Position numbers and translations under genes: made by a program. Below, in pieces: positions 1 through 64,000 of a DNA stretch of 64,000 nucleotides. Position 1 is the stretch's first letter; each line of letters opens with the position of its first letter. The stretch is from Shinella fusca (GTDB lineage Bacteria > Pseudomonadota > Alphaproteobacteria > Rhizobiales > Rhizobiaceae). The notes under the pieces were generated by a model that saw nothing but the letters and a program-made list of their open reading frames with translations, was not told the DNA's origin and made no database searches. The stretch spans positions 1 to 64,000 of the forward strand of contig NZ_JACHIK010000009.1 in assembly GCF_014203155.1 (NCBI RefSeq). Direction: 5' to 3'.

Positions 1-128
1 TATCAGCGCCTGCGCGGCAGGGGAAAACCATTCAAGCTCGCAATGGTCGCAACCATTCGAAAACTCATGACAATCCTCAATGCAATCGCCCGATCACAGG
101 CAGCCCTCTCTCAATGACTCCACGGTTG
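1..128 (+). mobile_element. IS110-family transposase, C-terminal end, plus right boundary of the element
   Basis: The window opens inside a reading frame that stays open from base 1 to a TGA at 115-117. It encodes 38 residues beginning YQRLRGRGKP and continuing with a stretch containing RKLMTILNAIAR. This matches the end of the Transposase_20 domain of IS110-family recombinases, which typically reads Y..L...GKP.K.A..A..RKLLTILNAM. The rest of the gene lies off the left edge, so its integrity is unknown. Only about 11 bases separate the stop codon from a palindromic repeat whose left arm is missing (see 129-188). The element therefore probably ends near base 128, with the short right end seen in the IS110 subgroup. 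IS110 recombinases are DEDD enzymes guided by a bridge RNA encoded in the non-coding end of the element. Here that end would be on the unseen left side. Confidence 0.75.
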
Positions 129-188
129 CTTGACCCGAGGATCCACCGCCTCACCCGCGGCATGGATGGTCGGGTCAAGCCCGACCAT
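129..188. repeat. Paired palindromic intergenic repeat (REP/BIME-like), left palindrome split
   Basis: The second palindrome is intact: arm atggtcggg (166-174), loop tcaag, arm cccgaccat (180-188). The first has only its loop cttga (129-133) and right arm cccgaggat (134-142); the matching left arm is absent and replaced by the end of the IS110 element. The two palindromes are in opposite orientation and are separated by 23 bases starting cca and ending tgg. The same architecture occurs intact at 24923-24990, and a single palindrome at 20282-20304. This is a dispersed non-coding repeat of the kind common between rhizobial genes. Confidence 0.75.
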
Positions 189-246
189 GACGAAAGAGAG
201 GCATGAGGCAGGGCGCGCCTGTCGAGCCCAACCCCAAAAAACACAG

Positions 247-282
247 AAGGCCCGCTGGTCTTGCGACCGGCGGGCCTTTTTA
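247..282. terminator. Rho-independent terminator, bidirectional
   Basis: A 14-bp stem with one mismatch (247-260 with 265-278) and a 4-base loop is followed by a T run on the plus strand, and by ttctgtgtttttt on the minus strand. It sits 24 bases downstream of the small minus-strand gene 306-470 and probably ends that transcript. Confidence 0.75.
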
Positions 283-305
283 TTCGGGGGAATTCTCTTT
301 CCGCG

Positions 306-470
306 TCAGGCGCGCGGCAGGTCGGCGGGGTTGATGCCGAGGGTCTTCAGGTCGCGGTCCTTCGGGCGGCGATGCCCTTCGACAGCCGCGGCGGCTGCGT
401 TGGCAGCGCTCAGTACGGCGAAGGCCCGGCCGAAGAAGCCCTGAGCGAAGGAGTTGCGGAGGGAGGTCAT
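306..470 (-). CDS. Small basic/alanine-rich protein, DUF1127-like C-terminus
   Basis: A 54-residue frame from ATG at 470 to TGA at 306-308. The protein starts MTSLRNSFAQGFFGRAFAVL, has an Ala-rich middle, and ends with RPKDRDLKTLGINPADLPRA. A short basic segment followed by L..LGI.PADLPR resembles the C-terminal half of DUF1127 (YjiS-type) proteins, which are abundant 40-60 aa proteins in Rhizobiales. The frame is flanked by a terminator (247-282) and a hairpin (567-597), so it looks like its own transcription unit. The Shine-Dalgarno is weak (GAGC region). No function is assigned; DUF1127 membership is inferred from the tail only. Confidence 0.5.
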   Translation of the reverse strand: MTSLRNSFAQGFFGRAFAVLSAANAAAAAVEGHRRPKDRDLKTLGINPADLPRA

Positions 471-566
471 TGGATTGCTCGCTTTCTGTTTTAGCTTACG
501 AGCGGAAGATGATGCTTTCGCCGCCGAAGTACAACGGACGGAATCTCAGCCCAGCCATGCAATGCA

Positions 567-597
567 TGCAGGCCGGGAACGGGGTTCCCGGCCTGCA
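567..597. terminator. Strong hairpin downstream of tctA
   Basis: A perfect 14-bp stem (567-580 with 584-597) with a 3-base loop lies 26 bases beyond the tctA stop. The T-rich tail (tttgttttctc) is on the plus strand. In the tctA direction no U-tract follows, so it may act there as an mRNA-stabilising 3' hairpin rather than a classical terminator. Bases 471-566 hold no convincing gene and must contain the promoter of the 306-470 gene. Confidence 0.6.
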
Positions 598-622
598 TTT
601 GTTTTCTCAATGACGAAAGGTC

Positions 623-2140
623 TCAGTCCTCGTTCGCCGCAAGCTGCGAAAGGACTTCGCCCTTGCCGCGCGCCCGAAGGATCAGCGGCACGATGATCGC
701 AAGCAGGGCAAGGACGAACAGCAGGGCCGCGATGGGCGACATGACGAGCGCCGTCACGTCGCCCTGGCTGATCGCCAGCGCGCGGCGCAATTGCTGCTCG
801 GCCATCGGCCCGAGGATGAGGCCGACGACCACCGGCGCGATCGGATAGCCGAAGATGCGCATGGCAAAGCCGAGGAGGCCGAAGGCGAGCAGCATGCCGA
901 GCTCGAAGACCGACGGATTGGCGCCGATGGTGCCGAGCGTCGCGAAGACGAGGATGCCGGCATAGAGCCACGGCTTGGGGATGCTCAGCAGCCGCACCCA
1001 CAGGCCGATCAGCGGCAGGTTCAGTACCAGCAGCATGAAGTTGGCGATGAGGAGGCTGGCGATGAGGCCCCAGACGAGCTGCGGGTTGGAGGCGAACAGC
1101 AGCGGGCCGGGCTGGAGGCCGTACTGCTGGAAGCCGGCCAGCATGATCGCCGCCGTCGCCGAGGTCGGAAGGCCGAGCGTCAGCAGCGGCACGAGCGTGC
1201 CGGCGGCGGACGCGTTGTTGGCCGCTTCCGGGCCTGCGACCCCCTCGATGGCCCCGTTGCCGAACTCTTCCGGATGCTTCGTCAGGCGCTTTTCCGCGGC
1301 ATAGGAGAGGAAGGTGCCGATCTCCGCCCCGCCGGCCGGCATCGCGCCGATGGGAAAGCCGATGACGGTGCCGCGAAGCCAGGGCTTCCACGAGCGCGCC
1401 CAGTCGGCGGCGTTCATCCAGACGGACCCCTTGACGGCCTCGATCTTGTCCGGCTCGCTATCGCCCTTGGAAGCGATGTAGAGCGACTCGCCGATGGCGA
1501 ACATGGCGACCGCCAGCGTCGTCACTTCCACGCCGTCGAGCAGATCGGGAATGCCGAAGGAAAGGCGCGTCTGGCCGCTCAGCTGGTCGATGCCGATGAT
1601 CGCCAGCGTCAGGCCGACGAAGAGCGAGGTGAGGCCGCGCAGCGTCGAATCGCCGAAGGCCGAGGAGACCGTCACGAAGGCAAGCACCATCAGCGCGAAA
1701 TATTCACGCGGCCCGAAGACGAGCGCGAGCTTGACGATGAAGGGCGCGATGAAGGCCAGCGCGAGCGTGGCGATGAGGCCGGCGACGAACGAGCCGATGG
1801 CCGCCGTCGCAAGCGCCGGCCCGCCGCGCCCGGCCCGCGCCATCTTGTTGCCCTCGAGCGCGGTGACGATCGAGGCGCTCTCGCCGGGCGTGTTGAGCAG
1901 GATGGAGGCGGTGGAACCGCCGTACATGCCGCCGTAGTAGATGCCGGCGAACATGATGAGCGAGCCCGCCGGATCGAGCTTGTAGGTGACCGGCAGCAGG
2001 AGGGCGACCGTCAGGGCCGGGCCGATGCCGGGAAGGACCCCGACCGCCGTGCCGAGCGTCACGCCGATGAGCGCGTAGAGCAGGTTCATCGGCTGGGCCG
2101 CGACGGAAAGGCCCTGCAGGAAGAATTCGAATGTGCTCAT
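623..2140 (-). CDS. tctA: Tripartite tricarboxylate transporter, large membrane subunit TctA
   Basis: This 505-residue protein is the usual length of the large permease of tripartite tricarboxylate transporters (TTT). It is very hydrophobic throughout, with about 12 predicted membrane segments. It carries the family signatures GVLPGIGP (residues about 34-41), [10 protein letters not shown] (about 68-77) and TPGE shortly after. In TTT systems the large subunit moves a carboxylate such as citrate across the inner membrane, driven by an ion gradient and fed by a periplasmic TctC protein. It is the last gene of tctC-tctB-tctA and starts 15 bases after tctB. The substrate cannot be read from sequence. 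Confidence 0.93.
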
Positions 2141-2155
2141 GATCTGCCGCTCCCT

Positions 2156-2644
2156 TCAGAAGAACAGGTGTTCGAGCGGTCCGGCGGGCAATGAAAGCTG
2201 CAGCAGCTTGGCAAAGATCACCCAGACAATGAAGGAAAGGACGATGCCCACGGGGATCGTCGCCCAGAGCTTGCGCCGGCCGAAGCCGCATGCGGTGAGG
2301 GCGAAGAGCATGCCCGTCGCGACGGAGAAGCCGGCCGGCCTCAGGAGCAGCATCTGCGCGGCAAGCCCGGCGACGAGCCAGACGACGGGGCCGATGGCGA
2401 CGGCCTCGCGCTTGGGGAAATCGCCGCGCCAGGCCTCGAAGCCCGACCAGACGCCGAGGATGACCAGGCCGATGGCAACCCAGTGCGGCACCGTCGCCGG
2501 ACCGATGGGGGCATAGGTGCTGGTGGTAGCGAGGCGGGCGACATCCCACCAGATCACGGCGGCGGCCGCGATCAGCGCCGGGGCGATGATGAACGCCGCC
2601 CTGTCGGGGCGGCGCGTTTTCCTGGAGGACGGGACCTCGCTCAT
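2156..2644 (-). CDS. tctB: Tripartite tricarboxylate transporter, small membrane subunit TctB
   Basis: A 162-residue protein with four hydrophobic segments and the overall pattern of TctB/DUF1468, the poorly conserved small permease subunit of TTT transporters. The first about 20 residues are polar and basic, as expected for a cytoplasmic N-terminus. Its ATG (2644-2642) overlaps the TGA of tctC by ATGA, which suggests translational coupling. Identification rests on length, membrane pattern and its place between tctC and tctA more than on a single motif. Confidence 0.88.
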   Translation of the reverse strand: MSEVPSSRKTRRPDRAAFIIAPALIAAAAVIWWDVARLATTSTYAPIGPATVPHWVAIGLVILGVWSGFEAWRGDFPKREAVAIGPVVWLVAGLAAQMLLLRPAGFSVATGMLFALTACGFGRRKLWATIPVGIVLSFIVWVIFAKLLQLSLPAGPLEHLFF

Positions 2645-3585
2645 TTGACGAGCCCGATGTCCTTGAGGACGCTTTCCGTCGAGGCGACGTCCTTGTCGAG
2701 CTGTTCCTTGAAGGCATCGCCGGCAAGGTAGGTGTTCGTCCAGCCCTTGGTCTTCAGGATGTCCTTCCAGGCGTCGGAATTCGCGGCCTTCTCGATATCG
2801 GCGTTGATGGCCGCGACCTGCTCGTCCGTAAGGCCGGGCGCTGCGGCGACCATGCGCCAGTTCTCGACGACGACGTCGAGGCCGCCTTCCTTGATGGTCG
2901 GGGCGTCGATGCCCTCGATGCGCTCGGGGCTGGAGAGCGCGATCAGGCGCAGCGTGCCGGCCTTCACCTGGCCTTCGAATTCGCCGTAACCGGAGATGCC
3001 GGCCGTCACCTGGTTGCCGAGGATCGCGGCAAGCGCCTCACCGCCGCCCGAATAGGCGACATAGTTGATCTTGGTCGGGTCGACGCCGGCTGCCTTGGCG
3101 ATGAGACCTACGGCGATGTGGTCGACGCCGCCGGCCGAACCGCCGGCCCAGGAGACGGCGCCCGGATCGGCCTTCAGGGCCTTGACGAGGTCGTCCATAT
3201 TCTGGATGGGGGAAGCGGCCGGAACGACGATCGCCTCATATTCGCCGGTCAGGCGCGCGATCGGCGTGACGTCCTTGAGCGTCACGGGCGACTGATTGGT
3301 GAGGATCGCGCCGACCATGACATAGCCGCCGACGATGAGCGCGTTCGGATTGCCCTTGTTCTGGCTGGCGAACTGCGCAAGACCGATGGTGCCGCCGGCG
3401 CCCGGAACGTTCACCACCTGCACGCTGCTGGAGATCTTCTCGTCCTGCAGGACAGTCTGCAGCGAGCGGGCCGTCTGGTCCCAGCCGCCGCCCGGGCCGG
3501 CCGGTGCCATGATGGAATAATCGGCAGCGAAGGCCGGAAGCGCCATCGCGCCGGCGATAAGGGATGCCAGGAAGAAATGTTTCAA
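2641..3585 (-). CDS. tctC: Tripartite tricarboxylate transporter substrate-binding protein TctC
   Basis: A periplasmic binding protein of 314 residues. I place the start at TTG (3585-3583) because GGAGGA lies 8 bases upstream and the protein then opens with a clean signal peptide ([19 protein letters not shown], cleavage after residue 20). An in-frame start further upstream would add a non-signal-like extension. The mature part shows the Bug/TctC pattern, with an early GPGGGWD and [12 protein letters not shown]. These proteins bind organic acids and deliver them to TctA/TctB. It is first in the operon, and tctB begins inside its stop codon. Control by the TctD/TctE-type system at 4952-7008 is likely from position. 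Confidence 0.92.
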
Positions 3586-3806
3586 GTGTCTGTCCTCCGT
3601 CAGGCGCGGCTTGTGCGCGCGCATCGTTGCTTATGGCGGGAGGACGGCAGCCGGCTGCGACGCGGATCGCGGGCATGGCGGCGGCTGGATTTCCTCCCGG
3701 TCTTTCGTCCGCCTCCACGGACGAGAAGAGCCCTAAGCCAGCACAAGAAGCTGACATCTACCTGACATGGTAGCGCATGGACCGGCGATGTCGAGCGGCC
3801 AGGCGC

Positions 3807-4874
3807 CTATTGCGTGCGCAGGACCTCGTTCCAGCGGGCGATCAGCCGGGCGCGCTTGACCTGGTCGAGATAGACCATGAGGCCCGGGCTCACGGGCACG
3901 GGCTTCAGCTGCGCGCCGAGCAGCGCGCTCATCGTGCGCGCCGTGTTGGAGCCGGAGACGTCCGGACTGACGGCGGCGATCTGCAATTCGCGCGAAAGGA
4001 TCTCCTGCCCCTCCTTCGACATGAAGAAGGCGAGGTAGCGCCGGCCGAGTTCCGGCGAGGCCGCCGCCTGCGGCACGAGGCCGATGCGCGACATGACGAC
4101 GGTATAGTCCTTCGGCAGGACGATGCCGACATCGGGATGGCGCGAGGCCCAGTCGGCCGCATAGGAGCCGAGGATGTTGTAGCCGAGCACGAAGCGCCCG
4201 TCGGCAACGCGCTCGAGGATCGCCGAGCTCGTCGAGTAGAGCTTGACCCCGGCCGCCCCCATCGCCTGGATCACCGTCCAGATGTCGCCGAACTGCTCCT
4301 GGTCGCGCGCCATGAAGAGGAAGCCGACGCCGGAGCGCTCGATGTCGTAGGTGCCGATGCGGCCATAGACCTTCTCGCCCTCCTTCTTCAGGTAATCGAC
4401 GAATTCGGCCCGCGAAGCGGGCGGCTTGCCGCCCTTGAAGCTCGGCTTGTGGTAGACGAAGACGGCCGGCTCGAAGGTCAGCGCATAGGCCGTGTTGCGC
4501 CAGTTGGCCCAGGCCGGCCAGCGCTCGCTCATCGGCAGGTCGCTGCGCTGGGCATAGCCGTCGTTGCTGAGCTTGACCTGGAGGTCCATCGCCGAGGAGA
4601 AGGCGAAGTCGGCGGTCTTTTCGCCGGCGTCCGTCTCGCGCACGATGCGGTCGTAGACTTCGCCGGTCAGCATTTCGTCGTAGCGCAGCGCGATATCGGG
4701 ATTGGCCGCCTGGAACCCCCTGATCATCGGCCGGGCGAGCGGCTCGTCGAGCGAGGAATAGACGACGAGCACCGGCGCGTCCCTGTTGCCGTCCAGCGCG
4801 GGGAAGAAGGCCGGCTCGGCCTGCGCGGAAAGGGCCGGGGCGAGGAATGCAAGAAGGGTGAGGACAAGACGCAT
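3807..4874 (-). CDS. Extracellular solute-binding protein, AfuA/FutA-like, orphan
   Basis: A 355-residue binding protein with a signal peptide (MRLVLTLLAFLAPALSAQA, cleavage about residue 19). The mature part opens with VLVVYSSLDEPLARPMI..F and reads like family-1 binding proteins of the iron/organophosphate group, with the terminal MSKEGQEIL element typical of that group. No matching permease or ATPase lies nearby. It is divergent from a TctD/TctE-type response regulator, with 77 bases between the start codons. A binding protein next to a two-component system without its own transporter often works as a periplasmic sensor partner of the kinase. That role is inference here. The ATG at 4874 was chosen because it places the signal peptide at the N-terminus. 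Confidence 0.82.
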   Translation of the reverse strand: MRLVLTLLAFLAPALSAQAEPAFFPALDGNRDAPVLVVYSSLDEPLARPMIRGFQAANPDIALRYDEMLTGEVYDRIVRETDAGEKTADFAFSSAMDLQVKLSNDGYAQRSDLPMSERWPAWANWRNTAYALTFEPAVFVYHKPSFKGGKPPASRAEFVDYLKKEGEKVYGRIGTYDIERSGVGFLFMARDQEQFGDIWTVIQAMGAAGVKLYSTSSAILERVADGRFVLGYNILGSYAADWASRHPDVGIVLPKDYTVVMSRIGLVPQAAASPELGRRYLAFFMSKEGQEILSRELQIAAVSPDVSGSNTARTMSALLGAQLKPVPVSPGLMVYLDQVKRARLIARWNEVLRTQ

Positions 4875-4951
4875 GGCGCGACCTTGCCAAAGCGCGCGCC
4901 CGTTCACAAGTGCGCCGGCCGCCGCTAGACTTGTCCGCGGGAGGACGAAAC

Positions 4952-5626
4952 GTGCGCATTCTACTGGTGGAGGACAACGAAGCCCTGGCGGACGGCCTCT
5001 CGGCCATCCTGAAAGGCACCGGCCATGCGGTGGACGTGGTGCGCGACGGCGCCTCCGCCGATGCCGCCATCGCATCGGAGAACTTCGACCTCGTCATCCT
5101 CGACCTGACGCTGCCGGAAATGGACGGGCTCGACGTGCTGCGCGCCATGCGCGGGCGCGCCTGCAAGGCCGCCGTGCTTATCCTGACGGCGCGCGGGGCG
5201 CCGGAAGAGCGCGTGCGCGGCCTCGATCTCGGCGCCGACGACTACATGATCAAGCCCTTCGACATCTCCGAATTCGAGGCGCGCGTGCGCATGCTGCTGC
5301 GCCGGCAGGCGGGCCTTCGCTCCTCCGCCGTCACCTTCGGCGGCATCGCGCTCGACCTCAATTCGCGCACCTTTTCCGCCGAGGGCGCGCCGCTCGACAT
5401 TCCCGCCCGCGAGCTCGGCCTTCTCGAGATCCTCTTCATGCGCGCGGGCAAGGTGGTCGCCAAGGAGGCGATCATGCAATCGCTCGCCGCCTTCGACGAC
5501 GACCTTTCCGCCAATGCTATCGAGCAATATGTGAGTCGGCTAAGGAAACGGCTCGCGCCGCACGGCCTCACCGTGCGCACCGCCCGCGGCATCGGCTACT
5601 ATCTCGACAAGGCGAGCGCGGCTTGA
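4952..5626 (+). CDS. tctD: OmpR-family response regulator, TctD-like
   Basis: A 224-residue OmpR/PhoB-type regulator. Receiver domain about 1-118: acidic pair E7-D8, phospho-acceptor D51 (ILDLTLPEMDG) and switch lysine in DYMIKPFD. A winged-helix DNA-binding domain follows, ending VRTARGIGYYLD. I chose GTG at 4952 because GGAGGAC precedes it and the receiver then begins immediately (MRILLVEDNE). It overlaps the kinase gene by TTGA. TctD-type regulators activate tricarboxylate transport genes when the cognate carboxylate is sensed, and the tct genes here lie 1.3 kb away on the other strand. Confidence 0.88.
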   Translation: MRILLVEDNEALADGLSAILKGTGHAVDVVRDGASADAAIASENFDLVILDLTLPEMDGLDVLRAMRGRACKAAVLILTARGAPEERVRGLDLGADDYMIKPFDISEFEARVRMLLRRQAGLRSSAVTFGGIALDLNSRTFSAEGAPLDIPARELGLLEILFMRAGKVVAKEAIMQSLAAFDDDLSANAIEQYVSRLRKRLAPHGLTVRTARGIGYYLDKASAA

Positions 5627-7008
5627 CCTTCCTCCCGGCCTCATCGCTCCGCCGGCGCCTGCTGCTCTGGCTGCTCGTCTCGACGGCGGTGATCGGCGTC
5701 ATCGCCCTTGCCGATACCTACCGCGAGGCGGTGAAGACGGCGAACGCGGTCTCCGACCGCGTGCTCGCCGGCTCGGCGCTCGCCATCGCCGAGCGCGTCG
5801 TGGTGACGGAGAACGGCGTGCTGGAGGTCGACATTCCCTATGTCGCCCTCGAAATGCTGACCTCGGCGGCGCAGGATCGCGTCTTCTACCGCGTCGACGG
5901 GCCGCCCGGCCGCTTCATCACCGGCTACCAGACGCTGCCCACCATCGCCGACATGGGCGGCCGCGCCGTCGGCTTTGCCGATGCGAACTTCCGCGGCGAG
6001 CCGATCCGCATCGCCGTCCTGCAGCGCTCGGCCTCCACCGGCATCAACTCCGTCCCCTTCGCGGTGACGGTCGCCGAAACCACCATCGCCCGCCGCCAGT
6101 TGACCGAGACCATCCTGCTGCACTCGGCGCTGCGCCTTGCCATGATGATTGCCGGCGCGGCGGCCATCGTGTGGATCGCCGTCACCGTCTCTTTGCGCCC
6201 GCTCTACCGCCTCGGCGATGCGATCGCCGAGCGCAACCCGGACGACCTGCACCCGATCGACCAGCATGCGCCGAGCGAAGTGCAGGGCCTCGTCGACACA
6301 GTCAATTCCTTCATGGTGCGCCTGCAATCGGCGCTCGACGCGCTGCGCCATTTCTCCGGCAATGCCAGCCACCAGTTGCGCACGCCCCTTGCCATCATCC
6401 GCACGCAGCTTGCCCTTGCAAGCCGCGCCGGAACGCTCGAAGAGGCGCAGGAAGCCGCCCGCAAGGGCGATGCCGCCGTCGCCCATGCCGAGCGCATCCT
6501 CGCCCAGCTCCTCCTGATGGCGAAGATCGACGCGGCCGGCTCCAGCGAGCCGCAGAAGCCGGCCTCCATCGACATCGCCGCCCTTGCCCAGCAGCTTACC
6601 GCCGACCGCGTGCCCGCCGCCGCCGAGGCGGGCATCGACCTCGGCTATGCGGGCGACGGCCCGGCTTTCGCGCGCGCCGAGCCGCTGCTCTTCGGCGAAC
6701 TGCTGCGCAACCTCGTGGAGAACGCCATCGCCTATGCCGGCCGCGGCGCGGAGGTGACGGTGAGCGTGCGGGAGGCGGCCGGCGCCACCCTCCTCACCGT
6801 GGAGGACAACGGCCCCGGCATTCCGCCCGAGCGCCGGAACCTCGTGCGCCAGCGCTTTTCGCGCGGCGAGCATCGCAATGCCCCCGGCATGGGCCTCGGC
6901 CTGCCCATCGTCGAGGAGATCGCCGCGCTGTTCGACGCGACGATGACGCTGGCGGACGGTGCGAACGGGCGCGGCCTTGCCGTGACGATCCGCTTTCCGG
7001 CCGGATAG
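5623..7008 (+). CDS. tctE: Sensor histidine kinase, TctE-like
   Basis: A 461-residue membrane kinase: an N-terminal membrane segment (about 15-37), a periplasmic sensor region of about 130 residues in the position of the 2CSK_N domain, a second membrane segment (about 165-187), a HAMP-like linker, the H box with H250 (GNASHQLRTPLA), the N box (LLRNLVENAI) and the ATP-lid motifs DNGPGIP and GMGLGLPIV. The start is TTG at 5623, overlapping the stop of the response regulator; an upstream ATG in frame would run through tctD. It ends immediately before the stop codon of the convergent lysE-type gene, with no intergenic base. Confidence 0.88.
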   Translation: MTFLPASSLRRRLLLWLLVSTAVIGVIALADTYREAVKTANAVSDRVLAGSALAIAERVVVTENGVLEVDIPYVALEMLTSAAQDRVFYRVDGPPGRFITGYQTLPTIADMGGRAVGFADANFRGEPIRIAVLQRSASTGINSVPFAVTVAETTIARRQLTETILLHSALRLAMMIAGAAAIVWIAVTVSLRPLYRLGDAIAERNPDDLHPIDQHAPSEVQGLVDTVNSFMVRLQSALDALRHFSGNASHQLRTPLAIIRTQLALASRAGTLEEAQEAARKGDAAVAHAERILAQLLLMAKIDAAGSSEPQKPASIDIAALAQQLTADRVPAAAEAGIDLGYAGDGPAFARAEPLLFGELLRNLVENAIAYAGRGAEVTVSVREAAGATLLTVEDNGPGIPPERRNLVRQRFSRGEHRNAPGMGLGLPIVEEIAALFDATMTLADGANGRGLAVTIRFPAG

Positions 7009-7650
7009 CTACGATTTGCGCCAGCCAAAAAGGCCCGGCGCGGCATGCCAGACGGCCTGCACGGCAAACCCCATGAAGAGGAGGCCCGAAGCGCGCACGA
7101 TGGCAAGCTCGTGGCGGCGGTAGAAGCGGCGCACGAGACCGGCGCCGATGATCGAGACCAGGATGACGTCGGCGATGAGGAAGCCGCAGAAGGAGGCGCC
7201 GAGCAGCGTCGGCAGCGCCTTGAACTCCAGCGCGTTCGACGAGCTGGCGAGCAGCGCCGTGAAGGTGGCGAGGGCCACCGGATAGCCCTTGGGATTGGTG
7301 AGGCCGAAGATCAGGCCGCGCCGCAGCGGCCGCTCCACCGTCACCATCGCCTCGCCTTCCGTGCGCCGGCGCGCCGTCAGGGCCGACCAGCCGATCCAGG
7401 CGAGATAGACGCCGCAGAAGAGGCCGAGGACATCGAAGACCAGCGTGCCGATGGTCTTGGCCCCGACGATCGCCACCAGCGCCAGCGTCGACCAGACGAG
7501 GTCGCCGGCAAGGTGGCCGCCGAGGAAGAGGGCGCCGGCCTTGCCCCCCTGTCCCGCGCCGATGCCGAGAAGGGCGAGGAAGGCCGGGCCGGGGATGAGC
7601 ACATAGAGAAGGGCCGCCAGGAAGGCGCCGAAGAGCATGGAAGCGGTCAT
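7009..7650 (-). CDS. LysE/RhtB-family exporter
   Basis: A 213-residue protein with about six membrane segments. It has the LysE/RhtB family hallmarks: an early LIPGPAFLALLGIGAGQGGKAG, then a hydrophobic G.YLAWIGW segment and the FGLTNPKGYPVALATF motif in the middle. Members export amino acids or related metabolites by proton antiport; the substrate is unknown here. ATG at 7650 is preceded by GGGGATTTCC. It is divergent from a MarR regulator 173 bases away, which may control it. The stop codon abuts that of the histidine kinase. Confidence 0.88.
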   Translation of the reverse strand: MTASMLFGAFLAALLYVLIPGPAFLALLGIGAGQGGKAGALFLGGHLAGDLVWSTLALVAIVGAKTIGTLVFDVLGLFCGVYLAWIGWSALTARRRTEGEAMVTVERPLRRGLIFGLTNPKGYPVALATFTALLASSSNALEFKALPTLLGASFCGFLIADVILVSIIGAGLVRRFYRRHELAIVRASGLLFMGFAVQAVWHAAPGLFGWRKS

Positions 7651-7790
7651 GGAAATCCCCGTGGAACGTGGCGGCATTCCAGTCCCGCCCGCAGCGTTCG
7701 TCAAGGGGATGGCGAGGGGAATCTGCCGTTTCGCAGGGCAGCCATGCAGAGCCGCCTCGGCTCGGCCGTTGCCCCTGCCGGCAGCGCATA

Positions 7791-7805
7791 GTAAGGTCCG
7801 CTTAC
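7791..7805. promoter_or_regulatory. Inverted repeat, candidate MarR operator
   Basis: gtaag-gtccg-cttac is a perfect 5-bp inverted repeat with 5-base spacing, 18 bases before the marR start and within the intergenic region shared with the divergent exporter. MarR proteins bind short palindromes in this position. Binding is inferred. Confidence 0.35.
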
Positions 7806-7823
7806 GATAAGCCGAAAGCAATC

Positions 7824-8309
7824 ATGTCCCCACGCCCCGATCCCGACGCCCTCGGTTTCGTCCTCACCGACGTTGCCCGAATGTTGCGCGGCGCCTTCGA
7901 GCGCCGCATCGCCAATGCCGGCCTCGGCCTGACGCCGGGCGAGGCGCGCACGCTCGTGCGCATCGCCACGCTGGAGGGCGGCCGCCAGCTCGATATCGCC
8001 CAGCGCCTCGGCATCGAGCCGATGACGCTCTCCACCTATCTCGACCGCCTGCAGAGCCTCGGCTATGTCGAGCGCCGCCCGGACCCGGCCGACCGCCGCG
8101 CCAAGCTGATCTTCACCACGCCCGCCGCCGGCGCGATGATCGCCGGCATCCGCACCGAGCAGGTCGAACTGATGCGGCAGGTGACGAGCGGGATCGCAGA
8201 GGAGGACGTGGACCTCATCCGCGACCGGCTGCGGCAGCTCCGCGCCAATCTTTCCGCGCTGGAGGAAGACAGTTCCGCCCTCGCACCTGCCCGGGGAACG
8301 GGCCGCTGA
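7824..8309 (+). CDS. MarR-family transcriptional regulator
   Basis: A 161-residue winged-helix regulator. N-terminal helix with RGAFERRIANAGLGLTPGEA, then a helix-turn-helix (GRQLDIAQRLGIEPMTLSTY..RLQSLGYVERR) and the wing DPADRRAKLIFTT, which is the MarR consensus DPxDRRAxxxxLT with small changes. A C-terminal dimer helix and a polar tail follow. The ATG at 7824 leads directly into the first helix; longer in-frame extensions have no support. It is divergent from a LysE-type exporter, the usual arrangement of a repressor with its efflux target. Confidence 0.9.
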   Translation: MSPRPDPDALGFVLTDVARMLRGAFERRIANAGLGLTPGEARTLVRIATLEGGRQLDIAQRLGIEPMTLSTYLDRLQSLGYVERRPDPADRRAKLIFTTPAAGAMIAGIRTEQVELMRQVTSGIAEEDVDLIRDRLRQLRANLSALEEDSSALAPARGTGR

Positions 8310-8315
8310 AACGAG

Positions 8316-8349
8316 AAAGGCCCGCTGCCGTTTCGGGCAGCGGGCCTTT
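8316..8349. terminator. Bidirectional Rho-independent terminator between marR and argG
   Basis: A 14-bp perfect stem (8316-8329 with 8336-8349) begins with aaa and ends with ttt plus ctttc, so it can serve both the plus-strand marR and the minus-strand argG, which converge here. Confidence 0.85.
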
Positions 8350-8364
8350 CTTTCGTTGGCCCGG

Positions 8365-9588
8365 TCAGCCGCGCTTGTTGCGGGCGGCGAGCGTGCGCAG
8401 GCGCAGCGCGTTCAGCTTGATGAAGCCGGCGGCGTCCTTCTGGTCGTAGGCGCCCTGGTCGTCCTCGAACGTGACGAGCTTGTCGGAATAGAGCGACTTT
8501 GCAGATTCGCGGCCGGTGACCATGACGTTGCCCTTGTAGAGCTTCAGCGTCACTTCGCCTTCGACATGCTCCTGGCTCCGGTCGATCGCGGCCTGCAGCA
8601 TCTCGCGCTCCGGCGAGAACCAGAAGCCGTAATAGATCAGCTCCGCATAGCGCGGCATCAGCTCGTCTTTCAGGTGCGCGGCGCCGCGGTCGAGGGTGAT
8701 GCTCTCGATGGCGCGGTGCGCGGCGAGCAGGATCGTGCCGCCGGGCGTCTCGTAGACGCCGCGCGACTTCATGCCGACGAAGCGGTTCTCCACGAGATCG
8801 AGGCGGCCGATGCCGTTGTCGCGGCCGTAAGTGTTGAGGGTGGCGAGCAGCGTCGCCGGCGACATGCGCACGCCGTTGATGGAGACGGCGTCGCCCCGCT
8901 CGAAGCCGACCTTGATGACGGTCGCCTTGTCCGGCGCCGTCTCCGGCGAGATGGTGCGCATATGCACGTATTCGGGCGCCTCGACGGCCGGGTCTTCCAG
9001 AACCTTGCCCTCGGAGGAGGAGTGCAGCAGGTTCGCGTCGACCGAGAAGGGCGCCTCGCCCTTCTTGTCCTTGGCGACCGGGATCTGGTGCTGCTCGGCG
9101 AATTCGAGCAGGTGCGTGCGGCTCTTGAACGACCAGTCGCGCCAAGGCGCGATGATCTTGATGTCCGGGTTCAGCGCATAGGCCGAAAGCTCGAAGCGGA
9201 CCTGGTCGTTGCCCTTGCCGGTCGCGCCGTGCGCGATGGCGTCGGCGCCGGTCTTGGCGGCGATCTCGATCAGGTGCTTGGAGATCAGCGGGCGGGCGAT
9301 GGAGGTGCCGAGCAGGTAGACGCCCTCATAAACCGCATTGGCACGGAACATCGGGAAGACGAAATCGCGCACGAATTCCTCGCGCACGTCCTCGATGAAG
9401 ATCTCCTTGATGCCGAGCATCTCGGCCTTCTTGCGCGCCGGCTCCAGCTCTTCGCCCTGGCCGAGGTCGGCCGTGAAGGTCACGACTTCCGCGTTAAGTT
9501 CGGTCTGCAGCCATTTCAGGATGATCGAGGTGTCGAGGCCGCCCGAATAGGCCAGCACGACTTTCTTCACGTCTTTATGTGATGCCAT
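8365..9588 (-). CDS. argG: Argininosuccinate synthase
   Basis: A 407-residue enzyme of the standard length. It joins citrulline and aspartate using ATP to make argininosuccinate in arginine synthesis. The ATP pyrophosphatase P-loop AYSGGLDTS lies at residues 13-21, and the aspartate and citrulline-binding stretches follow ([25 protein letters not shown]). The start is the ATG at 9588, giving [17 protein letters not shown]. It is a single gene divergent from an SDR oxidoreductase, with a terminator just downstream. Confidence 0.97.
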
Positions 9589-9712
9589 GATGATGAGGTC
9601 CGTTGCATGAAGGGATGCGGCAAGCCCGCGAAAGCCCGGTGTCGCGGCACTTTTAGCGAGATTGGCGCGCGACGCAAGGGCAAGGCCCGCCGCTTGCCGG
9701 CGCGGGCGGGGT

Positions 9713-9740
9713 TTGACCCGGGCCTTGAAGTCCCCATATT
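9713..9740 (+). promoter_or_regulatory. Sigma-70-type promoter for the SDR gene
   Basis: TTGACC (9713-9718), 16-base spacer, CATATT (9735-9740), followed by the ATG at 9772. It is a reasonable housekeeping promoter by sequence only. Confidence 0.45.
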
Positions 9741-9771
9741 CCGCCCGGTAGACCATTGAAGGGGCGATCCC

Positions 9772-10623
9772 ATGACGAAGATTTCGGATATCATCAAGCC
9801 GGCCAACGTCGCCGTCATCACGGGCGGCGCCTCCGGCATCGGCCTTGCCGCCGCGAGGCGCTTCGCGGAGGCCGGCATGTGTGTCGCGCTTGCCGACCGC
9901 GATGCCGACCGGCTCGGCGAGGCCCGCGCGGAAATCGAGGCCATTTCGGGCGAGGCCAACGTCATGGCGGTGGAAACCGACGTTGCCCACCGCCACGAGC
10001 TGGAAGCGCTGCAACGCGCCGTGCTGCAGCGCTTCGGCCGCGTGCATGTGCTGATGAACAATGCCGGCATCCAGCCGGATACCTCCATCTTCAGCGCCGA
10101 AGCGAACTGGGACCATATCCTTTCCGTCAACCTGATGGGCGTCATCCACGGCACGCAGGTCTTCGGCCCCGACATGCTGGCCCATGGCGAACCGGGCCTC
10201 ATCATCAACACCGGCTCCAAGCAGGGCATCACCACGCCGCCCGGCAACCCGGCCTACAACGTCTCCAAGGCCGGCGTGAAGGTCTTCACCGAGGCGCTGG
10301 AGCACGAGCTGCGCAACACCGAAGGCGCGAAGGTCTCCGCCCATCTCCTCATCCCCGGCTTCGTCTTCACGGCGCTCACGAGGGGCGAGCGCACCGAAAA
10401 GCCGCATGCCGCCTGGACGCCGGCCCAGACCGTCGAATTCATGATGGAGAGCCTGGAGCGCGGCGATTTCTACATCCTCTGCCCCGACAACGACGTACCC
10501 CGCGCCCTCGACGAGCGCCGCATGGCCTGGGCGATGGGCGACATCATCGGGAACCGCCCGCCGCTCTCGCGCTGGCACAAGGACTATGCGGAGAAATTCA
10601 GGGCCTTCGTGGAGGAGGGCTGA
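9772..10623 (+). CDS. SDR-family NAD(P)-dependent oxidoreductase
   Basis: A 283-residue classical short-chain dehydrogenase. The cofactor motif TGGASGIG is at residues 17-24, NNAG in the middle, the catalytic serine at about S149 (NTGSKQG) and Y162-K166 (YNVSK). It is longer than the 250-residue norm because of a C-terminal extension (about 215-283) containing [21 protein letters not shown] and [12 protein letters not shown], which may shape the substrate pocket. Substrate unknown. Preceded by GAAGGGGCGATCCC and a plausible promoter. Confidence 0.88.
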
Positions 10624-10727
10624 CCCATCTCCATCACGGTAACAGCCCATCATAGACTTTGATTGGTAATCTTCCGAAAGCCGGATTAGACGTCTTCCAT
10701 CTTCTCCGACTTCCGGAAACCGTCGCC

Positions 10728-11369
10728 ATGGACTTCCTGCCCACGCTTGCAACGCTCCTTGCCTTCACGGCCGCCAGCCTGCTGCTGGCCATGACGCCGG
10801 GTCCCGACATGACGCTCTCGATCAGCCGGGCGCTGTCGCAGGGCCGCGGGCCGGCGCTCTTTGTGGTGATCGGCACCAGCCTCGGCATCGTCGTCCACAC
10901 GATGCTCGTCGCCTTCGGCATCTCGGCGCTGATCACCGCCTCGCCGACGGCCTTCCTGATCCTGAAGACGGGCGGGGCCGCCTACCTGCTGTGGCTTGCC
11001 GTGCAGGCGATCCGCTACGGTTCGAATTTCACGGTGAAGGCGGCGGCCGGCCCGCGCGGCACCGTACTTGTCAATATCTCGTCCGGCTTCTGGGTGAACC
11101 TGCTCAATCCCAAGGTCATCATCTTCTTCATGACCTTCCTGCCGCAGTTCATCTCGGCCGGCGACCCGAACGTCACCGGCAAGCTGATCTTCCTCGGCCT
11201 GTTCTTCATCGTCGTCGGCATTCCGGTGAACGTGATCGTCATCCTTGCCGCCGACCGGCTGGCAAGCTGGCTCCAGCAGAACCCGAAGGTGCTGCGCGGC
11301 ATCGATTATACCTTCGCCGGCGTGTTCTCGGTCTTCGCGATGAAGATCTTCCTCACCCAGTCCCGCTGA
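10728..11369 (+). CDS. LysE/RhtB-family exporter
   Basis: A 213-residue membrane protein with about six hydrophobic segments. It has the LysE signature [20 protein letters not shown] near the N-terminus and [18 protein letters not shown] in the middle, a close match to the RhtB-type consensus. It probably exports a neutral amino acid or lactone-like metabolite. The ATG at 10728 starts directly at the first membrane segment. It is unrelated in position to the other LysE gene at 7009 and converges on the ABC ATPase gene with only 6 intergenic bases. Confidence 0.9.
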
Positions 11370-11375
11370 CCGGCC

Positions 11376-12170
11376 TCAGCCGATCAGCAAGGCGTCGTCG
11401 TCCAGCGTCTGGCCGCGCATCTTGCGGAACATGGCGATGAGGTCTTCGACCTGCAAATTCCTGCGGTTGTCGCCGGCGACGTCCAGCACGATCTCCCCGC
11501 CGTGCAGCATGACGGTGCGGTGGCCGTAGTCGAGCGCCTGACGCATCGAGTGCGTCACCATCAGCGTCGTCAGCTTGCGCTCGGAGACGATCTTCTGCGT
11601 GAGGGTCATGATGAACTCGGCCATGCCCGGGTCGAGCGCGGCCGTGTGCTCATCGAGCAGCAGCACGTCGGAGCCGGCAAGCGTCGCCATGACGAGCGAG
11701 ACGGCCTGCCGCTGGCCGCCGGACAGAAGATCCATCCGGTCGCGCATGCGGTTTTCCAGGCCAAGGTTCAACTCGGCGATGCGCTCGCGGAAATGCGCGC
11801 GGCGCTGCGGCCCGAGCGCCGCGGCAAGGCCGCGCCGTTCGCCGCGCCTTGCGGCAAGCGCAAGGTTCTCCTCGATGGAGAGCGCGCCGCAGCTTCCCGT
11901 CAGCGGATCCTGGAAGACGCGGGCGACGCGGCCGGCGCGGGCGGCGGTGCCCTGGCGCGTCACGTCGGCGGTGCCGATCTTCACCTGGCCTTCGGTCGCG
12001 ATGACGTCGCCGGCGAGGACGCCGAGCAGCGTCGACTTGCCCGCACCGTTCGAGCCGATGACGGTGACGAACTGGCCTTCCTCGATGGTGAGGCTGACGC
12101 CGTTCAGCGCCTGCTTCTGCAGCGGCGTACCCTTGCCGAAGACGACCTTGATATCGGAAACGGAGATCAT
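11376..12170 (-). CDS. ABC transporter ATP-binding protein, TrpZ-type
   Basis: A 264-residue ABC ATPase: Walker A GSNGAGKS (residues 39-46), signature LLSGGQRQAV, Walker B DVLLLDEHTAALDP. The DEHTAALD variant and the partner genes place it in the COG1101-type group that works with COG4120 permeases and COG2984 binding proteins, some of which import tryptophan or tyrosine. The ATG at 12170 shares one base with the permease stop (TGATG), so translation is coupled. It is the last gene of the operon. Confidence 0.9.
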   Translation of the reverse strand: MISVSDIKVVFGKGTPLQKQALNGVSLTIEEGQFVTVIGSNGAGKSTLLGVLAGDVIATEGQVKIGTADVTRQGTAARAGRVARVFQDPLTGSCGALSIEENLALAARRGERRGLAAALGPQRRAHFRERIAELNLGLENRMRDRMDLLSGGQRQAVSLVMATLAGSDVLLLDEHTAALDPGMAEFIMTLTQKIVSERKLTTLMVTHSMRQALDYGHRTVMLHGGEIVLDVAGDNRRNLQVEDLIAMFRKMRGQTLDDDALLIG

Positions 12171-13048
12171 CAAGCGGCTCCCCCGCGGCGAAGGCGCGGC
12201 AGCACGAGCGCCACGGTGACGAGCACCGCCGTCACGAAATTGAGGTCGGAGGCCTGCAGGCCCAGGACGTCGGACGACAGGGCGAGCTGGATGGCGATGC
12301 GGTAGAGGATCGAACCGACGACGCAGCCGATCAGCGCGGCGAGGATGCCGCGCGCGCCGAACAGCGTCTCGCCGATGATGACGGCGGCAAGGCCGACGAC
12401 GATGGTGCCGACGCCCGAGGTGACGTCGGCAAAGCCGTTCGTCTGGGCGAAGAGCGCGCCGCCGAGGGCGACCAGCGCATTGGAAAGCGCGATGCCGAGA
12501 TAGATCTGCCGGTTGGTGTCGACGCCCTGCGCGCGGGCCATGCGGGCATTCGCCCCGGTCGCACGCATCGAAAGGCCGGCATCGCTCTCAAGGAAGCGCC
12601 AGACGACGATGACCGCGACGACGACGAGGACGCCGACGAAGAGCGGACGGACGTAGAAATCCCTGAGGCCGTGGCCGAAGAAGGGGCTGATCATCGTCTC
12701 GGCATTGATCAGCGCGACGTTCGGCTTGCCCATGACGCGCAGGTTCACCGAGAAGAGCGCGATCATCGTCAGGATCGAGGCGAGGAGGTTGAGGATGCGG
12801 AAACGCACGTTCAGCATCGCCGTGACGAGGCCGGCAAGGGCGCCCGCCACCATGGCGACGGCCGATGCGAGCCAGGGATTGAGCCCCGCGATGATCAGCA
12901 CGGCCGCGACGGCGGCACCGAGCGGAAAGGATCCGTCCACGGTCAGGTCCGGAAAATCCAGCACGCGGAAGGCAAGGTAAACGCCGATCGAAACGAAGGC
13001 GAAGACCAGCCCCAGTTCGACGGCACCCCAGAAGGCAATCAGGCTCAC
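12170..13048 (-). CDS. ABC transporter permease, TrpY-type
   Basis: A 292-residue membrane protein with about eight hydrophobic segments, resembling branched-chain amino acid/ribose-type permeases: FRVLDFPDLTVDGSFPLGAA near the start and a GANARMARAQGVD loop that contacts the ATPase. The protein reads as the single permease of a COG4120 system and would act as a homodimer. It starts 127 bases downstream of the binding-protein gene with a hairpin between them, and its stop overlaps the ATPase start. Confidence 0.88.
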   Translation of the reverse strand: MSLIAFWGAVELGLVFAFVSIGVYLAFRVLDFPDLTVDGSFPLGAAVAAVLIIAGLNPWLASAVAMVAGALAGLVTAMLNVRFRILNLLASILTMIALFSVNLRVMGKPNVALINAETMISPFFGHGLRDFYVRPLFVGVLVVVAVIVVWRFLESDAGLSMRATGANARMARAQGVDTNRQIYLGIALSNALVALGGALFAQTNGFADVTSGVGTIVVGLAAVIIGETLFGARGILAALIGCVVGSILYRIAIQLALSSDVLGLQASDLNFVTAVLVTVALVLPRLRRGGAA

Positions 13049-13111
13049 GGCTCTCGGCTTTCTCTTGGCACTACCCGTTCCGCGTTCCCGCGGGATGGGC
13101 CTTCTTAACAG

Positions 13112-13146
13112 ATCAACCGCCGCCGGGCGATCCGGCAGCGGTTGAT
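13112..13146 (-). terminator. Intra-operon hairpin between binding protein and permease genes
   Basis: The arms atcaaccgc (13112-13120) and gcggttgat (13138-13146) are perfectly complementary, with further pairing inside. There is no U-tract on the minus strand. Such a hairpin after a binding-protein gene usually protects the upstream message and lowers expression of the membrane subunits. Confidence 0.5.
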
Positions 13147-13174
13147 TCCGATTTCGGTTGTCCGGGAGCCCGGA

Positions 13175-14128
13175 TTATTCGATCACGCGGGTCGCGCGGC
13201 CGATGACGGCTTCCGGCAGGGTGACGCCCATCTTGGCGGCGGCGGACTTGTTGACGACGAGGTCCGTGCCGGCCGCGACCTTCACGGCGATGTCGCCGGG
13301 ATTCTCACCCTTGAGGATGCGCACGACGACTTCACCCGTCTGCTTGCCGACGTCATGGTAATTGAAGCCGAGGGCCGCGATGGCGCCGCGCGAGACGGAA
13401 TCCGTGTCGGCGGTGAAGAGCGGGAGTTTGGCTTCCTCGGCAACGGCGACCGCGCCTTCCAGCGCCGAGATGATCGTGTTGTCCGTCGGGATGTAGATCG
13501 CATCGGCGCGGCCGACCAGCGCGCGGGCGGCGCCCTGCACCTCGGCCGACTTGGTGGCGGCGGATTCGACGACCGTGAGGCCCGCCTTCTCGGCTTCCGC
13601 CTTCAGGACGGCGAGCAGCGAGACGGAGTTGGCTTCACCCGAATTGTAGAGGAAGCCGATCGTCTTGGCGTTGGGCAGGATTTCCTTGATCAGTGCCAGA
13701 TGCTCGGCGACCGGCGACATGTCGGAAAGGCCGGTGACGTTGCCGCCGGGCTTGTCCATGTTCGTGACGAGCTGCGCACCGACCGGATCGGAGACGGCCG
13801 TGAAGACGACCGGGATATCCTTCGTGGCGGAAACGACGGCCTGGGCGGACGGCGTGGAGATCGGCACGATGACGTTCGGGCCTTCGCCGACGAACTGGCG
13901 GGCGATCTGCGCGGCCGTCGCGGGGTTGCCCTGCGCCGATTCGTAGATGAACTTCAGGTTCTCGCCTTCCTTGTAGCCGGCCGCTTCCAGCGCTTCCTTG
14001 ACGCCGTCGCGGGCGGCATCGAGCGCCGGATGTTCGACGATGGCGGTCACGGCGACCGTGACGTCTTCGGCCTGTGCGGGCAGCGTGATCGCGAGCGTTG
14101 CCGCGAAGGCGAGCAGGATATGGCGCAT
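13175..14128 (-). CDS. ABC transporter substrate-binding protein, TrpX family
   Basis: A 317-residue periplasmic protein with a signal peptide (MRHILLAFAATLAITLPAQA, cleavage after residue 20). The mature sequence begins VTVAVTAIVEHPALDAARDG and contains GKNLKF-like EGENLKFIYESAQGNP, IPVVFTAVSDPVGAQLV and GMTLPEAV-like ends, the pattern of COG2984. Related proteins bind aromatic amino acids, but the ligand here is not known. It is the first gene of the three-gene importer and has its own promoter with an overlapping inverted repeat. Confidence 0.92.
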   Translation of the reverse strand: MRHILLAFAATLAITLPAQAEDVTVAVTAIVEHPALDAARDGVKEALEAAGYKEGENLKFIYESAQGNPATAAQIARQFVGEGPNVIVPISTPSAQAVVSATKDIPVVFTAVSDPVGAQLVTNMDKPGGNVTGLSDMSPVAEHLALIKEILPNAKTIGFLYNSGEANSVSLLAVLKAEAEKAGLTVVESAATKSAEVQGAARALVGRADAIYIPTDNTIISALEGAVAVAEEAKLPLFTADTDSVSRGAIAALGFNYHDVGKQTGEVVVRILKGENPGDIAVKVAAGTDLVVNKSAAAKMGVTLPEAVIGRATRVIE

Positions 14129-14153
14129 GGATGGGTCTCCCTGAATGATTTTA

Positions 14154-14187
14154 GGCCGTTTCTAGGCAAAACGGCCGGTCAAATCAA
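14154..14187 (-). promoter_or_regulatory. Promoter of the TrpXYZ-type operon with overlapping inverted repeat
   Basis: On the minus strand TTGATT (14187-14182), 17-base spacer, TAGAAA (14164-14159). The inverted repeat ggccgttt (14154-14161) / aaacggcc (14169-14176) covers the -10 element and part of the spacer, the position expected for a repressor operator. No regulator gene lies next to it. Confidence 0.5.
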
Positions 14188-14248
14188 TTCTCGCGACCCG
14201 CTCGGTCGATCATATTTTCTGATGGGACGTGGGAGCGCAGCCTGCTCC

Positions 14249-15487
14249 TCAGTCGTCCTCGCCGTGCCCGGCGATCATCATCGCCTCGAAGGCCATGCGC
14301 TCGACCTTGCGCATGCGCTCGGATTCCGACTTGAGCTGGCCGCAGGCGGCGAGGATGTCGCGGCCGCGCGGGGTGCGGATCGGCGAGGCGTAGCCGGCCT
14401 GGTTGATGAAATCCGCGAAGCGCTCGATCTGCTCCCAGTCCGAACACTGGTAGTTCGTGCCCGGCCAGGGATTGAACGGGATGAGGTTGATCTTCGCCGG
14501 AATGCCCTTCAGGAGCTGCACCAGCAGCTTGGCATCCTCCAGGCTGTCGTTAACATCCTTCAGCATCACATATTCGAAGGTGATGCGCCGCGCGTTCGAC
14601 AGGCTCGGATAGGCCCGGCAGGCCTCCAGCAGGTCCTTCAGCGGATATTTCTTATTGATCGGCACCAGCATGTCGCGCAGCTCGTCGCGCACGGCATGGA
14701 GCGAGATCGCCAGCATGACGCCGATCTCCGAGCCGGTGCGGTAGATTTCCGGCACGATGCCGGAGGTCGACAGCGTCACCCGGCGCTTGGAGAGCGAAAG
14801 CCCGTCGCCGTCCGTGGCGATCAGCAGCGCCGTCTTCACGCTCTCGAAATTGTAGAGCGGCTCGCCCATGCCCATCATGACGATGTTGGAGACCTTGCGG
14901 CCCTCGGCGGGAACGATGGCGCCGGCCGGCGTGTCGCGGTCGGGGAAGTCGCCGAGCCGGTCGCGGGCGAGCAGGAGCTGGGAAAGGATTTCCTCCGCCG
15001 TCAGGTTGCGCACCAGCTTCTGCGTGCCGGTATGACAGAAGGAGCAGGTGAGCGTGCAGCCGACCTGGCTGGAGATGCAGAGCGTGCCGCGGCCCTCTTC
15101 CGGAATGTAGACGGTCTCGATCTCGACCGGACGACCGGCGCCGCGCGGGGGAAAGCGCAACAGCCACTTGCGCGTGCCGTCGCTCGACACCTGCTCCTCG
15201 ACGATCTCCGGCCGCGCGACGGTGAAATGCGTCTTCAGCATCTCGCGCATGTCCTTGGAGACGTTCGTCATGTCGTCGAAATCGGAGACGCCGCGCACAT
15301 AGAGCCAGTGCCAGAGCTGGCTGACGCGCATCTTCACCTGCCGCTCCGGCACGCCCTTTTCGGCCAGCGCGCGGCCCATGTCCTCGCGCGAAAGGCCGAT
15401 CAGCGACGGCTTTTCGGCGGCCGGGAGATTGCGGACGACCGGCGCCTTGACGGGTTCGGCCGTATTGAGAAAGTCCATGCTTGCCAT
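14249..15487 (-). CDS. rlmN: 23S rRNA (A2503-C2)/tRNA (A37-C2) methyltransferase RlmN
   Basis: A 412-residue radical-SAM enzyme that methylates C2 of A2503 in 23S rRNA and A37 in some tRNAs. The iron-sulfur motif CTLTCSFC starts at C144 and MGMGEPLYN follows. Downstream come the [18 protein letters not shown] and [14 protein letters not shown] signatures of RlmN/Cfr proteins, including the C-terminal Cys region (SDWEQ..RFADFI..AG). GAGGAA lies 8 bases before the ATG at 15487, giving MASMDFLN. It is a single gene. Confidence 0.96.
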
Positions 15488-15676
15488 CGGGTCATTCCTC
15501 GGAACGCAGAGAGCGGCGCAGGCTTTTGCGCCGCAAGCGGTCCATGCTCGACTGAAGTTCATCGTGGACCCGAAAGCGCCGGTCATTGCGGCACACGGTC
15601 CGGTTGGCGGCCCTTTAGCATTGTTCCGGCGGAAAGTCACCTGCCTTGCCCGCAGCCGGCCCGGGCCAAACGAAAA

Positions 15677-15697
15677 GGGCCGGCGCAAGGCCGGCCC
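15677..15697 (-). terminator. Rho-independent terminator of the ialB-like gene
   Basis: The arms gggccgg and ccggccc (15677-15683, 15691-15697) are followed on the minus strand by TTTTCGTTT. It lies 24 bases past the stop of the IalB-like gene. Confidence 0.75.
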
Positions 15698-15720
15698 CCT
15701 CGTCGAATGCCGATCAAAAA

Positions 15721-16224
15721 TCAGCGGCAGCTTTCGATCTGCTTCAGCGCGGCCGAGATGCCGGAGAGCGAATAGGAATAGGAGGTCGCCGTGCCGCGGC
15801 GCGATTTCGCCTGGACCTGCATGTCCTTGCCGCCCTTCATGGCCGCGACCAGCGCCGGCTCCTCGGCGGCGTTCTCCACCCAGGCCGAGTTGCCCTTGGT
15901 GAACATGACGAAGGTGCGGCCGTCGACGACGACGTTGACCTTGGAACTTTCCTGCAGCGGATAGCCCATCATCGCCTGCGGCTCGTAGGAGATGTTCTGG
16001 CCGGGGCGCTGCGAGACGAGGAAGAAGACGTCGCCGTGGTCGACGCCGGCCGGGTTCTTTTCCTTCGGCACCGAGAGCACGTAGCAGACCTTGCCGCCGT
16101 TCGACTGGTAGGAATAGGCACCCCAGGCATTGAACTGCTGAATGCGCGTCGGCGTCTGTGCCGAGGCAACGCCTGCGGTCGTCAGAACGAGGGCGAGTGC
16201 GGTTGCGAGCTTTCTTACGAACAT
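15721..16224 (-). CDS. Invasion-associated locus B (IalB) family periplasmic protein
   Basis: A 167-residue secreted protein. Signal peptide of 22 residues ending GVASA; the mature domain carries [23 protein letters not shown], ending [18 protein letters not shown], the pattern of the IalB/DUF1176-like family named after a Bartonella protein. Two cysteines, one in KVCYV and one in the final ESCR, could form a disulfide. In free-living rhizobia its role is unknown. AGGAAAAC precedes the ATG at 16224. A stand-alone gene with its own terminator. Confidence 0.85.
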
Positions 16225-16530
16225 GTTTTCCTGCCGGTTGTCTTGCCAGTGTTTGCCCGGCCGAAGGCGATGCCTTCCACGCCGGTGTCGGCCATGCATG
16301 ATAACGATTTGGTTCATTTTGACTTAATTCAGGTTACCAAACCGTCAACAGACGCCCATTTTACGAAGGTCTTCCGCGCCGCACCGGGACAAATCTGCGT
16401 CGATGTCCGCCACGCCTTTTGCAGGAAAGGCGGGCGTGCCCAGTCCCCAGTTGGTGAGATGAAACCCGTCGATGCCCTTAAAGGCACAAGGAATAGGGCA
16501 AGAATTTGACCCGAATCCGGCAGGGCCCGC
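16225..16530. other. Intergenic region upstream of the IalB-like gene
   Basis: This 306-base gap contains no frame I believe. It must hold the ialB-like promoter. The best match is TTGACG (16348-16343, minus) with TAAGTC (16326-16321) at 16-base spacing, which is weak. Confidence 0.3.
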
Positions 16531-16920
16531 TCAACCGGCGGGTTGCATGTCCGCTTCGTCCGCAAGCGCCTTGTCGGCGGAGGCGTAATGGTCCTCGCGG
16601 ATATGGCCGCGGATCGCCGCGAAGGCCGCCGTCAGCACGGCGATATCGTCGGAAAAGCCGACGATCGCGAAGAAATCCGGAATACCGTCGAGCGGCAGCA
16701 CGAAATAGGCGAGCGCCGCAAGCAGGATGCCGCGCACCTTGGTCGGCGTGCGCGGATCGAGCGCGCAATAGTAGGATGCCACGAGATCGCGGGAGAACGG
16801 CACCTGCCGCATCGCGCGCTTGAGAACCGGCCAGAACCGCTTCTTCACGCGCCGGCTCTGGCGCTCCTGTTCGTCCTCGTCCCCCGGCAGAAGGATCTCG
16901 CCGATCTTCACGTCATCCAT
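16531..16920 (-). CDS. DUF1232 (YkvA-type) membrane-associated protein
   Basis: A 129-residue protein. The central stretch, with ASYYCALDPRTPTKVRGIL followed by YFVLPLDGIPDFFAIVGFSDD and AVLTAAF, is the DUF1232/YkvA signature (Y-x-x-xP.D-x-IPD-x-x-x-x-G-x-x-DD). The segment between is hydrophobic and probably membrane-inserted. The N-terminus is acidic and the region before the domain basic. Function unknown across the family. Monocistronic, followed by the pterin dehydratase gene on the same strand with 72 bases between. Confidence 0.87.
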   Translation of the reverse strand: MDDVKIGEILLPGDEDEQERQSRRVKKRFWPVLKRAMRQVPFSRDLVASYYCALDPRTPTKVRGILLAALAYFVLPLDGIPDFFAIVGFSDDIAVLTAAFAAIRGHIREDHYASADKALADEADMQPAG

Positions 16921-16992
16921 GCATGGCCTCCTTCAGGTGGCGATGCCGGCATAGCCCGGCGGATCATCATATGGGAATGCGCCCATGCGCCT

Positions 16993-17301
16993 TCAACTCT
17001 TCGTGCGCAGGGCCGCGGCCTTGTCCATGGCGGCCGCCAGCTTGAAGTCGAGCTCGGTAAGGCCGCCCGCATCGTGGTTGGTCAGCCGCACGTCGACGCG
17101 GTTGTAGACGTTGAACCATTCGGGATGGTGGTTGAACTTCTCTGCGGCCAGCGCCGCCTCCGTCATGAAGCCGAAGGCTTCGCGGAAGGACTTGAACCTG
17201 TAGCTCTTCTCGATGGCGACGCCGTCGCCCGACCGCGTCCAGCCGTCGAGGCCGACCAGCGCCTCGCCGATCGCCTCTTCGCCCAGCTTTTCCTGTTTCA
17301 T
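16993..17301 (-). CDS. phhB: 4a-hydroxytetrahydrobiopterin dehydratase
   Basis: A 102-residue PCD/DCoH-fold enzyme. EKFNHHPEW at residues 54-62 and the later [14 protein letters not shown] supply the conserved His-His...His catalytic set. It recycles the 4a-carbinolamine formed during phenylalanine hydroxylation, though many alphaproteobacteria keep it without an adjacent phhA, as here; an alternative role in molybdopterin metabolism is known for homologues. ATG at 17301 with GGAGAGGCC upstream. Confidence 0.93.
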
Positions 17302-17326
17302 GGCCTCTCCTTGTCTCCGAATGAAA

Positions 17327-17346
17327 ACGGCGCCCGAAGGCGCCGT
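17327..17346 (-). terminator. Rho-independent terminator after phaB
   Basis: A perfect 8-bp stem (acggcgcc / ggcgccgt) with loop cgaa, followed by TTTTCAT on the minus strand, 22 bases past the phaB stop. Confidence 0.75.
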
Positions 17347-17367
17347 GTTCCGTTTTCCCGGCCAGCC

Positions 17368-18093
17368 TCAGACGAAGAACTGGCCGCCATTCGCCGAGAT
17401 GGTCGAGCCGGTGATGAAGCCGGCGTCGTCCGAGGCGAGGAAGACGACGATGCGGGCGATCTCGTCCGGCTCGCCGAGGCGTCCGACCGGGATCAGCGGG
17501 ATGATCCGCTCGTTCAGCACCTTTTCCGGGATGGCGCGCACCATTTCCGTGCCGATATAGCCGGGGCAGATGGCGTTGACCGTGATGCCCTTGGCCGCGC
17601 CCTCCTGGGCGAGCGCCTTGGTGAAGCCGAGGTCGCCGGCCTTGGCGGCGGAATAGTTCGCCTGGCCCATCTGGCCCTTCTGGCCGTTGATCGACGAGAT
17701 GTTGATGACGCGGCCGAAGCTGCGGTCGCGCATGCCCGACCAGACCGGATGCGTCATGTTGAAGAGGCCGGTGAGGTTAGTGTTGATCACCGCGCCCCAC
17801 TGGTCAGGCGTCATCTTGTGGAACATCGCGTCGCGGGTGATGCCCGCATTGTTGACGAGGATGTCCACCGGCCCGAGATCGGCTTCCACCCGGCCGATCC
17901 CCTCGACGCAGGATTCGTAGCTCGACACGTCCCACTTGTAGACCGGAATGCCGGTCTCCGCCTTGAAGGCGTTCGCGGCATCGTCGTTGCCGGCATAGTT
18001 CGCAGCTACCTTGTATCCGGCGGCCTCCAGCGCAACCGAAATGGCTGCGCCGATGCCCCGCGATCCCCCCGTTACCAGTGCTACTCTGCTCAT
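17368..18093 (-). CDS. phaB: Acetoacetyl-CoA reductase
   Basis: A 241-residue SDR, exactly the usual PhaB length. TGGSRGIG at residues 8-15, NNAG, catalytic S in NISSINGQKGQMGQ and YSAAKAG. The GQKGQxGQxNYSAAKAG block is diagnostic of NADPH-dependent acetoacetyl-CoA reductases. It makes (R)-3-hydroxybutyryl-CoA, the monomer for polyhydroxybutyrate. ATG at 18093 is preceded by GGGGAG at the right distance; the GTG three codons upstream has no usable spacing. It follows phaA by 87 bases in the same operon; phaC is not in this window. Confidence 0.96.
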   Translation of the reverse strand: MSRVALVTGGSRGIGAAISVALEAAGYKVAANYAGNDDAANAFKAETGIPVYKWDVSSYESCVEGIGRVEADLGPVDILVNNAGITRDAMFHKMTPDQWGAVINTNLTGLFNMTHPVWSGMRDRSFGRVINISSINGQKGQMGQANYSAAKAGDLGFTKALAQEGAAKGITVNAICPGYIGTEMVRAIPEKVLNERIIPLIPVGRLGEPDEIARIVVFLASDDAGFITGSTISANGGQFFV

Positions 18094-18180
18094 GTGGCTC
18101 ACTCCCCTCGATATTGTTTTCGTGGTGACCCGTCGCCCTGCCGGCGGCAGGTCCTGGCAAAGCAGTCCGTGAAAGGATGC

Positions 18181-19581
<1,401 letters not shown>

Positions 19582-19654
19582 TCAGCCGCCGTCTTTTTGC
19601 CGATACTCCCCGCAACCAAAAAGCACATGGGAATACGGGGATGAGGAGACCCTA

Positions 19655-20233
19655 ATGGCCAGGAACGACGGTCAGATCGTCATCAAGAAATACGCCAACC
19701 GCCGCCTCTACAACACGGGCACCAGCACCTATGTGACGCTCGACGACCTCGCGGTCATGGTCAAGAAGGGCGAGGATTTCACCGTGCAGGACGCCAAGTC
19801 CGGCGAGGACATCACCCATTCGGTGCTGACGCAGATCATCTTCGAGCAGGAATCCAAGACCGGCAACACGCTGCTGCCCATCTCCTTCCTGCGCCAGCTG
19901 ATCTCCTATTACGGCGACCAGATGCAGATGGTCGTGCCGAGCTATCTCGAGCACTCCATGCAGGCTTTCACCGAGCAGCAGTCGCAGATGCGCGAGCAGA
20001 TCAACAAGACCTTCGGCGACACCCCGCTCGGCAAGAACCTCCAGGTGCCGATGCAGCTCATCGAGGAGACGACCCGGCGCAATACCGAACTGTTCCAGCA
20101 GGCGATGAAGATGTTCTCCCCCTTCGCCAGCGCCGCCCCGCAAAAGGAAACGCGCAAGGCCGAGGCGAAGGACCTCGACGAGCTGAAGGAACAGCTTCGC
20201 GCGCTGCAGACGAAGCTCGACAAGCTGAGCTGA
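19655..20233 (+). CDS. phaR: Polyhydroxyalkanoate synthesis repressor PhaR
   Basis: A 192-residue protein: the N-terminal PHB/PHA accumulation regulator DNA-binding domain (IKKYANRRLYNTGTSTYVTL at residues about 10-29, then LDDLAVMVKKGEDF) and the central domain with HSVLTQIIFEQE, LPISFLRQLISYYG. The C-terminal quarter is a predicted coiled coil. PhaR represses phasin and pha genes and is released by binding to PHB granules. GAGGAG precedes the ATG at 19655. Divergent from phaAB. Confidence 0.96.
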   Translation: MARNDGQIVIKKYANRRLYNTGTSTYVTLDDLAVMVKKGEDFTVQDAKSGEDITHSVLTQIIFEQESKTGNTLLPISFLRQLISYYGDQMQMVVPSYLEHSMQAFTEQQSQMREQINKTFGDTPLGKNLQVPMQLIEETTRRNTELFQQAMKMFSPFASAAPQKETRKAEAKDLDELKEQLRALQTKLDKLS

Positions 20234-20281
20234 GAAAGGCGGCGCAGGCCGGCAGAACCCGCATCCAATCTCCCCGTCGTC

Positions 20282-20304
20282 ATGGTCGGGCCTGACCCGA
20301 CCAT
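20282..20304. repeat. REP-like palindrome
   Basis: Arm atggtcggg, loop cctga, arm cccgaccat. The same arms occur at 166-188 and the same arm length and loop size at 24923-24990. A single copy here, 49 bases after phaR, where it could also act as its 3' hairpin. Confidence 0.7.
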
Positions 20305-20376
20305 CCATGCCAAGCGCAGACGCGGCATTGGCGGGGCGAAGGCCTACTGAAAAACCGCGGCCCGGTTCCTCTCTCG

Positions 20377-20784
20377 TCAGAGCCCTATCGAGACATCCCG
20401 CCCCGCCGTGCGGATCGATACGGAGAAGCCTGCGATCACGTCGATGAACGAGATCGTCATCAGGATGAAGAAGATCTGCGTCGCCGCGCCCTGCACCAGC
20501 AGGAACTCGACGAGGAAGGCGACGAACAGCACCATCGACAGCATGTGGTCGAAGAGGGCGCGCGAGCCGGGGCGCGTCGCCTTCAGGATCTCCACGAAGA
20601 GCAGCACCAGCGCGATGAAGATGAGGAGGTCGCCGAAGGCCATGGTCCAGGTCGTGCCGGAGAGCATGTTGACCGCCATCACCTCGCTGTCGAGCACGGC
20701 AACGCCCCCGTCGCCGAAAAGCCCCGTCATGGCGAGGTTGTAGAGGACGAACGGAATGATCAGCAGCGGTATGGCCAAAAGCAT
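20377..20784 (-). CDS. Conserved membrane protein of unknown function
   Basis: A 135-residue protein that is almost entirely hydrophobic, with four predicted membrane segments (about 3-23, 44-66, 78-98, 101-121). It begins MLLAIPLLIIPFVLYNL; the loop between segments 1 and 2 holds FGDGGVAVLDSE and the C-terminus ends in a short basic, cytoplasmic tail. AGGGAG before the ATG at 20784 supports this start over the longer in-frame alternative. I do not recognise a named family. Its neighbours (phaR, rpmF) do not indicate a role. Confidence 0.75.
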   Translation of the reverse strand: MLLAIPLLIIPFVLYNLAMTGLFGDGGVAVLDSEVMAVNMLSGTTWTMAFGDLLIFIALVLLFVEILKATRPGSRALFDHMLSMVLFVAFLVEFLLVQGAATQIFFILMTISFIDVIAGFSVSIRTAGRDVSIGL

Positions 20785-20890
20785 GTGCGACGCTCCCTTG
20801 GGTTGTTCTCGGGACAACCTTTCCGCCGTCTTAGCCGAAGATTCGGCACAAGAAAATGTCGCGCGCCCGGAAAGAATAAGGAGCAAAAGA

Positions 20891-20915
20891 AAAGGGCCGG
20901 TCGAGCCGGCCCTTT
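20891..20915 (-). terminator. Rho-independent terminator of rpmF
   Basis: The stem aaagggccgg / ccggcccttt with a 5-base loop is followed by CTTTTGCTC on the minus strand, 24 bases past the rpmF stop. Confidence 0.85.
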
Positions 20916-20938
20916 GAACTTGGCTTATGCCGAAACGC

Positions 20939-21124
20939 TTATGCGTTTTCCTTCGGCGTCAGGACCTGGCGGCCACGATACATGCCGGTCTTCAGGTCGA
21001 TGTGGTGCGGACGGCGCAGTTCGCCCGAGTTCTTGTCTTCGATATAGGTCGGAGCCTTCAGGGCGTCTGCGGAACGGCGCATACCGCGCTTGGACGGGCT
21101 CACTTTTCTTTTCGGAACGGCCAT
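20939..21124 (-). CDS. rpmF: 50S ribosomal protein L32
   Basis: A 61-residue basic protein, [20 protein letters not shown], the standard start of bacterial L32. The sequence continues with [10 protein letters not shown]-like [18 protein letters not shown] and ends in [15 protein letters not shown], as in other alphaproteobacteria. The zinc-ribbon cysteines found in some L32 proteins are absent, so this is the zinc-independent form. Monocistronic with its own terminator. Confidence 0.97.
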
Positions 21125-21261
21125 TTCATAAACTCCACTTATCGGGCAAACACATCCTCAGGCCACCGGATGGCTGACAGGGACGTGCCGTTATCTCGGA
21201 AATTGGCCGGGCTTATACATGGCAAAACCCCGCTTGACCAGTCCCCGGCCGGATTTTTTCG

Positions 21262-21909
21262 TCACGCTTCATCCTCGGGGACGATCCAGGGCTCGGCGAG
21301 CGCCGCCGCCTGCCATTTCTGCCAGGCCGGATGCGCCTTCACGCGCGCCATGTAGGCAAGCACCGTCTCGTCCTTCGTCAGGCGGTAGATCTCGAAGCGG
21401 TTGACGACCGGCGCATACATGGCGTCCGCGGCGGAGAAGGCGCCGAACAGGAACGGCCCGCCCGAGCGGGCAAGCGCCGCCTTCCAGATGGCCTCGATGC
21501 GGGCGACGTCGTCGCTCACGCCTTCCGGCAGGTCGATCTCGCCCGGCGCGCGGCGGATGTTCATCGGGCAGGCGCCCCGCAAGGCCCGGAAGCCCGAGAG
21601 CATCTCCATGGAGATCGCCCGCGCCTCGGCGCGCGCCGCCCGGTCATTCGGCCAGATGCCGGCCTCGGGGAAAAGCTCGGCGACATATTCGATGATGGCG
21701 AGCGATTCCCACACCCGAACATCGCCGTGATGCAGTACCGGCACCCGGCCGGTCGGCGAGATCTTGCGGAATTCGGGATTGCCGGCGGCGAAATCGAAGG
21801 GGATCACCACGTCCTTGAAGGGCACGCCCGCCGCTTCCATGGCGATCCACGGCCGGAAGGACCAGGAGGAATAGTTCTTGTTGCCGACATAGAGGGTGAG
21901 GTCTGACAT
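21262..21909 (-). CDS. Glutathione S-transferase family protein
   Basis: A 215-residue protein. N-terminal thioredoxin-fold domain MSDLTLYVGNKNYSSWSFRPWI with the catalytic-type Ser in YSSWS and the glutathione-binding VPVLHHGDVRVWESLAIIEY. The all-helical C-terminal domain follows. The N-terminal NKNYSSWSLRPW-type motif is that of a bacterial GST clade with few characterised members; substrate unknown. ATG at 21909. Confidence 0.9.
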   Translation of the reverse strand: MSDLTLYVGNKNYSSWSFRPWIAMEAAGVPFKDVVIPFDFAAGNPEFRKISPTGRVPVLHHGDVRVWESLAIIEYVAELFPEAGIWPNDRAARAEARAISMEMLSGFRALRGACPMNIRRAPGEIDLPEGVSDDVARIEAIWKAALARSGGPFLFGAFSAADAMYAPVVNRFEIYRLTKDETVLAYMARVKAHPAWQKWQAAALAEPWIVPEDEA

Positions 21910-21980
21910 TCGCGGGGCTCCTTGGGATGCGTCGGACCCTATGCGCTCAGGCGCGCGCACGCCAATGAAAAGCCCTGAAC

Positions 21981-22664
21981 TCACTCATAAAGGCACTTGA
22001 TATATTCGCCCGACCGGCTCGCCCGCCGCTCGATCAGCCGCGCGAGGCGCTGCAATCCCCGCCCCGGCTTGCCGGCGTTGCGCTCGAAGGGATTGGGCAG
22101 CGAGACGGCGAGCAGCGCGGCCTGCCGGCGCGTGAGCTTCGCCGCCGGGACGTTGAAATGGTGCCGCGCGGCCGCCTCGATGCCGTAGATACCGGGGCCC
22201 CATTCGGCGATGTTGAGATAGATCTCCATCAGCCGCCGCTTGCTCCAGACGAAATCGGCGGCGACGGCCAGCGGCAGTTCCATCGCCTTGCGCACGAAGG
22301 AGCGGCCGTTCCACAGGAAGAGGTTCTTGGCCGTCTGCATGGGGATGGTGCTCGCCCCGCGCGTCTGCTCGCCGGCGAGCGCCTCGTTGACCACGGCGCG
22401 CATCTGGCCCCAGTCGACGCCGGCATGAAAGCAATATTGCCCGTCCTCCGACATCATCACGGCCTGCACGAGATTGGGCGAGATGTCGTCGAAGGACACC
22501 CATTGCCGGTCGTAGCCGCGCAGGAGCACGAGATCGCGCAGCATCAGCGTCGAGACCGGGCGGACGAACTCGACGGCATAGAGGAGGATCAGCACATAGG
22601 GCAGCGCCGCGAGGGCGACGAAGGCAAGGACGACGCAGCGCCATTGCCGGCGAAGTCGGGTCAT
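21981..22664 (-). CDS. mtgA: Monofunctional biosynthetic peptidoglycan transglycosylase
   Basis: A 227-residue inner-membrane enzyme that polymerises lipid II glycan chains without a transpeptidase domain. One N-terminal membrane anchor (about 8-33), then the GT51 motifs: the catalytic glutamate in [56 protein letters not shown], and [17 protein letters not shown] prefer the ATG at 22664 because GAGGGGGAC is well placed before it; an in-frame ATG at 22763 would add 33 polar residues with no clear ribosome site. Divergent from ispA. Confidence 0.94.
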
Positions 22665-22863
22665 CCAGCCGTCCCCCTCACCGGATCGAACCTCCGTCTC
22701 TGCCCGTGTTTCCGGTACGATGTCCAAGAGCCGGTGCCCCTCCTCCCGTCGCTCGGCCTTCATACCGTCACGGCCTGGCAAAAACCAGTCTGCGGCGCGA
22801 ATCTTTGAGACCCGCGCGGGCATTGCCGTTGCGTCCCCCGAAAGCCCATGTCAAAGAGCGGCC

Positions 22864-23781
22864 ATGAGCGAACGTCACCAGCAGTTCCAGACTTTTCTGA
22901 AAAGCAATGCCGAGGCGGTGGAGGCGCTGCTCGCCACCCTGCTCTCCGGCGGCCTGCAGACGGACGAGATCGCCCGCCCCGAGCGCCTGCTTTGCGCCAT
23001 GCGCCATGGGGTTCTCAACGGCGGCAAGCGCCTGCGGCCCTTCCTCGTCATCGAATCCGCCGCGCTCTTCGGCGACGCGGCAAGGGAGAGCGCGCTGCGC
23101 ATCGGCGCCGCGCTCGAATGCATCCACTGCTATTCGCTCGTCCACGACGACCTGCCGGCGATGGACGACGATGACCTGCGTCGCGGCCAGCCGACCGTGC
23201 ATATCGCCTTCGACGAGGCCGCCGCCATCCTTGCCGGCGACAGCCTGCTGACGCTCGCCTTCGACATCGTCGCCGCGCCCGAAACGCGCCTGCCGGACGC
23301 CGCCAAGACGGCGCTGGTGCTGGCGCTTTCCCGCGCCGCCGGCCTCGGCGGCATGGCGGGCGGCCAGGCGCTCGACCTTGCGGCGGAGAAGGTGGCGCCC
23401 GACGAGGACGGCATCGTCACCCTGCAGGCGATGAAGACCGGCGCACTGCTGCGCTTTGCCTGCGAGGCCGGCGCCATCGTCGCCGGCGCCTCCGCCGAGG
23501 ACCGGCGGACGCTGCGCCGCTACGGCGAGACCATCGGCCTTGCCTTCCAGATTGCCGACGACCTGCTCGACCTTACCGCCGACGCCGCCACCATGGGCAA
23601 GGCGACCGGCAAGGACGCCGGGCGCGGCAAGGCGACATTGGTTTCCCGCAGGGGCCAGGCCTGGGCGGAAAACCGGCTCAAGGAACTCGTTGCGGAGGCC
23701 GAGGCGCTGCTTGCGCCGTTCAGCCATCGGGCCGGCATCCTGATCGAAGCCGCCCATTTCATCGCAAATCGCAGGAATTGA
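22864..23781 (+). CDS. ispA: Farnesyl/geranyl diphosphate synthase
   Basis: A 305-residue short-chain trans-prenyl diphosphate synthase. First aspartate-rich motif [10 protein letters not shown] (about 97-106) preceded by HCYSLVH, GGKRLRP near residue 57, and second motif FQIADDLLD. The DDxxxxD spacing is that of the bacterial farnesyl synthase type. It condenses IPP with DMAPP/GPP to make C15 for quinones and carriers. hisC follows by 4 bases and may be co-transcribed. ATG at 22864. Confidence 0.93.
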
Positions 23782-23785
23782 CGCC

Positions 23786-24841
23786 ATGAGCAAATTCTGG
23801 TCGCCGATCGTCGCCACGCTCAAGCCCTATATCGCCGGCGAGCAGCCGCGCATCCAAAACCTCACCAAGCTCAACACCAACGAGAACCCCTACGGCCCCT
23901 CGCCGAAGGCGATCGCCGCCATGCAGGCCGCAGTAACGGGCAGCCTCAAGCTCTATCCCGATCCGTCCGCGCTGGCGCTGCGCCAGTCCATCGCCCGCTT
24001 CCACGGCGTCGAAGCGGACGAGGTCTTCGTCGGCAACGGCTCGGACGAGGTGCTGGCGCACGCTTTCGTCGCGCTCCTCAAGCATGAGAAGCCGCTCCTC
24101 TACCCGGACATCACCTACAGCTTCTACCCGACCTATTGCCGCCTCTTCGGCATCGAGTCGGTGGAGATCCCGCTGAAGGACGATTTCACCGTCGACCTTG
24201 CCGATTACGCCCGCCCGGCCGGCGCGATCATCCTGCCGAACCCGAATGCGCCGACCGGCATCGGCCTGCCGCTTGCTGCAATCGAAAAGCTCGTCGCCGA
24301 GCATCCCGACCTGCCGGTGGTGATCGACGAGGCCTATATCGATTTCGGCGGCGAGAGCGCGATCCCGCTGACGAGGAAATATGACAACCTGCTCGTCATC
24401 CACACGCTCTCCAAGTCCCGCTCGCTGGCGGGCCTGCGTGTCGGCTATGCCGTGGGCCAGCGCCCGCTGATCGATGCGCTGGAGCGCGTGAAGGACAGCT
24501 TCAACTCCTACCCGCTCGACCGCGTCGCGCAGGCCGGCGCTGCCGCCGCCATCGACGACCGGGAATGGTTCGACCTAACGCGCGGCAAGGTGATCGAGCA
24601 GCGCGAGCGCGTCACCGGGGCGCTGCGCCAGCGCGGCTTCGAGGTGCTGCCCTCGCAGGCGAACTTCGTCTTCGCCCGCCACCCGGATCACGGCGGCGAG
24701 GCGCTGGCAAAGGGCCTTCGCGAACGCGCCGTCCTCGTGCGCCACTTCGCCAAGCCCCGCATCTCGGATTTCCTGCGCATCACCATCGGCACGGCCGAGG
24801 AATGCGACCGGCTGGTCGCCGCGCTCGAGGAGATCGTCTGA
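23786..24841 (+). CDS. hisC: Histidinol-phosphate aminotransferase
   Basis: A 351-residue PLP-dependent class-II aminotransferase, the seventh step of histidine synthesis. [18 protein letters not shown] at the N-terminus, [12 protein letters not shown] for cofactor phosphate, the NPNAPTG motif, DEAYIDF, and PLP lysine K210 in [15 protein letters not shown], followed by the C-terminal arginine contact FLRITIGT. Similar enzymes can also act on aromatic amino acids or cobalamin precursors, so the symbol follows the closest family pattern. Starts 4 bases after ispA. Confidence 0.93.
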
Positions 24842-24922
24842 GGAAGGGCAGCCTCGGCACGCCCACCGCTTCATCGCCCTCCGCTTCGCTCGATGGCCTG
24901 CCTTCCCCCACCCACCGACGTC

Positions 24923-24990
24923 ATCCTCGGCCTTGAGCCGAGGATCCATATACCGCAACGGTGATGGATGCTCGGGTCAAGCCCGAGCAT
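24923..24990. repeat. Paired palindromic intergenic repeat (REP/BIME-like)
   Basis: First palindrome: atcctcggc, loop cttga, gccgaggat (24923-24945). Second: atgctcggg, loop tcaag, cccgagcat (24968-24990). Arms differ between the two but pair perfectly in both, and the loops are reverse complements. A 22-base spacer starts cca and ends tgg, as in the split copy at 129-188. Bases 24842-25069 hold no gene. Confidence 0.8.
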
Positions 24991-25069
24991 GACGGAGGAG
25001 AGGTTTGCGGAATGCGGGATACAGGATGCGGCCGGAACTGCACTTTCACACGCCGGCAGACTGCCAGCC

Positions 25070-26323
25070 TTACTCGGCGGCCGCCTGACCCGTACCGTAG
25101 CGCTTCTCGATATAGTCGTTGACCAGCGCCTCGAACTCGCCCGCGATATTGGTGCCGCGCAGCGTCATCGCCTTCTTGCCGTCGACATAGACCGGAGCGA
25201 TGGGGAGCTCCCCGGTGCCGGGCAGCGAGATGCCGATATCGGCGTGCTTGCTCTCGCCCGGCCCGTTGACGATGCAGCCCATGACGGCGACCTTGAGGCC
25301 TTCGACGCCCGGATATTTCTCCCGCCAGACCGGCATGTTCTTGCGGATGTCGTCCTGAATCTTCTGCGCGAGTTCCTGGAACACCGTCGAGGTGGTGCGC
25401 CCGCACCCCGGACAGGCGGCGACGACGGGGATGAACTGGCGGAAGCCCATGACTTGCAGGAGTTCCTGCGCCACCTGCACCTCGCGGGTGCGGTCGCCGC
25501 CGGGCTCCGGCGTCAGCGAGATGCGGATCGTGTCGCCGATGCCCTGCTGGAGGAGGATGCCGAGCGAGGCGGAGGAGGCGACGACGCCCTTGGTGCCCAT
25601 GCCGGCCTCCGTCAGGCCGAGATGCAGCGCATGGTCGGAGCGCGCCGACAGCATGGCGTAGACGGCAATGAGGTCCTGCACGTTGGAGACCTTGGCCGAC
25701 AGGATGATGTGGTCGCGCGCAAGGCCGATCTCCTCGGCAAGCTCGGCCGAAAGCAGCGCCGACTGGCAGATCGCCTCGCGCATCACCTCCTGCGCCGTCA
25801 GGGGCGAGCCCGCCGCCTGGTTCTCGTCCATCAGCCGGGTCAGGAGCTCCTGGTCGAGCGAGCCCCAGTTGACGCCGATGCGCACCGGCTTGTCGTGGCG
25901 GATCGCCGTCTCGACGATGGCGGCGAACTGCCGGTCCTTCTTGTCCTTGAAGCCGACATTGCCGGGATTGATGCGGTATTTCGCAAGCGCCTCCGCGCAG
26001 GCCGGATGGTCGGCGAGCAGCTTGTGGCCGATATAGTGGAAGTCGCCGACGAGCGGCACGTCCATGCCGAGGCGCAAGAGCCGCTCGCGGATCTTCGGCA
26101 CCGCCGCCGCGCTCTCGTCGCGGTCGACGGTGATGCGCACGATCTCGGACCCGGCGCGGAAGAGCGCGGCCACCTGCGCCACCGTCCCGTCGATATCCGC
26201 CGTATCCGTGTTCGTCATCGACTGGACGACGACCGGCGCGCCGCCGCCGACCAGCACGCCGCCGACATCGACGCCGACGGACCGGCGCCGCGGCTTCGGT
26301 TCAAAGTCGAAGGAAAAGGACAT
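25070..26323 (-). CDS. ispG: 4-hydroxy-3-methylbut-2-en-1-yl diphosphate synthase (GcpE)
   Basis: A 417-residue MEP-pathway enzyme that reductively opens MEcPP to HMBPP using a [4Fe-4S] cluster. The TIM-barrel half begins [14 protein letters not shown]; cluster ligands lie in CPGCGRT (C-terminal third) and in [14 protein letters not shown]. The insert between barrel and ferredoxin-like domains is the alphaproteobacterial form. Products feed ispA, encoded 1.3 kb away on the opposite strand. ATG at 26323; monocistronic. Confidence 0.97.
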
Positions 26324-26462
26324 TTTGGAGCCTCTTGCTCGAAAAGCGGCCGCGCATGGCCTCGGGCGCGGCCTTTGCCCTCAGGTGGATCAGGAAATGT
26401 GGCTTGTCAACCGCAAGCGCCGGCAGGCGCGACGATTTGATCGCCGCGCGCCGCACCGGTCG

Positions 26463-27680
26463 TCAATGGCGCTCGCGCACGTCGGCATGCACCGCATGGT
26501 GCGAGAGCAGCAGCACGACGATGAACAGCACCGGCAGCAGGGTGAAGACGAGCGCAAAGCCGATATGCTCGGCGACGAAGCCGATGACGGAGGGCGCAAA
26601 GAGCGCGCCCGAATAGCCCATCACCGTCGTCACGGAGAGCGCCACGCCCTGCGCGAAGCCGGGCAGGTTGCCGGCCGCGGAAAAGGCGATGGGCACCATG
26701 TTGGAAATGCCGACCCCGCAGAGCGCGAAGCCCGCCATCGCCACATAGGCATCCGGCGCCGTGCCGGCGATCACCATGCCGGCAATGGCCATGACGGTGC
26801 AGAAGCGCAGCGTCTTCACCGCGCCGAAACGGTCGCGCACATGGTCGCCGGCAAAGCGCATGACGGCCATGGTGAAGGAGAAGGTGCCGAAGGCGAAGCC
26901 CGAAAGGGCCACGGAGGCGCCGAGCTCGTTGCGCATGTAGAGCGCGCCCCAGTCGAGGATCGCGCCTTCCGGCACCATGCAGAAGAGCGCCATGAGGCCG
27001 ATCAGCCAGGGCAGCGGCGTCATCGGCAGGCGCGCCTTCTGGCGCTCCTCGCTCGGATGCGGCGCATCGTGCAGCACGAAGGGCCAGGCGAACGCGAGGG
27101 CCGCGGCACCGGCGACGGTGAGCAGGACAGCATGGCCCGTCACGCCCAGCGCCTCGATGAGGAAGCCGCCGGTCGTGGCGCCGATGAAGGCGCCGAGGCT
27201 CCAGAAGGCGTGGCAGGACGACATGATCGCCCGCTTCATGGATTTTTCGACCTCCACGGCATTGCCGTTCATCGCCACGTCCATCGCGCCGAGCAGGCCG
27301 CCGAAGAGGAAGATGGCGACGACGCCGAGCGGCACGGTCGGCGCGAGCGACAGCCACAGCATGGTCGAAAGGAACAGCGCCGCCGCGCCCTTCAGCGTGC
27401 GCGTCGTGCCGAAGCGGGCAATCATCACGCCGGCGATCGGCATCAGGACGAGCGAGCCGATGCCGAAGCACATGATCATCAGGCCGAGGCCGAATTCGGA
27501 AAGCCCGAGGCGGCTGGCAAATTCCGGGATCCTCGGCGCCCAGGCGCCCGCGAAGGTGCCGTTGAGCAGGAAGAGGCCGGAGACGGCGAGCCGCGCGGGC
27601 GGGAAATAGGTCCGGGCAAGGGAATTGCCGGCAAGGGCGTTTTCAGGCGTCGTCATGGGAGGTCCGTTCCGGGAGGTCAT
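26463..27680 (-). CDS. MFS transporter, YbjJ-like
   Basis: A 405-residue protein with 12 predicted membrane segments. The first-half loop motif is present (GVMIARFGTTRTLKGAA). The pattern AWAPRIPEFASRLGLSEFGLG near the N-terminus and NGNAVEVEKSMKRAIMSSCHAFWSLGAFIGA in the middle fits the YbjJ-like subgroup, which has no assigned substrate. Its ATG (27680) overlaps the stop of the upstream DeoR regulator by ATGA, so the two are co-translated. A sugar or sugar-alcohol would be the usual partner of a DeoR regulator, but this is inference. Confidence 0.88.
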   Translation of the reverse strand: MTSRNGPPMTTPENALAGNSLARTYFPPARLAVSGLFLLNGTFAGAWAPRIPEFASRLGLSEFGLGLMIMCFGIGSLVLMPIAGVMIARFGTTRTLKGAAALFLSTMLWLSLAPTVPLGVVAIFLFGGLLGAMDVAMNGNAVEVEKSMKRAIMSSCHAFWSLGAFIGATTGGFLIEALGVTGHAVLLTVAGAAALAFAWPFVLHDAPHPSEERQKARLPMTPLPWLIGLMALFCMVPEGAILDWGALYMRNELGASVALSGFAFGTFSFTMAVMRFAGDHVRDRFGAVKTLRFCTVMAIAGMVIAGTAPDAYVAMAGFALCGVGISNMVPIAFSAAGNLPGFAQGVALSVTTVMGYSGALFAPSVIGFVAEHIGFALVFTLLPVLFIVVLLLSHHAVHADVRERH

Positions 27681-28459
27681 GCCGGCACCTTGTCGGCGCG
27701 CAGCGTTTCGATGCCGGCCGCCGTCAGTGCGGCGGCCTCGGTTTCGTCCGCATCCCCTTCGATGACGGCCTGCGCCAGACGGGCGAGCGGCACGACCGAA
27801 TAGGGGGCGGCGGTGGATAGCTTGTCATTGGTCACGACGACCATGACGGCGCGGCTGCGCGAGGCGACGAAGCGCTTGAACTCCGCTTCCTCGAAGCTCT
27901 CGGCGGTCACGCCCGCCTCCGGGTCGATGCCGCAGACGCCGAGGACAAGGAGGTCCGGCCTGAGCGCCTCGGCATCGCGCATTGCCTTGGCGCCGATCGC
28001 CGCGCCCGCGCGCGGATCGATCAGCCCGCCGAGCTGGATCGTCGCAAGGTCGCGTTCGAGGAGGGCGGCGGCGATGGCGGGTGCATTGGTCGCGACCGTC
28101 AGGCCGTGCCCCGCCGGCAGCGCCCGGGCAAGCGCGAGGTTCGTGCTGCCGGCATCGAGGAAGACGGTGGCGCCGGGCGGGATGAGCCCCGCCGCACGGC
28201 GCGCGAGCGCGGCCTTGCGCGCGCCGCCGACCGCCATGCGCTCGTTCATGCTGGTCGAGGCGGCGGCGATGCGCAGTGCCCCGCCATAGACCCGGCGGCA
28301 GAGGCCGGAGGCGGCCATCTCGCGAAGATCCCGGCGGATCGTGTCCTCCGACACGCCGAGCTCCTGCGCCAGCGCCGCCGCGATCACCCGCCCCGAAAGG
28401 TCGAGGCGTGCGCGGATGAGCGCCTGCCGCTCGCCGAGAAGAAGATCCTGTCCGGACAC
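27677..28459 (-). CDS. DeoR/GlpR-family transcriptional regulator
   Basis: A 260-residue DeoR-type repressor: helix-turn-helix ELGVSEDTIRRDLREMAASGLCRRVYGGA near the N-terminus and a C-terminal sugar-phosphate-sensing domain with FLDAGSTN and GVCGIDPEAGVT, VTNDKLS. The start is uncertain. A promoter and a palindrome lie at 28484-28519, so translation probably begins downstream: GTG at 28459 (used here, protein starts SGQDLLLGERQALIRARL) or GTG at 28480. Longer frames would run through the promoter. Coupled to the MFS gene. Autoregulation is likely. Confidence 0.87.
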   Translation of the reverse strand: MSGQDLLLGERQALIRARLDLSGRVIAAALAQELGVSEDTIRRDLREMAASGLCRRVYGGALRIAAASTSMNERMAVGGARKAALARRAAGLIPPGATVFLDAGSTNLALARALPAGHGLTVATNAPAIAAALLERDLATIQLGGLIDPRAGAAIGAKAMRDAEALRPDLLVLGVCGIDPEAGVTAESFEEAEFKRFVASRSRAVMVVVTNDKLSTAAPYSVVPLARLAQAVIEGDADETEAAALTAAGIETLRADKVPA

Positions 28460-28483
28460 CGATTTCACCAGATCATGCACGAT

Positions 28484-28519
28484 TGCGCGATAATGCGCAC
28501 AAATCGGCATCAACGTCAA
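28484..28519 (-). promoter_or_regulatory. Promoter of deoR-MFS operon with palindromic operator
   Basis: Minus strand: TTGACG (28519-28514), 18-base spacer, CATTAT (28495-28490). The palindrome tgcgc-gataat-gcgca (28484-28499) covers the -10 hexamer and the predicted start site. This fits an autorepression operator for the DeoR protein encoded directly downstream. Confidence 0.55.
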
Positions 28520-28550
28520 TGAACGGGCGCATCACGTTTGGTTGCGGCCC

Positions 28551-28582
28551 AAACAAAAACCCCGCCGTCTCCGGCGGGGTCT
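28551..28582 (-). terminator. Rho-independent terminator of the BI-1 family gene
   Basis: The stem ccccgccg (28560-28567) / cggcgggg (28572-28579) is followed on the minus strand by TTTTTGTTT, 27 bases past the stop codon. Confidence 0.85.
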
Positions 28583-28609
28583 TCGAACTCAGCCATCCGG
28601 CTGCGTGCC

Positions 28610-29353
28610 TCAGTCGCGGTTGCCCATGAAGCGCAGCAGGAACAGGAAGAGGTTGACGAAGTCGAGGTAGAGCGTCAGCGCACCCATGATGGCCTTGCGG
28701 CCGGCCACAGCGACGTCGTCGGCTTCGAAGTACATTTCCTTGATCTTCTGCGTATCCCAGGCGGTGAGGCCGGCGAAGACCAGGACGCCGATCGCGGAGA
28801 TCGCGAAGTCGAGCGCCGAGGAGTGCAGGAACAGGTTGACGAGCGAGGCGATGATCAGGCCGAAGAGGCCCATCACCAGGAACGAACCCATTGCCGACAG
28901 GTCCCGCTTCGTCGTGTAGCCGAACAGCGACAGCGCGCCGAAGGCGGCGGCGGAGACGAAGAAGGTCTGCGTGATGCTCGCGCCCGTATAGACGAGGAAG
29001 ATCGAGGACAGCGACAGGCCCATCAGCCCGGCATAGACCCAGAAGGTCGCCTGCGCGGCGCCGACGCTCATCGCGTGGATGCGGAAGCTCAGGAAGAACA
29101 CCAGCGCGAGCGGCGCCAGCATCACGACCCAGCGCAGCGGGCTCAGGTAGATCGCCTGGCCGAAGGCGGTGAGCTGCCCGTCGGCGATGGCGGCCTGCGA
29201 GGCGAAATAGGCCACGAAGCCGGTAATGGCGAGGCCGAGGGCCATCAGGTTGTAGACCCGGAGCATGTAGGCGCGAAGGCCCTGGTCGATGACGGCGCCG
29301 GCCTGCGTGCCGGCATTGGCCGTTCGGGTCTGGTAATTGCGAAGATCAGCCAT
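28610..29353 (-). CDS. Bax inhibitor-1/YccA (YbhL) family membrane protein
   Basis: A 247-residue protein with seven predicted membrane segments after a polar 30-residue N-terminus (MADLRNYQTRTANAG). The BI-1 signature lies between segments 2 and 4 and the protein ends LYLDFVNLFLFLLRFMGNRD, close to the consensus L.LYLDF.N.F..LLR. Bacterial members are implicated in pH-dependent calcium leak and in interaction with membrane proteases (YccA with FtsH); the role here is unknown. GAGAGGAAAAC precedes ATG at 29353. A structured leader lies upstream (29358-29470). Confidence 0.93.
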   Translation of the reverse strand: MADLRNYQTRTANAGTQAGAVIDQGLRAYMLRVYNLMALGLAITGFVAYFASQAAIADGQLTAFGQAIYLSPLRWVVMLAPLALVFFLSFRIHAMSVGAAQATFWVYAGLMGLSLSSIFLVYTGASITQTFFVSAAAFGALSLFGYTTKRDLSAMGSFLVMGLFGLIIASLVNLFLHSSALDFAISAIGVLVFAGLTAWDTQKIKEMYFEADDVAVAGRKAIMGALTLYLDFVNLFLFLLRFMGNRD

Positions 29354-29357
29354 GTTT

Positions 29358-29470
29358 TCCTCTCGTAAGCCCCCTGGAAGAGACGGTGTCGGGCTCCCGC
29401 CCGTCCGCTTCGGGAAACGAAGCGCTCGCGGGATCCAGGCAGCCGCTGCGGGGCTCCAGCTTGCCTGATG
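29358..29470 (-). ncRNA. Candidate ybhL leader RNA (structured 5' UTR)
   Basis: Between the start codon at 29353 and about 29470 the minus-strand transcript can form three stems: caggca/tgcctg (29436-29441 with 29462-29467, extended by gctg/cagc), cgcttcg/cgaagcg (29406-29412 with 29418-29424), and GAGCCC/GGGCUU (29396-29391 with 29372-29367), the last next to the ribosome site. A ybhL leader motif is known by comparative genomics upstream of ybhL-type genes in alphaproteobacteria. The match here is by position and stem pattern; I could not run a covariance model. Confidence 0.5.
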
Positions 29471-29538
29471 TAAATATGCGCATGAATTGTGTTCCGTACA
29501 AGACCCGCAACCTTCCGGCAGGCCGGGAACGGCCGATT

Positions 29539-32091
29539 TTAAAGCTCGCGGAGCACCGGCGCGGCCTTCTGTCCCAGGATGCGCCATGTGCCGGCAAGGC
29601 CGATGCCGACCGTCAGCACCAGCGCGATCAGCACGGTCGTCACCGCCACGTCCGGCAGGAAGGCTGACGGCAGCTTCATGATGCGGCTCACCACGAACCA
29701 TGCCGCCGCCCCGCCGGCAACGAGCGCGAACACCGCCGTCGCCAGCCCCAGCATGAGGTATTCGTAGCTGAAGGCGCGGATCAGCGTGGAGCGCGTCGCG
29801 CCCAGCGTCTTCAGGACGACCGCATCGTGCACCCGCGCCCGGTTGCCGGCGGCGAGCGCCCCGGCAAGCACGAGGATCGAGGCGATGAGCGCGACGGCCG
29901 CCGCCGCGCGGATCGCCGTCGCAAGCTGGCCGACCAGCTCGTCGATGACGTCGAGCGCATCCTTGACGCGCACGCTCGTGACGGTCGGATAGGCGTTCGT
30001 CACAGCCTTCAGCGTGGCGGCCTCCTCGGCCGCCGTTGCCCCGGGGTCGATCACCGTGGCGAGCCAGGCGTGCGGCGCGCCGGCAAACGTGTTCGGCGAG
30101 AAGACCATGACGAAGTTGATCGACAGCGATTCCCATTCGACGGTGCGGAAATTGGCGATGCGCGCGGTGATGTTGCGCCCGAGCACGTTGACCGTCACGG
30201 TATCGCCGAGCTTGAGGCCGAGTTCCTTGCCTTCCTCCGCCGAGAAGGAGACGAGCGGCTCGCCGGAATAGTCGGCCGGCCACCACGCCCCCTCGGAAAG
30301 CGTCGAATTCTCCGGCAGATTTTTGGCATAGGTGATGCCGCGGTCGCCGCGCAGCACCCATTGGCCTTCCGGCGGCACCGTGACCCTGGCGACGTCGACG
30401 CCGTTGAGCTCCATGACGCGGCCGCGCAGCATCGGCACCTCGACGACCTTGCCTTCCGGCAGGTTCGCCTTCAGCACGGAGCGGAACCCGTCCAGCTCGC
30501 TGCCCTGGATGTCGACGAAGAAGAAGTTCGGCGCGCGCTCCGGCAGGCTGCCGGTGAGCTCGCGGCGCAGGTTCCCGTCGATCAGCGTCAGCGTGACGAG
30601 AAGCGCAAGGCCGAGCCCGAGCGAGAGCACGACGGAGGAGGTCAGCGCGCCCGGCCGGTGAATATTGCCGACCGCAAGCCTGAGGGCCGGCGAGTTCACC
30701 CGCGGGCTGCGCCGGGCGAGCACGGTGATCAGCCAGGCGACGGCGCGCAGCACGACGAAGGAGAAGGCAATCGCCCCGAGGAAGACGAGGGCGATCCTGC
30801 GGTCATAGGCGGTGAGGACGGCAAGCCCCGCCAGCGCCGCCAGCAGCAGCCCCGCACCCAGAAGGTATGGCCAGCCCGGCAGGCCGCGCGCTTCAAAACC
30901 CTGCTCGCGGAAGAGTGCGGTGGCCGGCACCGCGCGGGCATGGCCAAGCGGCAGGACGGCGAAGGCGAGCGCGGTCAGGAGGCCGAAGACGGCGGCAAGC
31001 ACAAGGGCGGAGGGATAGAGCGCCGCCTCGGCCGGCACCGGCAGGATGCCATCGAGGAAGCGCATCGCCACCATCGGCATCAGCGCGCCGGCGACAAGGC
31101 CGATGAGGATGCCGGCCGCCGCGATCAGCGCGATCTGCGCGAGATAGACGAGCGCCACCAGCGAGGCAGGCGCCCCGAGGCACTTGAAGGTGGCGATCAC
31201 CGAGCGCTTGGAATCGAGATAGGCCCGCACGGCATTGGCGACGCCCACGCCCCCGACGATCAGCGCCGTCAGGCCGACGAGCGTGAGGAATTGCGAGAAG
31301 CGGGTGATGTTGGCGGTCAATGACGGCGCGGCGGCGTCCGCGGTACGGATCGACCAGCCGGCCGACGGGAAGGCCTTGCCCGCCGCCGCGCGGATGCCGG
31401 CAAGCGGCAGGGCGGGATCGGCAAGGCGGATGCGGTAGGCGTTCTTGACGAGGCTGCCGGTCTGCACAAGCCCGGTCGCCCGAAGCGCCTCCTCGGAGAG
31501 GAGAAGGCGCGGGGCGAAGCCGAAGCCTTCCGAGACGGCGTCCGGCTCGCGCACCAGCGTCGCCGTCACCTTCAGCCGCGCCGTGCCGAGCAGGATCTCG
31601 TCGCCGACGGCAAGGCCGAGCCGGTCGAGCAGGAGCGGCGCGACGACCGCGCCATAGGCCTCGCCGGTTTTGGCGAAGAGCTCGGCGGCCGGCTTCTCAG
31701 GCGCGGTTTCCAGCGTTCCGTAGAGGGGGTAGAGCCCGTCGACGCCACGCGCCTCGACCAGCGCCTGGTCGGACCCGTCCGCAAGCCGCGCCATCGAGCG
31801 CAGGCCCGTCGAGAGCGAGACGTCGCCGAGGCTCTCGAAATACGCCATCTCCTCGGGCGTCGCAAAGCGGTTGGTCAGCTCGAAGCGCACGTCGCCGGCA
31901 AGCAGCGTCTGGCCCTGCGTGCCGATCGCCTGCGTGATGGCGGCGGAAACGGAGTTGACCCCGGCAATGGCCGCCGTGCCGAGCGCGATGCAGGCGAGGA
32001 AGATGTAGAAGCCCCTGAGGCCGCCGCGCATCTCGCGCAGCGCGAGCCGAAGGGCGAGCGGCAATTGCCGGACGATCCCGCCCCGCCTCAC
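29539..32091 (-). CDS. ybbP: FtsX-like ABC transporter permease, YbbP family
   Basis: An 850-residue inner-membrane protein with about ten membrane segments in the YbbP layout: one N-terminal segment (GFYIFLACIALGTAAIAG), a long periplasmic MacB-like domain, a block of three plus further segments, a second large periplasmic domain, and three C-terminal segments. GTG at 32091 overlaps the stop of the ATPase gene. With YbbA it is thought to form an exporter-like complex for lipophilic compounds, working beside the TesA esterase in E. coli; the same gene arrangement is seen here. Monocistronic end without a clear terminator. Confidence 0.9.
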   Translation of the reverse strand: MRRGGIVRQLPLALRLALREMRGGLRGFYIFLACIALGTAAIAGVNSVSAAITQAIGTQGQTLLAGDVRFELTNRFATPEEMAYFESLGDVSLSTGLRSMARLADGSDQALVEARGVDGLYPLYGTLETAPEKPAAELFAKTGEAYGAVVAPLLLDRLGLAVGDEILLGTARLKVTATLVREPDAVSEGFGFAPRLLLSEEALRATGLVQTGSLVKNAYRIRLADPALPLAGIRAAAGKAFPSAGWSIRTADAAAPSLTANITRFSQFLTLVGLTALIVGGVGVANAVRAYLDSKRSVIATFKCLGAPASLVALVYLAQIALIAAAGILIGLVAGALMPMVAMRFLDGILPVPAEAALYPSALVLAAVFGLLTALAFAVLPLGHARAVPATALFREQGFEARGLPGWPYLLGAGLLLAALAGLAVLTAYDRRIALVFLGAIAFSFVVLRAVAWLITVLARRSPRVNSPALRLAVGNIHRPGALTSSVVLSLGLGLALLVTLTLIDGNLRRELTGSLPERAPNFFFVDIQGSELDGFRSVLKANLPEGKVVEVPMLRGRVMELNGVDVARVTVPPEGQWVLRGDRGITYAKNLPENSTLSEGAWWPADYSGEPLVSFSAEEGKELGLKLGDTVTVNVLGRNITARIANFRTVEWESLSINFVMVFSPNTFAGAPHAWLATVIDPGATAAEEAATLKAVTNAYPTVTSVRVKDALDVIDELVGQLATAIRAAAAVALIASILVLAGALAAGNRARVHDAVVLKTLGATRSTLIRAFSYEYLMLGLATAVFALVAGGAAAWFVVSRIMKLPSAFLPDVAVTTVLIALVLTVGIGLAGTWRILGQKAAPVLREL

Positions 32092-32804
32092 GCCGGCACC
32101 GCCTCGCCGGCGGCGGCCGGGAGCGGCGCCGCGTCCGAGACGATCTCGCCGGAGCGCATGGCGACCTGCCGGCTGCAGCGGGCGGCAAGCGCCGGGTCGT
32201 GCGTCACCAGCACCAGCGTCGTACCGCGCTCGGCCTGCTTGGCAAAGAGAAGGTCGGCGATCTGCCGTCCCGTCTCGGTATCGAGATTGCCGGTCGGCTC
32301 GTCGGCGATCAGGAGCTTCGGCGACGGCGCGAGCGCCCGGGCGATGGCGACGCGCTGCTGCTCGCCGCCGGAAAGCTGGCCCGGATAGTGCGACAGACGC
32401 TCGCCGAGCCCGACGGCGACGAGCTCGCGCCTGGCGATCTCGAAGGCGTCCTTCACATTGGCAAGCTCCAGCGGCACCGCGACGTTCTCCAGCGCCGTCA
32501 TGTTGGGAATGAGGTGGAAGGACTGGAAGACAATGCCGATGTTCCGGCCGCGGAAATCGGCCACCTCGTCCTCGCTCATGGCGTGCAGGCCCGCGCCGTC
32601 GATGTGGATCTCGCCGCTGTCCAGCCGTTCGAGGCCGGCGAGCACCATGAGCAGCGTCGACTTGCCCGAGCCGGACGGGCCGACGATGCCGACCGATTCG
32701 CCCGCATCGATCGCAAGGTCGATCCCCTTCAGCACATGGACGGAGGCGGCGGCCTGCCCGAGGGTGAGATCGGCCTTCCTGAGATCGATGATGCTTTTGG
32801 CCAA
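32088..32804 (-). CDS. ybbA: ABC transporter ATP-binding protein, YbbA/LolD family
   Basis: A 238-residue ATPase of the MacB/LolD group. Walker [11 protein letters not shown]-loop [20 protein letters not shown], signature [15 protein letters not shown], Walker [13 protein letters not shown] and switch His in VTHDPALA. The EPTGNLD motif is typical of MacB-type systems. Start codon is TTG at 32804 with AGGGTG upstream. Translation of the YbbP-like permease begins inside its stop codon. Divergent from the esterase gene with 59 bases between. Confidence 0.92.
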
Positions 32805-32863
32805 GAAATTTCACCCTATATGTAACGGAACAACTGGAATGCCAGCAATCTAGGAACAGCCTC

Positions 32864-33508
32864 ATGTCGTTTAAAGCGGCGCTCGGATTTTTCGCCTCCC
32901 TTGCGATCACAGCTTTGTTATCCGCCGGTCCCGTCCGGGCCGAACCGCTGAAGCTCGTCGGCTTCGGCGACAGCCTGATGGCCGGCTACCAGCTTCCCGC
33001 CACCGACGCCTTCCCGGCAAAGCTCGAAAAGGCGTTGCGCGACAAGGGCCACGCCGTCGAGATCGCCAATGCGGGCGTTTCGGGCGATACGACCTCGGGC
33101 GGACTTGCCCGGCTCGACTGGTCGATCCCGGACGGGACGGACGGCGTCATCCTGGAACTCGGCGCCAACGACGCGCTGCGCGGCATCGCGCCGGAGGAGA
33201 CGGAAAAGAACCTCGACGCCATGCTGGCGCGCCTCAAGGAACGCGGCATTCCCGTCCTCCTCGCCGGCATGCTGGCCCCGCCGAACATGGGCGCGGACTA
33301 TGCTGCCCGCTTCAACGGCATCTATGCCCGCCTTGCGCAAAAGCACGGCGTCCCGCTCTATCCCTTCTTCCTCGACGGCGTCGCCGCCCATGCCGACCTG
33401 CAGCTCGACGACGGCATGCATCCGAACGCCAAGGGGGTCGATGCCATGGTGGCGGCGATGCTCCAGCCTGTGGAAACATTCATCACGTCGATACAGGCGA
33501 AGGAGTAG
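32864..33508 (+). CDS. tesA: Secreted SGNH-hydrolase / arylesterase, TesA-like
   Basis: A 214-residue periplasmic protein with a signal peptide (26 residues, ending GPVRA). SGNH blocks: GFGDSLMAG with nucleophile S37, GVSGDTTSGG, LELGANDALRG (Asn) and DDGMHPNAKG carrying the Asp-His of the triad. TesA hydrolyses acyl-CoA and ester substrates, but rhizobial homologues are usually only shown to be arylesterases. Its divergent partner is ybbA-ybbP, the conserved arrangement also found in E. coli, which supports a joint role in removing or modifying lipid-like compounds. Confidence 0.93.
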   Translation: MSFKAALGFFASLAITALLSAGPVRAEPLKLVGFGDSLMAGYQLPATDAFPAKLEKALRDKGHAVEIANAGVSGDTTSGGLARLDWSIPDGTDGVILELGANDALRGIAPEETEKNLDAMLARLKERGIPVLLAGMLAPPNMGADYAARFNGIYARLAQKHGVPLYPFFLDGVAAHADLQLDDGMHPNAKGVDAMVAAMLQPVETFITSIQAKE

Positions 33509-33590
33509 TTCTCGCGGGTGCGAAATAAGGGTTGCTTAAAAGGCCGTCGCGTGATTCGCTGACGGTACATTCCAGCAGGGAGAAGGCGCC

Positions 33591-34172
33591 ATGCCGAGAC
33601 TTTTCGTCGCCCTCGAAGTGCCGCGGAACGCGGCGATGAGCCTCTCGCTCTTGAGAGGCGGCCTTCCCGGAGCCCGCTGGATCGACGTCGAGAACTTCCA
33701 CATCACGCTACGCTTCATCGGCGATATCGACGGGCGCACCGCCGACGAGGTGGTCGACAGGCTCGACCGCATCGAACGCCCCGAATTCCAGATCGCCCTG
33801 TCCGGCATGGGCTCCTTCGGCTCGAAGAAGCCGCACGCGGTCTTCGCCGGCGTCACGCCCGCCCCGGAATTGTACGCGCTCCAGGCGGAAATCGAGCGTA
33901 TCTGCCAGCGCCTCGGCCTTCCCGCCGACCCGCGCAAGTTCACCCCCCACGTCACCCTCGCGCGCCTGCGCAACGCCCGTACCGAGGATGTCGCTCACTA
34001 CCTTTCCGGCCGCGGCAACTTCCACACCGCGCCCTTCACCGTGAACCGCTTCGTGCTGATGTCCTCCAAGGAATCCGTCGGCGGCGGCCCCTACCTCACC
34101 GAAGAGGTCTTCCCGCTCTATGAAGGCGGCGGCGCCTCGGACGCGGCAAGCCTGCACGATCATCTTGCCTGA
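33591..34172 (+). CDS. thpR: RNA 2',3'-cyclic phosphodiesterase
   Basis: A 193-residue 2H phosphoesterase with the two HxTx motifs: HITL (H37) and HVTL (H120), spaced as in ThpR/LigT proteins. The N-terminus MPRLFVALEVP and the central GSFGSKKPHAVFAGVTP are typical. These enzymes open 2',3'-cyclic phosphates on tRNA ends. GAGAAGG precedes the ATG at 33591. It is followed by 240 non-coding bases before the efflux pump gene. Confidence 0.92.
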   Translation: MPRLFVALEVPRNAAMSLSLLRGGLPGARWIDVENFHITLRFIGDIDGRTADEVVDRLDRIERPEFQIALSGMGSFGSKKPHAVFAGVTPAPELYALQAEIERICQRLGLPADPRKFTPHVTLARLRNARTEDVAHYLSGRGNFHTAPFTVNRFVLMSSKESVGGGPYLTEEVFPLYEGGGASDAASLHDHLA

Positions 34173-34251
34173 TCCCGCCGTCCGGCGTATGGATTGACCG
34201 TCGCGAAAAGCGACCGCTTCCCTTGAGCCGCCCGTTGGCGGAGTAAACAGG

Positions 34252-34269
34252 TGGACGAATGGTCGTCCA
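34252..34269. promoter_or_regulatory. Perfect palindrome upstream of the TetA-like pump, candidate operator
   Basis: tggacga-atgg-tcgtcca is a 7-bp perfect inverted repeat with a 4-base centre, 144 bases before the pump's start codon in an otherwise non-coding stretch (34173-34412). TetR-type repressors of efflux pumps bind palindromes of this size, but no repressor gene lies beside it. Confidence 0.35.
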
Positions 34270-34412
34270 GGTGGTCGAGCACACGCCGTCCATGCGCCTT
34301 GCCGCAGGGACCGGCCAGCACTCCCCGTAAACCGCCGCCTGATCTCCATCAGGCCATGACGCGCATCCGGCGCCGCGTGGCGTCCGCATGCCCGCGTCCA
34401 ATGGAACGCGCC

Positions 34413-35612
34413 ATGAACAGATCCCTCATCGTCATCTTCACCGCCATCCTTCTCGATGCCGTCGGCATCGGCCTCATCTTTCCGATCCTCCCCGCCCTGC
34501 TGCGCGAGGTCGCCCATACCGAGGACGTCGCGCCCTATATCGGCGCGATGACCGCGCTCTACGCGGTCATGCAGTTCCTCTTCGCGCCCGTGCTCGGCGC
34601 CCTCAGCGACCGGCTGGGCCGCCGGCCGGTCCTGCTGCTCTCGCTTGCCGGCGCGGCCGTCAACTATGTGTTCCTCGCCTTCGCGCCCAGTCTCTGGCTG
34701 CTGCTGCTCGGCCGGGCCATCGCCGGACTGACGAGCGCGAACATCTCCGTGGCGACGGCCTATATCACCGACATCTCCCCGGAAGACGCCCGCGCCCGCC
34801 GCTTCGGCCTGCTCAACGCCATGTTCGGCGCGGGCTTCATCGTGGGGCCAGTGCTCGGCGGCGTCCTCGGCGACCACTGGCTGCGGCTGCCCTTCATGGC
34901 GGCCGCCGTGCTGAATGCCGGCAACCTCCTGCTCGCCCTCTTCATCCTGCCGGAATCGCGAACGCCGGACAGGGGGAGGATCGACCTTGCCGCCCTCAAC
35001 CCGCTGCGGCCACTGCGCTGGGCCTTCTCGATGAAGAGCGTGCTGCCCGTCATCGCCGTCTTCCTCCTGTTCAGCGCGACGGGCGAGGCCTACGGCACCT
35101 GCTGGGCGCTCTGGGGAGGCGATGCCTTCCACTGGAACGGGTTTTCGATCGGCCTGTCGCTCGGCGCGTTCGGCATCTGCCAGACGCTCGCCCAGGCCTT
35201 CCTGCCCGGTCCCGCCGTCAGGCTGCTCGGCGAACGCGGCGCCATCCTGACGGGCGTTGCCGGCGTCAGCGCCGCGCTCCTCGTCATGGCCTTCGCCACG
35301 CAAGGCTGGATGGTCTTCGCCATCATGCCGGTCTTCGCCCTCGGCGGCATCGGCGTGCCGGCCCTGCAATCGCTGGCCACCCGGCAGGTCGACGCGAACC
35401 GGCAGGGCCAGTTCCAGGGCGTGCTGGCGTCCGTGATCAGCCTCGCGTCCATCGTCGCCCCGCTCGGCTTTTCCAGTGTCTATTTCGTCGTCCGCGACGC
35501 GTGGCCGGGCGCCATATGGCTGACGGTCGCCGCGCTTTACCTCACGAGCGTGCCGCTGGTCCTCGGGTTGCGGCTGGCAAAGCCGCAGGCAAGCCCCGCG
35601 CCGGCAGGCTGA
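34413..35612 (+). CDS. MFS drug efflux transporter, TetA(class A)-like
   Basis: A 399-residue antiporter with 12 membrane segments, the same length as class A TetA. The sequence runs parallel to TetA: LLDAVGIGLIFPILP, VLGALSDRLGRRPVLLLSLAGA (motif A), GPVLGGVLGD (motif C), and the C-half with HWNGFSIGLSLGAFGICQTLAQA and FALGGIGVPALQSLATRQVD. The proton/tetracycline residues of motif A (D and RR) are kept. Resistance is not proved by homology; chromosomal TetA homologues in Agrobacterium relatives can be inducible. ATG at 34413 has GGAAC 8 bases upstream; an in-frame ATG at 34401 is the alternative. Confidence 0.88.
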   Translation: MNRSLIVIFTAILLDAVGIGLIFPILPALLREVAHTEDVAPYIGAMTALYAVMQFLFAPVLGALSDRLGRRPVLLLSLAGAAVNYVFLAFAPSLWLLLLGRAIAGLTSANISVATAYITDISPEDARARRFGLLNAMFGAGFIVGPVLGGVLGDHWLRLPFMAAAVLNAGNLLLALFILPESRTPDRGRIDLAALNPLRPLRWAFSMKSVLPVIAVFLLFSATGEAYGTCWALWGGDAFHWNGFSIGLSLGAFGICQTLAQAFLPGPAVRLLGERGAILTGVAGVSAALLVMAFATQGWMVFAIMPVFALGGIGVPALQSLATRQVDANRQGQFQGVLASVISLASIVAPLGFSSVYFVVRDAWPGAIWLTVAALYLTSVPLVLGLRLAKPQASPAPAG

Positions 35613-35742
35613 CGCGCCGGCCGGGACAAAAGCCCTCGGAAAAACATCCGATGCGGCCTTGCCCCTTGCCATTCCCCATCCCGATGGGCATCTGTGAGCC
35701 GGAAGTTGAAACCTGCCGGGGCGTGACTTGTCGCAAGCACCC

Positions 35743-38766
<3,024 letters not shown>

Positions 38767-38769
38767 GCG

Positions 38770-39189
38770 ATGACGCGCAACGAGGAACAGCCGGCAGGTC
38801 AGGCGCGACAGCGCATCGACAAATGGCTGTTCTTCGCGCGGCTGCGCAAGTCCCGCTCCCTTGCGGCCAGATCGGTCGAGGCGGGCGATGTCAGCGTCAA
38901 CGGCGCGAGCGTCCGCCAGCCTTCGCACATGGTGCGCCCCGGCGACGTGATCGTGCTCTCGCTCGACCGCCACGACATGGTGGTGAAGGTGCTCCTGCCC
39001 GGCGAACGCCGCGGCCCTTACGAAGAAGCAAGGCTCCTCTACAGCGACATGACGCCGCCCCCGCCGCCACGGGAGGAGCGCAGCCTCTTCGCCCAGGCGA
39101 CGCGCGAACGCGGCGCCGGCCGGCCGACGAAGCGGGAACGCCGGGAAACCGACCGGCTGCAGGACTTTTCCGGAGACGGCGAGGATTAG
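38770..39189 (+). CDS. S4-domain RNA-binding protein, Hsp15 (HslR)-like
   Basis: A 139-residue protein. The S4 RNA-binding fold occupies about residues 14-75 (RIDKWLFFARLRKSRSLAAR, then GDVSVNGASVRQPSHMVRPG). A proline-rich linker (DMTPPPPPREE) and a basic KRERRE tail follow. HslR-type proteins bind free 50S subunits with stalled nascent chains during heat stress. It follows the helicase by 3 bases and is surely co-transcribed, so both may act on stalled or damaged RNA. Confidence 0.9.
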   Translation: MTRNEEQPAGQARQRIDKWLFFARLRKSRSLAARSVEAGDVSVNGASVRQPSHMVRPGDVIVLSLDRHDMVVKVLLPGERRGPYEEARLLYSDMTPPPPPREERSLFAQATRERGAGRPTKRERRETDRLQDFSGDGED

Positions 39190-39387
39190 AATTCTATACC
39201 TCGTCCGGCTCCCGCAGCGCATCTATTACGCTTGCAAAGCGCCCGCAAAGCCTTTACCTCAGCCTCCGGAAAGCCCCGAGCCTGCGTCCCACGCGGCCTC
39301 CTTCCTCCGGCCAGCCGATCGCGCGACGGGCTCTTCGGTGACGACGGCCTTGCCGCCGCCCGGTTTGAGACGTTTCTGGAGTGAATC

Positions 39388-39726
39388 ATGACGTATGTCG
39401 TGACCGACAACTGCATCCGCTGCAAATACACGGACTGCGTGGAAGTCTGCCCCGTCGACTGCTTCTACGAAGGCGAGAACTTCCTTGCCATCCATCCGGA
39501 CGAGTGCATCGACTGCGGCGTCTGCGAGCCGGAATGTCCCGCCGAGGCGATCAAGCCGGACACCGAGCCGGGCCTCGACAAGTGGCTGAAGATCAACGCG
39601 GAATATGCCGCGATCTGGCCGAACATCACCGTCAAGCGGGATGCGATGCCGGAAGCCAAGGAAATGGACGGCGTCGAGGGCAAGTACGAGCAGTACTTCT
39701 CGCCCGAACCCGGCAAGGGCGACTGA
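39388..39726 (+). CDS. fdxA: 7Fe (3Fe-4S/4Fe-4S) ferredoxin FdxA
   Basis: A 112-residue low-potential ferredoxin. The first cluster motif is [18 protein letters not shown] and the second [16 protein letters not shown]; the altered spacing of the first Cys set (CxxxxxxxC..CP) is that of 7Fe ferredoxins. The C-terminal extension with [10 protein letters not shown] is common in alphaproteobacterial FdxA. GTTTCTGGAGTG precedes ATG at 39388. Electron-transfer partner not known. Lies between the helicase/S4 pair and carD. Confidence 0.95.
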
Positions 39727-40098
39727 AGCCCGTCCGAAGCGGCGGCCGAACCTGGGGAAAAACGTCTGCTCCCGTCGAAAGGCGATGGGACAGGCTTGAT
39801 GACCCATGCGAAGCAAATTATTGATTTCGGCACTTTTTTGTGGTAGGGTCGCAATACTGATCCACATCGCGGCATTTTTGCGTGCCCGAACACCACCACG
39901 AAAGCAAACGATCCCTCAACGTCGCTCACCTCCCATAGGCAACTTCGGTTGCTCAAACGTGATCGCGTCGCCGGGGACCTTTTTGCGCATGGCGGACGGA
40001 CCAGCGCGGTGACACCTCAAGGTGCCCCCCGTCTTTCCCGGGTCCCCGGACCCACCCGGCCTGTCGCCGGGGAGCGTAACAGGGAGTATTTGAACAGA
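39727..40098 (+). promoter_or_regulatory. Upstream region and long leader of carD
   Basis: The 372-base gap holds no coding frame I believe. A promoter-like TTGATT (39821-39826), 17-base spacer and TAGGGT (39844-39849) would give a leader of about 240 bases. Within it are two tandem hairpins: gggtcc/ggaccc (40040-40053) and ccggc/gccgg (40056-40070). The ribosome site agggag is at 40081-40086. Confidence 0.4.
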
Positions 40099-40668
40099 AT
40101 GACGACCCAGCAGAAGAAATCCTCCACGCGCCAGGGCTTCAAGACCGGCGAGTCGATCGTCTATCCCGCCCACGGTGTAGGCCAGATCGTCGCCATCGAG
40201 GAGCAGGAAGTCGCCGGCATGAAGCTTGAGCTTTTTGTCATCGACTTCGAGAAGGACAAGATGCGTCTCAAGGTGCCGGTTGCCAAGGCCGTTTCCATCG
40301 GCATGCGCAAACTGTCGGAGACCGATTTCGTCGAGCGTGCGCTGAAGGTTGTCCAGGGCAAGGCCCGCGTGAAGCGCACCATGTGGTCGCGCCGCGCGCA
40401 GGAATACGATGCCAAGATCAATTCCGGCGACCTCATCTCGATCGCCGAAGTGGTCCGTGACCTTTACCGCGCCGAGAACCAGCCGGAGCAGTCCTATTCC
40501 GAGCGCCAGCTTTACGAAGCTGCCCTCGACCGCATGGCCCGCGAAATCGCCGCCGTCAACAAGATGTCGGAAACCGAAGCCGTCCGTCTCGTCGAGACGA
40601 ACCTCGCCAAGGGTCCGAAGCGCGGCAAGGCCATCGACGAGGACGACTCCCAGGACGAAGCGGCCTGA
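40099..40668 (+). CDS. carD: CarD-family transcriptional regulator
   Basis: A 189-residue protein. The CarD/CdnL RNA-polymerase-interacting Tudor domain occupies about residues 13-65 (GFKTGESIVYPAHGVGQIVAI...LKVPVAKA) and the helical DNA-contact domain follows (SRRAQEYDAKINSGDLISIAEVVRDLYR). CarD stabilises open promoter complexes, notably at rRNA and stress genes. An acidic tail (DEDDSQDEAA) ends the protein. ATG at 40099 is used; TTG at 40090 also has the ribosome site nearby. Followed by a strong terminator and the rpoH promoter. Confidence 0.95.
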   Translation: MTTQQKKSSTRQGFKTGESIVYPAHGVGQIVAIEEQEVAGMKLELFVIDFEKDKMRLKVPVAKAVSIGMRKLSETDFVERALKVVQGKARVKRTMWSRRAQEYDAKINSGDLISIAEVVRDLYRAENQPEQSYSERQLYEAALDRMAREIAAVNKMSETEAVRLVETNLAKGPKRGKAIDEDDSQDEAA

Positions 40669-40695
40669 TCTAGGGCACTTCTCCGGAATTTAAAG

Positions 40696-40723
40696 CCCGG
40701 CCGTCAGCGGCCGGGTTTTTTTA
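40696..40723 (+). terminator. Rho-independent terminator of carD
   Basis: A perfect 8-bp stem cccggccg / cggccggg (40696-40703 with 40708-40715) is followed by seven T. The T run reaches base 40722, two bases before the -35 element of the rpoH promoter. Confidence 0.92.
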
Positions 40724-40724
40724 T

Positions 40725-40749
40725 GGAACTTTTTTGCGGTTGCGCAGTT
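40725..40749 (+). promoter_or_regulatory. EcfG/RpoE2-type promoter of rpoH
   Basis: GGAAC (40725-40729), 17 bases, then GTT (40747-40749). This is the GGAAC-N16/17-GTT signature of the alphaproteobacterial general stress sigma factor EcfG (RpoE2), and rpoH2 is a known target in Sinorhizobium. The predicted start site is near 40757, giving a leader of about 150 bases. Confidence 0.7.
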
Positions 40750-40910
40750 TTGCGCCCGAGGACGACCCGCTTCGGGCGGCCGCGTGCGGGGCAACCCTTG
40801 TTTCTCGAAAATCGATTTCGGGCGATCCGCCGGTCCATCTGAAACGTCATCGTCAAGCAGGGCGCAAGGCCCCTCCTTGCGCCGGTTCGGTTCACGTGGA
40901 GAAACCCGCC

Positions 40911-41774
40911 ATGGCTACGACGACCGCAGACCGCCGCATGATCAAGCTCGCAATGTCCGCACCCTACCTCGAACGGGAAGAGGAACAGGCCCTCGCCCAG
41001 GCCTGGAAGGACAACAAGGATCAGGAGGCGCGCAACCGTATCGCCATGGCCCATATGCGGCTCGTCGTCTCGATGGCGGGCCGGTTCCGCAACTTCGGCC
41101 TGCCCCTCGGCGATCTCGTGCAGGAGGGCTATATCGGCCTTCTGGAGGCCGCCGCCCGTTTCGAGCCGGAACGGCAGGTGCGCTTTTCCACCTATGCAAG
41201 CTGGTGGATCCGCGCATCCATTCAGGATTACGTGCTGCGCAACTGGTCGATCGTGCGCGGCGGCACCAGTTCGGCGCAGAAGGCCCTTTTCTTCAACCTC
41301 CGGCGCCTGCGCGCCCGGCTCGCCCGCGGCGACGCGCACCTGACGAGCGAAGCGATGCACCAGGAGATCGCCGCCGCGCTCGGCGTCAGCACCGCCGACG
41401 TGCGCACCATGGACGCCCGCCTCTCCTCTTCCGATATCTCCCTTCAGGCGCCGATCTCCTCGGCGGAAGGCGAAAGCGGCGGGAGCCGCCTCGAATTCCT
41501 CACCAGCGATGCGCCCCTTCCCGACGAGCAGGCGGTGGACAGCATCGACGGCGAGCGGCGGCGTCACTGGCTGCACTCGGCCCTCGGCCAGCTCAACGAG
41601 CGCGAGATGAAGATCATCCGCGCCCGGCGGCTCACCGAGAACGGCGCGACGCTCGAAGAGCTCGGCATCCTCCTTGGCATCTCCAAGGAGCGCGTGCGCC
41701 AGATCGAGAACCGCGCGCTGGAAAAGCTGAAGGCCGCCCTCGTCAGCAAGACGACGGATTTCGCCTACGCCTGA
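40911..41774 (+). CDS. rpoH: Heat-shock sigma factor, RpoH2 type
   Basis: A 287-residue group-3 sigma factor. Region 2 has RLVVSMAGRFRNFGLPLGDLVQEGYIGLLEAA and FSTYASWWIRASIQDYVLRNW, region 4 LEELGILLGISKERVRQIENRA. The spacing and the missing region 1.1 match RpoH. Rhizobia carry two rpoH genes; the EcfG-type promoter and the position next to carD fit rpoH2, which serves envelope and salt stress. ATG at 40911 with GGAGAAACCCGCC upstream. Confidence 0.94.
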   Translation: MATTTADRRMIKLAMSAPYLEREEEQALAQAWKDNKDQEARNRIAMAHMRLVVSMAGRFRNFGLPLGDLVQEGYIGLLEAAARFEPERQVRFSTYASWWIRASIQDYVLRNWSIVRGGTSSAQKALFFNLRRLRARLARGDAHLTSEAMHQEIAAALGVSTADVRTMDARLSSSDISLQAPISSAEGESGGSRLEFLTSDAPLPDEQAVDSIDGERRRHWLHSALGQLNEREMKIIRARRLTENGATLEELGILLGISKERVRQIENRALEKLKAALVSKTTDFAYA

Positions 41775-41787
41775 GGCAAGGCGCCGC

Positions 41788-42438
41788 TTACGGCGCCGAG
41801 CCTTCTTCCGGCGGCTCGACCGAGTAGCGCATCACCAGCGGCATCTGCGCCAGCGTGAAGAGGATGGTGATGGGCATGGTGCCCCAGACCTTGAAGGCCA
41901 CCCAGAAGTCCGTCGAGAAATTGCGCCAGACCACTTCGTTCATCACGGCGAGCACGAGGAAGAACAGGCCCCAGCGCAGCGTGAGCTTGCGCCAGCCTTC
42001 CTCGGTGAGCTTGAAGGCGGCGTGGAAGACGTAGCCCAGCAGGGATTTCCCGAAGAAGAGGCCGCCGAGCAGGATCGCGCCGAACAGCGTGTTGACGATG
42101 GTCGGCTTCATCTTGATGAAGGTATCGTTCTGCAGCCAGAGCGTCAGCGCGCCGAAGACGAAGACGACGATGCCGGAAATCAGCGGCATCATCGGCAGCG
42201 TGCGCGTCATCACCCAGGAAACGACGAGCGCGATGGCGGTCGCGGCCATGAAGAGGCCGGTCGCGATGAAGATCGGCCCGCCCATCTCGGCAAGCACCGG
42301 GAAATGCGAGGCCAGCCATTCGCCGCGCGAATTGGCGAAGAAGAAGACGACGAGCGGCCCGAGTTCCAGCACCAGCTTGAGGAGGGGACTGACCTTCTCC
42401 TCCGTCGTGGCGGGTTCCTCCAGCGTTGCCTTGCTCAT
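41788..42438 (-). CDS. yciB: Septation protein A / YciB family membrane protein
   Basis: A 216-residue protein with about five to six membrane segments and the IspZ/YciB signatures [47 protein letters not shown]. The family is linked to cell-envelope and septum functions in enterobacteria and Shigella. Its ATG (42438) overlaps the stop of ftsY by ATGA, so it belongs to the dapF-mtaB-ftsY-yciB operon. Confidence 0.93.
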
Positions 42439-43862
42439 GCTCCAACTCCTGCGATCGCTTCCGCGAAATCCTTGGCCTCGAAGGGTTCGAGATCGTCGAT
42501 CCCTTCGCCGACACCGATGAAATAGACCGGCAGCTTGTGCTTGGCCGCAATGCCGACAAGGATGCCGCCGCGGGCCGTACCGTCCAATTTTGTCATGATC
42601 AGGCCCGTAACCCCCGCGACGTTGCGGAAAATCTCCACCTGGTTCATCGCGTTCTGGCCGGTCGTGGCGTCGAGCGTCTGGAGAACGGTGTGCGGCGCGT
42701 CCGGATCGAGCTTGCCAAGCACGCGCACGATCTTCTCCAGTTCCGCCATCAGCTCGGCCTTGTTCTGCAGGCGCCCGGCGGTATCGACGATCAGGACGTC
42801 GCTCTTCTGCAGCTTCGCCTGCTCATAGGCCTCGTAGGCAAGGCCCGCGGCGTCCGCGCCGAGCTTCGAGGACACGATCTGCGAGCCGGTGCGCTCCGCC
42901 CAGATATTCAACTGCTCGATGGCCGCCGCGCGAAAGGTGTCGCCGGCCGCCAGCATCACCTTGAGGCCCGCACCGGAGAGTTTCGCGGCGAGCTTGCCGA
43001 TGGTCGTCGTCTTGCCGGTGCCGTTGACGCCGACGACGAGGATGACGTGCGGCTTGTGGCTGAGGTCGAGTTCCAGCGGCTTTGCCACCGGCGAGAGCAC
43101 TTTGGTGATCTCGCTTGCCATGATGCGCGAGACATCGGCGCCCGTCACGTCCTTGCCGTAACGCTCGGCCGCGAGCGTATCGGTGATGCGCAGCGCCGTC
43201 TCCACGCCGAGGTCGGCCTGGATCAAGAGGTCCTCCAGGTCCTGCAGCGTGTCGTCGTCCAGCTTGCGCTTGGTGAAGAGGCTGGTGATCTGGCCGGAGA
43301 GCTGCGAGGAGGTGCGCGCCAGCCCCTCGCGCAGGCGCTGGAACCAGCTTCGCTTCGGCTGAACGGCCTCCGGCACCGCCGCTTCCACCGGCGCATCGGA
43401 CGTGGCGGCAAAGCCCTTTGGCAGCGCGGGTTCGGCACGGACCGCCTCTTCGAGAACCGGATCCTCGGCTTCGGCCGGCGGCTCATCATCGATGGCTTCC
43501 GCTACTTCTTCGACGGGTGCCTCCGGCTCCTCGGCAGCGATCTCTGCCTCCGGTTCGACAGCCTCGGGTTCCGGTTCCGCCACGGTCTCCGCTTCGGCGG
43601 CCGGCAGGTGCGGATCGTGCGGCAGGGGATAGATCTCCGGCTCCACGTCCTCGGGAATGTGGTAGTCGGCCTCCGGATTGGCGGCTTCCGCCTCGTCCAG
43701 CAGCGCGTCGCGGTCGTCCGAAAGCGTGGCTGCCGGCGTTTCGGCGGGGGCGGCCGGCTCGGCGACCGGCGCCCCGGCAGCTTGTGCTTCCGCCTCCGGC
43801 TTCGGTTCGGCCGCCGTGTCTTTTCCGAATGTAAAAATCTTCTTGATGAAGCCGAGGGCCAT
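42435..43862 (-). CDS. ftsY: Signal recognition particle receptor FtsY
   Basis: A 475-residue GTPase that docks SRP-ribosome complexes at the membrane. An acidic, Glu/Ala/Pro-rich A domain covers about residues 15-165; the NG domain follows with G1 [34 protein letters not shown] and the closing [15 protein letters not shown]. Alphaproteobacterial FtsY has this extended A domain. Ffh, its partner, is encoded 3.4 kb away on the other strand. The gene lies 5 bases after mtaB and overlaps yciB. Confidence 0.97.
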
Positions 43863-43867
43863 GAAAG

Positions 43868-45160
43868 CTATCCGCTGGTTGCGAAGGAGGCGGCGGCCGC
43901 GATAAGGGGCCGCATCGTCAGGTGTTTTCCATTGTGGCCGGTGATCGTCACCGGCACAAGATCGCGGGGCTTCAGGCCGGCGGCATCGACGAGCGTGAAG
44001 TTTTCCGTATGCGCAAGGCCGTTGTTCTCGACGAGGACCGTCTCCTCCCTCCCGATCATGGAATCGAGATGGGACTCGGCGAGCCGTTTTCCAGTCTCGC
44101 GCAGGTGTCCGGCGCGCTCCTTGACGAGCGCGCGGTCGAGCTGCGGCATGCGCGCGGCCGGCGTTCCGGGACGCGGGCTGTAGGGAAAGACGTGGAGATG
44201 GGCGATGCCGCAGTCTTCCGCAAGCCGCACGGCATTTGCGAACATCGCCTCCGTCTCCGTCGGAAAGCCGGCGATCATATCCGCCCCGAAGCTGATCTCC
44301 GGCCTGAGGCCCCGCACCCGCGCGCAGAAGGCGCGGGCATCAGCGCTCGAATGGCGGCGCTTCATGCGCTTGAGGATCAGGTCGTCGCCGTGCTGCAGCG
44401 AAAGGTGCAGGTGCGGCATGAAGCGCGGCTCGTCGGCGATGAGATCCCAGAGATGGTCGTCGGCCTCGATGCTGTCGATGGAGGAAAGGCGAAGGCGCCG
44501 GATGTCCGGCACCTGCCGCAGCAGCACCTTGGCGAGATATCCAAGGCTTGGGCTACCCGGCAGGTCGGCGCCGTAGCTGGTCGCGTCCACCCCGGTCAGC
44601 ACGATTTCCGAGTAGCCGCTCTCGACGAGCTTTCGCGCCTGGTCGACGACCGCGCCCATCGGCACGGAGCGGGAATTGCCCCGGCCGTAGGGAATGATGC
44701 AGAAGGTGCAGCGATGGTCGCAGCCGTTCTGCACCTGCACGAAGGCGCGCACATGGCCGTCGATCAGCCGCACCATCTGCGGCGCGGTCTCGCGCACGCT
44801 CATGATGTCGTTGACGAGGAGCTTCTCCTCCGCCGAGACGCCGAAATCCGGCAGCGCACGATAGGAGGCGCTCTTCAGCTTCTCCTCGTTGCCGAGCACG
44901 GCGTCGACCTCCGGCATGCCGGCAAAGGTCTCCTTCTCGGTCTGCGCGGCGCAGCCGGTGACGACGATGCGGGCATGGGGATTGTCGCGCCGGGCGCGGC
45001 GGATCGCCTGGCGGGCCTGGCGCACGGCCTCGCCCGTGACGGCGCAGGTATTGACCAGCACGGCATTGTTCAGCCCCGCCTTCTCGGCCTCGGTGCGCAT
45101 CACTTCCGATTCGTAGGTGTTGAGCCGACAGCCGAAGGTTATGACGGTGACGCCGCTCAA
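43868..45160 (-). CDS. mtaB: tRNA (t6A37-C2)-methylthiotransferase MtaB
   Basis: A 430-residue radical-SAM methylthiotransferase. The UPF0004 domain starts [16 protein letters not shown] with its three cluster cysteines (GCRLN, NTCAVTG, TGCAAQ); the radical-SAM motif is [22 protein letters not shown]-like C-terminus follows. It converts t6A37 to ms2t6A in tRNAs reading ANN codons. TTG at 45160 overlaps the dapF stop by TTGA, so the genes are coupled. MtaB rather than MiaB is chosen from the GCRLN motif. Confidence 0.93.
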
Positions 45161-46056
45161 CGGGCGGCCGCCGCGGTCTCGTCCCGGCGGAAGGCGCCGG
45201 TCGAGGGATCGAGCGTGCCGGACCACTCCCATTCGGCCGGCCCGGTCATGACGACATGGTCGTCCCCGCGCCATTCGATGGTGAGCGTGCCCCGGTTCGG
45301 GCTGCTGGCGACGGTGACGGCGACCGTGCGGCCGGTGCGGCCCGTGCGCGCGCCGCTGACGGCGGCCGCGCAGGCGGCCGAGCCGCAGGCGAGCGTCAGG
45401 CCCGCGCCACGCTCCCAGGTGCGCGTCGTCATGGCGGAGGGGGATGTCACCTGCGCCAGCGTGATGTTCGCCTTTTCCGGAAACATCGGATGGTTTTCGA
45501 GAAGCGGGCCGAAACGGTCGAGGTCGAAGCTCATCGGGTCGCGGTCGACCCAGAAGACCGCGTGCGGATTGCCCATGGACATCGCCGCCGGCGAATGCAG
45601 CACCGGCGCATCGATCGGCCCGATCTGGAGCTCGATGCGGCTGGTGTCGTAGAATTCCTCGGCCAGCGGAATGCGGTTCCAGTCGAAGACCGGCGCGCCC
45701 ATGTCGACGGAGATCGTGCCGTCCTCGTGCTCGACGGCATTGAGGATGCCGGCGACCGTCTGGAAGGTGAAGACCTTCCTGCCCGTCTCGGCCGCGAGCG
45801 CCTGCACGACGCAGCGCGTGCCGTTGCCGCAGGCCTGCGCCTTCGTGCCGTCGCAGTTGAGGATGTCGATGAAGGCGTCGGTGCCGTCGACCTTCGGATC
45901 GTGGATCGCCATGATCTGGTCGAAGCGCGTGGCGGGGTCGGCATTGAGCGCGACGGCGGCAGCCGGCGTCACGGCATCGCCGCGCCCGCGCATGTCCACG
46001 ACGAGGATCATGTTCCCGAGCCCGTTCATGCGGGCGAATTGCGCTTCAGCAGCCAT
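45157..46056 (-). CDS. dapF: Diaminopimelate epimerase
   Basis: A 299-residue PLP-independent epimerase making meso-diaminopimelate for lysine and peptidoglycan. The two catalytic thiol motifs are ACGNGTRC and LACGSAAC; the N-terminal [12 protein letters not shown] and [14 protein letters not shown]-like blocks also match. The final stretch is a short, Ala-rich extension. ATG at 46056 gives [14 protein letters not shown]. It is first in dapF-mtaB-ftsY-yciB and divergent from the phosphatase gene (160 bases between). Confidence 0.96.
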
Positions 46057-46216
46057 GGCGGATCTTCCGTTCGGGACGCCGTCGCGGGCGTCCTCCGTCC
46101 TTGCGCGTATATGGCGCAAACGGGGCGGAATTACCAGACGCAGTCTGCACCGCAAGCGCCGGCGGATCGCGCGAAAATATTTCCCTTGTCCGCGCTTGCC
46201 GCTATCCTCGCCGCAC

Positions 46217-47002
46217 ATGTTCGCCTTCCTCCGAAAGATCCTCCGGCAAACGGCCCCCGATAACGCGGCTCAACAGAGACGGACGCGCCTCGCCCTCGAT
46301 CCGGCCCGCGCGCCGGTCTATGCGATCGGCGACATCCACGGCTGTTACGCGGCGCTGGTCGCGCTGGAAGACAGGATCCGGCAGGATATCGCCCGAACCG
46401 GCGCAGGCCGCCCCCTCATCGTCTATCTCGGCGACTATATCGACCGCGGCCCCGATTCCCGCCGTGTGGTGGAGCACCTTTCCGGCGGGAGCCCAGCCGA
46501 CGGCATCGAGCGCATCGCGCTCTGCGGCAACCACGACGACACCTTCCTGAGGTTTCTCCGCGATCCCGCCGGAAATGCCGCCTGGCTGGATTTCGGCGGC
46601 GACGCGACCCTCCGCTCCTACGGCCTCGGCCATCTTGCGCATCTGCGCCGGCCGAAGGAACTGGCCCGGGCGGCGGATGCGATCCGGGCCGCGGTGCCGC
46701 GCGAACACGTCGCCTTCCTCGAAAGCCTGCCTGCAATGCTCGTCCAGGGCGGCCGCGTCTTCGTGCATGCCGGCATCCGCCCCGGCCTTCCGCTCGATGC
46801 CCAGTCCGACGCGGACCTCCTCTGGATCCGCGAGCCCTTCCTTGCCGAGGGGCCGGGCCTGCCGATCACCGTCATCCACGGCCATACGCCAGGCGAAGAG
46901 CCGGTCTTCGGACCCGGCCGGATCGGCATCGACACGGGCTGCTTTGCCACCGGCCGCCTGACGGCGCTGAAGCTCACGGAGACGGGCGCCATCCTTCTTT
47001 AG
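46217..47002 (+). CDS. Metallophosphoesterase, bacterial serine/threonine protein phosphatase-like
   Basis: A 261-residue enzyme with the calcineurin-type metal motifs in order: [35 protein letters not shown], and [10 protein letters not shown]. This set is that of the bacterial PPP-type phosphatases (PrpA/PrpB- and lambda-phosphatase-like). The active-site residues are complete. The N-terminus ([11 protein letters not shown]) is a basic helix that may touch the membrane. Substrate unknown. ATG at 46217. Confidence 0.9.
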
Positions 47003-47012
47003 CAGGCGATCC

Positions 47013-47041
47013 TTGACTTTCCGGGCATCTTCCTGTTTAAG
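47013..47041 (+). promoter_or_regulatory. Promoter of the ffh leader
   Basis: TTGACT (47013-47018), 17-base spacer, TTTAAG (47036-47041), just downstream of the phosphatase stop. The predicted transcript start is near 47048, leaving a 5' leader of about 180 bases before the ffh start codon. Confidence 0.45.
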
Positions 47042-47079
47042 CCCCGCGTCTGCGACAAGTAAGAACGCTTGAAGCCACC

Positions 47080-47155
47080 GACCGGGACCCGTGAAGGTAT
47101 AAAGAGATCCCGGAGGTCAACACCCGACAGCGCGATGCGCCCTCGGGTGCTTTTT
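47080..47155 (+). ncRNA. Candidate ffh leader RNA with terminator-like hairpin
   Basis: Two stems: ccggga (47082-47087) with tcccgg (47108-47113) plus outer ga/tc pairs, and cacccga (47121-47127) with tcgggtg (47143-47149), which has an inner gcgc/gcgc stem and is followed by CTTTTTGG. A conserved structured RNA upstream of ffh is described from comparative genomics of alphaproteobacteria; this fits it in position. The second stem looks like a premature terminator 74 bases before the ffh start. No covariance model was run. Confidence 0.6.
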
Positions 47156-47228
47156 GGCTTTGCGTCTTGTTTTCGGCGCCGATAGCACCGACGTTTCCGC
47201 CACCAGTGGAAACAAGAAGGAAGACGTG

Positions 47229-48779
47229 ATGTTTGAAACACTCCAGGACCGCCTTGGCTCCATTCTGAATGGACTGACAGGCCGTGGCGCGCTTTCCGAG
47301 GCGGATGTCGCCGCGGCGCTGCGCGAGGTCCGCCGTGCGCTGCTCGAAGCGGACGTGGCGCTGGAAGTGGTGCGCTCCTTCACCGATGCGGTGCGCGAAA
47401 AGGCCGTCGGCGCGGAAATCCTTAAAAGCATCAAGCCCGGCCAGATGGTCGTCAAGCTCGTCCATGACGAGCTCATCGCCATGCTCGGCTCCGAGGGCGT
47501 CCCGATCGACCTCAACGCCGCCGCGCCCGTCGTCATCATGATGGTGGGCCTGCAGGGCTCGGGCAAGACCACGACCTCCGGCAAGATCGCCAACCGGCTG
47601 AAGACGCGCGACAAGAAGAAGGTCCTGATGGCCTCGCTCGACACGCGCCGCCCGGCCGCGCAGGAGCAGCTTCGCCAGTTGGGCGTCCAGACCGGCATCG
47701 ACACGCTGCCGATCATCGCCGGCCAGTCGCCGACCGACATCGCCGCGCGCGCCGTGCAGGCCGCAAGGCTCGGCGGCCATGACGTCGTCATCCTCGACAC
47801 CGCCGGCCGCACGCATATCGACGAGCCGCTGATGATCGAGATGGCGGAGATCAAGCGGAAGTCCAACCCGCACGAGATCCTCCTCGTCGCCGACGCGCTG
47901 ACCGGCCAGGACGCCGTCAACCTCGCCCGCAACTTCGACGACCGCGTCGGCATCACCGGCCTCGTCTTGACCCGCATGGACGGCGACGGCCGCGGCGGCG
48001 CTGCCCTTTCCATGCGCGCCGTCACCGGCAAGCCGATCAAGCTGATCGGCGTCGGCGAGAAGATGAGCGAGCTGGAGGAGTTCCATCCCCGGCGCGTCGC
48101 CGACCGCATCCTCGGCATGGGCGACATCGTCTCGCTCGTCGAGAAGGCGGCCGAGAACATCGACGCCGAGAAGGCGGCCGCCATGGCCGCCAAGATGGCC
48201 AAGGGCAAGTTCGACCTCAACGACCTCGCCGACCAGCTTCGCCAGATGCAGAAGATGGGCGGCATGGGCGGCATCATGGGGCTGATGCCCGGCATGGCCG
48301 GCATGAAGGACAAGATGTCCGCCGCCGGCCTCGACGACAAGCTGTTCGGCCGCCAGATCGCCATCATCAACTCGATGACCAAGGCCGAGCGCGCCAATCC
48401 CGATATCCTCAAGCACTCGCGCAAGAAGCGCATCGCGGCCGGCTCCGGCACCGATGCCGCCGACATCAACAAGCTTCTGAAGATGCACCGCCAGATGGCG
48501 GACATGATGAAGATGATGGGCGGCAAGAAGGGCGGCGGCCTGATGAAGCAGATGATGGGCGGCCTCGCCGGCAAGATGGGCCTCGGCGGCGGCATGCCGG
48601 ACCTGTCGAAGATGGACCCGAAGCAGCTCGAGGCCCTCGCCAAGCAGGCGGAAGCGGCCGGCATCAAGCCCGGCAGCATGCCGGGCCTTGGCGGCGGCGG
48701 TCTTCCGGGCCTCGGTGGCGGGCGCCTGCCCGGCCTCGGCGGCCTGCCGGGCCTTCCCGGCCTGCCGAAGAAGAAGTGA
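47229..48779 (+). CDS. ffh: Signal recognition particle protein Ffh
   Basis: A 516-residue SRP54 GTPase. N and G domains: MFETLQDRLGSILNGLTGRG at the start, G1 GLQGSGKTTTSGKIA, DTAGRTHIDEP, TRMDGDGRGGAALS, and SRP54 closing motif GMGDIVSLVEK. The M domain (about 330-440) is Met-rich with repeated QMQKMGGMGG and MADMMKMMGG runs. A Gly-Leu-Pro-rich tail (about 475-516) is species-type filler. Start ATG at 47229 with AAGGA upstream; a structured leader precedes it. Heads the ffh / chorismate mutase / rpsP / rimM / trmD group. Confidence 0.97.
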   Translation: MFETLQDRLGSILNGLTGRGALSEADVAAALREVRRALLEADVALEVVRSFTDAVREKAVGAEILKSIKPGQMVVKLVHDELIAMLGSEGVPIDLNAAAPVVIMMVGLQGSGKTTTSGKIANRLKTRDKKKVLMASLDTRRPAAQEQLRQLGVQTGIDTLPIIAGQSPTDIAARAVQAARLGGHDVVILDTAGRTHIDEPLMIEMAEIKRKSNPHEILLVADALTGQDAVNLARNFDDRVGITGLVLTRMDGDGRGGAALSMRAVTGKPIKLIGVGEKMSELEEFHPRRVADRILGMGDIVSLVEKAAENIDAEKAAAMAAKMAKGKFDLNDLADQLRQMQKMGGMGGIMGLMPGMAGMKDKMSAAGLDDKLFGRQIAIINSMTKAERANPDILKHSRKKRIAAGSGTDAADINKLLKMHRQMADMMKMMGGKKGGGLMKQMMGGLAGKMGLGGGMPDLSKMDPKQLEALAKQAEAAGIKPGSMPGLGGGGLPGLGGGRLPGLGGLPGLPGLPKKK

Positions 48780-48789
48780 GGGAACGACT

Positions 48790-49110
48790 ATGACGATCGA
48801 TCCGAAGGTCAAGCATCAATTGGGGGAATACCGGCAGTCGATCGACAATATCGACGCCGCCCTCGTGCATATGCTCGCCGAACGCTTCCGCTGCACCAAG
48901 GCGGTCGGCGTTCTCAAGGCGACGCATGAACTGCCGCCGGCGGACCCGGCGCGCGAGGAATACCAGATCGAGCGCCTTCGCCGCCTGGCGAAGGAAGCCA
49001 ATCTGGATCCGGATTTCGCGGAGAAGTTCCTGAACTTCATCATCCGCGAGGTGATCCGGCACCATGAAGCCATTGCCGCCGAACACAGCGGCGCAAACCA
49101 CACCGCTTGA
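48790..49110 (+). CDS. Chorismate mutase, AroQ class
   Basis: A 106-residue all-helical chorismate mutase: first helix [31 protein letters not shown] carrying the active-site Arg and Lys, and [33 protein letters not shown]. It interconverts chorismate and prephenate for phenylalanine and tyrosine. In rhizobia this stand-alone form is found between ffh and rpsP, as here. Starts 10 bases after ffh. The active-site Glu and Gln positions need a structural alignment to confirm. Confidence 0.9.
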
Positions 49111-49142
49111 GAAAAGCGGCCTACCATCCAAGGAGAAATGAC

Positions 49143-49508
49143 ATGGCACTGAAAATTCGTCTCGCCCGCGGCGGCTCCAAGAAGCGTCCGTACTACCAGA
49201 TCGTCGTCGCCGACGCCCGTTCGCCGCGCGACGGCCGCTTCCTCGAAAAGCTCGGTTCCTGGAACCCGATGCTCGGCAAGGACGACGCGAACCGCGTCCA
49301 GATCGACGCCGACCGCGCCAAGGAATGGCTCGCCAAGGGCGCCCAGCCGACCGACCGCATCGCCCGCTTCCTCGACGAAGCCGGCGTCCTGAAGCGCGAG
49401 ACCCGCAGCAACCCGGAAAAGGCAAAGCCGGGCAAGAAGGCTCTCGAGCGCATCGCCGAGAAGAAGCAGAAGGAAGAAGACGCCGCTGCCGCCGCCGCCG
49501 GCGAATAA
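49143..49508 (+). CDS. rpsP: 30S ribosomal protein S16
   Basis: A 121-residue basic protein. [20 protein letters not shown] and [13 protein letters not shown] are the classical S16 start, and [16 protein letters not shown] is the mid-protein signature. An Ala/Lys/Glu tail of about 35 residues follows, as usual in alphaproteobacteria. GGAGAA lies 8 bases before the ATG at 49143. A terminator-like hairpin follows before rimM. Confidence 0.97.
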
Positions 49509-49530
49509 GCGATCTTCCCATCATTTCGAG

Positions 49531-49563
49531 ACGGGCGGCGTGCTTCATGCCGCCCGTTTTCGT
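49531..49563 (+). terminator. Hairpin with T-rich tail between rpsP and rimM
   Basis: acgggcggc (49531-49539) and gccgcccgt (49549-49557) form a perfect 9-bp stem followed by tttcgttt, 22 bases past the rpsP stop. It probably makes rpsP more abundant than rimM-trmD by partial termination. Confidence 0.75.
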
Positions 49564-49621
49564 TTGTCGCCCCGGCGGCAAACGTCGTAAAAGGCTTCGA
49601 GAAAACACACGGAACCGAACC

Positions 49622-50197
49622 ATGGCGAAACTGGAAAATCCCGTCCTCATGGGCACCGTCGGCGCGGCACAGGGCCTGCGCGGCGAGGTCCGTGTGAAAT
49701 CCTACACCATCGACCCCACCGCCATCGGCGACTACGGCCACCTGCACAGCGAGGACGGCCGGTCCTTCGAGGTGCTGGAGGTGCGCGAGGCGAAGAACGT
49801 GGTCGTCGTGCGCTTCCGCGGCGTCAACGACCGCAACGCCGCCGAGGCGCTGAACGGTATCGACCTTTATATCGAGCGCGACAACCTGCCGGACGAGGAG
49901 CTGGACGAGGACGAGTTCTTCTATGCCGACCTCGAAGGGCTGGAGGCGGTCGACACGACCGGCCGCATCCACGGCAAGGTGACCGGCATCTTCGATTTCG
50001 GCGCCGGCGACCTCCTTGAGCTCAAGGGGCCCGGCAAGCGGCCGGTGCTCATCCCCTTCTCCGAAGCCGCCGTGCTGGAAATCGACCTCGAAGGCGGGCG
50101 CCTGCTGATCGATGCCGTCGCCGCAGGCCTCGAGGACGAGGGCAACGACGGCCCCGGCAGCCGGCGCCGCCGCCCGCCGCAGGGCGAGGGAGAGTGA
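49622..50197 (+). CDS. rimM: Ribosome maturation factor RimM
   Basis: A 191-residue protein. The N-terminal RimM domain has [22 protein letters not shown] and the PRC-barrel-like second half [21 protein letters not shown], then [23 protein letters not shown]. It assists 30S head assembly by binding S19. The basic, Arg-rich tail ([11 protein letters not shown]) is an addition. ATG at 49622, and its stop lies one base before the trmD GTG. Confidence 0.95.
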
Positions 50198-50198
50198 C

Positions 50199-50894
50199 GT
50201 GGCTTTCCGCGCCACCATCCTGACGCTCTATCCGGAGATGTTCCCGGGCTTCCTCGGCCAGTCGCTCTCCGGCAAGGCGCTCTCGCGCGGCGACTGGTCG
50301 CTCGATTGCGTGCAGATCCGCGATTTCACCACCGACCGCCACCGCACCGTGGACGACACGCCCGCCGGCGGCGGCGCCGGCATGGTGCTGAAGCCGGACG
50401 TGCTGGCGAAGGCCATCGACCACGCCTCGGAGGGCGACGACCGCCCGCGCCTCCTGATGAGCCCGCGCGGCAAGCCGCTGACGCAGAAGCGCGTGCGGGA
50501 ACTGGCCGCCGGCGAGGGCGTCATCATCGTCTGCGGCCGGTTCGAGGGCGTCGACCAGCGCGTCATCGACGGGCGGCAGCTCGAGGAGGTCTCCATCGGC
50601 GACTACATCCTGTCGGGCGGCGAGCCGGCGGCGATGATCCTCATCGATGCCGTCGTGCGCATCCTGCCGGGCGTCATGGGCAACGCGCTCTCCGGCGAAA
50701 ACGAGAGTTTCGAGGGCGGGCTGCTGGAGCATCCGCACTATACCCGCCCGCAGGTCTGGGAGGGGCTGGAAATCCCCGGCGTGCTGACCTCCGGCAACCA
50801 CGCCGCCATCGACAGATGGCGCCGCGAGGAGGCCGAGAAGCTGACGCGCGAGCGCCGGCCGGACCTTCTCTCCGATCAGCCCGTCACGAAATAA
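50199..50894 (+). CDS. trmD: tRNA (guanine-N1)-methyltransferase TrmD
   Basis: A 231-residue SPOUT methyltransferase forming m1G37. N-terminal [15 protein letters not shown], the AdoMet-binding trefoil knot elements [26 protein letters not shown] and [16 protein letters not shown], and the C-terminal [13 protein letters not shown] at 50199 has GAGGGAGAG upstream. The last 19 bases overlap the 3' end of the convergent TauE/SafE gene. In most bacteria rplS follows directly; here it does not. Confidence 0.96.
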
Positions 50895-51622
50895 TAGACC
50901 GTCAGCGCAAGGCCGACCGCGACCACCAGGGCGCGGATCACCGGCTGCGGCACGCGCCGCGCCGCCCATACACCGGCATAGCCGCCGACCGCGCCCGCCG
51001 GCACCATGACGGCGGCCTGCGGCCAGCCGACCACCTTGCCGCTGGCGAAGACGACGATGGCCATGGCCGCGATCACCATGGCGAGGAAGTTCTTGAGCGC
51101 GTTCAGCCGGTGATAGTCGCCGCCCTTGGTGAGGCCGAGCACGGCGAGCGTCATGATGCCCATGCCCGCGCCGAAGAAGCCGCCATAGATGGAGGTGACG
51201 AACTGGCCGGCAAGGCCGAGCGGCGAGACCGGCTTTTCCGGGCTCAGCGTCTTCGGCTTGAGATAGGGACCGGCCGCGAAGATGGCGGTCGCGGCCAGCA
51301 GCAGCCAGGGCACGAGTGCGCGGAAGGACGGGTTGGAAAGCGACAGCAGCAGCAGCGCGCCCAAAAGCCCGCCGACGAGCGAGAGGCCGCCGAGGATCAG
51401 GGCTTCCTTCCAGTCGGTGCGGATTTCCTTCGCATAGGCGAGCGTCGAGGTGACATAGCCGGGGAACTGGGTGATGGAGGAGGTGGCGTTGGCGACGATC
51501 GGCGGCAGGCCGGTCAGCGTCATGGCGCCGAAGGTCAGGAACGTGCCGCCGCCGGCAATGGCATTCACCACGCCGGAGAGAAAACCGGCGACGAACAGCA
51601 GGATGGCATCGGCAAGCGTCAT
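50876..51622 (-). CDS. TauE/SafE-family sulfite exporter-like membrane protein
   Basis: A 248-residue protein with about eight membrane segments and the family's two repeated halves: [20 protein letters not shown] near the start and [20 protein letters not shown] in the middle. Members export sulfite or other anions; the substrate here is not known. It lies on the minus strand between trmD and rplS, overlapping trmD tail-to-tail by 19 bases, and its promoter region faces the rplS leader. ATG at 51622. Confidence 0.87.
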
Positions 51623-51922
51623 GATATTCCCCCGGGCGGCGGCTGCACGCCGCTCGCTCCCCCTTGCCGGGTGATATCGTGCCGCCGCCGGAGCGGCAAG
51701 GCCGGTTCGCGCACCGCCTGCATCCGATTCTTTCGGCGCGGGGGATGACAAGCCGGCGCGATTGGTGTATTGGCCCGCACGGATTTGGGATTAGTCCCGC
51801 CGACCTGCAAGCAAAGAATGGCGAATCCGCTCCGTCCGGCAACGGACTAACCGCAAGAGGCACGACCTCGAAGGTGACCGTCGAGCGCTCTGGCTGTTTC
51901 AGAAGAACCGAAGGTTAGACCG
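51623..51922. promoter_or_regulatory. Intergenic region and structured leader of rplS
   Basis: 300 bases with no gene. On the plus strand gtccg-gcaa-cggac (51834-51847) is a perfect hairpin, followed by a ctcga / tcgag stem before the ribosome site (aaggttag at about 51911). This could be an L19 autoregulatory leader. It also contains the promoter of the divergent TauE/SafE gene. Confidence 0.35.
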
Positions 51923-52441
51923 ATGAACATCATCCAGCAGCTCGAAGCCGAACAGGCCGCGAAGATCGAAGCCAAGCGCACCCTCCCGGAATTCTCCCCG
52001 GGCGACACCGTCCGCGTCAACGTGCGCGTTACGGAAGGCACGCGTACCCGCGTCCAGGCCTATGAAGGCGTCTGCATCGCCCGTTCCGGCGGCGGCATCA
52101 ACGAGAGCTTCACCGTCCGCAAGATCTCCTACGGCGAAGGCGTCGAGCGCGTATTCCCCGTTTACTCGCCGCTCGTCGAAAGCGTCGAAGTCGTCCGCCG
52201 CGGCAAGGTCCGCCGCGCCAAGCTCTACTACCTGCGCGATCGTCGCGGCAAGTCGGCTCGTATCGTCGAGAACACCGGCACGCGCGCCCGCAAACTGAAC
52301 GACGCCGAGCGCCAGGCCATTGCCGAGGAAAAGGCACGTCTGGAAGCCGAGAAGGTCGCAGCCGCCCAGGCGCTCGCCGCCGAGAAGGCCGCAGCCGAAG
52401 CTGCTGAAGCCGCTGCAAAGGCCGAAGCCGCCGCCGAATAA
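51923..52441 (+). CDS. rplS: 50S ribosomal protein L19
   Basis: A 172-residue protein. [61 protein letters not shown] and [20 protein letters not shown] are L19 signatures. A coiled, Ala/Glu-rich C-terminal extension of about 45 residues follows, longer than in E. coli but usual in rhizobia. Its own leader and terminator make it a single transcription unit apart from trmD. Confidence 0.97.
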
Positions 52442-52465
52442 ATTGCGGCAGCCGCATCCATCACG

Positions 52466-52499
52466 AAAGCCGTCGGCCCTGGCCGGCGGCTTTTTGTTT
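52466..52499 (+). terminator. Rho-independent terminator of rplS
   Basis: The stem aagccgtcggcc / ggccggcggctt (52466-52493, one mismatch) is followed by tttgtttt, 24 bases after the rplS stop. Confidence 0.85.
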
Positions 52500-52591
52500 T
52501 ACGGAAAAGCCTTCGCATGCAAGCGTCGTGCTTGCCTCGCTCCCTGCACCTGTGACAGTGTTTCGCCGCCACAATTCAGGAGCATATTTCG

Positions 52592-53389
52592 ATGTTTTCC
52601 CGCCGCACCGTCCTTGCAGGTCTTGCCGCCGGCCTGCTCATGCCTGCCATTGCCCTTTCGGCCGACCTTCCCGATCTCGGCGGCAAGACCGTCGTGGTCG
52701 TCACGGAAAACGCCTATCCGCCGCTGCAGTTCGTCGATCCCAAGTCCGGCGAGCAGATCGGCTGGGAATATGACGCGATGAACGAGATCGCCAAGCGCCT
52801 GAACTTCAAGGTCGAGTACCAGAACACGAGCTGGGACGCGATGATCCAGGCCGTCTCCGACAACCAGTACAACATCGGCATGACCGGTATCACCATCAAG
52901 GACGACCGCAAGGAGAAGGTCGATTTCTCCGATCCCTACATGCGCTCGCAGCAGTTCATGCTGGTGCGCGCCGACGAGAACCGCTTCACGGACGCCAAGT
53001 CCTTCGCCGCGCTCAAGGACGGCCTGATCGCCGCCCAGCCCGGCACTTCGCCTTTCTATACCGCCGTCTACGAGATCCTCGACGGCAACGAGCAGAACCC
53101 GCGCATCAAGCTGTTCGAGACCTTCGGCGCGACCGTGCAGGCGCTGCAGGCCGGCGACGTCGACCTCGTGCTTACCGACAGCGTGGCGGCCAAGGGCTAT
53201 GTCGACGCCTCGGGCGGCAAGCTGAAGGTCGTCGGCGAGCCGCTCGGCACGGAAGACTTCGGCTTCATCTTCCCGAAGGGCTCCGACCTCGTCGCGCCCG
53301 TCAATGCGGCCATCGCCTCGCTCAAGGCCGACGGCACGCTGGATGCGCTCAACAAGAAGTGGTTCCTCGACTACAAGATGGGTGAGTGA
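52592..53389 (+). CDS. Amino-acid ABC transporter substrate-binding protein
   Basis: A 265-residue polar-amino-acid (PBPb) binding protein. The N-terminus [24 protein letters not shown] combines a twin-arginine motif (SRRTVL) with a hydrophobic core, so Tat export is possible; Sec export is not excluded. Mature domain: [50 protein letters not shown], and the closing [14 protein letters not shown]. Only a permease follows; no ATPase gene is in this region. ATG at 52592. Confidence 0.92.
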
Positions 53390-53398
53390 CGGGCGGCC

Positions 53399-54214
53399 AT
53401 GGCTCCCGTTCCTCCTGACGCGGTGAAGGGCGACCGGCCCTGGTGGCTGGTCGCCCTCGTCGCGATCGCGCTGGCGCTCGCCGGCGTCATCGTCGCCAAC
53501 GATCTCTACAGCCAGGTCTTCGGCGTCGTGGTGAAGGGGCTCTGGGTCACGGTCTTCGTGACCCTCATCGCCTTCCTGCTCGCGACCGCCCTCGGCCTCT
53601 GCATCGCGCTGATGGCGCTCTCCGAGAGCAAGGCGCTGCGCCAGGTCGCACGCTTCTACACGGAGGTGATCCGTGGCGTGCCGATCCTCGTCCTGCTCTT
53701 CTACATCGCCTTCGTCGGCGCGCCGGCGCTGGTGGCGGTCGTCAATGTCGTGATCGGCCCGCTCGTGGCCACCGGCTATGTCGAGCCGATGCAGGTGCGC
53801 GACGTCTCCCTGATGTGGCGGGCGATCATCGCGCTGATGATCGGCTATTCCGCCTTCATCGGCGAGGTCTTTCGCGCAGGCATCCAGTCCGTCGACCGGG
53901 GGCAGGTGGAGGCCGCCAAGGCGCTTGGCCTCTCGCGCTTCCAGCGCTTCCGCCTCGTCGTCTTCCCGCAGGCGATCCGCGTCATCCTTCCCCCGCTCGG
54001 CAACGACTTCGTGGCGATGGTCAAGGACTCGTCCCTCGTCTCCGTCCTCGGCGTTGCCGACATCACCCAGATGGGCAAGGTCTACGCCTCCGGCTCCTTC
54101 CGCTTCTTCGAAACCTACTCCATCGTCGCCTACGTCTACCTCATCCTCACCATCGGCCTCTCGCTGGCGCTGCGGGCGATGGAAAGGCGGCTCAGGCGCG
54201 GCGTCGCCCACTGA
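53399..54214 (+). CDS. Amino-acid ABC transporter permease
   Basis: A 271-residue HisM/GlnP-type permease with about five to six membrane segments. YTEVIRGVPILVLLFY, EVFRAGIQSVDRGQVEAAKALGLS (EAA motif, contacts the ATPase) and VKDSSLVSVLGVADITQMGK are family signatures. It follows the binding-protein gene by 9 bases. The partner ATPase must be encoded elsewhere, perhaps a shared glutamate-type ATPase. Confidence 0.92.
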   Translation: MAPVPPDAVKGDRPWWLVALVAIALALAGVIVANDLYSQVFGVVVKGLWVTVFVTLIAFLLATALGLCIALMALSESKALRQVARFYTEVIRGVPILVLLFYIAFVGAPALVAVVNVVIGPLVATGYVEPMQVRDVSLMWRAIIALMIGYSAFIGEVFRAGIQSVDRGQVEAAKALGLSRFQRFRLVVFPQAIRVILPPLGNDFVAMVKDSSLVSVLGVADITQMGKVYASGSFRFFETYSIVAYVYLILTIGLSLALRAMERRLRRGVAH

Positions 54215-54224
54215 CTCTTCGCAA

Positions 54225-54253
54225 TTGCCGAAACCCGCGAAAATCGCTATATG
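54225..54253 (+). promoter_or_regulatory. Promoter of leuC
   Basis: TTGCCG (54225-54230), 17-base spacer, TATATG (54248-54253), about 205 bases before the leuC start. A leader of about 200 bases results. A 45-codon frame at 54251-54388 (starts MPSMESKFGC) lies in the same stretch but begins inside the -10 element; I do not call it a gene. Confidence 0.45.
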
Positions 54254-54458
54254 CCTTCCATGGAATCCAAATTCGGATGCACGGAAACGCATGTCGTCGT
54301 GCTGCAGGACCACAAGCGCCTGCCGGCACGCTTCTTTGCGCGCGTCTTCGGGGCGCTTACCGGCCGCCTATCCCGATCGCCTGCCTGACCCGCACGATCC
54401 CGCCACAGCCACGGCTGCGGATTTCCAGAACCCCAAACATGCCAGCGGATGAAGAGCC

Positions 54459-55868
54459 ATGAGCGCACCCCGTACACTTTACGACAAGATCTTCGACGAC
54501 CACATCGTCAGCCAGCAGGAAGACGGCACCTGTCTTCTCTACATCGACCGTCACCTCGTTCATGAGGTGACGAGCCCGCAGGCCTTCGAGGGCCTGCGCA
54601 TGACCGGCCGCAAGGTCCGCGCCCCGCAGAAGACGCTCGCCGTGGTCGACCACAACGTTCCGACCTCCCCGGATCGCCACCAGGGCATCAAGAACGAGGA
54701 AAGCCGCATCCAGGTCGAGGCGCTGGCGAAGAACGCCGCCGACTTCGGCGTCGAATACTATTCGGAAAAGGACGTGCGCCAGGGCATCGTGCACATCGTC
54801 GGTCCGGAGCAGGGCTTCACGCTCCCCGGCATGACCATCGTGTGCGGTGACAGCCACACCTCCACGCACGGCGCCTTCGGCGCGCTGGCGCACGGCATCG
54901 GCACCTCGGAGGTCGAGCACGTCCTCGCCACCCAGACGCTGATCCAGAAGAAGGCGAAGAACATGCTGGTGCGCGTCGACGGGAAGCTTCCCGAAGGCGT
55001 CACGGCCAAGGACATCATCCTCGCCATCATCGGCGAGATCGGCACGGCCGGCGGCACCGGCCACGTCATCGAGTTCGCGGGCGAAGCCATCCGCTCGCTG
55101 TCGATGGAAGGCCGCATGACGATCTGCAACATGACGATCGAAGGCGGCGCGCGCGCCGGCCTCATCGCGCCGGACGAGACGACCTTCGAATACATCAAGG
55201 ACAAGCCGCGCGCCCCGAAGGGCAAGGCGCTGGAAATGGCCCTCGACTACTGGAAGACGCTCTACACCGAGGAAGGCGCGCATTTCGACCGCGTCGTCGT
55301 GCTCGATGCCGCGAACCTGCCGCCGATCGTCTCCTGGGGCTCCTCGCCGGAAGACGTCGTCTCCGTCCAGGGCATCGTGCCGAACCCGGACGATATCGAG
55401 GACGAGACCAAGCGCTCCTCCAAGTGGCGCGCGCTCGACTATATGGGCCTGAAGCCCGGCACGAAGATCACCGACATCGCCATCGACCGCGTCTTCATCG
55501 GCTCGTGCACCAACGGCCGCATCGAGGACCTGCGCGCCGTCGCCAAGGTCGTCGAGGGCAAAAAGGTCGCCTCCACCGTCGACGCCATGATCGTTCCGGG
55601 CTCCGGCCTCGTGAAGGAGCAGGCCGAGCGCGAAGGCCTCGACAAGATCTTCAAGGAAGCCGGCTTCGACTGGCGCGAGCCGGGCTGCTCCATGTGCCTT
55701 GCCATGAACGACGACCGGCTGAAGCCGGGCGAGCGCTGCGCTTCCACCTCGAACCGCAACTTCGAAGGCCGCCAGGGCTTCAAGGGCCGCACGCATCTCG
55801 TTTCCCCGGCCATGGCCGCGGCTGCGGCGATTGCCGGCCACTTCGTCGACATCCGCGAATGGAACTGA
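54459..55868 (+). CDS. leuC: 3-isopropylmalate dehydratase large subunit
   Basis: A 469-residue aconitase-family enzyme that isomerises 2- and 3-isopropylmalate in leucine synthesis with LeuD (not here). [4Fe-4S] ligands: Cys in [13 protein letters not shown] and the pair in [23 protein letters not shown] at the start and [22 protein letters not shown] are LeuC-specific. ATG at 54459 with GAAGAGCC upstream. A terminator closes the gene. Confidence 0.97.
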
Positions 55869-55893
55869 TTGCGGCATTCCTGCCGTTATGAGC

Positions 55894-55930
55894 AAAAGGC
55901 CGGGAACCTCTAAGGTTCCCGGCCTTTTTC
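55894..55930. terminator. Bidirectional Rho-independent terminator between leuC and the aldo/keto reductase gene
   Basis: A perfect 14-bp stem (55896-55909 with 55913-55926) with a 3-base loop, with aaaa before and ttttt after. It serves the plus-strand leuC and the minus-strand reductase, which converge here. Confidence 0.92.
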
Positions 55931-55931
55931 G

Positions 55932-56762
55932 TCAGAACGCTGCCGTCATCGGGTCCGGCCCGATGCGCTTGCCGCCCTTCTCGAGGTCGGCAAAAGTCGC
56001 CATGTCCTCAGCGTCGAGCCTGAAATCGAAGACCTTGAAGTTCTCCTCGATGCGCGAGGGCGTCACCGATTTCGGGATGACGACGAGCCCGTTGTCGATA
56101 TGCCAGCGGATGATGACCTGCGCCGGCGTGCGGCCGTGCTTTGCCGCGACCTTCGCAACGACCGGGTTTTCCAGCAGCGTGCCCTGCCCGAGCGGGCTCC
56201 AGGATTCCGTCACGATGCGGTGCTTCTCGTGGTAAGCGCGGTTTTCCTTCTGCGGGAAGTCGGGGTGCAGCTCGATCTGGTTGATGACGGGCGTGACGCC
56301 GGTCTCGTCGATCAGGCGCTGCAGGTGCTCGGGTTGGAAGTTCGAGACGCCGATGGAGCGGGCGCGGCCTTCCTTCTGGAGCTGGATGAAGGCCTTCCAG
56401 GTATCGACATACTGGTCGCGCTTCGGCGCCGGCCAGTGGATGAGGTAGAGGTCGACATAGTCCGTGCCGAGCCGCTTCAGGCTGGCGTCGAAGGCCTTGA
56501 GGGTGGAATCGTATCCCTGGTCGGCATTCCAGAGCTTGGTCGTGAGGAAGATTTCCGAGCGCGCGATGCCCGAGGCGCGGATGCCTTCGCCCACCCCGTC
56601 CTCGTTCTCATAGACCGCGGCGGTGTCGACATGGCGATAGCCGGCCGAAAGCGCGGCCTGCACGGCGGTCACGGCGGTGTCGTTGGGGGTCCGCCAGACG
56701 CCGAGGCCGACCTGCGGGATGCTGTTGCTGTCATGAAACAGGATTGTGGATTGATCGCTCAT
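55932..56762 (-). CDS. Aldo/keto reductase, 2,5-diketo-D-gluconate reductase-like
   Basis: A 276-residue AKR. Start MSDQSTILFHDSNSIPQVGLGVWRT, then the catalytic tetrad in order: Asp and Tyr in YRHVDTAAVYENEDGVG, Lys in LTTKLWNADQG, His in YLIHWPAPKRDQY. The NADPH-binding IPKSVTPSRIEEN block follows. Many such enzymes reduce methylglyoxal or diketogluconate; substrate unspecified. ATG at 56762; a longer in-frame start exists but lacks a ribosome site. Confidence 0.92.
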   Translation of the reverse strand: MSDQSTILFHDSNSIPQVGLGVWRTPNDTAVTAVQAALSAGYRHVDTAAVYENEDGVGEGIRASGIARSEIFLTTKLWNADQGYDSTLKAFDASLKRLGTDYVDLYLIHWPAPKRDQYVDTWKAFIQLQKEGRARSIGVSNFQPEHLQRLIDETGVTPVINQIELHPDFPQKENRAYHEKHRIVTESWSPLGQGTLLENPVVAKVAAKHGRTPAQVIIRWHIDNGLVVIPKSVTPSRIEENFKVFDFRLDAEDMATFADLEKGGKRIGPDPMTAAF

Positions 56763-56833
56763 CAGAATGTCTCCGTGAAAAAGGGAAGGAAGGCGAAGGG
56801 GGTGAGGCTGATATAGGTTCGCCTCCCGCCGTT

Positions 56834-57379
56834 TCAAAGGACGCGCACGCGCATGCCGCGCCGCATATGCGGCAGGATGCGCAGCATGTCGCGCCGCCCA
56901 ACCGCGATGCAGCCGGCGGTCGGCTCGTAGCCGGGCCGGATGAGGTGGAAGAAGATCGCCGAGCCGGCGTGGCGGCGGCGTGACGTCACGTTCCAGTCGA
57001 GCACGAGGCAGATGTCGTAGAGCCCGTCGGCGCGGCTCATCTCCTCGTGGCTCGGGAGGAAGGGCGCGTGGACGAGACGGTTGTAGCTCGGATGCTTCGG
57101 CTCGTCGCACCAGAGCATGGCGGGCCGGATACGCCGGAGCGGCAGGGCCGTCTTCGGCCGGCAGAGCCGGTCGCCGCGCAGGAAGCCGCCGAGGAGCGGC
57201 ATGGCGGCGATGGGCGTTGCCCCGTCGCCCTCGCGCTTGCGGCTGGTGCGCCCCGTTCGGCCGATGGCGGCGGGAATGCGCAAGGGGCCGAGCTGAACGA
57301 TGGCGCGGCTTTTCCGGCCCGGCGCGGGGCGCACGAGGATCGTCTTCACGCGCTGTTCATGGGATGTGATCGACTTCAT
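56834..57379 (-). CDS. L,D-transpeptidase / YkuD-domain family protein
   Basis: A 181-residue protein with the YkuD catalytic motif near the C-terminus, HLIRPGYEPTAGCIAVGRRD, containing the conserved His and the Ser/Thr-x-Gly-Cys nucleophile (here TAGC). The mid-protein GREGDGATPIAAMPL-type stretch is also conserved. A signal peptide is not obvious; the N-terminus is basic, so localisation is uncertain. YkuD enzymes form 3-3 crosslinks or attach lipoproteins to peptidoglycan in rhizobia. Divergent from the response regulator. Confidence 0.87.
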   Translation of the reverse strand: MKSITSHEQRVKTILVRPAPGRKSRAIVQLGPLRIPAAIGRTGRTSRKREGDGATPIAAMPLLGGFLRGDRLCRPKTALPLRRIRPAMLWCDEPKHPSYNRLVHAPFLPSHEEMSRADGLYDICLVLDWNVTSRRRHAGSAIFFHLIRPGYEPTAGCIAVGRRDMLRILPHMRRGMRVRVL

Positions 57380-57489
57380 TGCGTCCTGCCATAATCGCGC
57401 CTTGCGGCCGCCCGACTGGCTGGGTCAAGGGCGGGCTTGCCAAAAGCATCAGTTCCCTTACTTTCCAGAGGAATGCCGAGAGGTAAAGC

Positions 57490-58173
57490 ATGACATCCCG
57501 AACGATTCTCCTTGTCGACGACGACAACGACCTGCGCGAGACCCTCGTCGAGCAGCTTTCGCTCTACGAGGAATTCTCCACGCTGGAAGAAACGACGGCC
57601 GGCAAGGGCATCCAGACGGCGCGCGCGAACCAGATCGACCTCCTCATCATGGATGTCGGTCTGCCGGACATGGACGGGCGCGAGGCGGTGAAGCTCCTGC
57701 GCAAGGGCGGCTTCAAGGCGCCGATCATCATGCTGACCGGGCACGACACCGATTCGGACACGATCCTCGGCCTCGAAGCGGGCGCCAACGACTATGTGAC
57801 GAAGCCCTTCCGCTTCGCGGTGCTGCTCGCGCGCATCCGCGCACAGCTCCGCCAGCACGAGAGCAGCGAGGACGCCACCTTCACCGTCGGCCCGTACACG
57901 TTCAAGCCCGGCCAGAAGCTGCTGACCATGGAGAACGGCCAGAAGATCCGCCTCACCGAGAAGGAGGCGGCGATCATCCGCTACCTCTACCGCGCCGACC
58001 AGAAGGTGGTGACGCGCGACGTGCTGCTGGAAGAGGTCTGGGGCTACAATTCGGGCGTCACGACCCACACGCTGGAGACCCATGTCTACCGTCTGCGGCA
58101 GAAGATCGAGCGGGACCCTTCCAATGCGGAGATTCTCGTGACAGAGAACGGGGGCTATAAAATAGTCCCGTAA
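57490..58173 (+). CDS. OmpR-family response regulator, CenR/OtpR-like
   Basis: A 227-residue regulator. Receiver domain: acidic D10-D12, phospho-acceptor D55 (IMDVGLPDMDG), and DYVTKPFRF. Winged helix: LTEKEAAIIRYLYRADQKVV and HTLETHVYRLRQKIERDPSN, ending NGGYKIVP. The close resemblance to Brucella OtpR/Caulobacter CenR, envelope regulators, is from memory. No histidine kinase lies beside it, as with those regulators. Starts with a clear AGAGGTAAAGC ribosome site at 57490. Confidence 0.88.
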   Translation: MTSRTILLVDDDNDLRETLVEQLSLYEEFSTLEETTAGKGIQTARANQIDLLIMDVGLPDMDGREAVKLLRKGGFKAPIIMLTGHDTDSDTILGLEAGANDYVTKPFRFAVLLARIRAQLRQHESSEDATFTVGPYTFKPGQKLLTMENGQKIRLTEKEAAIIRYLYRADQKVVTRDVLLEEVWGYNSGVTTHTLETHVYRLRQKIERDPSNAEILVTENGGYKIVP

Positions 58174-58193
58174 TGCAATGAGGAGCGCCCGAC

Positions 58194-58649
58194 GTGGCTC
58201 TCAGCGACGACATCGCCCTTCTTTCCAAGGTGCCGCTTTTCGCGGGGCTTTCCGACGACAAGCTGCGCCTGATGGCCTTCGGCGCCGAACGGCGCCGGCT
58301 GGTCGAGGGCCAGACGCTGTTCCGCGAGGGCACGTCGGCCGATTGCGGCTTCGTCGTCGCCGAAGGCGCCTTCCAGCTCGCCTCGACGCGGCGCGACGGG
58401 TCGACCCGCGACGAGGGTGTCGCCGGCGAGGGCACGCTGCTTTCGGAGCTGGCGATGATCTCCGCCGTCGAGCGCAAGTATACGGCAATCGCGCTGGAGG
58501 ACAGCGAGGTCATCCGCATCAACCGCCCGCTCTTCCGGCGCATGCTGGAGGAATATCCGGACGTCGCCATCCTGGTCGACGCGCGCATCCGCGAGAACCT
58601 CGCCGCGATGATCGGCGAGATGAAGGGCCTTGCCGGGCGGTTCGCCTGA
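58194..58649 (+). CDS. Cyclic nucleotide-binding (cNMP) fold protein
   Basis: A 151-residue single-domain protein of the CAP effector-domain fold: GLSDDKLRLMAFGAERRRL, EGQTLFREGTSADCGFVVAEGAF, and LLSELAMISAVERKYTAIALEDSEVIRI, where the phosphate-binding cassette would be. The usual FGE is LSE, so nucleotide binding is not assured. No DNA-binding or channel domain. It follows the OmpR-type regulator by 20 bases with a GTG start at 58194 and GAGGAGC upstream, so both are probably in one operon and may share a pathway. Confidence 0.88.
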   Translation: MALSDDIALLSKVPLFAGLSDDKLRLMAFGAERRRLVEGQTLFREGTSADCGFVVAEGAFQLASTRRDGSTRDEGVAGEGTLLSELAMISAVERKYTAIALEDSEVIRINRPLFRRMLEEYPDVAILVDARIRENLAAMIGEMKGLAGRFA

Positions 58650-58651
58650 AC

Positions 58652-58794
58652 CGGCCCCTCACCCTAACCCTCTCCCCGCAAGCGGGGAGAGGGGACTTGC
58701 CCACGCAATGTTCGAGATTCAGGAAAACAGCGCGGCATATTTCCTTCTCCCCGCTTGCGGGGAGAAGGTGGCCGGCAGGCCGGATGAGGGGCCG
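58652..58794. repeat. 143-bp palindromic element with 10-bp terminal inverted repeats
   Basis: cggcccctca (58652-58661) and its reverse complement tgaggggccg (58785-58794) bound the element. Inside are two perfect hairpins: cctctccccgc/gcggggagagg (58669-58692) and ccttctccccgc/gcggggagaagg (58743-58768). This is the widespread type of rhizobial intergenic palindrome built on ctccccgc. It is directly behind the cNMP gene. Bases 58795-58847 hold nothing else I can name. Confidence 0.8.
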
Positions 58795-58847
58795 CCTTCG
58801 CAGCCGATCATCCTTCCTTCAATTCGCCGACAGGACCGAAAACGCCC

Positions 58848-59654
58848 TCAGAAATCGAATTCCGCGATCACCGGCACATGGTCGGACGGCCGTTCCCAGC
58901 CGCGCGCCTCGCGGATGACGGAGATGTTGGCAAGGTGCGGCTCAAGGTCGGCGGAGGACCAGATATGGTCGAGGCGGCGGCCCTTGTCGGCGGCCTGCCA
59001 GTCGGCCGAGCGGTAGCTCCACCACGTATAGAGCTTTTCATTCGCCGGCACCTTGCGGCGCATGAGGTCGACCCAGGCGCCCTTCGTCATCACGTCGATC
59101 AGGCCTTCCGTCTCGATGGGCGTGTGGCTGACGATCCTGAGGAGCTGCTTGTGCGACCAGACGTCGTGCTCCAGCGGCGCGATGTTGAGGTCGCCGACGA
59201 GGATGGAGGAGATGCCGGCCTCGGCCTCCGCATGCAGCAGCTTCATCTCCTCGATGAAATCGAGCTTGTGGCCGAATTTCGGGTTGATCGTGCGGTCCGG
59301 CTCGTCACCGCCGGCCGGCACATAGAAATTGTGCAGGCGGATCGACTTGCCCCGATGGTTCAGGACGACCGAGACATGGCGCGCATCGCCGACGCCGCAA
59401 TAGTCGCGCCGCTCGACGAGCTCGGTCAGCGGCAGGCGCGAGACGGTGGCGACGCCGTGGTAGCCTTTCTGGCCGTGCATGACGATGTGCTCGTAGCCGA
59501 GCGCCTTCAGCGGCTTCGACGGGAACTGGTCGTTCGGGCACTTGGTTTCCTGAAGGCACAGCACGTCCGGCGCGAAGGTCTTCAGGAAATGCTCGACGAG
59601 CGGCATGCGTAGCCGCACGGAGTTGATGTTCCACGTCGCGATCGAAAATGCCAT
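58848..59654 (-). CDS. xthA: Exodeoxyribonuclease III
   Basis: A 268-residue AP endonuclease/3' exonuclease. LATWNINSVRLR-type start (IATWNINSVRLRM), catalytic Glu in CLQETKCPN, YHGVATVSR, GDLNIAPLEHDVWSHK (Asp-Asn), and C-terminal GRRLDHIW and SDHVPV (Asp-His). ATG at 59654. The preceding ribosome site lies inside a hairpin (59660-59680). Third in the ftsK-lolA-xthA series, all on the minus strand. Confidence 0.96.
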   Translation of the reverse strand: MAFSIATWNINSVRLRMPLVEHFLKTFAPDVLCLQETKCPNDQFPSKPLKALGYEHIVMHGQKGYHGVATVSRLPLTELVERRDYCGVGDARHVSVVLNHRGKSIRLHNFYVPAGGDEPDRTINPKFGHKLDFIEEMKLLHAEAEAGISSILVGDLNIAPLEHDVWSHKQLLRIVSHTPIETEGLIDVMTKGAWVDLMRRKVPANEKLYTWWSYRSADWQAADKGRRLDHIWSSADLEPHLANISVIREARGWERPSDHVPVIAEFDF

Positions 59655-59659
59655 GCCTG

Positions 59660-59680
59660 CCCCCGGAAAGTCTCCGGGGG
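59660..59680 (-). promoter_or_regulatory. Hairpin covering the xthA ribosome-binding site
   Basis: cccccgga (59660-59667) pairs with tccggggg (59673-59680). On the minus-strand mRNA the 3' arm and the bases after it (GGGGGCAGGC) are the Shine-Dalgarno of xthA, 5 bases before the ATG. It could also act as the lolA terminator, but no U-tract follows. Confidence 0.45.
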
Positions 59681-59716
59681 TCTTAACGCATGGAGGGCGA
59701 AACGGAAACGGCTTTC

Positions 59717-60376
59717 TCAGTTGGCGCCGCGGTTGCGGATCTCGTCATAGGGGATGGCGAAGACCTTGTCGTCGAGGGAGACGCCCGTCTTGACGTTGAA
59801 GATCATCACGGAGGTGTCCTTGCCCTGCGCGTCGGTGATCGTCCACTGGCGCAGGTCGTAGGTCTTCGGGTCGAACATCATGGTGATGGTCGAATCGCCG
59901 AACATGCCCTTGTCGCCGAGCACGATGGTCGTCAGGTCCGCCTCTTCCTTCACGTTGCGCACCATCTTGCCGGAAAGGTCGATCTTGTTGCCGAGCAGAA
60001 GGTTGAGCGGCGTCTTGGAGAGCGGGTAGATGTCCCAGGTCTTGAGCTTGCGGTTGCCGATGACGACGGATTTGCCGTCGGCGATCACGCGCATCGGCGA
60101 GGGATCCTCGTAGTTGAAGCGGATGCGGCCGGGCCGGTCGATGTAGAACTTGCCGCCGGTCTGTTCGCCGCGCGGGCCGAACTGCACGAATTCGCCCATC
60201 ATGGTCTTCACCGAGGCGAAGTGGTCGGCGATCTTCTGCGCCGTGCCGCTCGCCTGGGCAAAAGCCTCGACCGGCGAGAGAACGGAAAGGCCGGCCGCGA
60301 ACGTGAACGCCAGAAGGCAGGAAAAGCCGCGGCGGGTGAACGAGGCGGTCGCGCGGCCCTTTTCGGATCGGTTCAT
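59717..60376 (-). CDS. lolA: Outer membrane lipoprotein carrier protein LolA
   Basis: A 219-residue periplasmic chaperone that carries lipoproteins from LolCDE to the outer membrane. Signal-type N-terminus of about 40 residues (TRRGFSCLLAFTFAAGLSVL...EAFA), with a twin-arginine-like pair. The mature LolA/LolA-like domain has GEFVQFGPRGEQTGGKFYIDRPG and FNYEDPSPMRVIADGKSV, MTMMFDPKTYDLRQWTITDAQ. Alphaproteobacteria usually lack LolB, consistent with the neighbourhood. AAGGAG precedes ATG at 60376. Downstream of ftsK. Confidence 0.93.
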   Translation of the reverse strand: MNRSEKGRATASFTRRGFSCLLAFTFAAGLSVLSPVEAFAQASGTAQKIADHFASVKTMMGEFVQFGPRGEQTGGKFYIDRPGRIRFNYEDPSPMRVIADGKSVVIGNRKLKTWDIYPLSKTPLNLLLGNKIDLSGKMVRNVKEEADLTTIVLGDKGMFGDSTITMMFDPKTYDLRQWTITDAQGKDTSVMIFNVKTGVSLDDKVFAIPYDEIRNRGAN

Positions 60377-60487
60377 GTCAGTCTCCTTCATATGCGTTTC
60401 ATGCGGGCCAAAGGCGGCGCCATGATGGCATCGCCCCGGCGCGGCGCTCGACGGCAAAAACGCCATGGGAAGGCGCTGCGTTCCCGG

Positions 60488-63154
60488 TCATCGCCCGATG
60501 ATGTCTTCTTCCGTCGGCACGAGGATCTCGCGCTTTCCGGCGTGGTTGGCGGGGCCGATCAGCCCCTCCTTCTCCATGCGCTCGATCAGCGAGGCGGCGC
60601 GGTTGTAGCCGATGCCGAGGCGGCGCTGGATGTAAGACGTGGAGGCCTTGCCGTCGCGCAGCACCACGGCGACGGCCTGGTCGTAGGGATCGTCCGAATC
60701 GTCGAGATTGGCGGTGCCTGCCGGGCCATGGCCGCCTTCGCCGTCCTCGTCGTCGTCCTCGGTGATCGCGTCGAGATATTGCGGCGCGCCTTGCGTCTTC
60801 AGATGCGCGACGACCGCCTCCACCTCGTGGTCGGAAACGAACGGGCCATGCACGCGCTGGATGCGCCCGCCGCCGGCCATGTAGAGCATGTCGCCCATGC
60901 CGAGGAGCTGTTCGGCGCCCTGCTCGCCAAGGATGGTGCGGCTGTCGATCTTCGACGTCACCTGGAAGGAGATGCGCGTAGGGAAATTCGCCTTGATCGT
61001 GCCGGTGATGACGTCGACGGACGGACGCTGCGTCGCCATGATGACGTGGATACCCGCCGCGCGCGCCATCTGGGCGAGCCGCTGCACGGCGCCCTCGATG
61101 TCCTTGCCTGCGACCATCATCAGGTCGGCCATCTCGTCGATGATGACGACGATATAGGGCATAGGCTGGAGGTCGAATTCCTCCGTCTCGTAGATCGCCT
61201 CGCCCGTCTGGCGGTCGAAGCCGGTCTGCACGGTGCGGGTGATCTGCTCGCCCTTGGCGAGCGCCTGCTCGACGCGGCTGTTGAAGCCGTCGATGTTGCG
61301 CACGCCGATCTTCGACATCTTCTTGTAGCGCTCCTCCATCTCGCGCACCGTCCACTTGAGGGCGACGACGGCCTTCTTGGGATCGGTGACGACGGGGGAG
61401 AGGAGATGCGGGATGCCGTCATAGACGGAAAGCTCCAGCATCTTCGGGTCGATCATGATCAGGCGGCACTGTTCCGGCTTGAGGCGGTAGAGCAGCGACA
61501 GGATCATGGTGTTGATGGCGACGGACTTGCCCGAGCCGGTCGTGCCGGCGACGAGCAGGTGCGGCATCTTGGCGATGTCGGAAATGACCGGCTCCCCGCC
61601 GATCGTCTTGCCGAGCGCCATGGCAAGGCGCGCCTTGGAGGTCTCGAAATCGCGGGATGCCAGGAGCTCGCGCAGATAGACGGTCTCGCGCGTCGCGTTC
61701 GGCAGCTCGATGCCGATGGCGTTGCGGCCCGGCACGACGGCGACGCGGGCGGCAATCGCGCTCATCGAGCGGGCGATATCGTCGGCAAGGCCGATGACGC
61801 GGGAGGACTTGATGCCGGGGGCGGGCTCCAGTTCGTAGAGCGTGACGACCGGACCGGGGCGGACATGGATAATCTCGCCCTTGACGCCGAAGTCCTCCAG
61901 CACGCCTTCCAGCATACGGGCATTCTGCTCCAGCGCATCGGCCGAAAGGGTCGCATCGCGCACCTGTCCCTTCGGCTCGGCGAGGAGGTGGAGCGAGGGA
62001 AGCTGGAAGCCGTCGGGACCGACGAAGGAGGTCTGCGCCTCGCGGTCGACACGCTGGCCGGGCTTCGGTCGGGCAGCGGGCGCGACGACGCGGGCACCGG
62101 CGGCCGGCGCGGGCTGGCGGGCCGGGGCGCGGCGCGGCGCCCAGTCGGCGGCAACATCGTCCTCGTCGTCGTCCGGCAGGATGCCGCTCGGGCGGGCGAT
62201 CGGCTCATCCATGTCGAAGGGCAGGTCGTCGTCGAGCTCGATGGAGGGGACGGAGACGGTCCGGCGGCCTTCCATGGAGGGCTCGACGCGCTCGGAGGAC
62301 CGCACGGAGGCGCGGGCGCGCACCGGCTCGTTGAGGGTGCCGAACTCGTCCTCGTTGAAATCGTAGGGCTGCTCGATGCCCCGCGCCCTGCGGCGCTGGC
62401 CGGAAAGGCCGAAGAGGCGGCGCACGCGCGCCTGGCCGGTGAACCAGGCATGGGTCATGGCCCCGGCAAACAGCGTGAGCGGGCCTTCCCGCTCCTCGTC
62501 GTCGTCGTCGGCTTCCGCAACGGGGCGGGCGCGGCTCTGCACCGGCACCGGCGCGAAATCCTCCTCGTCGTCGACGGCGGGGGCGCCGATGAGGCCGGCG
62601 CTGAACACCATCATCCAGGCGGCCGGCACGGCGATGATGCAGCCGAGGACGGTGGCGAAGACGCCCGTCGGATAGGCGCCCGTGAAGAGGGCGGGAAAGC
62701 GCAGGATCATGTCGCCGAAGACGCCGCCGAGCCCCGTCGGCAGCGGCCAGGTGACGGGGCCGGGAATGCAGGCGAGCGCCGCCGAGGCGAGGATCGCCCC
62801 GCCGAACCAGGCGGCGGCGCGTTGCGGCACGCGGCTGAAGCGCCGGCCGCTGACCATGGCGAGCCCCCAGGCGACGACCGGCAGCAGCGCGATGACGCTG
62901 GCAAGGCCGAAGAACTGCATGAAGAGATCGGCGAAGACCGCACCCGGATAGCCGAGGATGTTCTTCGGCTCGCCGCTGGAGGCATAGGAAAGGCTGGGGT
63001 CGGAGACGTTCCAGGTGGAGAGCGCGGCAATGGCGAGCGCAAGGCCGAAGAAGATGGCAAGCCCGAGGAGCGCCTGTACCTGCCGCCAGACGAATGCCGA
63101 CAGAACGAAGCGGTCGTGACGGTTGTCCAGTCCTGCCGAAATGCTTCTGCTCAT
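60488..63154 (-). CDS. ftsK: DNA translocase FtsK
   Basis: An 888-residue SpoIIIE/FtsK protein. Four N-terminal membrane segments (about 20-190), a Pro/Ala/Asp-rich linker (about 210-370), then the motor: beta core with HLLAEPKGQ, Walker [16 protein letters not shown], Walker [10 protein letters not shown], and [14 protein letters not shown]-type motifs. The C-terminal gamma winged helix ([21 protein letters not shown]) reads KOPS. It moves chromosome dimers at the septum. A perfect CtrA box lies 85 bases upstream. ATG at 63154. Confidence 0.96.
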
Positions 63155-63238
63155 GGTTACAGCCTGTGCCTACAAAAAATCGCGGCAACCCGGCGTGATT
63201 CGCGGGCGTGCCTGACTGCGAACCCTACGAAGGAAGGC

Positions 63239-63254
63239 TTAATGGCGTGTTAAC
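63239..63254. promoter_or_regulatory. Full CtrA box upstream of ftsK
   Basis: TTAA (63239-63242), 7 bases, TTAAC (63250-63254): a perfect match to TTAA-N7-TTAAC, the binding site of the cell-cycle regulator CtrA. It is 85-100 bases before the ftsK start codon and on the ftsK side of the amtB terminator. Confidence 0.6.
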
Positions 63255-63295
63255 CATGCCCGCCCCGACATGGTTTACACCCCACAAACGGCAAA

Positions 63296-63318
63296 GGCCC
63301 GGACCAGGGGTCCGGGCC
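63296..63318 (-). terminator. Hairpin terminator of the ammonium transporter gene
   Basis: The 9-bp stem ggcccggac / gtccgggcc (63296-63304 with 63310-63318) is followed on the minus strand by TTTGCCGTTTG, 21 bases past the stop codon. Confidence 0.7.
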
Positions 63319-63338
63319 GGAAGCGGGCGGCAGGCCTC

Positions 63339-64000
63339 TTACGAGTGGTAGGCCGCTTCGCCGTGGGACGAGAGGTCGAGGCCCTCGCGCTCGGCTTCGA
63401 CGCTCACCCGGAGGCCCACCACCATGTCGACGATCTTGTAGAGGATCGCCGAGACGACGGCGCACCAGACGATGGTGATGACGACGGCGGTGAGCTGCGT
63501 CATGAACTGCGAGGCGATGGAGAAATCGGCCCCGCCCGTGCCGCCGAGCGAGGGCGCGGTGAAGATGCCGGTGCCGAGCGCGCCGATGAGGCCGCCGACG
63601 CCATGGACGCCGAAGACGTCCGCCGTGTCGTCGTAGCCGAACTTGTTCTTCACGACGGCGACGAAGAAGTAGCAGATCGGCGAGGCGATGAGGCCGAGCA
63701 CGATGGCACCGAACGGGCCGACCGAACCGGCTGCCGGCGTGACGACGACGAGGCCGGCGATCATGCCGGAGGCGGCGCCGAGCAGCGAAGCCTTGCCGCG
63801 GGTGAAGGTCTCGACCACCGACCAGGCGAGGATCGCGGCGGCCGTCGCGACGAAGGTGTTGACGGTGGCGAGCACCGCGCCGCCCGAGGCTTCGAGGTTG
63901 GAGCCGGCGTTGAAGCCGAACCAGCCGAACCACAGCATGGCGGCACCGACGAGGGTGAGCGTCATGGAGTGGGGGGCCATCATGTCCTTGCCGAAGCCCG
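63339..64000 (-). CDS. amtB: Ammonium transporter AmtB, C-terminal half (runs off the right edge)
   Basis: The C-terminal about 220 residues of an Amt/Rh channel, open to the right edge. The visible part starts GFGKDMMAPHSMTLTL and includes GAAMLWFGWFGFNAGSNLEA, GLIASPICYFFVAVVKNKFGYDD, DVFGVHGVGGLIGALGTGIF (second conserved His region) and the C-terminal cytoplasmic tail GLRVSVEAEREGLDLSSHGEAAYHS. It conducts ammonia/ammonium and is usually controlled by GlnK, whose gene would lie upstream (to the right). A terminator follows the stop. Confidence 0.95.
   Translation of the reverse strand, partial: GFGKDMMAPHSMTLTLVGAAMLWFGWFGFNAGSNLEASGGAVLATVNTFVATAAAILAWSVVETFTRGKASLLGAASGMIAGLVVVTPAAGSVGPFGAIVLGLIASPICYFFVAVVKNKFGYDDTADVFGVHGVGGLIGALGTGIFTAPSLGGTGGADFSIASQFMTQLTAVVITIVWCAVVSAILYKIVDMVVGLRVSVEAEREGLDLSSHGEAAYHS

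What the first reader, a model, noticed from the sequence alone, without database searches (positions are those of the whole stretch)
100..190. IS110-family element ends exactly at the loop of a REP-like palindrome
The frame open from base 1 is the end of an IS110-type recombinase (RKLMTILNAIAR). Eleven bases after its stop a palindrome begins with its loop cttga (129-133) and right arm, but its left arm is missing. Other copies in this window (24923-24990) have both arms. The break falls at the arm/loop boundary, with CT as the first two bases after it. Known IS110 relatives such as IS621 insert into REP palindromes and use a CT core with bridge-RNA guiding. The sequence therefore suggests a rhizobial IS110 element whose target is a dispersed palindrome.
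Basis: partly seen in the sequence, partly recalled or inferred. Interest (0 to 1): 0.7.

Follow-up and report, generated by a model that had tools for sequence, protein, structure and literature searches.

The report
RNA-guided IS110 element targeting dispersed palindromes
A small jumping gene in a Shinella bacterium sits precisely inside a short palindrome that is repeated all over the genome, apparently steered there by an RNA it encodes itself; the kind of system is known, but here two different such elements aim at two different points of the same palindrome.

Summary
The window begins inside an IS110-family insertion sequence ("A") whose right end stops exactly where a REP-like palindrome is cut at its arm/loop boundary, CT being the first two bases outside. 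Base 1 is a contig end; the missing half is the start of contig C21, which carries the missing arm. In 18 of 19 Shinella relatives the two flanks lie together, and 4 of 19 hold an intact palindrome there. In this genome 7 left and 6 right ends of A fall at the same point of REPs. The non-coding left end encodes a bridge-RNA-like sequence whose two target guides match the two halves of the cut palindrome. Relatives in Martelella, Devosia and Novosphingobium use their hosts' own REPs. One Devosia copy sits in a gene that has the 11-base target but no right arm, so sequence rather than hairpin seems decisive. A second IS110 element (B) enters the same REP 6 bp upstream, with guides for that register. 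This is IS621-like: a new member of a known kind in an instructive natural series. No experiment was done.

The parts
1..117 (+). 3' end of the IS110-type recombinase gene of element A (38 codons and stop; cut by the contig start)
   Evidence: 78% identical over 37 aa to the C-terminus of the complete S. kummerowiae copy P0001, which matches Pfam DEDD_Tnp_IS110 and Transposase_20 and IS621 8wt6 at E 2.1e-19
118..128 (+). Non-coding right end of element A (CTCCACGGTTG); ACGGTTG is matched by the RNA's left donor guide
   Evidence: same in 6 of 6 right ends in this genome; guide read from the left end printed
129..130 (+). CT core dinucleotide, present at both ends of inserted copies
   Evidence: 26 of 26 left and 25 of 25 right junctions when CT is not asked for in the pattern
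131..145 (+). Right half of the interrupted REP palindrome (TGACCCGAGGATCCA); 134-140 is the right arm
   Evidence: left half CGTCATCCTCGGG at the start of contig C21 (L225)
163..192 (-). Second, inverted REP unit of the same pair
24920..24949 (+). Uninterrupted REP unit, both arms
24965..24994 (-). Uninterrupted inverted REP unit with the perfect core CTCGGGCTTGACCCGAG
20285..20301 (+). Possible single REP core, 3 mismatches (GTCGGGCCTGACCCGAC)

Best explanation
Bases 1 to 128 are the right end of a roughly 1.14-kb IS110-group insertion sequence that works like IS621. Its recombinase (RuvC-like DEDD domain plus a Tnp domain with a catalytic serine) binds a bridge RNA encoded in the element's left end. 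[quoted passage not shown] The other loop reads the circular element's own junction (ACGGTTG-CT-TGTG). Recombination at CT puts the element into the palindrome with one CT at each end. Because the 11-mer CGGG-CT-TGACC lies across the arm/loop boundary of a REP that is repeated all over the genome, the element has about 180 exact landing sites. Shown: junctions, the left flank by synteny, intact palindromes at the empty site in relatives, guide sequences and their register. Inferred: that the RNA is made, bound and used, that this genome's recombinase is active, and that the sites are mostly harmless spacers (not checked site by site).
For: Six right ends and seven left ends in the genome, at the same base of the REP. 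Left flank of the window's copy placed by synteny in 18 of 19 relatives; the join CGTCATCCTCGGG-CT-TGACCCGAGGATCCA restores a perfect REP; 4 of 19 relatives have a palindrome of this kind there. Complete 1,139-bp copy in S. kummerowiae with both arms in its flanks. Guides: A-own with its usual target scores 15 of 16, 0 of 1,000 shuffles as good. With guide positions carried over from A-own by a conserved anchor, without use of the other elements' targets, the A register ranks first of 42 for 7 of 7 A elements, and no other window pair of the same spacing in the same left end scores as high on any register (0 of 88 to 0 of 159 each). For 3 of 3 B elements the B register ranks first (there the guides were chosen by their fit). 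Same junctions in Martelella, Devosia and Novosphingobium, whose REPs have other arms. D. limi copy inside a gene: flanks joined over one CT give a 337-aa open frame with one continuous Peripla_BP_4 domain, E 1.3e-61, and the right arm is absent. Recombinase aligns over its length with IS621, DEDD and serine included. Left-end RNA of A folds better than all 200 shuffles, z -3.6.
Against: Guide fit is not uniform: in the free search shuffles did as well in 52 of 1,000 for the Novosphingobium MAG, 9 for N. aerophilum, 1 to 11 for D. riboflavina, and the best pair for Martelella lay in the donor loop, so that row tests the wrong stretch. In one search the left and right halves of several draft-genome targets were paired by me, since contigs do not link them. 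Guide bases 5 to 7 left of the core often mismatch. The five aligned left ends are about 90% identical, so covariation is scant (6 of 57 pairs changed on both sides, one of them inside the guides) and the consensus fold pairs parts of the guides. B's left end folds only slightly better than chance (z -1.64, 11 of 200 shuffles as good). No good circle-junction promoter for A (TTGCTT-17-TTTACT). The 11-mer is hardly enriched in G156 (18 against 16 reversed) and only about twofold in D. limi (60 against 28) and N. aerophilum (57 against 31). About 79 residues in the middle of this genome's A recombinase, serine included, are in no stretch that I read. No expression or activity data.
Confidence: 0.93

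Rival explanations
1. The recombinase recognises the REP hairpin (extruded or single-stranded palindrome) rather than reading its sequence through an RNA.
For: In 23 of 25 right junctions the bases after TGA are the complement of a left arm seen in the same host, that is, nearly all copies are in palindromes.
Against: The D. limi copy in a gene has CTCGGG-CT-TGACC but no complementary right arm. Element B cuts the same palindrome at another register, and its guides fit that register. Arms vary between hosts while the bases at the core stay.
Confidence: 0.04
2. The element did not insert into the REP; REP-like sequence belongs to the element end, or the junction is an assembly artefact at a collapsed repeat.
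For: The six right and seven left ends of A in this genome are at contig ends, where misjoins are common.
Against: Sequence beyond the palindrome differs from copy to copy; unbroken copies exist in S. kummerowiae, Martelella and a Novosphingobium MAG; palindromes without the element stand at the orthologous spacer in 4 of 19 relatives.
Confidence: 0.02
3. A DNA-binding surface of the recombinase, not an RNA, reads the 11-mer; the left-end RNA has another role such as regulation.
For: No RNA data here; the guide match is partial in some elements.
Against: The guides of A and B differ as their registers differ; IS621 and ISEc21 were shown experimentally to be RNA-guided (PMC11208160, PMC11187229, passages).
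Confidence: 0.03

Closest known systems
IS621 (Escherichia coli, IS110 group; PDB 8wt6)
   Same: Recombinase aligns over its length with the DEDD and serine residues; bridge RNA in the left end, CT core and insertion in REP elements as described for IS621 (passages).
   Different: Different REP and target (ATCAGGCCTAC there; CGGG-CT-TGACC here); low sequence similarity; circle promoter of A is weak.
ISRm19 (Sinorhizobium meliloti, IS110), ISPpu9, ISPpu10, ISPa11
   Same: IS110 elements with all copies in REPs (4/4, 7/7, 7/7, 6/6; PMC1525189 passages).
   Different: ISPpu9 and ISPpu10 share one insertion point in their REP; here A and B use two registers of one REP. The sequence of ISRm19 was not compared here.
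ISEc21 and other seekRNA-guided IS110/IS1111 elements
   Same: RNA from the non-coding region matches both target strands; in the IS110 type that region is mainly upstream of the gene (PMC11187229 passages).
   Different: Other targets; [quoted passage not shown]

Membership tests
IS110 family, IS110 group | DEDD_Tnp_IS110 and Transposase_20 domains | tested here: met
   both above cut-off for P0001 (S. kummerowiae copy); the first also in this genome's 196-aa N-terminal part
IS110 family, IS110 group | DEDD residues and catalytic serine | tested here: met
   P0001 D11, E55, D97, D100, S237 align with IS621 (IS621 numbering D11, E60, D102, D105, S241); the serine region of this genome's own copy was not seen
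IS110 family, IS110 group | Long non-coding left end, short right end, no terminal inverted repeats | tested here: met
   186 nt left, 11 nt right of the stop; absence of inverted repeats judged by eye only
IS621-like bridge-RNA systems | Target loop with left and right guides matching both halves of the target around the core | tested here: met
   weak against shuffles for the Novosphingobium MAG
IS621-like bridge-RNA systems | Donor loop matching the element's own ends | tested here: met
   ACGGUUG-CU and CACA-AG against ACGGTTG-CT-TGTG, read; not tested against shuffles
IS621-like bridge-RNA systems | CT core at both ends of the insertion | tested here: met
   26 of 26 left and 25 of 25 right distinct junctions with no CT in the search pattern
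IS621-like bridge-RNA systems | Promoter formed across the circle junction | tested here: inconclusive
   poor for A; TTGACA-17-TATCTG for B of this genome
IS621-like bridge-RNA systems | RNA expressed, bound by the recombinase and needed for recombination | not testable with these tools
   needs experiment
IS1111 group | Non-coding region downstream, sub-terminal inverted repeats | tested here: not met
   non-coding region is upstream and only 11 nt follow the stop
ISfinder-named element | Identity to a catalogued IS | not tested
   ISfinder is not on hand; no match in the plasmid collection at E 1e-50

The most novel reading that the evidence does not exclude
One REP family serves as a shared landing pad that different bridge-RNA lineages divide by register: A enters at the arm/loop boundary, B 6 bp upstream in the arm, each with its own guides. 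The registers are compatible: a B insertion leaves CGGG-CT-TGACC whole on its right, an A insertion leaves GTCATC-CT-CGGGC whole on its left, so neither element blocks the other. The guides of A drift to fit the REP arms of each new host, so that REPs and IS110 guides evolve together and REP sequence decides which of these elements can enter a genome.
Probability: 0.3. Interest if true: 0.6.

Novelty: new member of a known kind. Interest (0 to 1): 0.45.

Why it matters
It gives a natural programming series for bridge RNAs: two recombinase lineages, two guide sets and two registers in one palindrome, with related A guides in four genera whose REPs have different arms. It suggests how an RNA-guided element can move between hosts by reading the part of REPs that hosts share, and it offers A and B as candidate orthogonal systems for testing guide rules. 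The general principle (IS110 in REPs, bridge RNA) was already known.

Tried and rejected
Plasmid collection: no relative at E 1e-50. Rfam: 7 matches up to E 1, none at its gathering score, taken as chance. Family-wide protein searches: A-type matches at E 1e-60 in 3 of 394 genomes, B-type at E 1e-40 in 3 of 394. Tuning of A guides to host REP arms: 126 of 5,040 permutations do as well, suggestive only. The Martelella row picked the donor loop and is not counted; its homologous loop was scored (13.5 of 16, A register first). A first attempt to fix guide positions by an anchor went wrong for three A elements because the anchor also occurs in the 5' hairpin; the mended script is. A pattern hit in G410 (L181) was dropped from the right junctions as another element, and three chance hits (L092, L093, L136) from those of element C. 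Repeated locus ids of one junction were collapsed before counting. An earlier thought that A and B destroy each other's target was wrong: each leaves the other's core target whole. Structure prediction was not used, as IS621 already matched by sequence.

Papers: PMC1525189, PMC11208160, PMC11208158, PMC11187229 by passages found; all others only as search listings. Those searches listed no paper that by title or abstract start describes this element or two IS110 elements in two registers of one REP; the library lacks most subscription journals and all preprints.

Full report
What is there. The window is contig C9:1-64000 of a 39-contig draft genome. Base 1 is a contig end inside an insertion sequence. 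The genome's genus contains Shinella kummerowiae CCBAU 25048 (G004), so the host is taken to be a Shinella.

Copies in the genome. The same right end occurs six times, each time as ...CTCCACGGTTG|CT followed by (T/C)GACCCGAG. At seven other contig ends the left end TGTGTGGATGAG... follows CGTCATCCTCGGG-CT in six cases and CGTCGTGCTCGGG-CT in one. So there are at least seven copies of this element, here called A, at one point of REPs.

The window's own left flank. Right of the insertion lies a tctA gene (623-2140, minus strand; Pfam TctA). That region was found well enough to compare in 19 relatives (the 20th, G002, gave only weak matches). Of the seven left flanks, that of contig C21 lies next to it in 18 of 19. 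Joining C21 and the window over one CT gives CGTCATCCTCGGGCTTGACCCGAGGATCCA, an intact REP followed by its inverted partner. In 4 of 19 relatives a REP-like core with at most one arm mismatch stands there (L213, L215, L216, L218); in 15 none was found by that pattern.

The element. A complete copy in S. kummerowiae is 1,139 bp with a 312-aa recombinase, 61% identical to this genome's N-terminal 196 aa and 78% to its last 37. It matches IS621 (8wt6) at 2.1e-19 and ISCro4 (9t56) at 6e-20. The middle of this genome's gene was not seen, so its integrity is not known.

The RNA. The 186-nt left end can form a 5' hairpin, a stem-closed target loop and a stem-closed donor loop. The target loop holds CCCTCGGG-TT and GCGGTCG-AG, the donor loop ACGGTTG-CT and CACCACA-AG. 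With G:U and G:T pairs counted half, the A-own guides reach 15 of 16 for the usual target (0 of 1,000 shuffles) and 14.5 for a rarer combination of halves (2 of 1,000). Ten elements gave 15 rows; shuffles doing as well ranged from 0 to 52 per 1,000. Because picks guides by fit, a second test carried the guide positions over from A-own by a conserved anchor: the real insertion register came first of 42 in 7 of 7 A elements, Martelella included, with scores 13.5 to 15. For B, guides were found by their fit, and the B register came first in 3 of 3.

Relatives. A-type elements are in Martelella (record titled UNVERIFIED_ORG), Devosia limi, D. riboflavina, Novosphingobium aerophilum and a Novosphingobium MAG. 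Over seven genomes there are 26 distinct left junctions, 25 CGGG-CT and 1 CGGA-CT, and 25 distinct right junctions, 21 TGACC, 2 CGACC, 1 TGATC, 1 TGTCC; the core is CT in every one also when CT is not asked for. Arms differ by host (CCTCGGG, CCACGGG, CCGCGGG, TCCCGGG and others). In 23 of 25 right junctions the seven bases after TGA or its variant are the complement of a left arm seen in the same host. The exceptions are L147, with an imperfect arm, and L132, with none. With left junction L188, L132 gives an open frame of 337 aa with one continuous Peripla_BP_4 domain across the join. The assembly does not show that link directly; the continuous domain is the evidence for it.

Element B. A second IS110 element in this genome enters the same REP at GTCATC-CT-CGGGCTTG; three left and three right ends were seen. 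Relatives in G156 (6 copies) and G396 (3 copies) are complete, and 9 of 9 rejoin to GTCATC-CT-(C/T)GGGCTTGACC. Guides CGTCATC-CC and GTCCG-AG here fit that register, 6 bp from A's. The complete A (S. kummerowiae) and B (G156) recombinases are 38% identical. Each insertion leaves the other element's core target whole on one side, so the registers do not exclude each other; no tandem pair was searched for.

How it works. By analogy with IS621 (PMC11208160, PMC11208158, passages), the excised circle presents ACGGTTG-CT-TGTG as donor; the recombinase with the RNA pairs donor and target, cuts after CT on the top strands and exchanges them. The genomic outcome is shown here; the biochemistry is inferred. 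The 11-mer CGGGCTTGACC occurs 178 times in this genome against 3 of the reversed control. In the other eight genomes searched it occurs 18 to 123 times against 7 to 31: strong in G411 (123 against 7) and G408 (73 against 11), about twofold in G407 and G409, and absent as enrichment in G156 (18 against 16), which carries B. Whether the sites are intergenic was not checked.

Novelty. IS110 elements in REPs have been known since IS621 (2003, cited) and the 2006 survey (PMC1525189). This is a new member. What I did not find in the papers seen is two IS110 lineages using two registers of one REP, or one lineage following REPs with different arms through several genera.

Noticed in passing
G000 contig ends; L034-L048 (G018); A third IS110 element (C) enters another dispersed repeat, CACC-TT-CTCCCCGC (28 of 29 pattern matches in G018; 0 lack the extra base). 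Left junctions read TT in 13 of 17 (one T fewer in 4); right flanks begin with CT in 15 of 15 distinct (no CT asked). Donor and target cores thus seem to differ and the junctions keep the top-strand outcome, which bears on the fate of the bottom strand.
   Followed up: partly
L160/L164 and L163/L165 (element B in G156 and G396): Two pairs of B copies share the same right flank but have different left flanks, as if copies had recombined or flanks were duplicated.
   Followed up: no
G000 contig ends: 31 of 78 contig ends carry end sequences of elements A, B or C and 19 more carry four other recurring sequences; such repeats break this assembly.
   Followed up: partly
L055 and L078 (starts of contigs C5 and C29): The right flank of element C looks the same at both contig starts, as if one flank were duplicated or assembled twice.
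   Followed up: no
G000:C7, C14, C21, C26, C28 ends: A fourth element whose end (AGAGTATCCGTGTTGGTCAAGG) follows CT in varied sequence; its coding end resembles the IS110 C-terminus by eye.
   Followed up: no
L109 (contig C15 end): The left-end hairpin of A is partly duplicated in this copy (GGCCGGGATGCGCATCCCGGCC twice).
   Followed up: no
L123 and L041: The variant left arm TGCTCGGG (contig C29 end) and variant right arm CCCGAGCA (contig C20 end) mirror each other and may flank one and the same copy.
   Followed up: no
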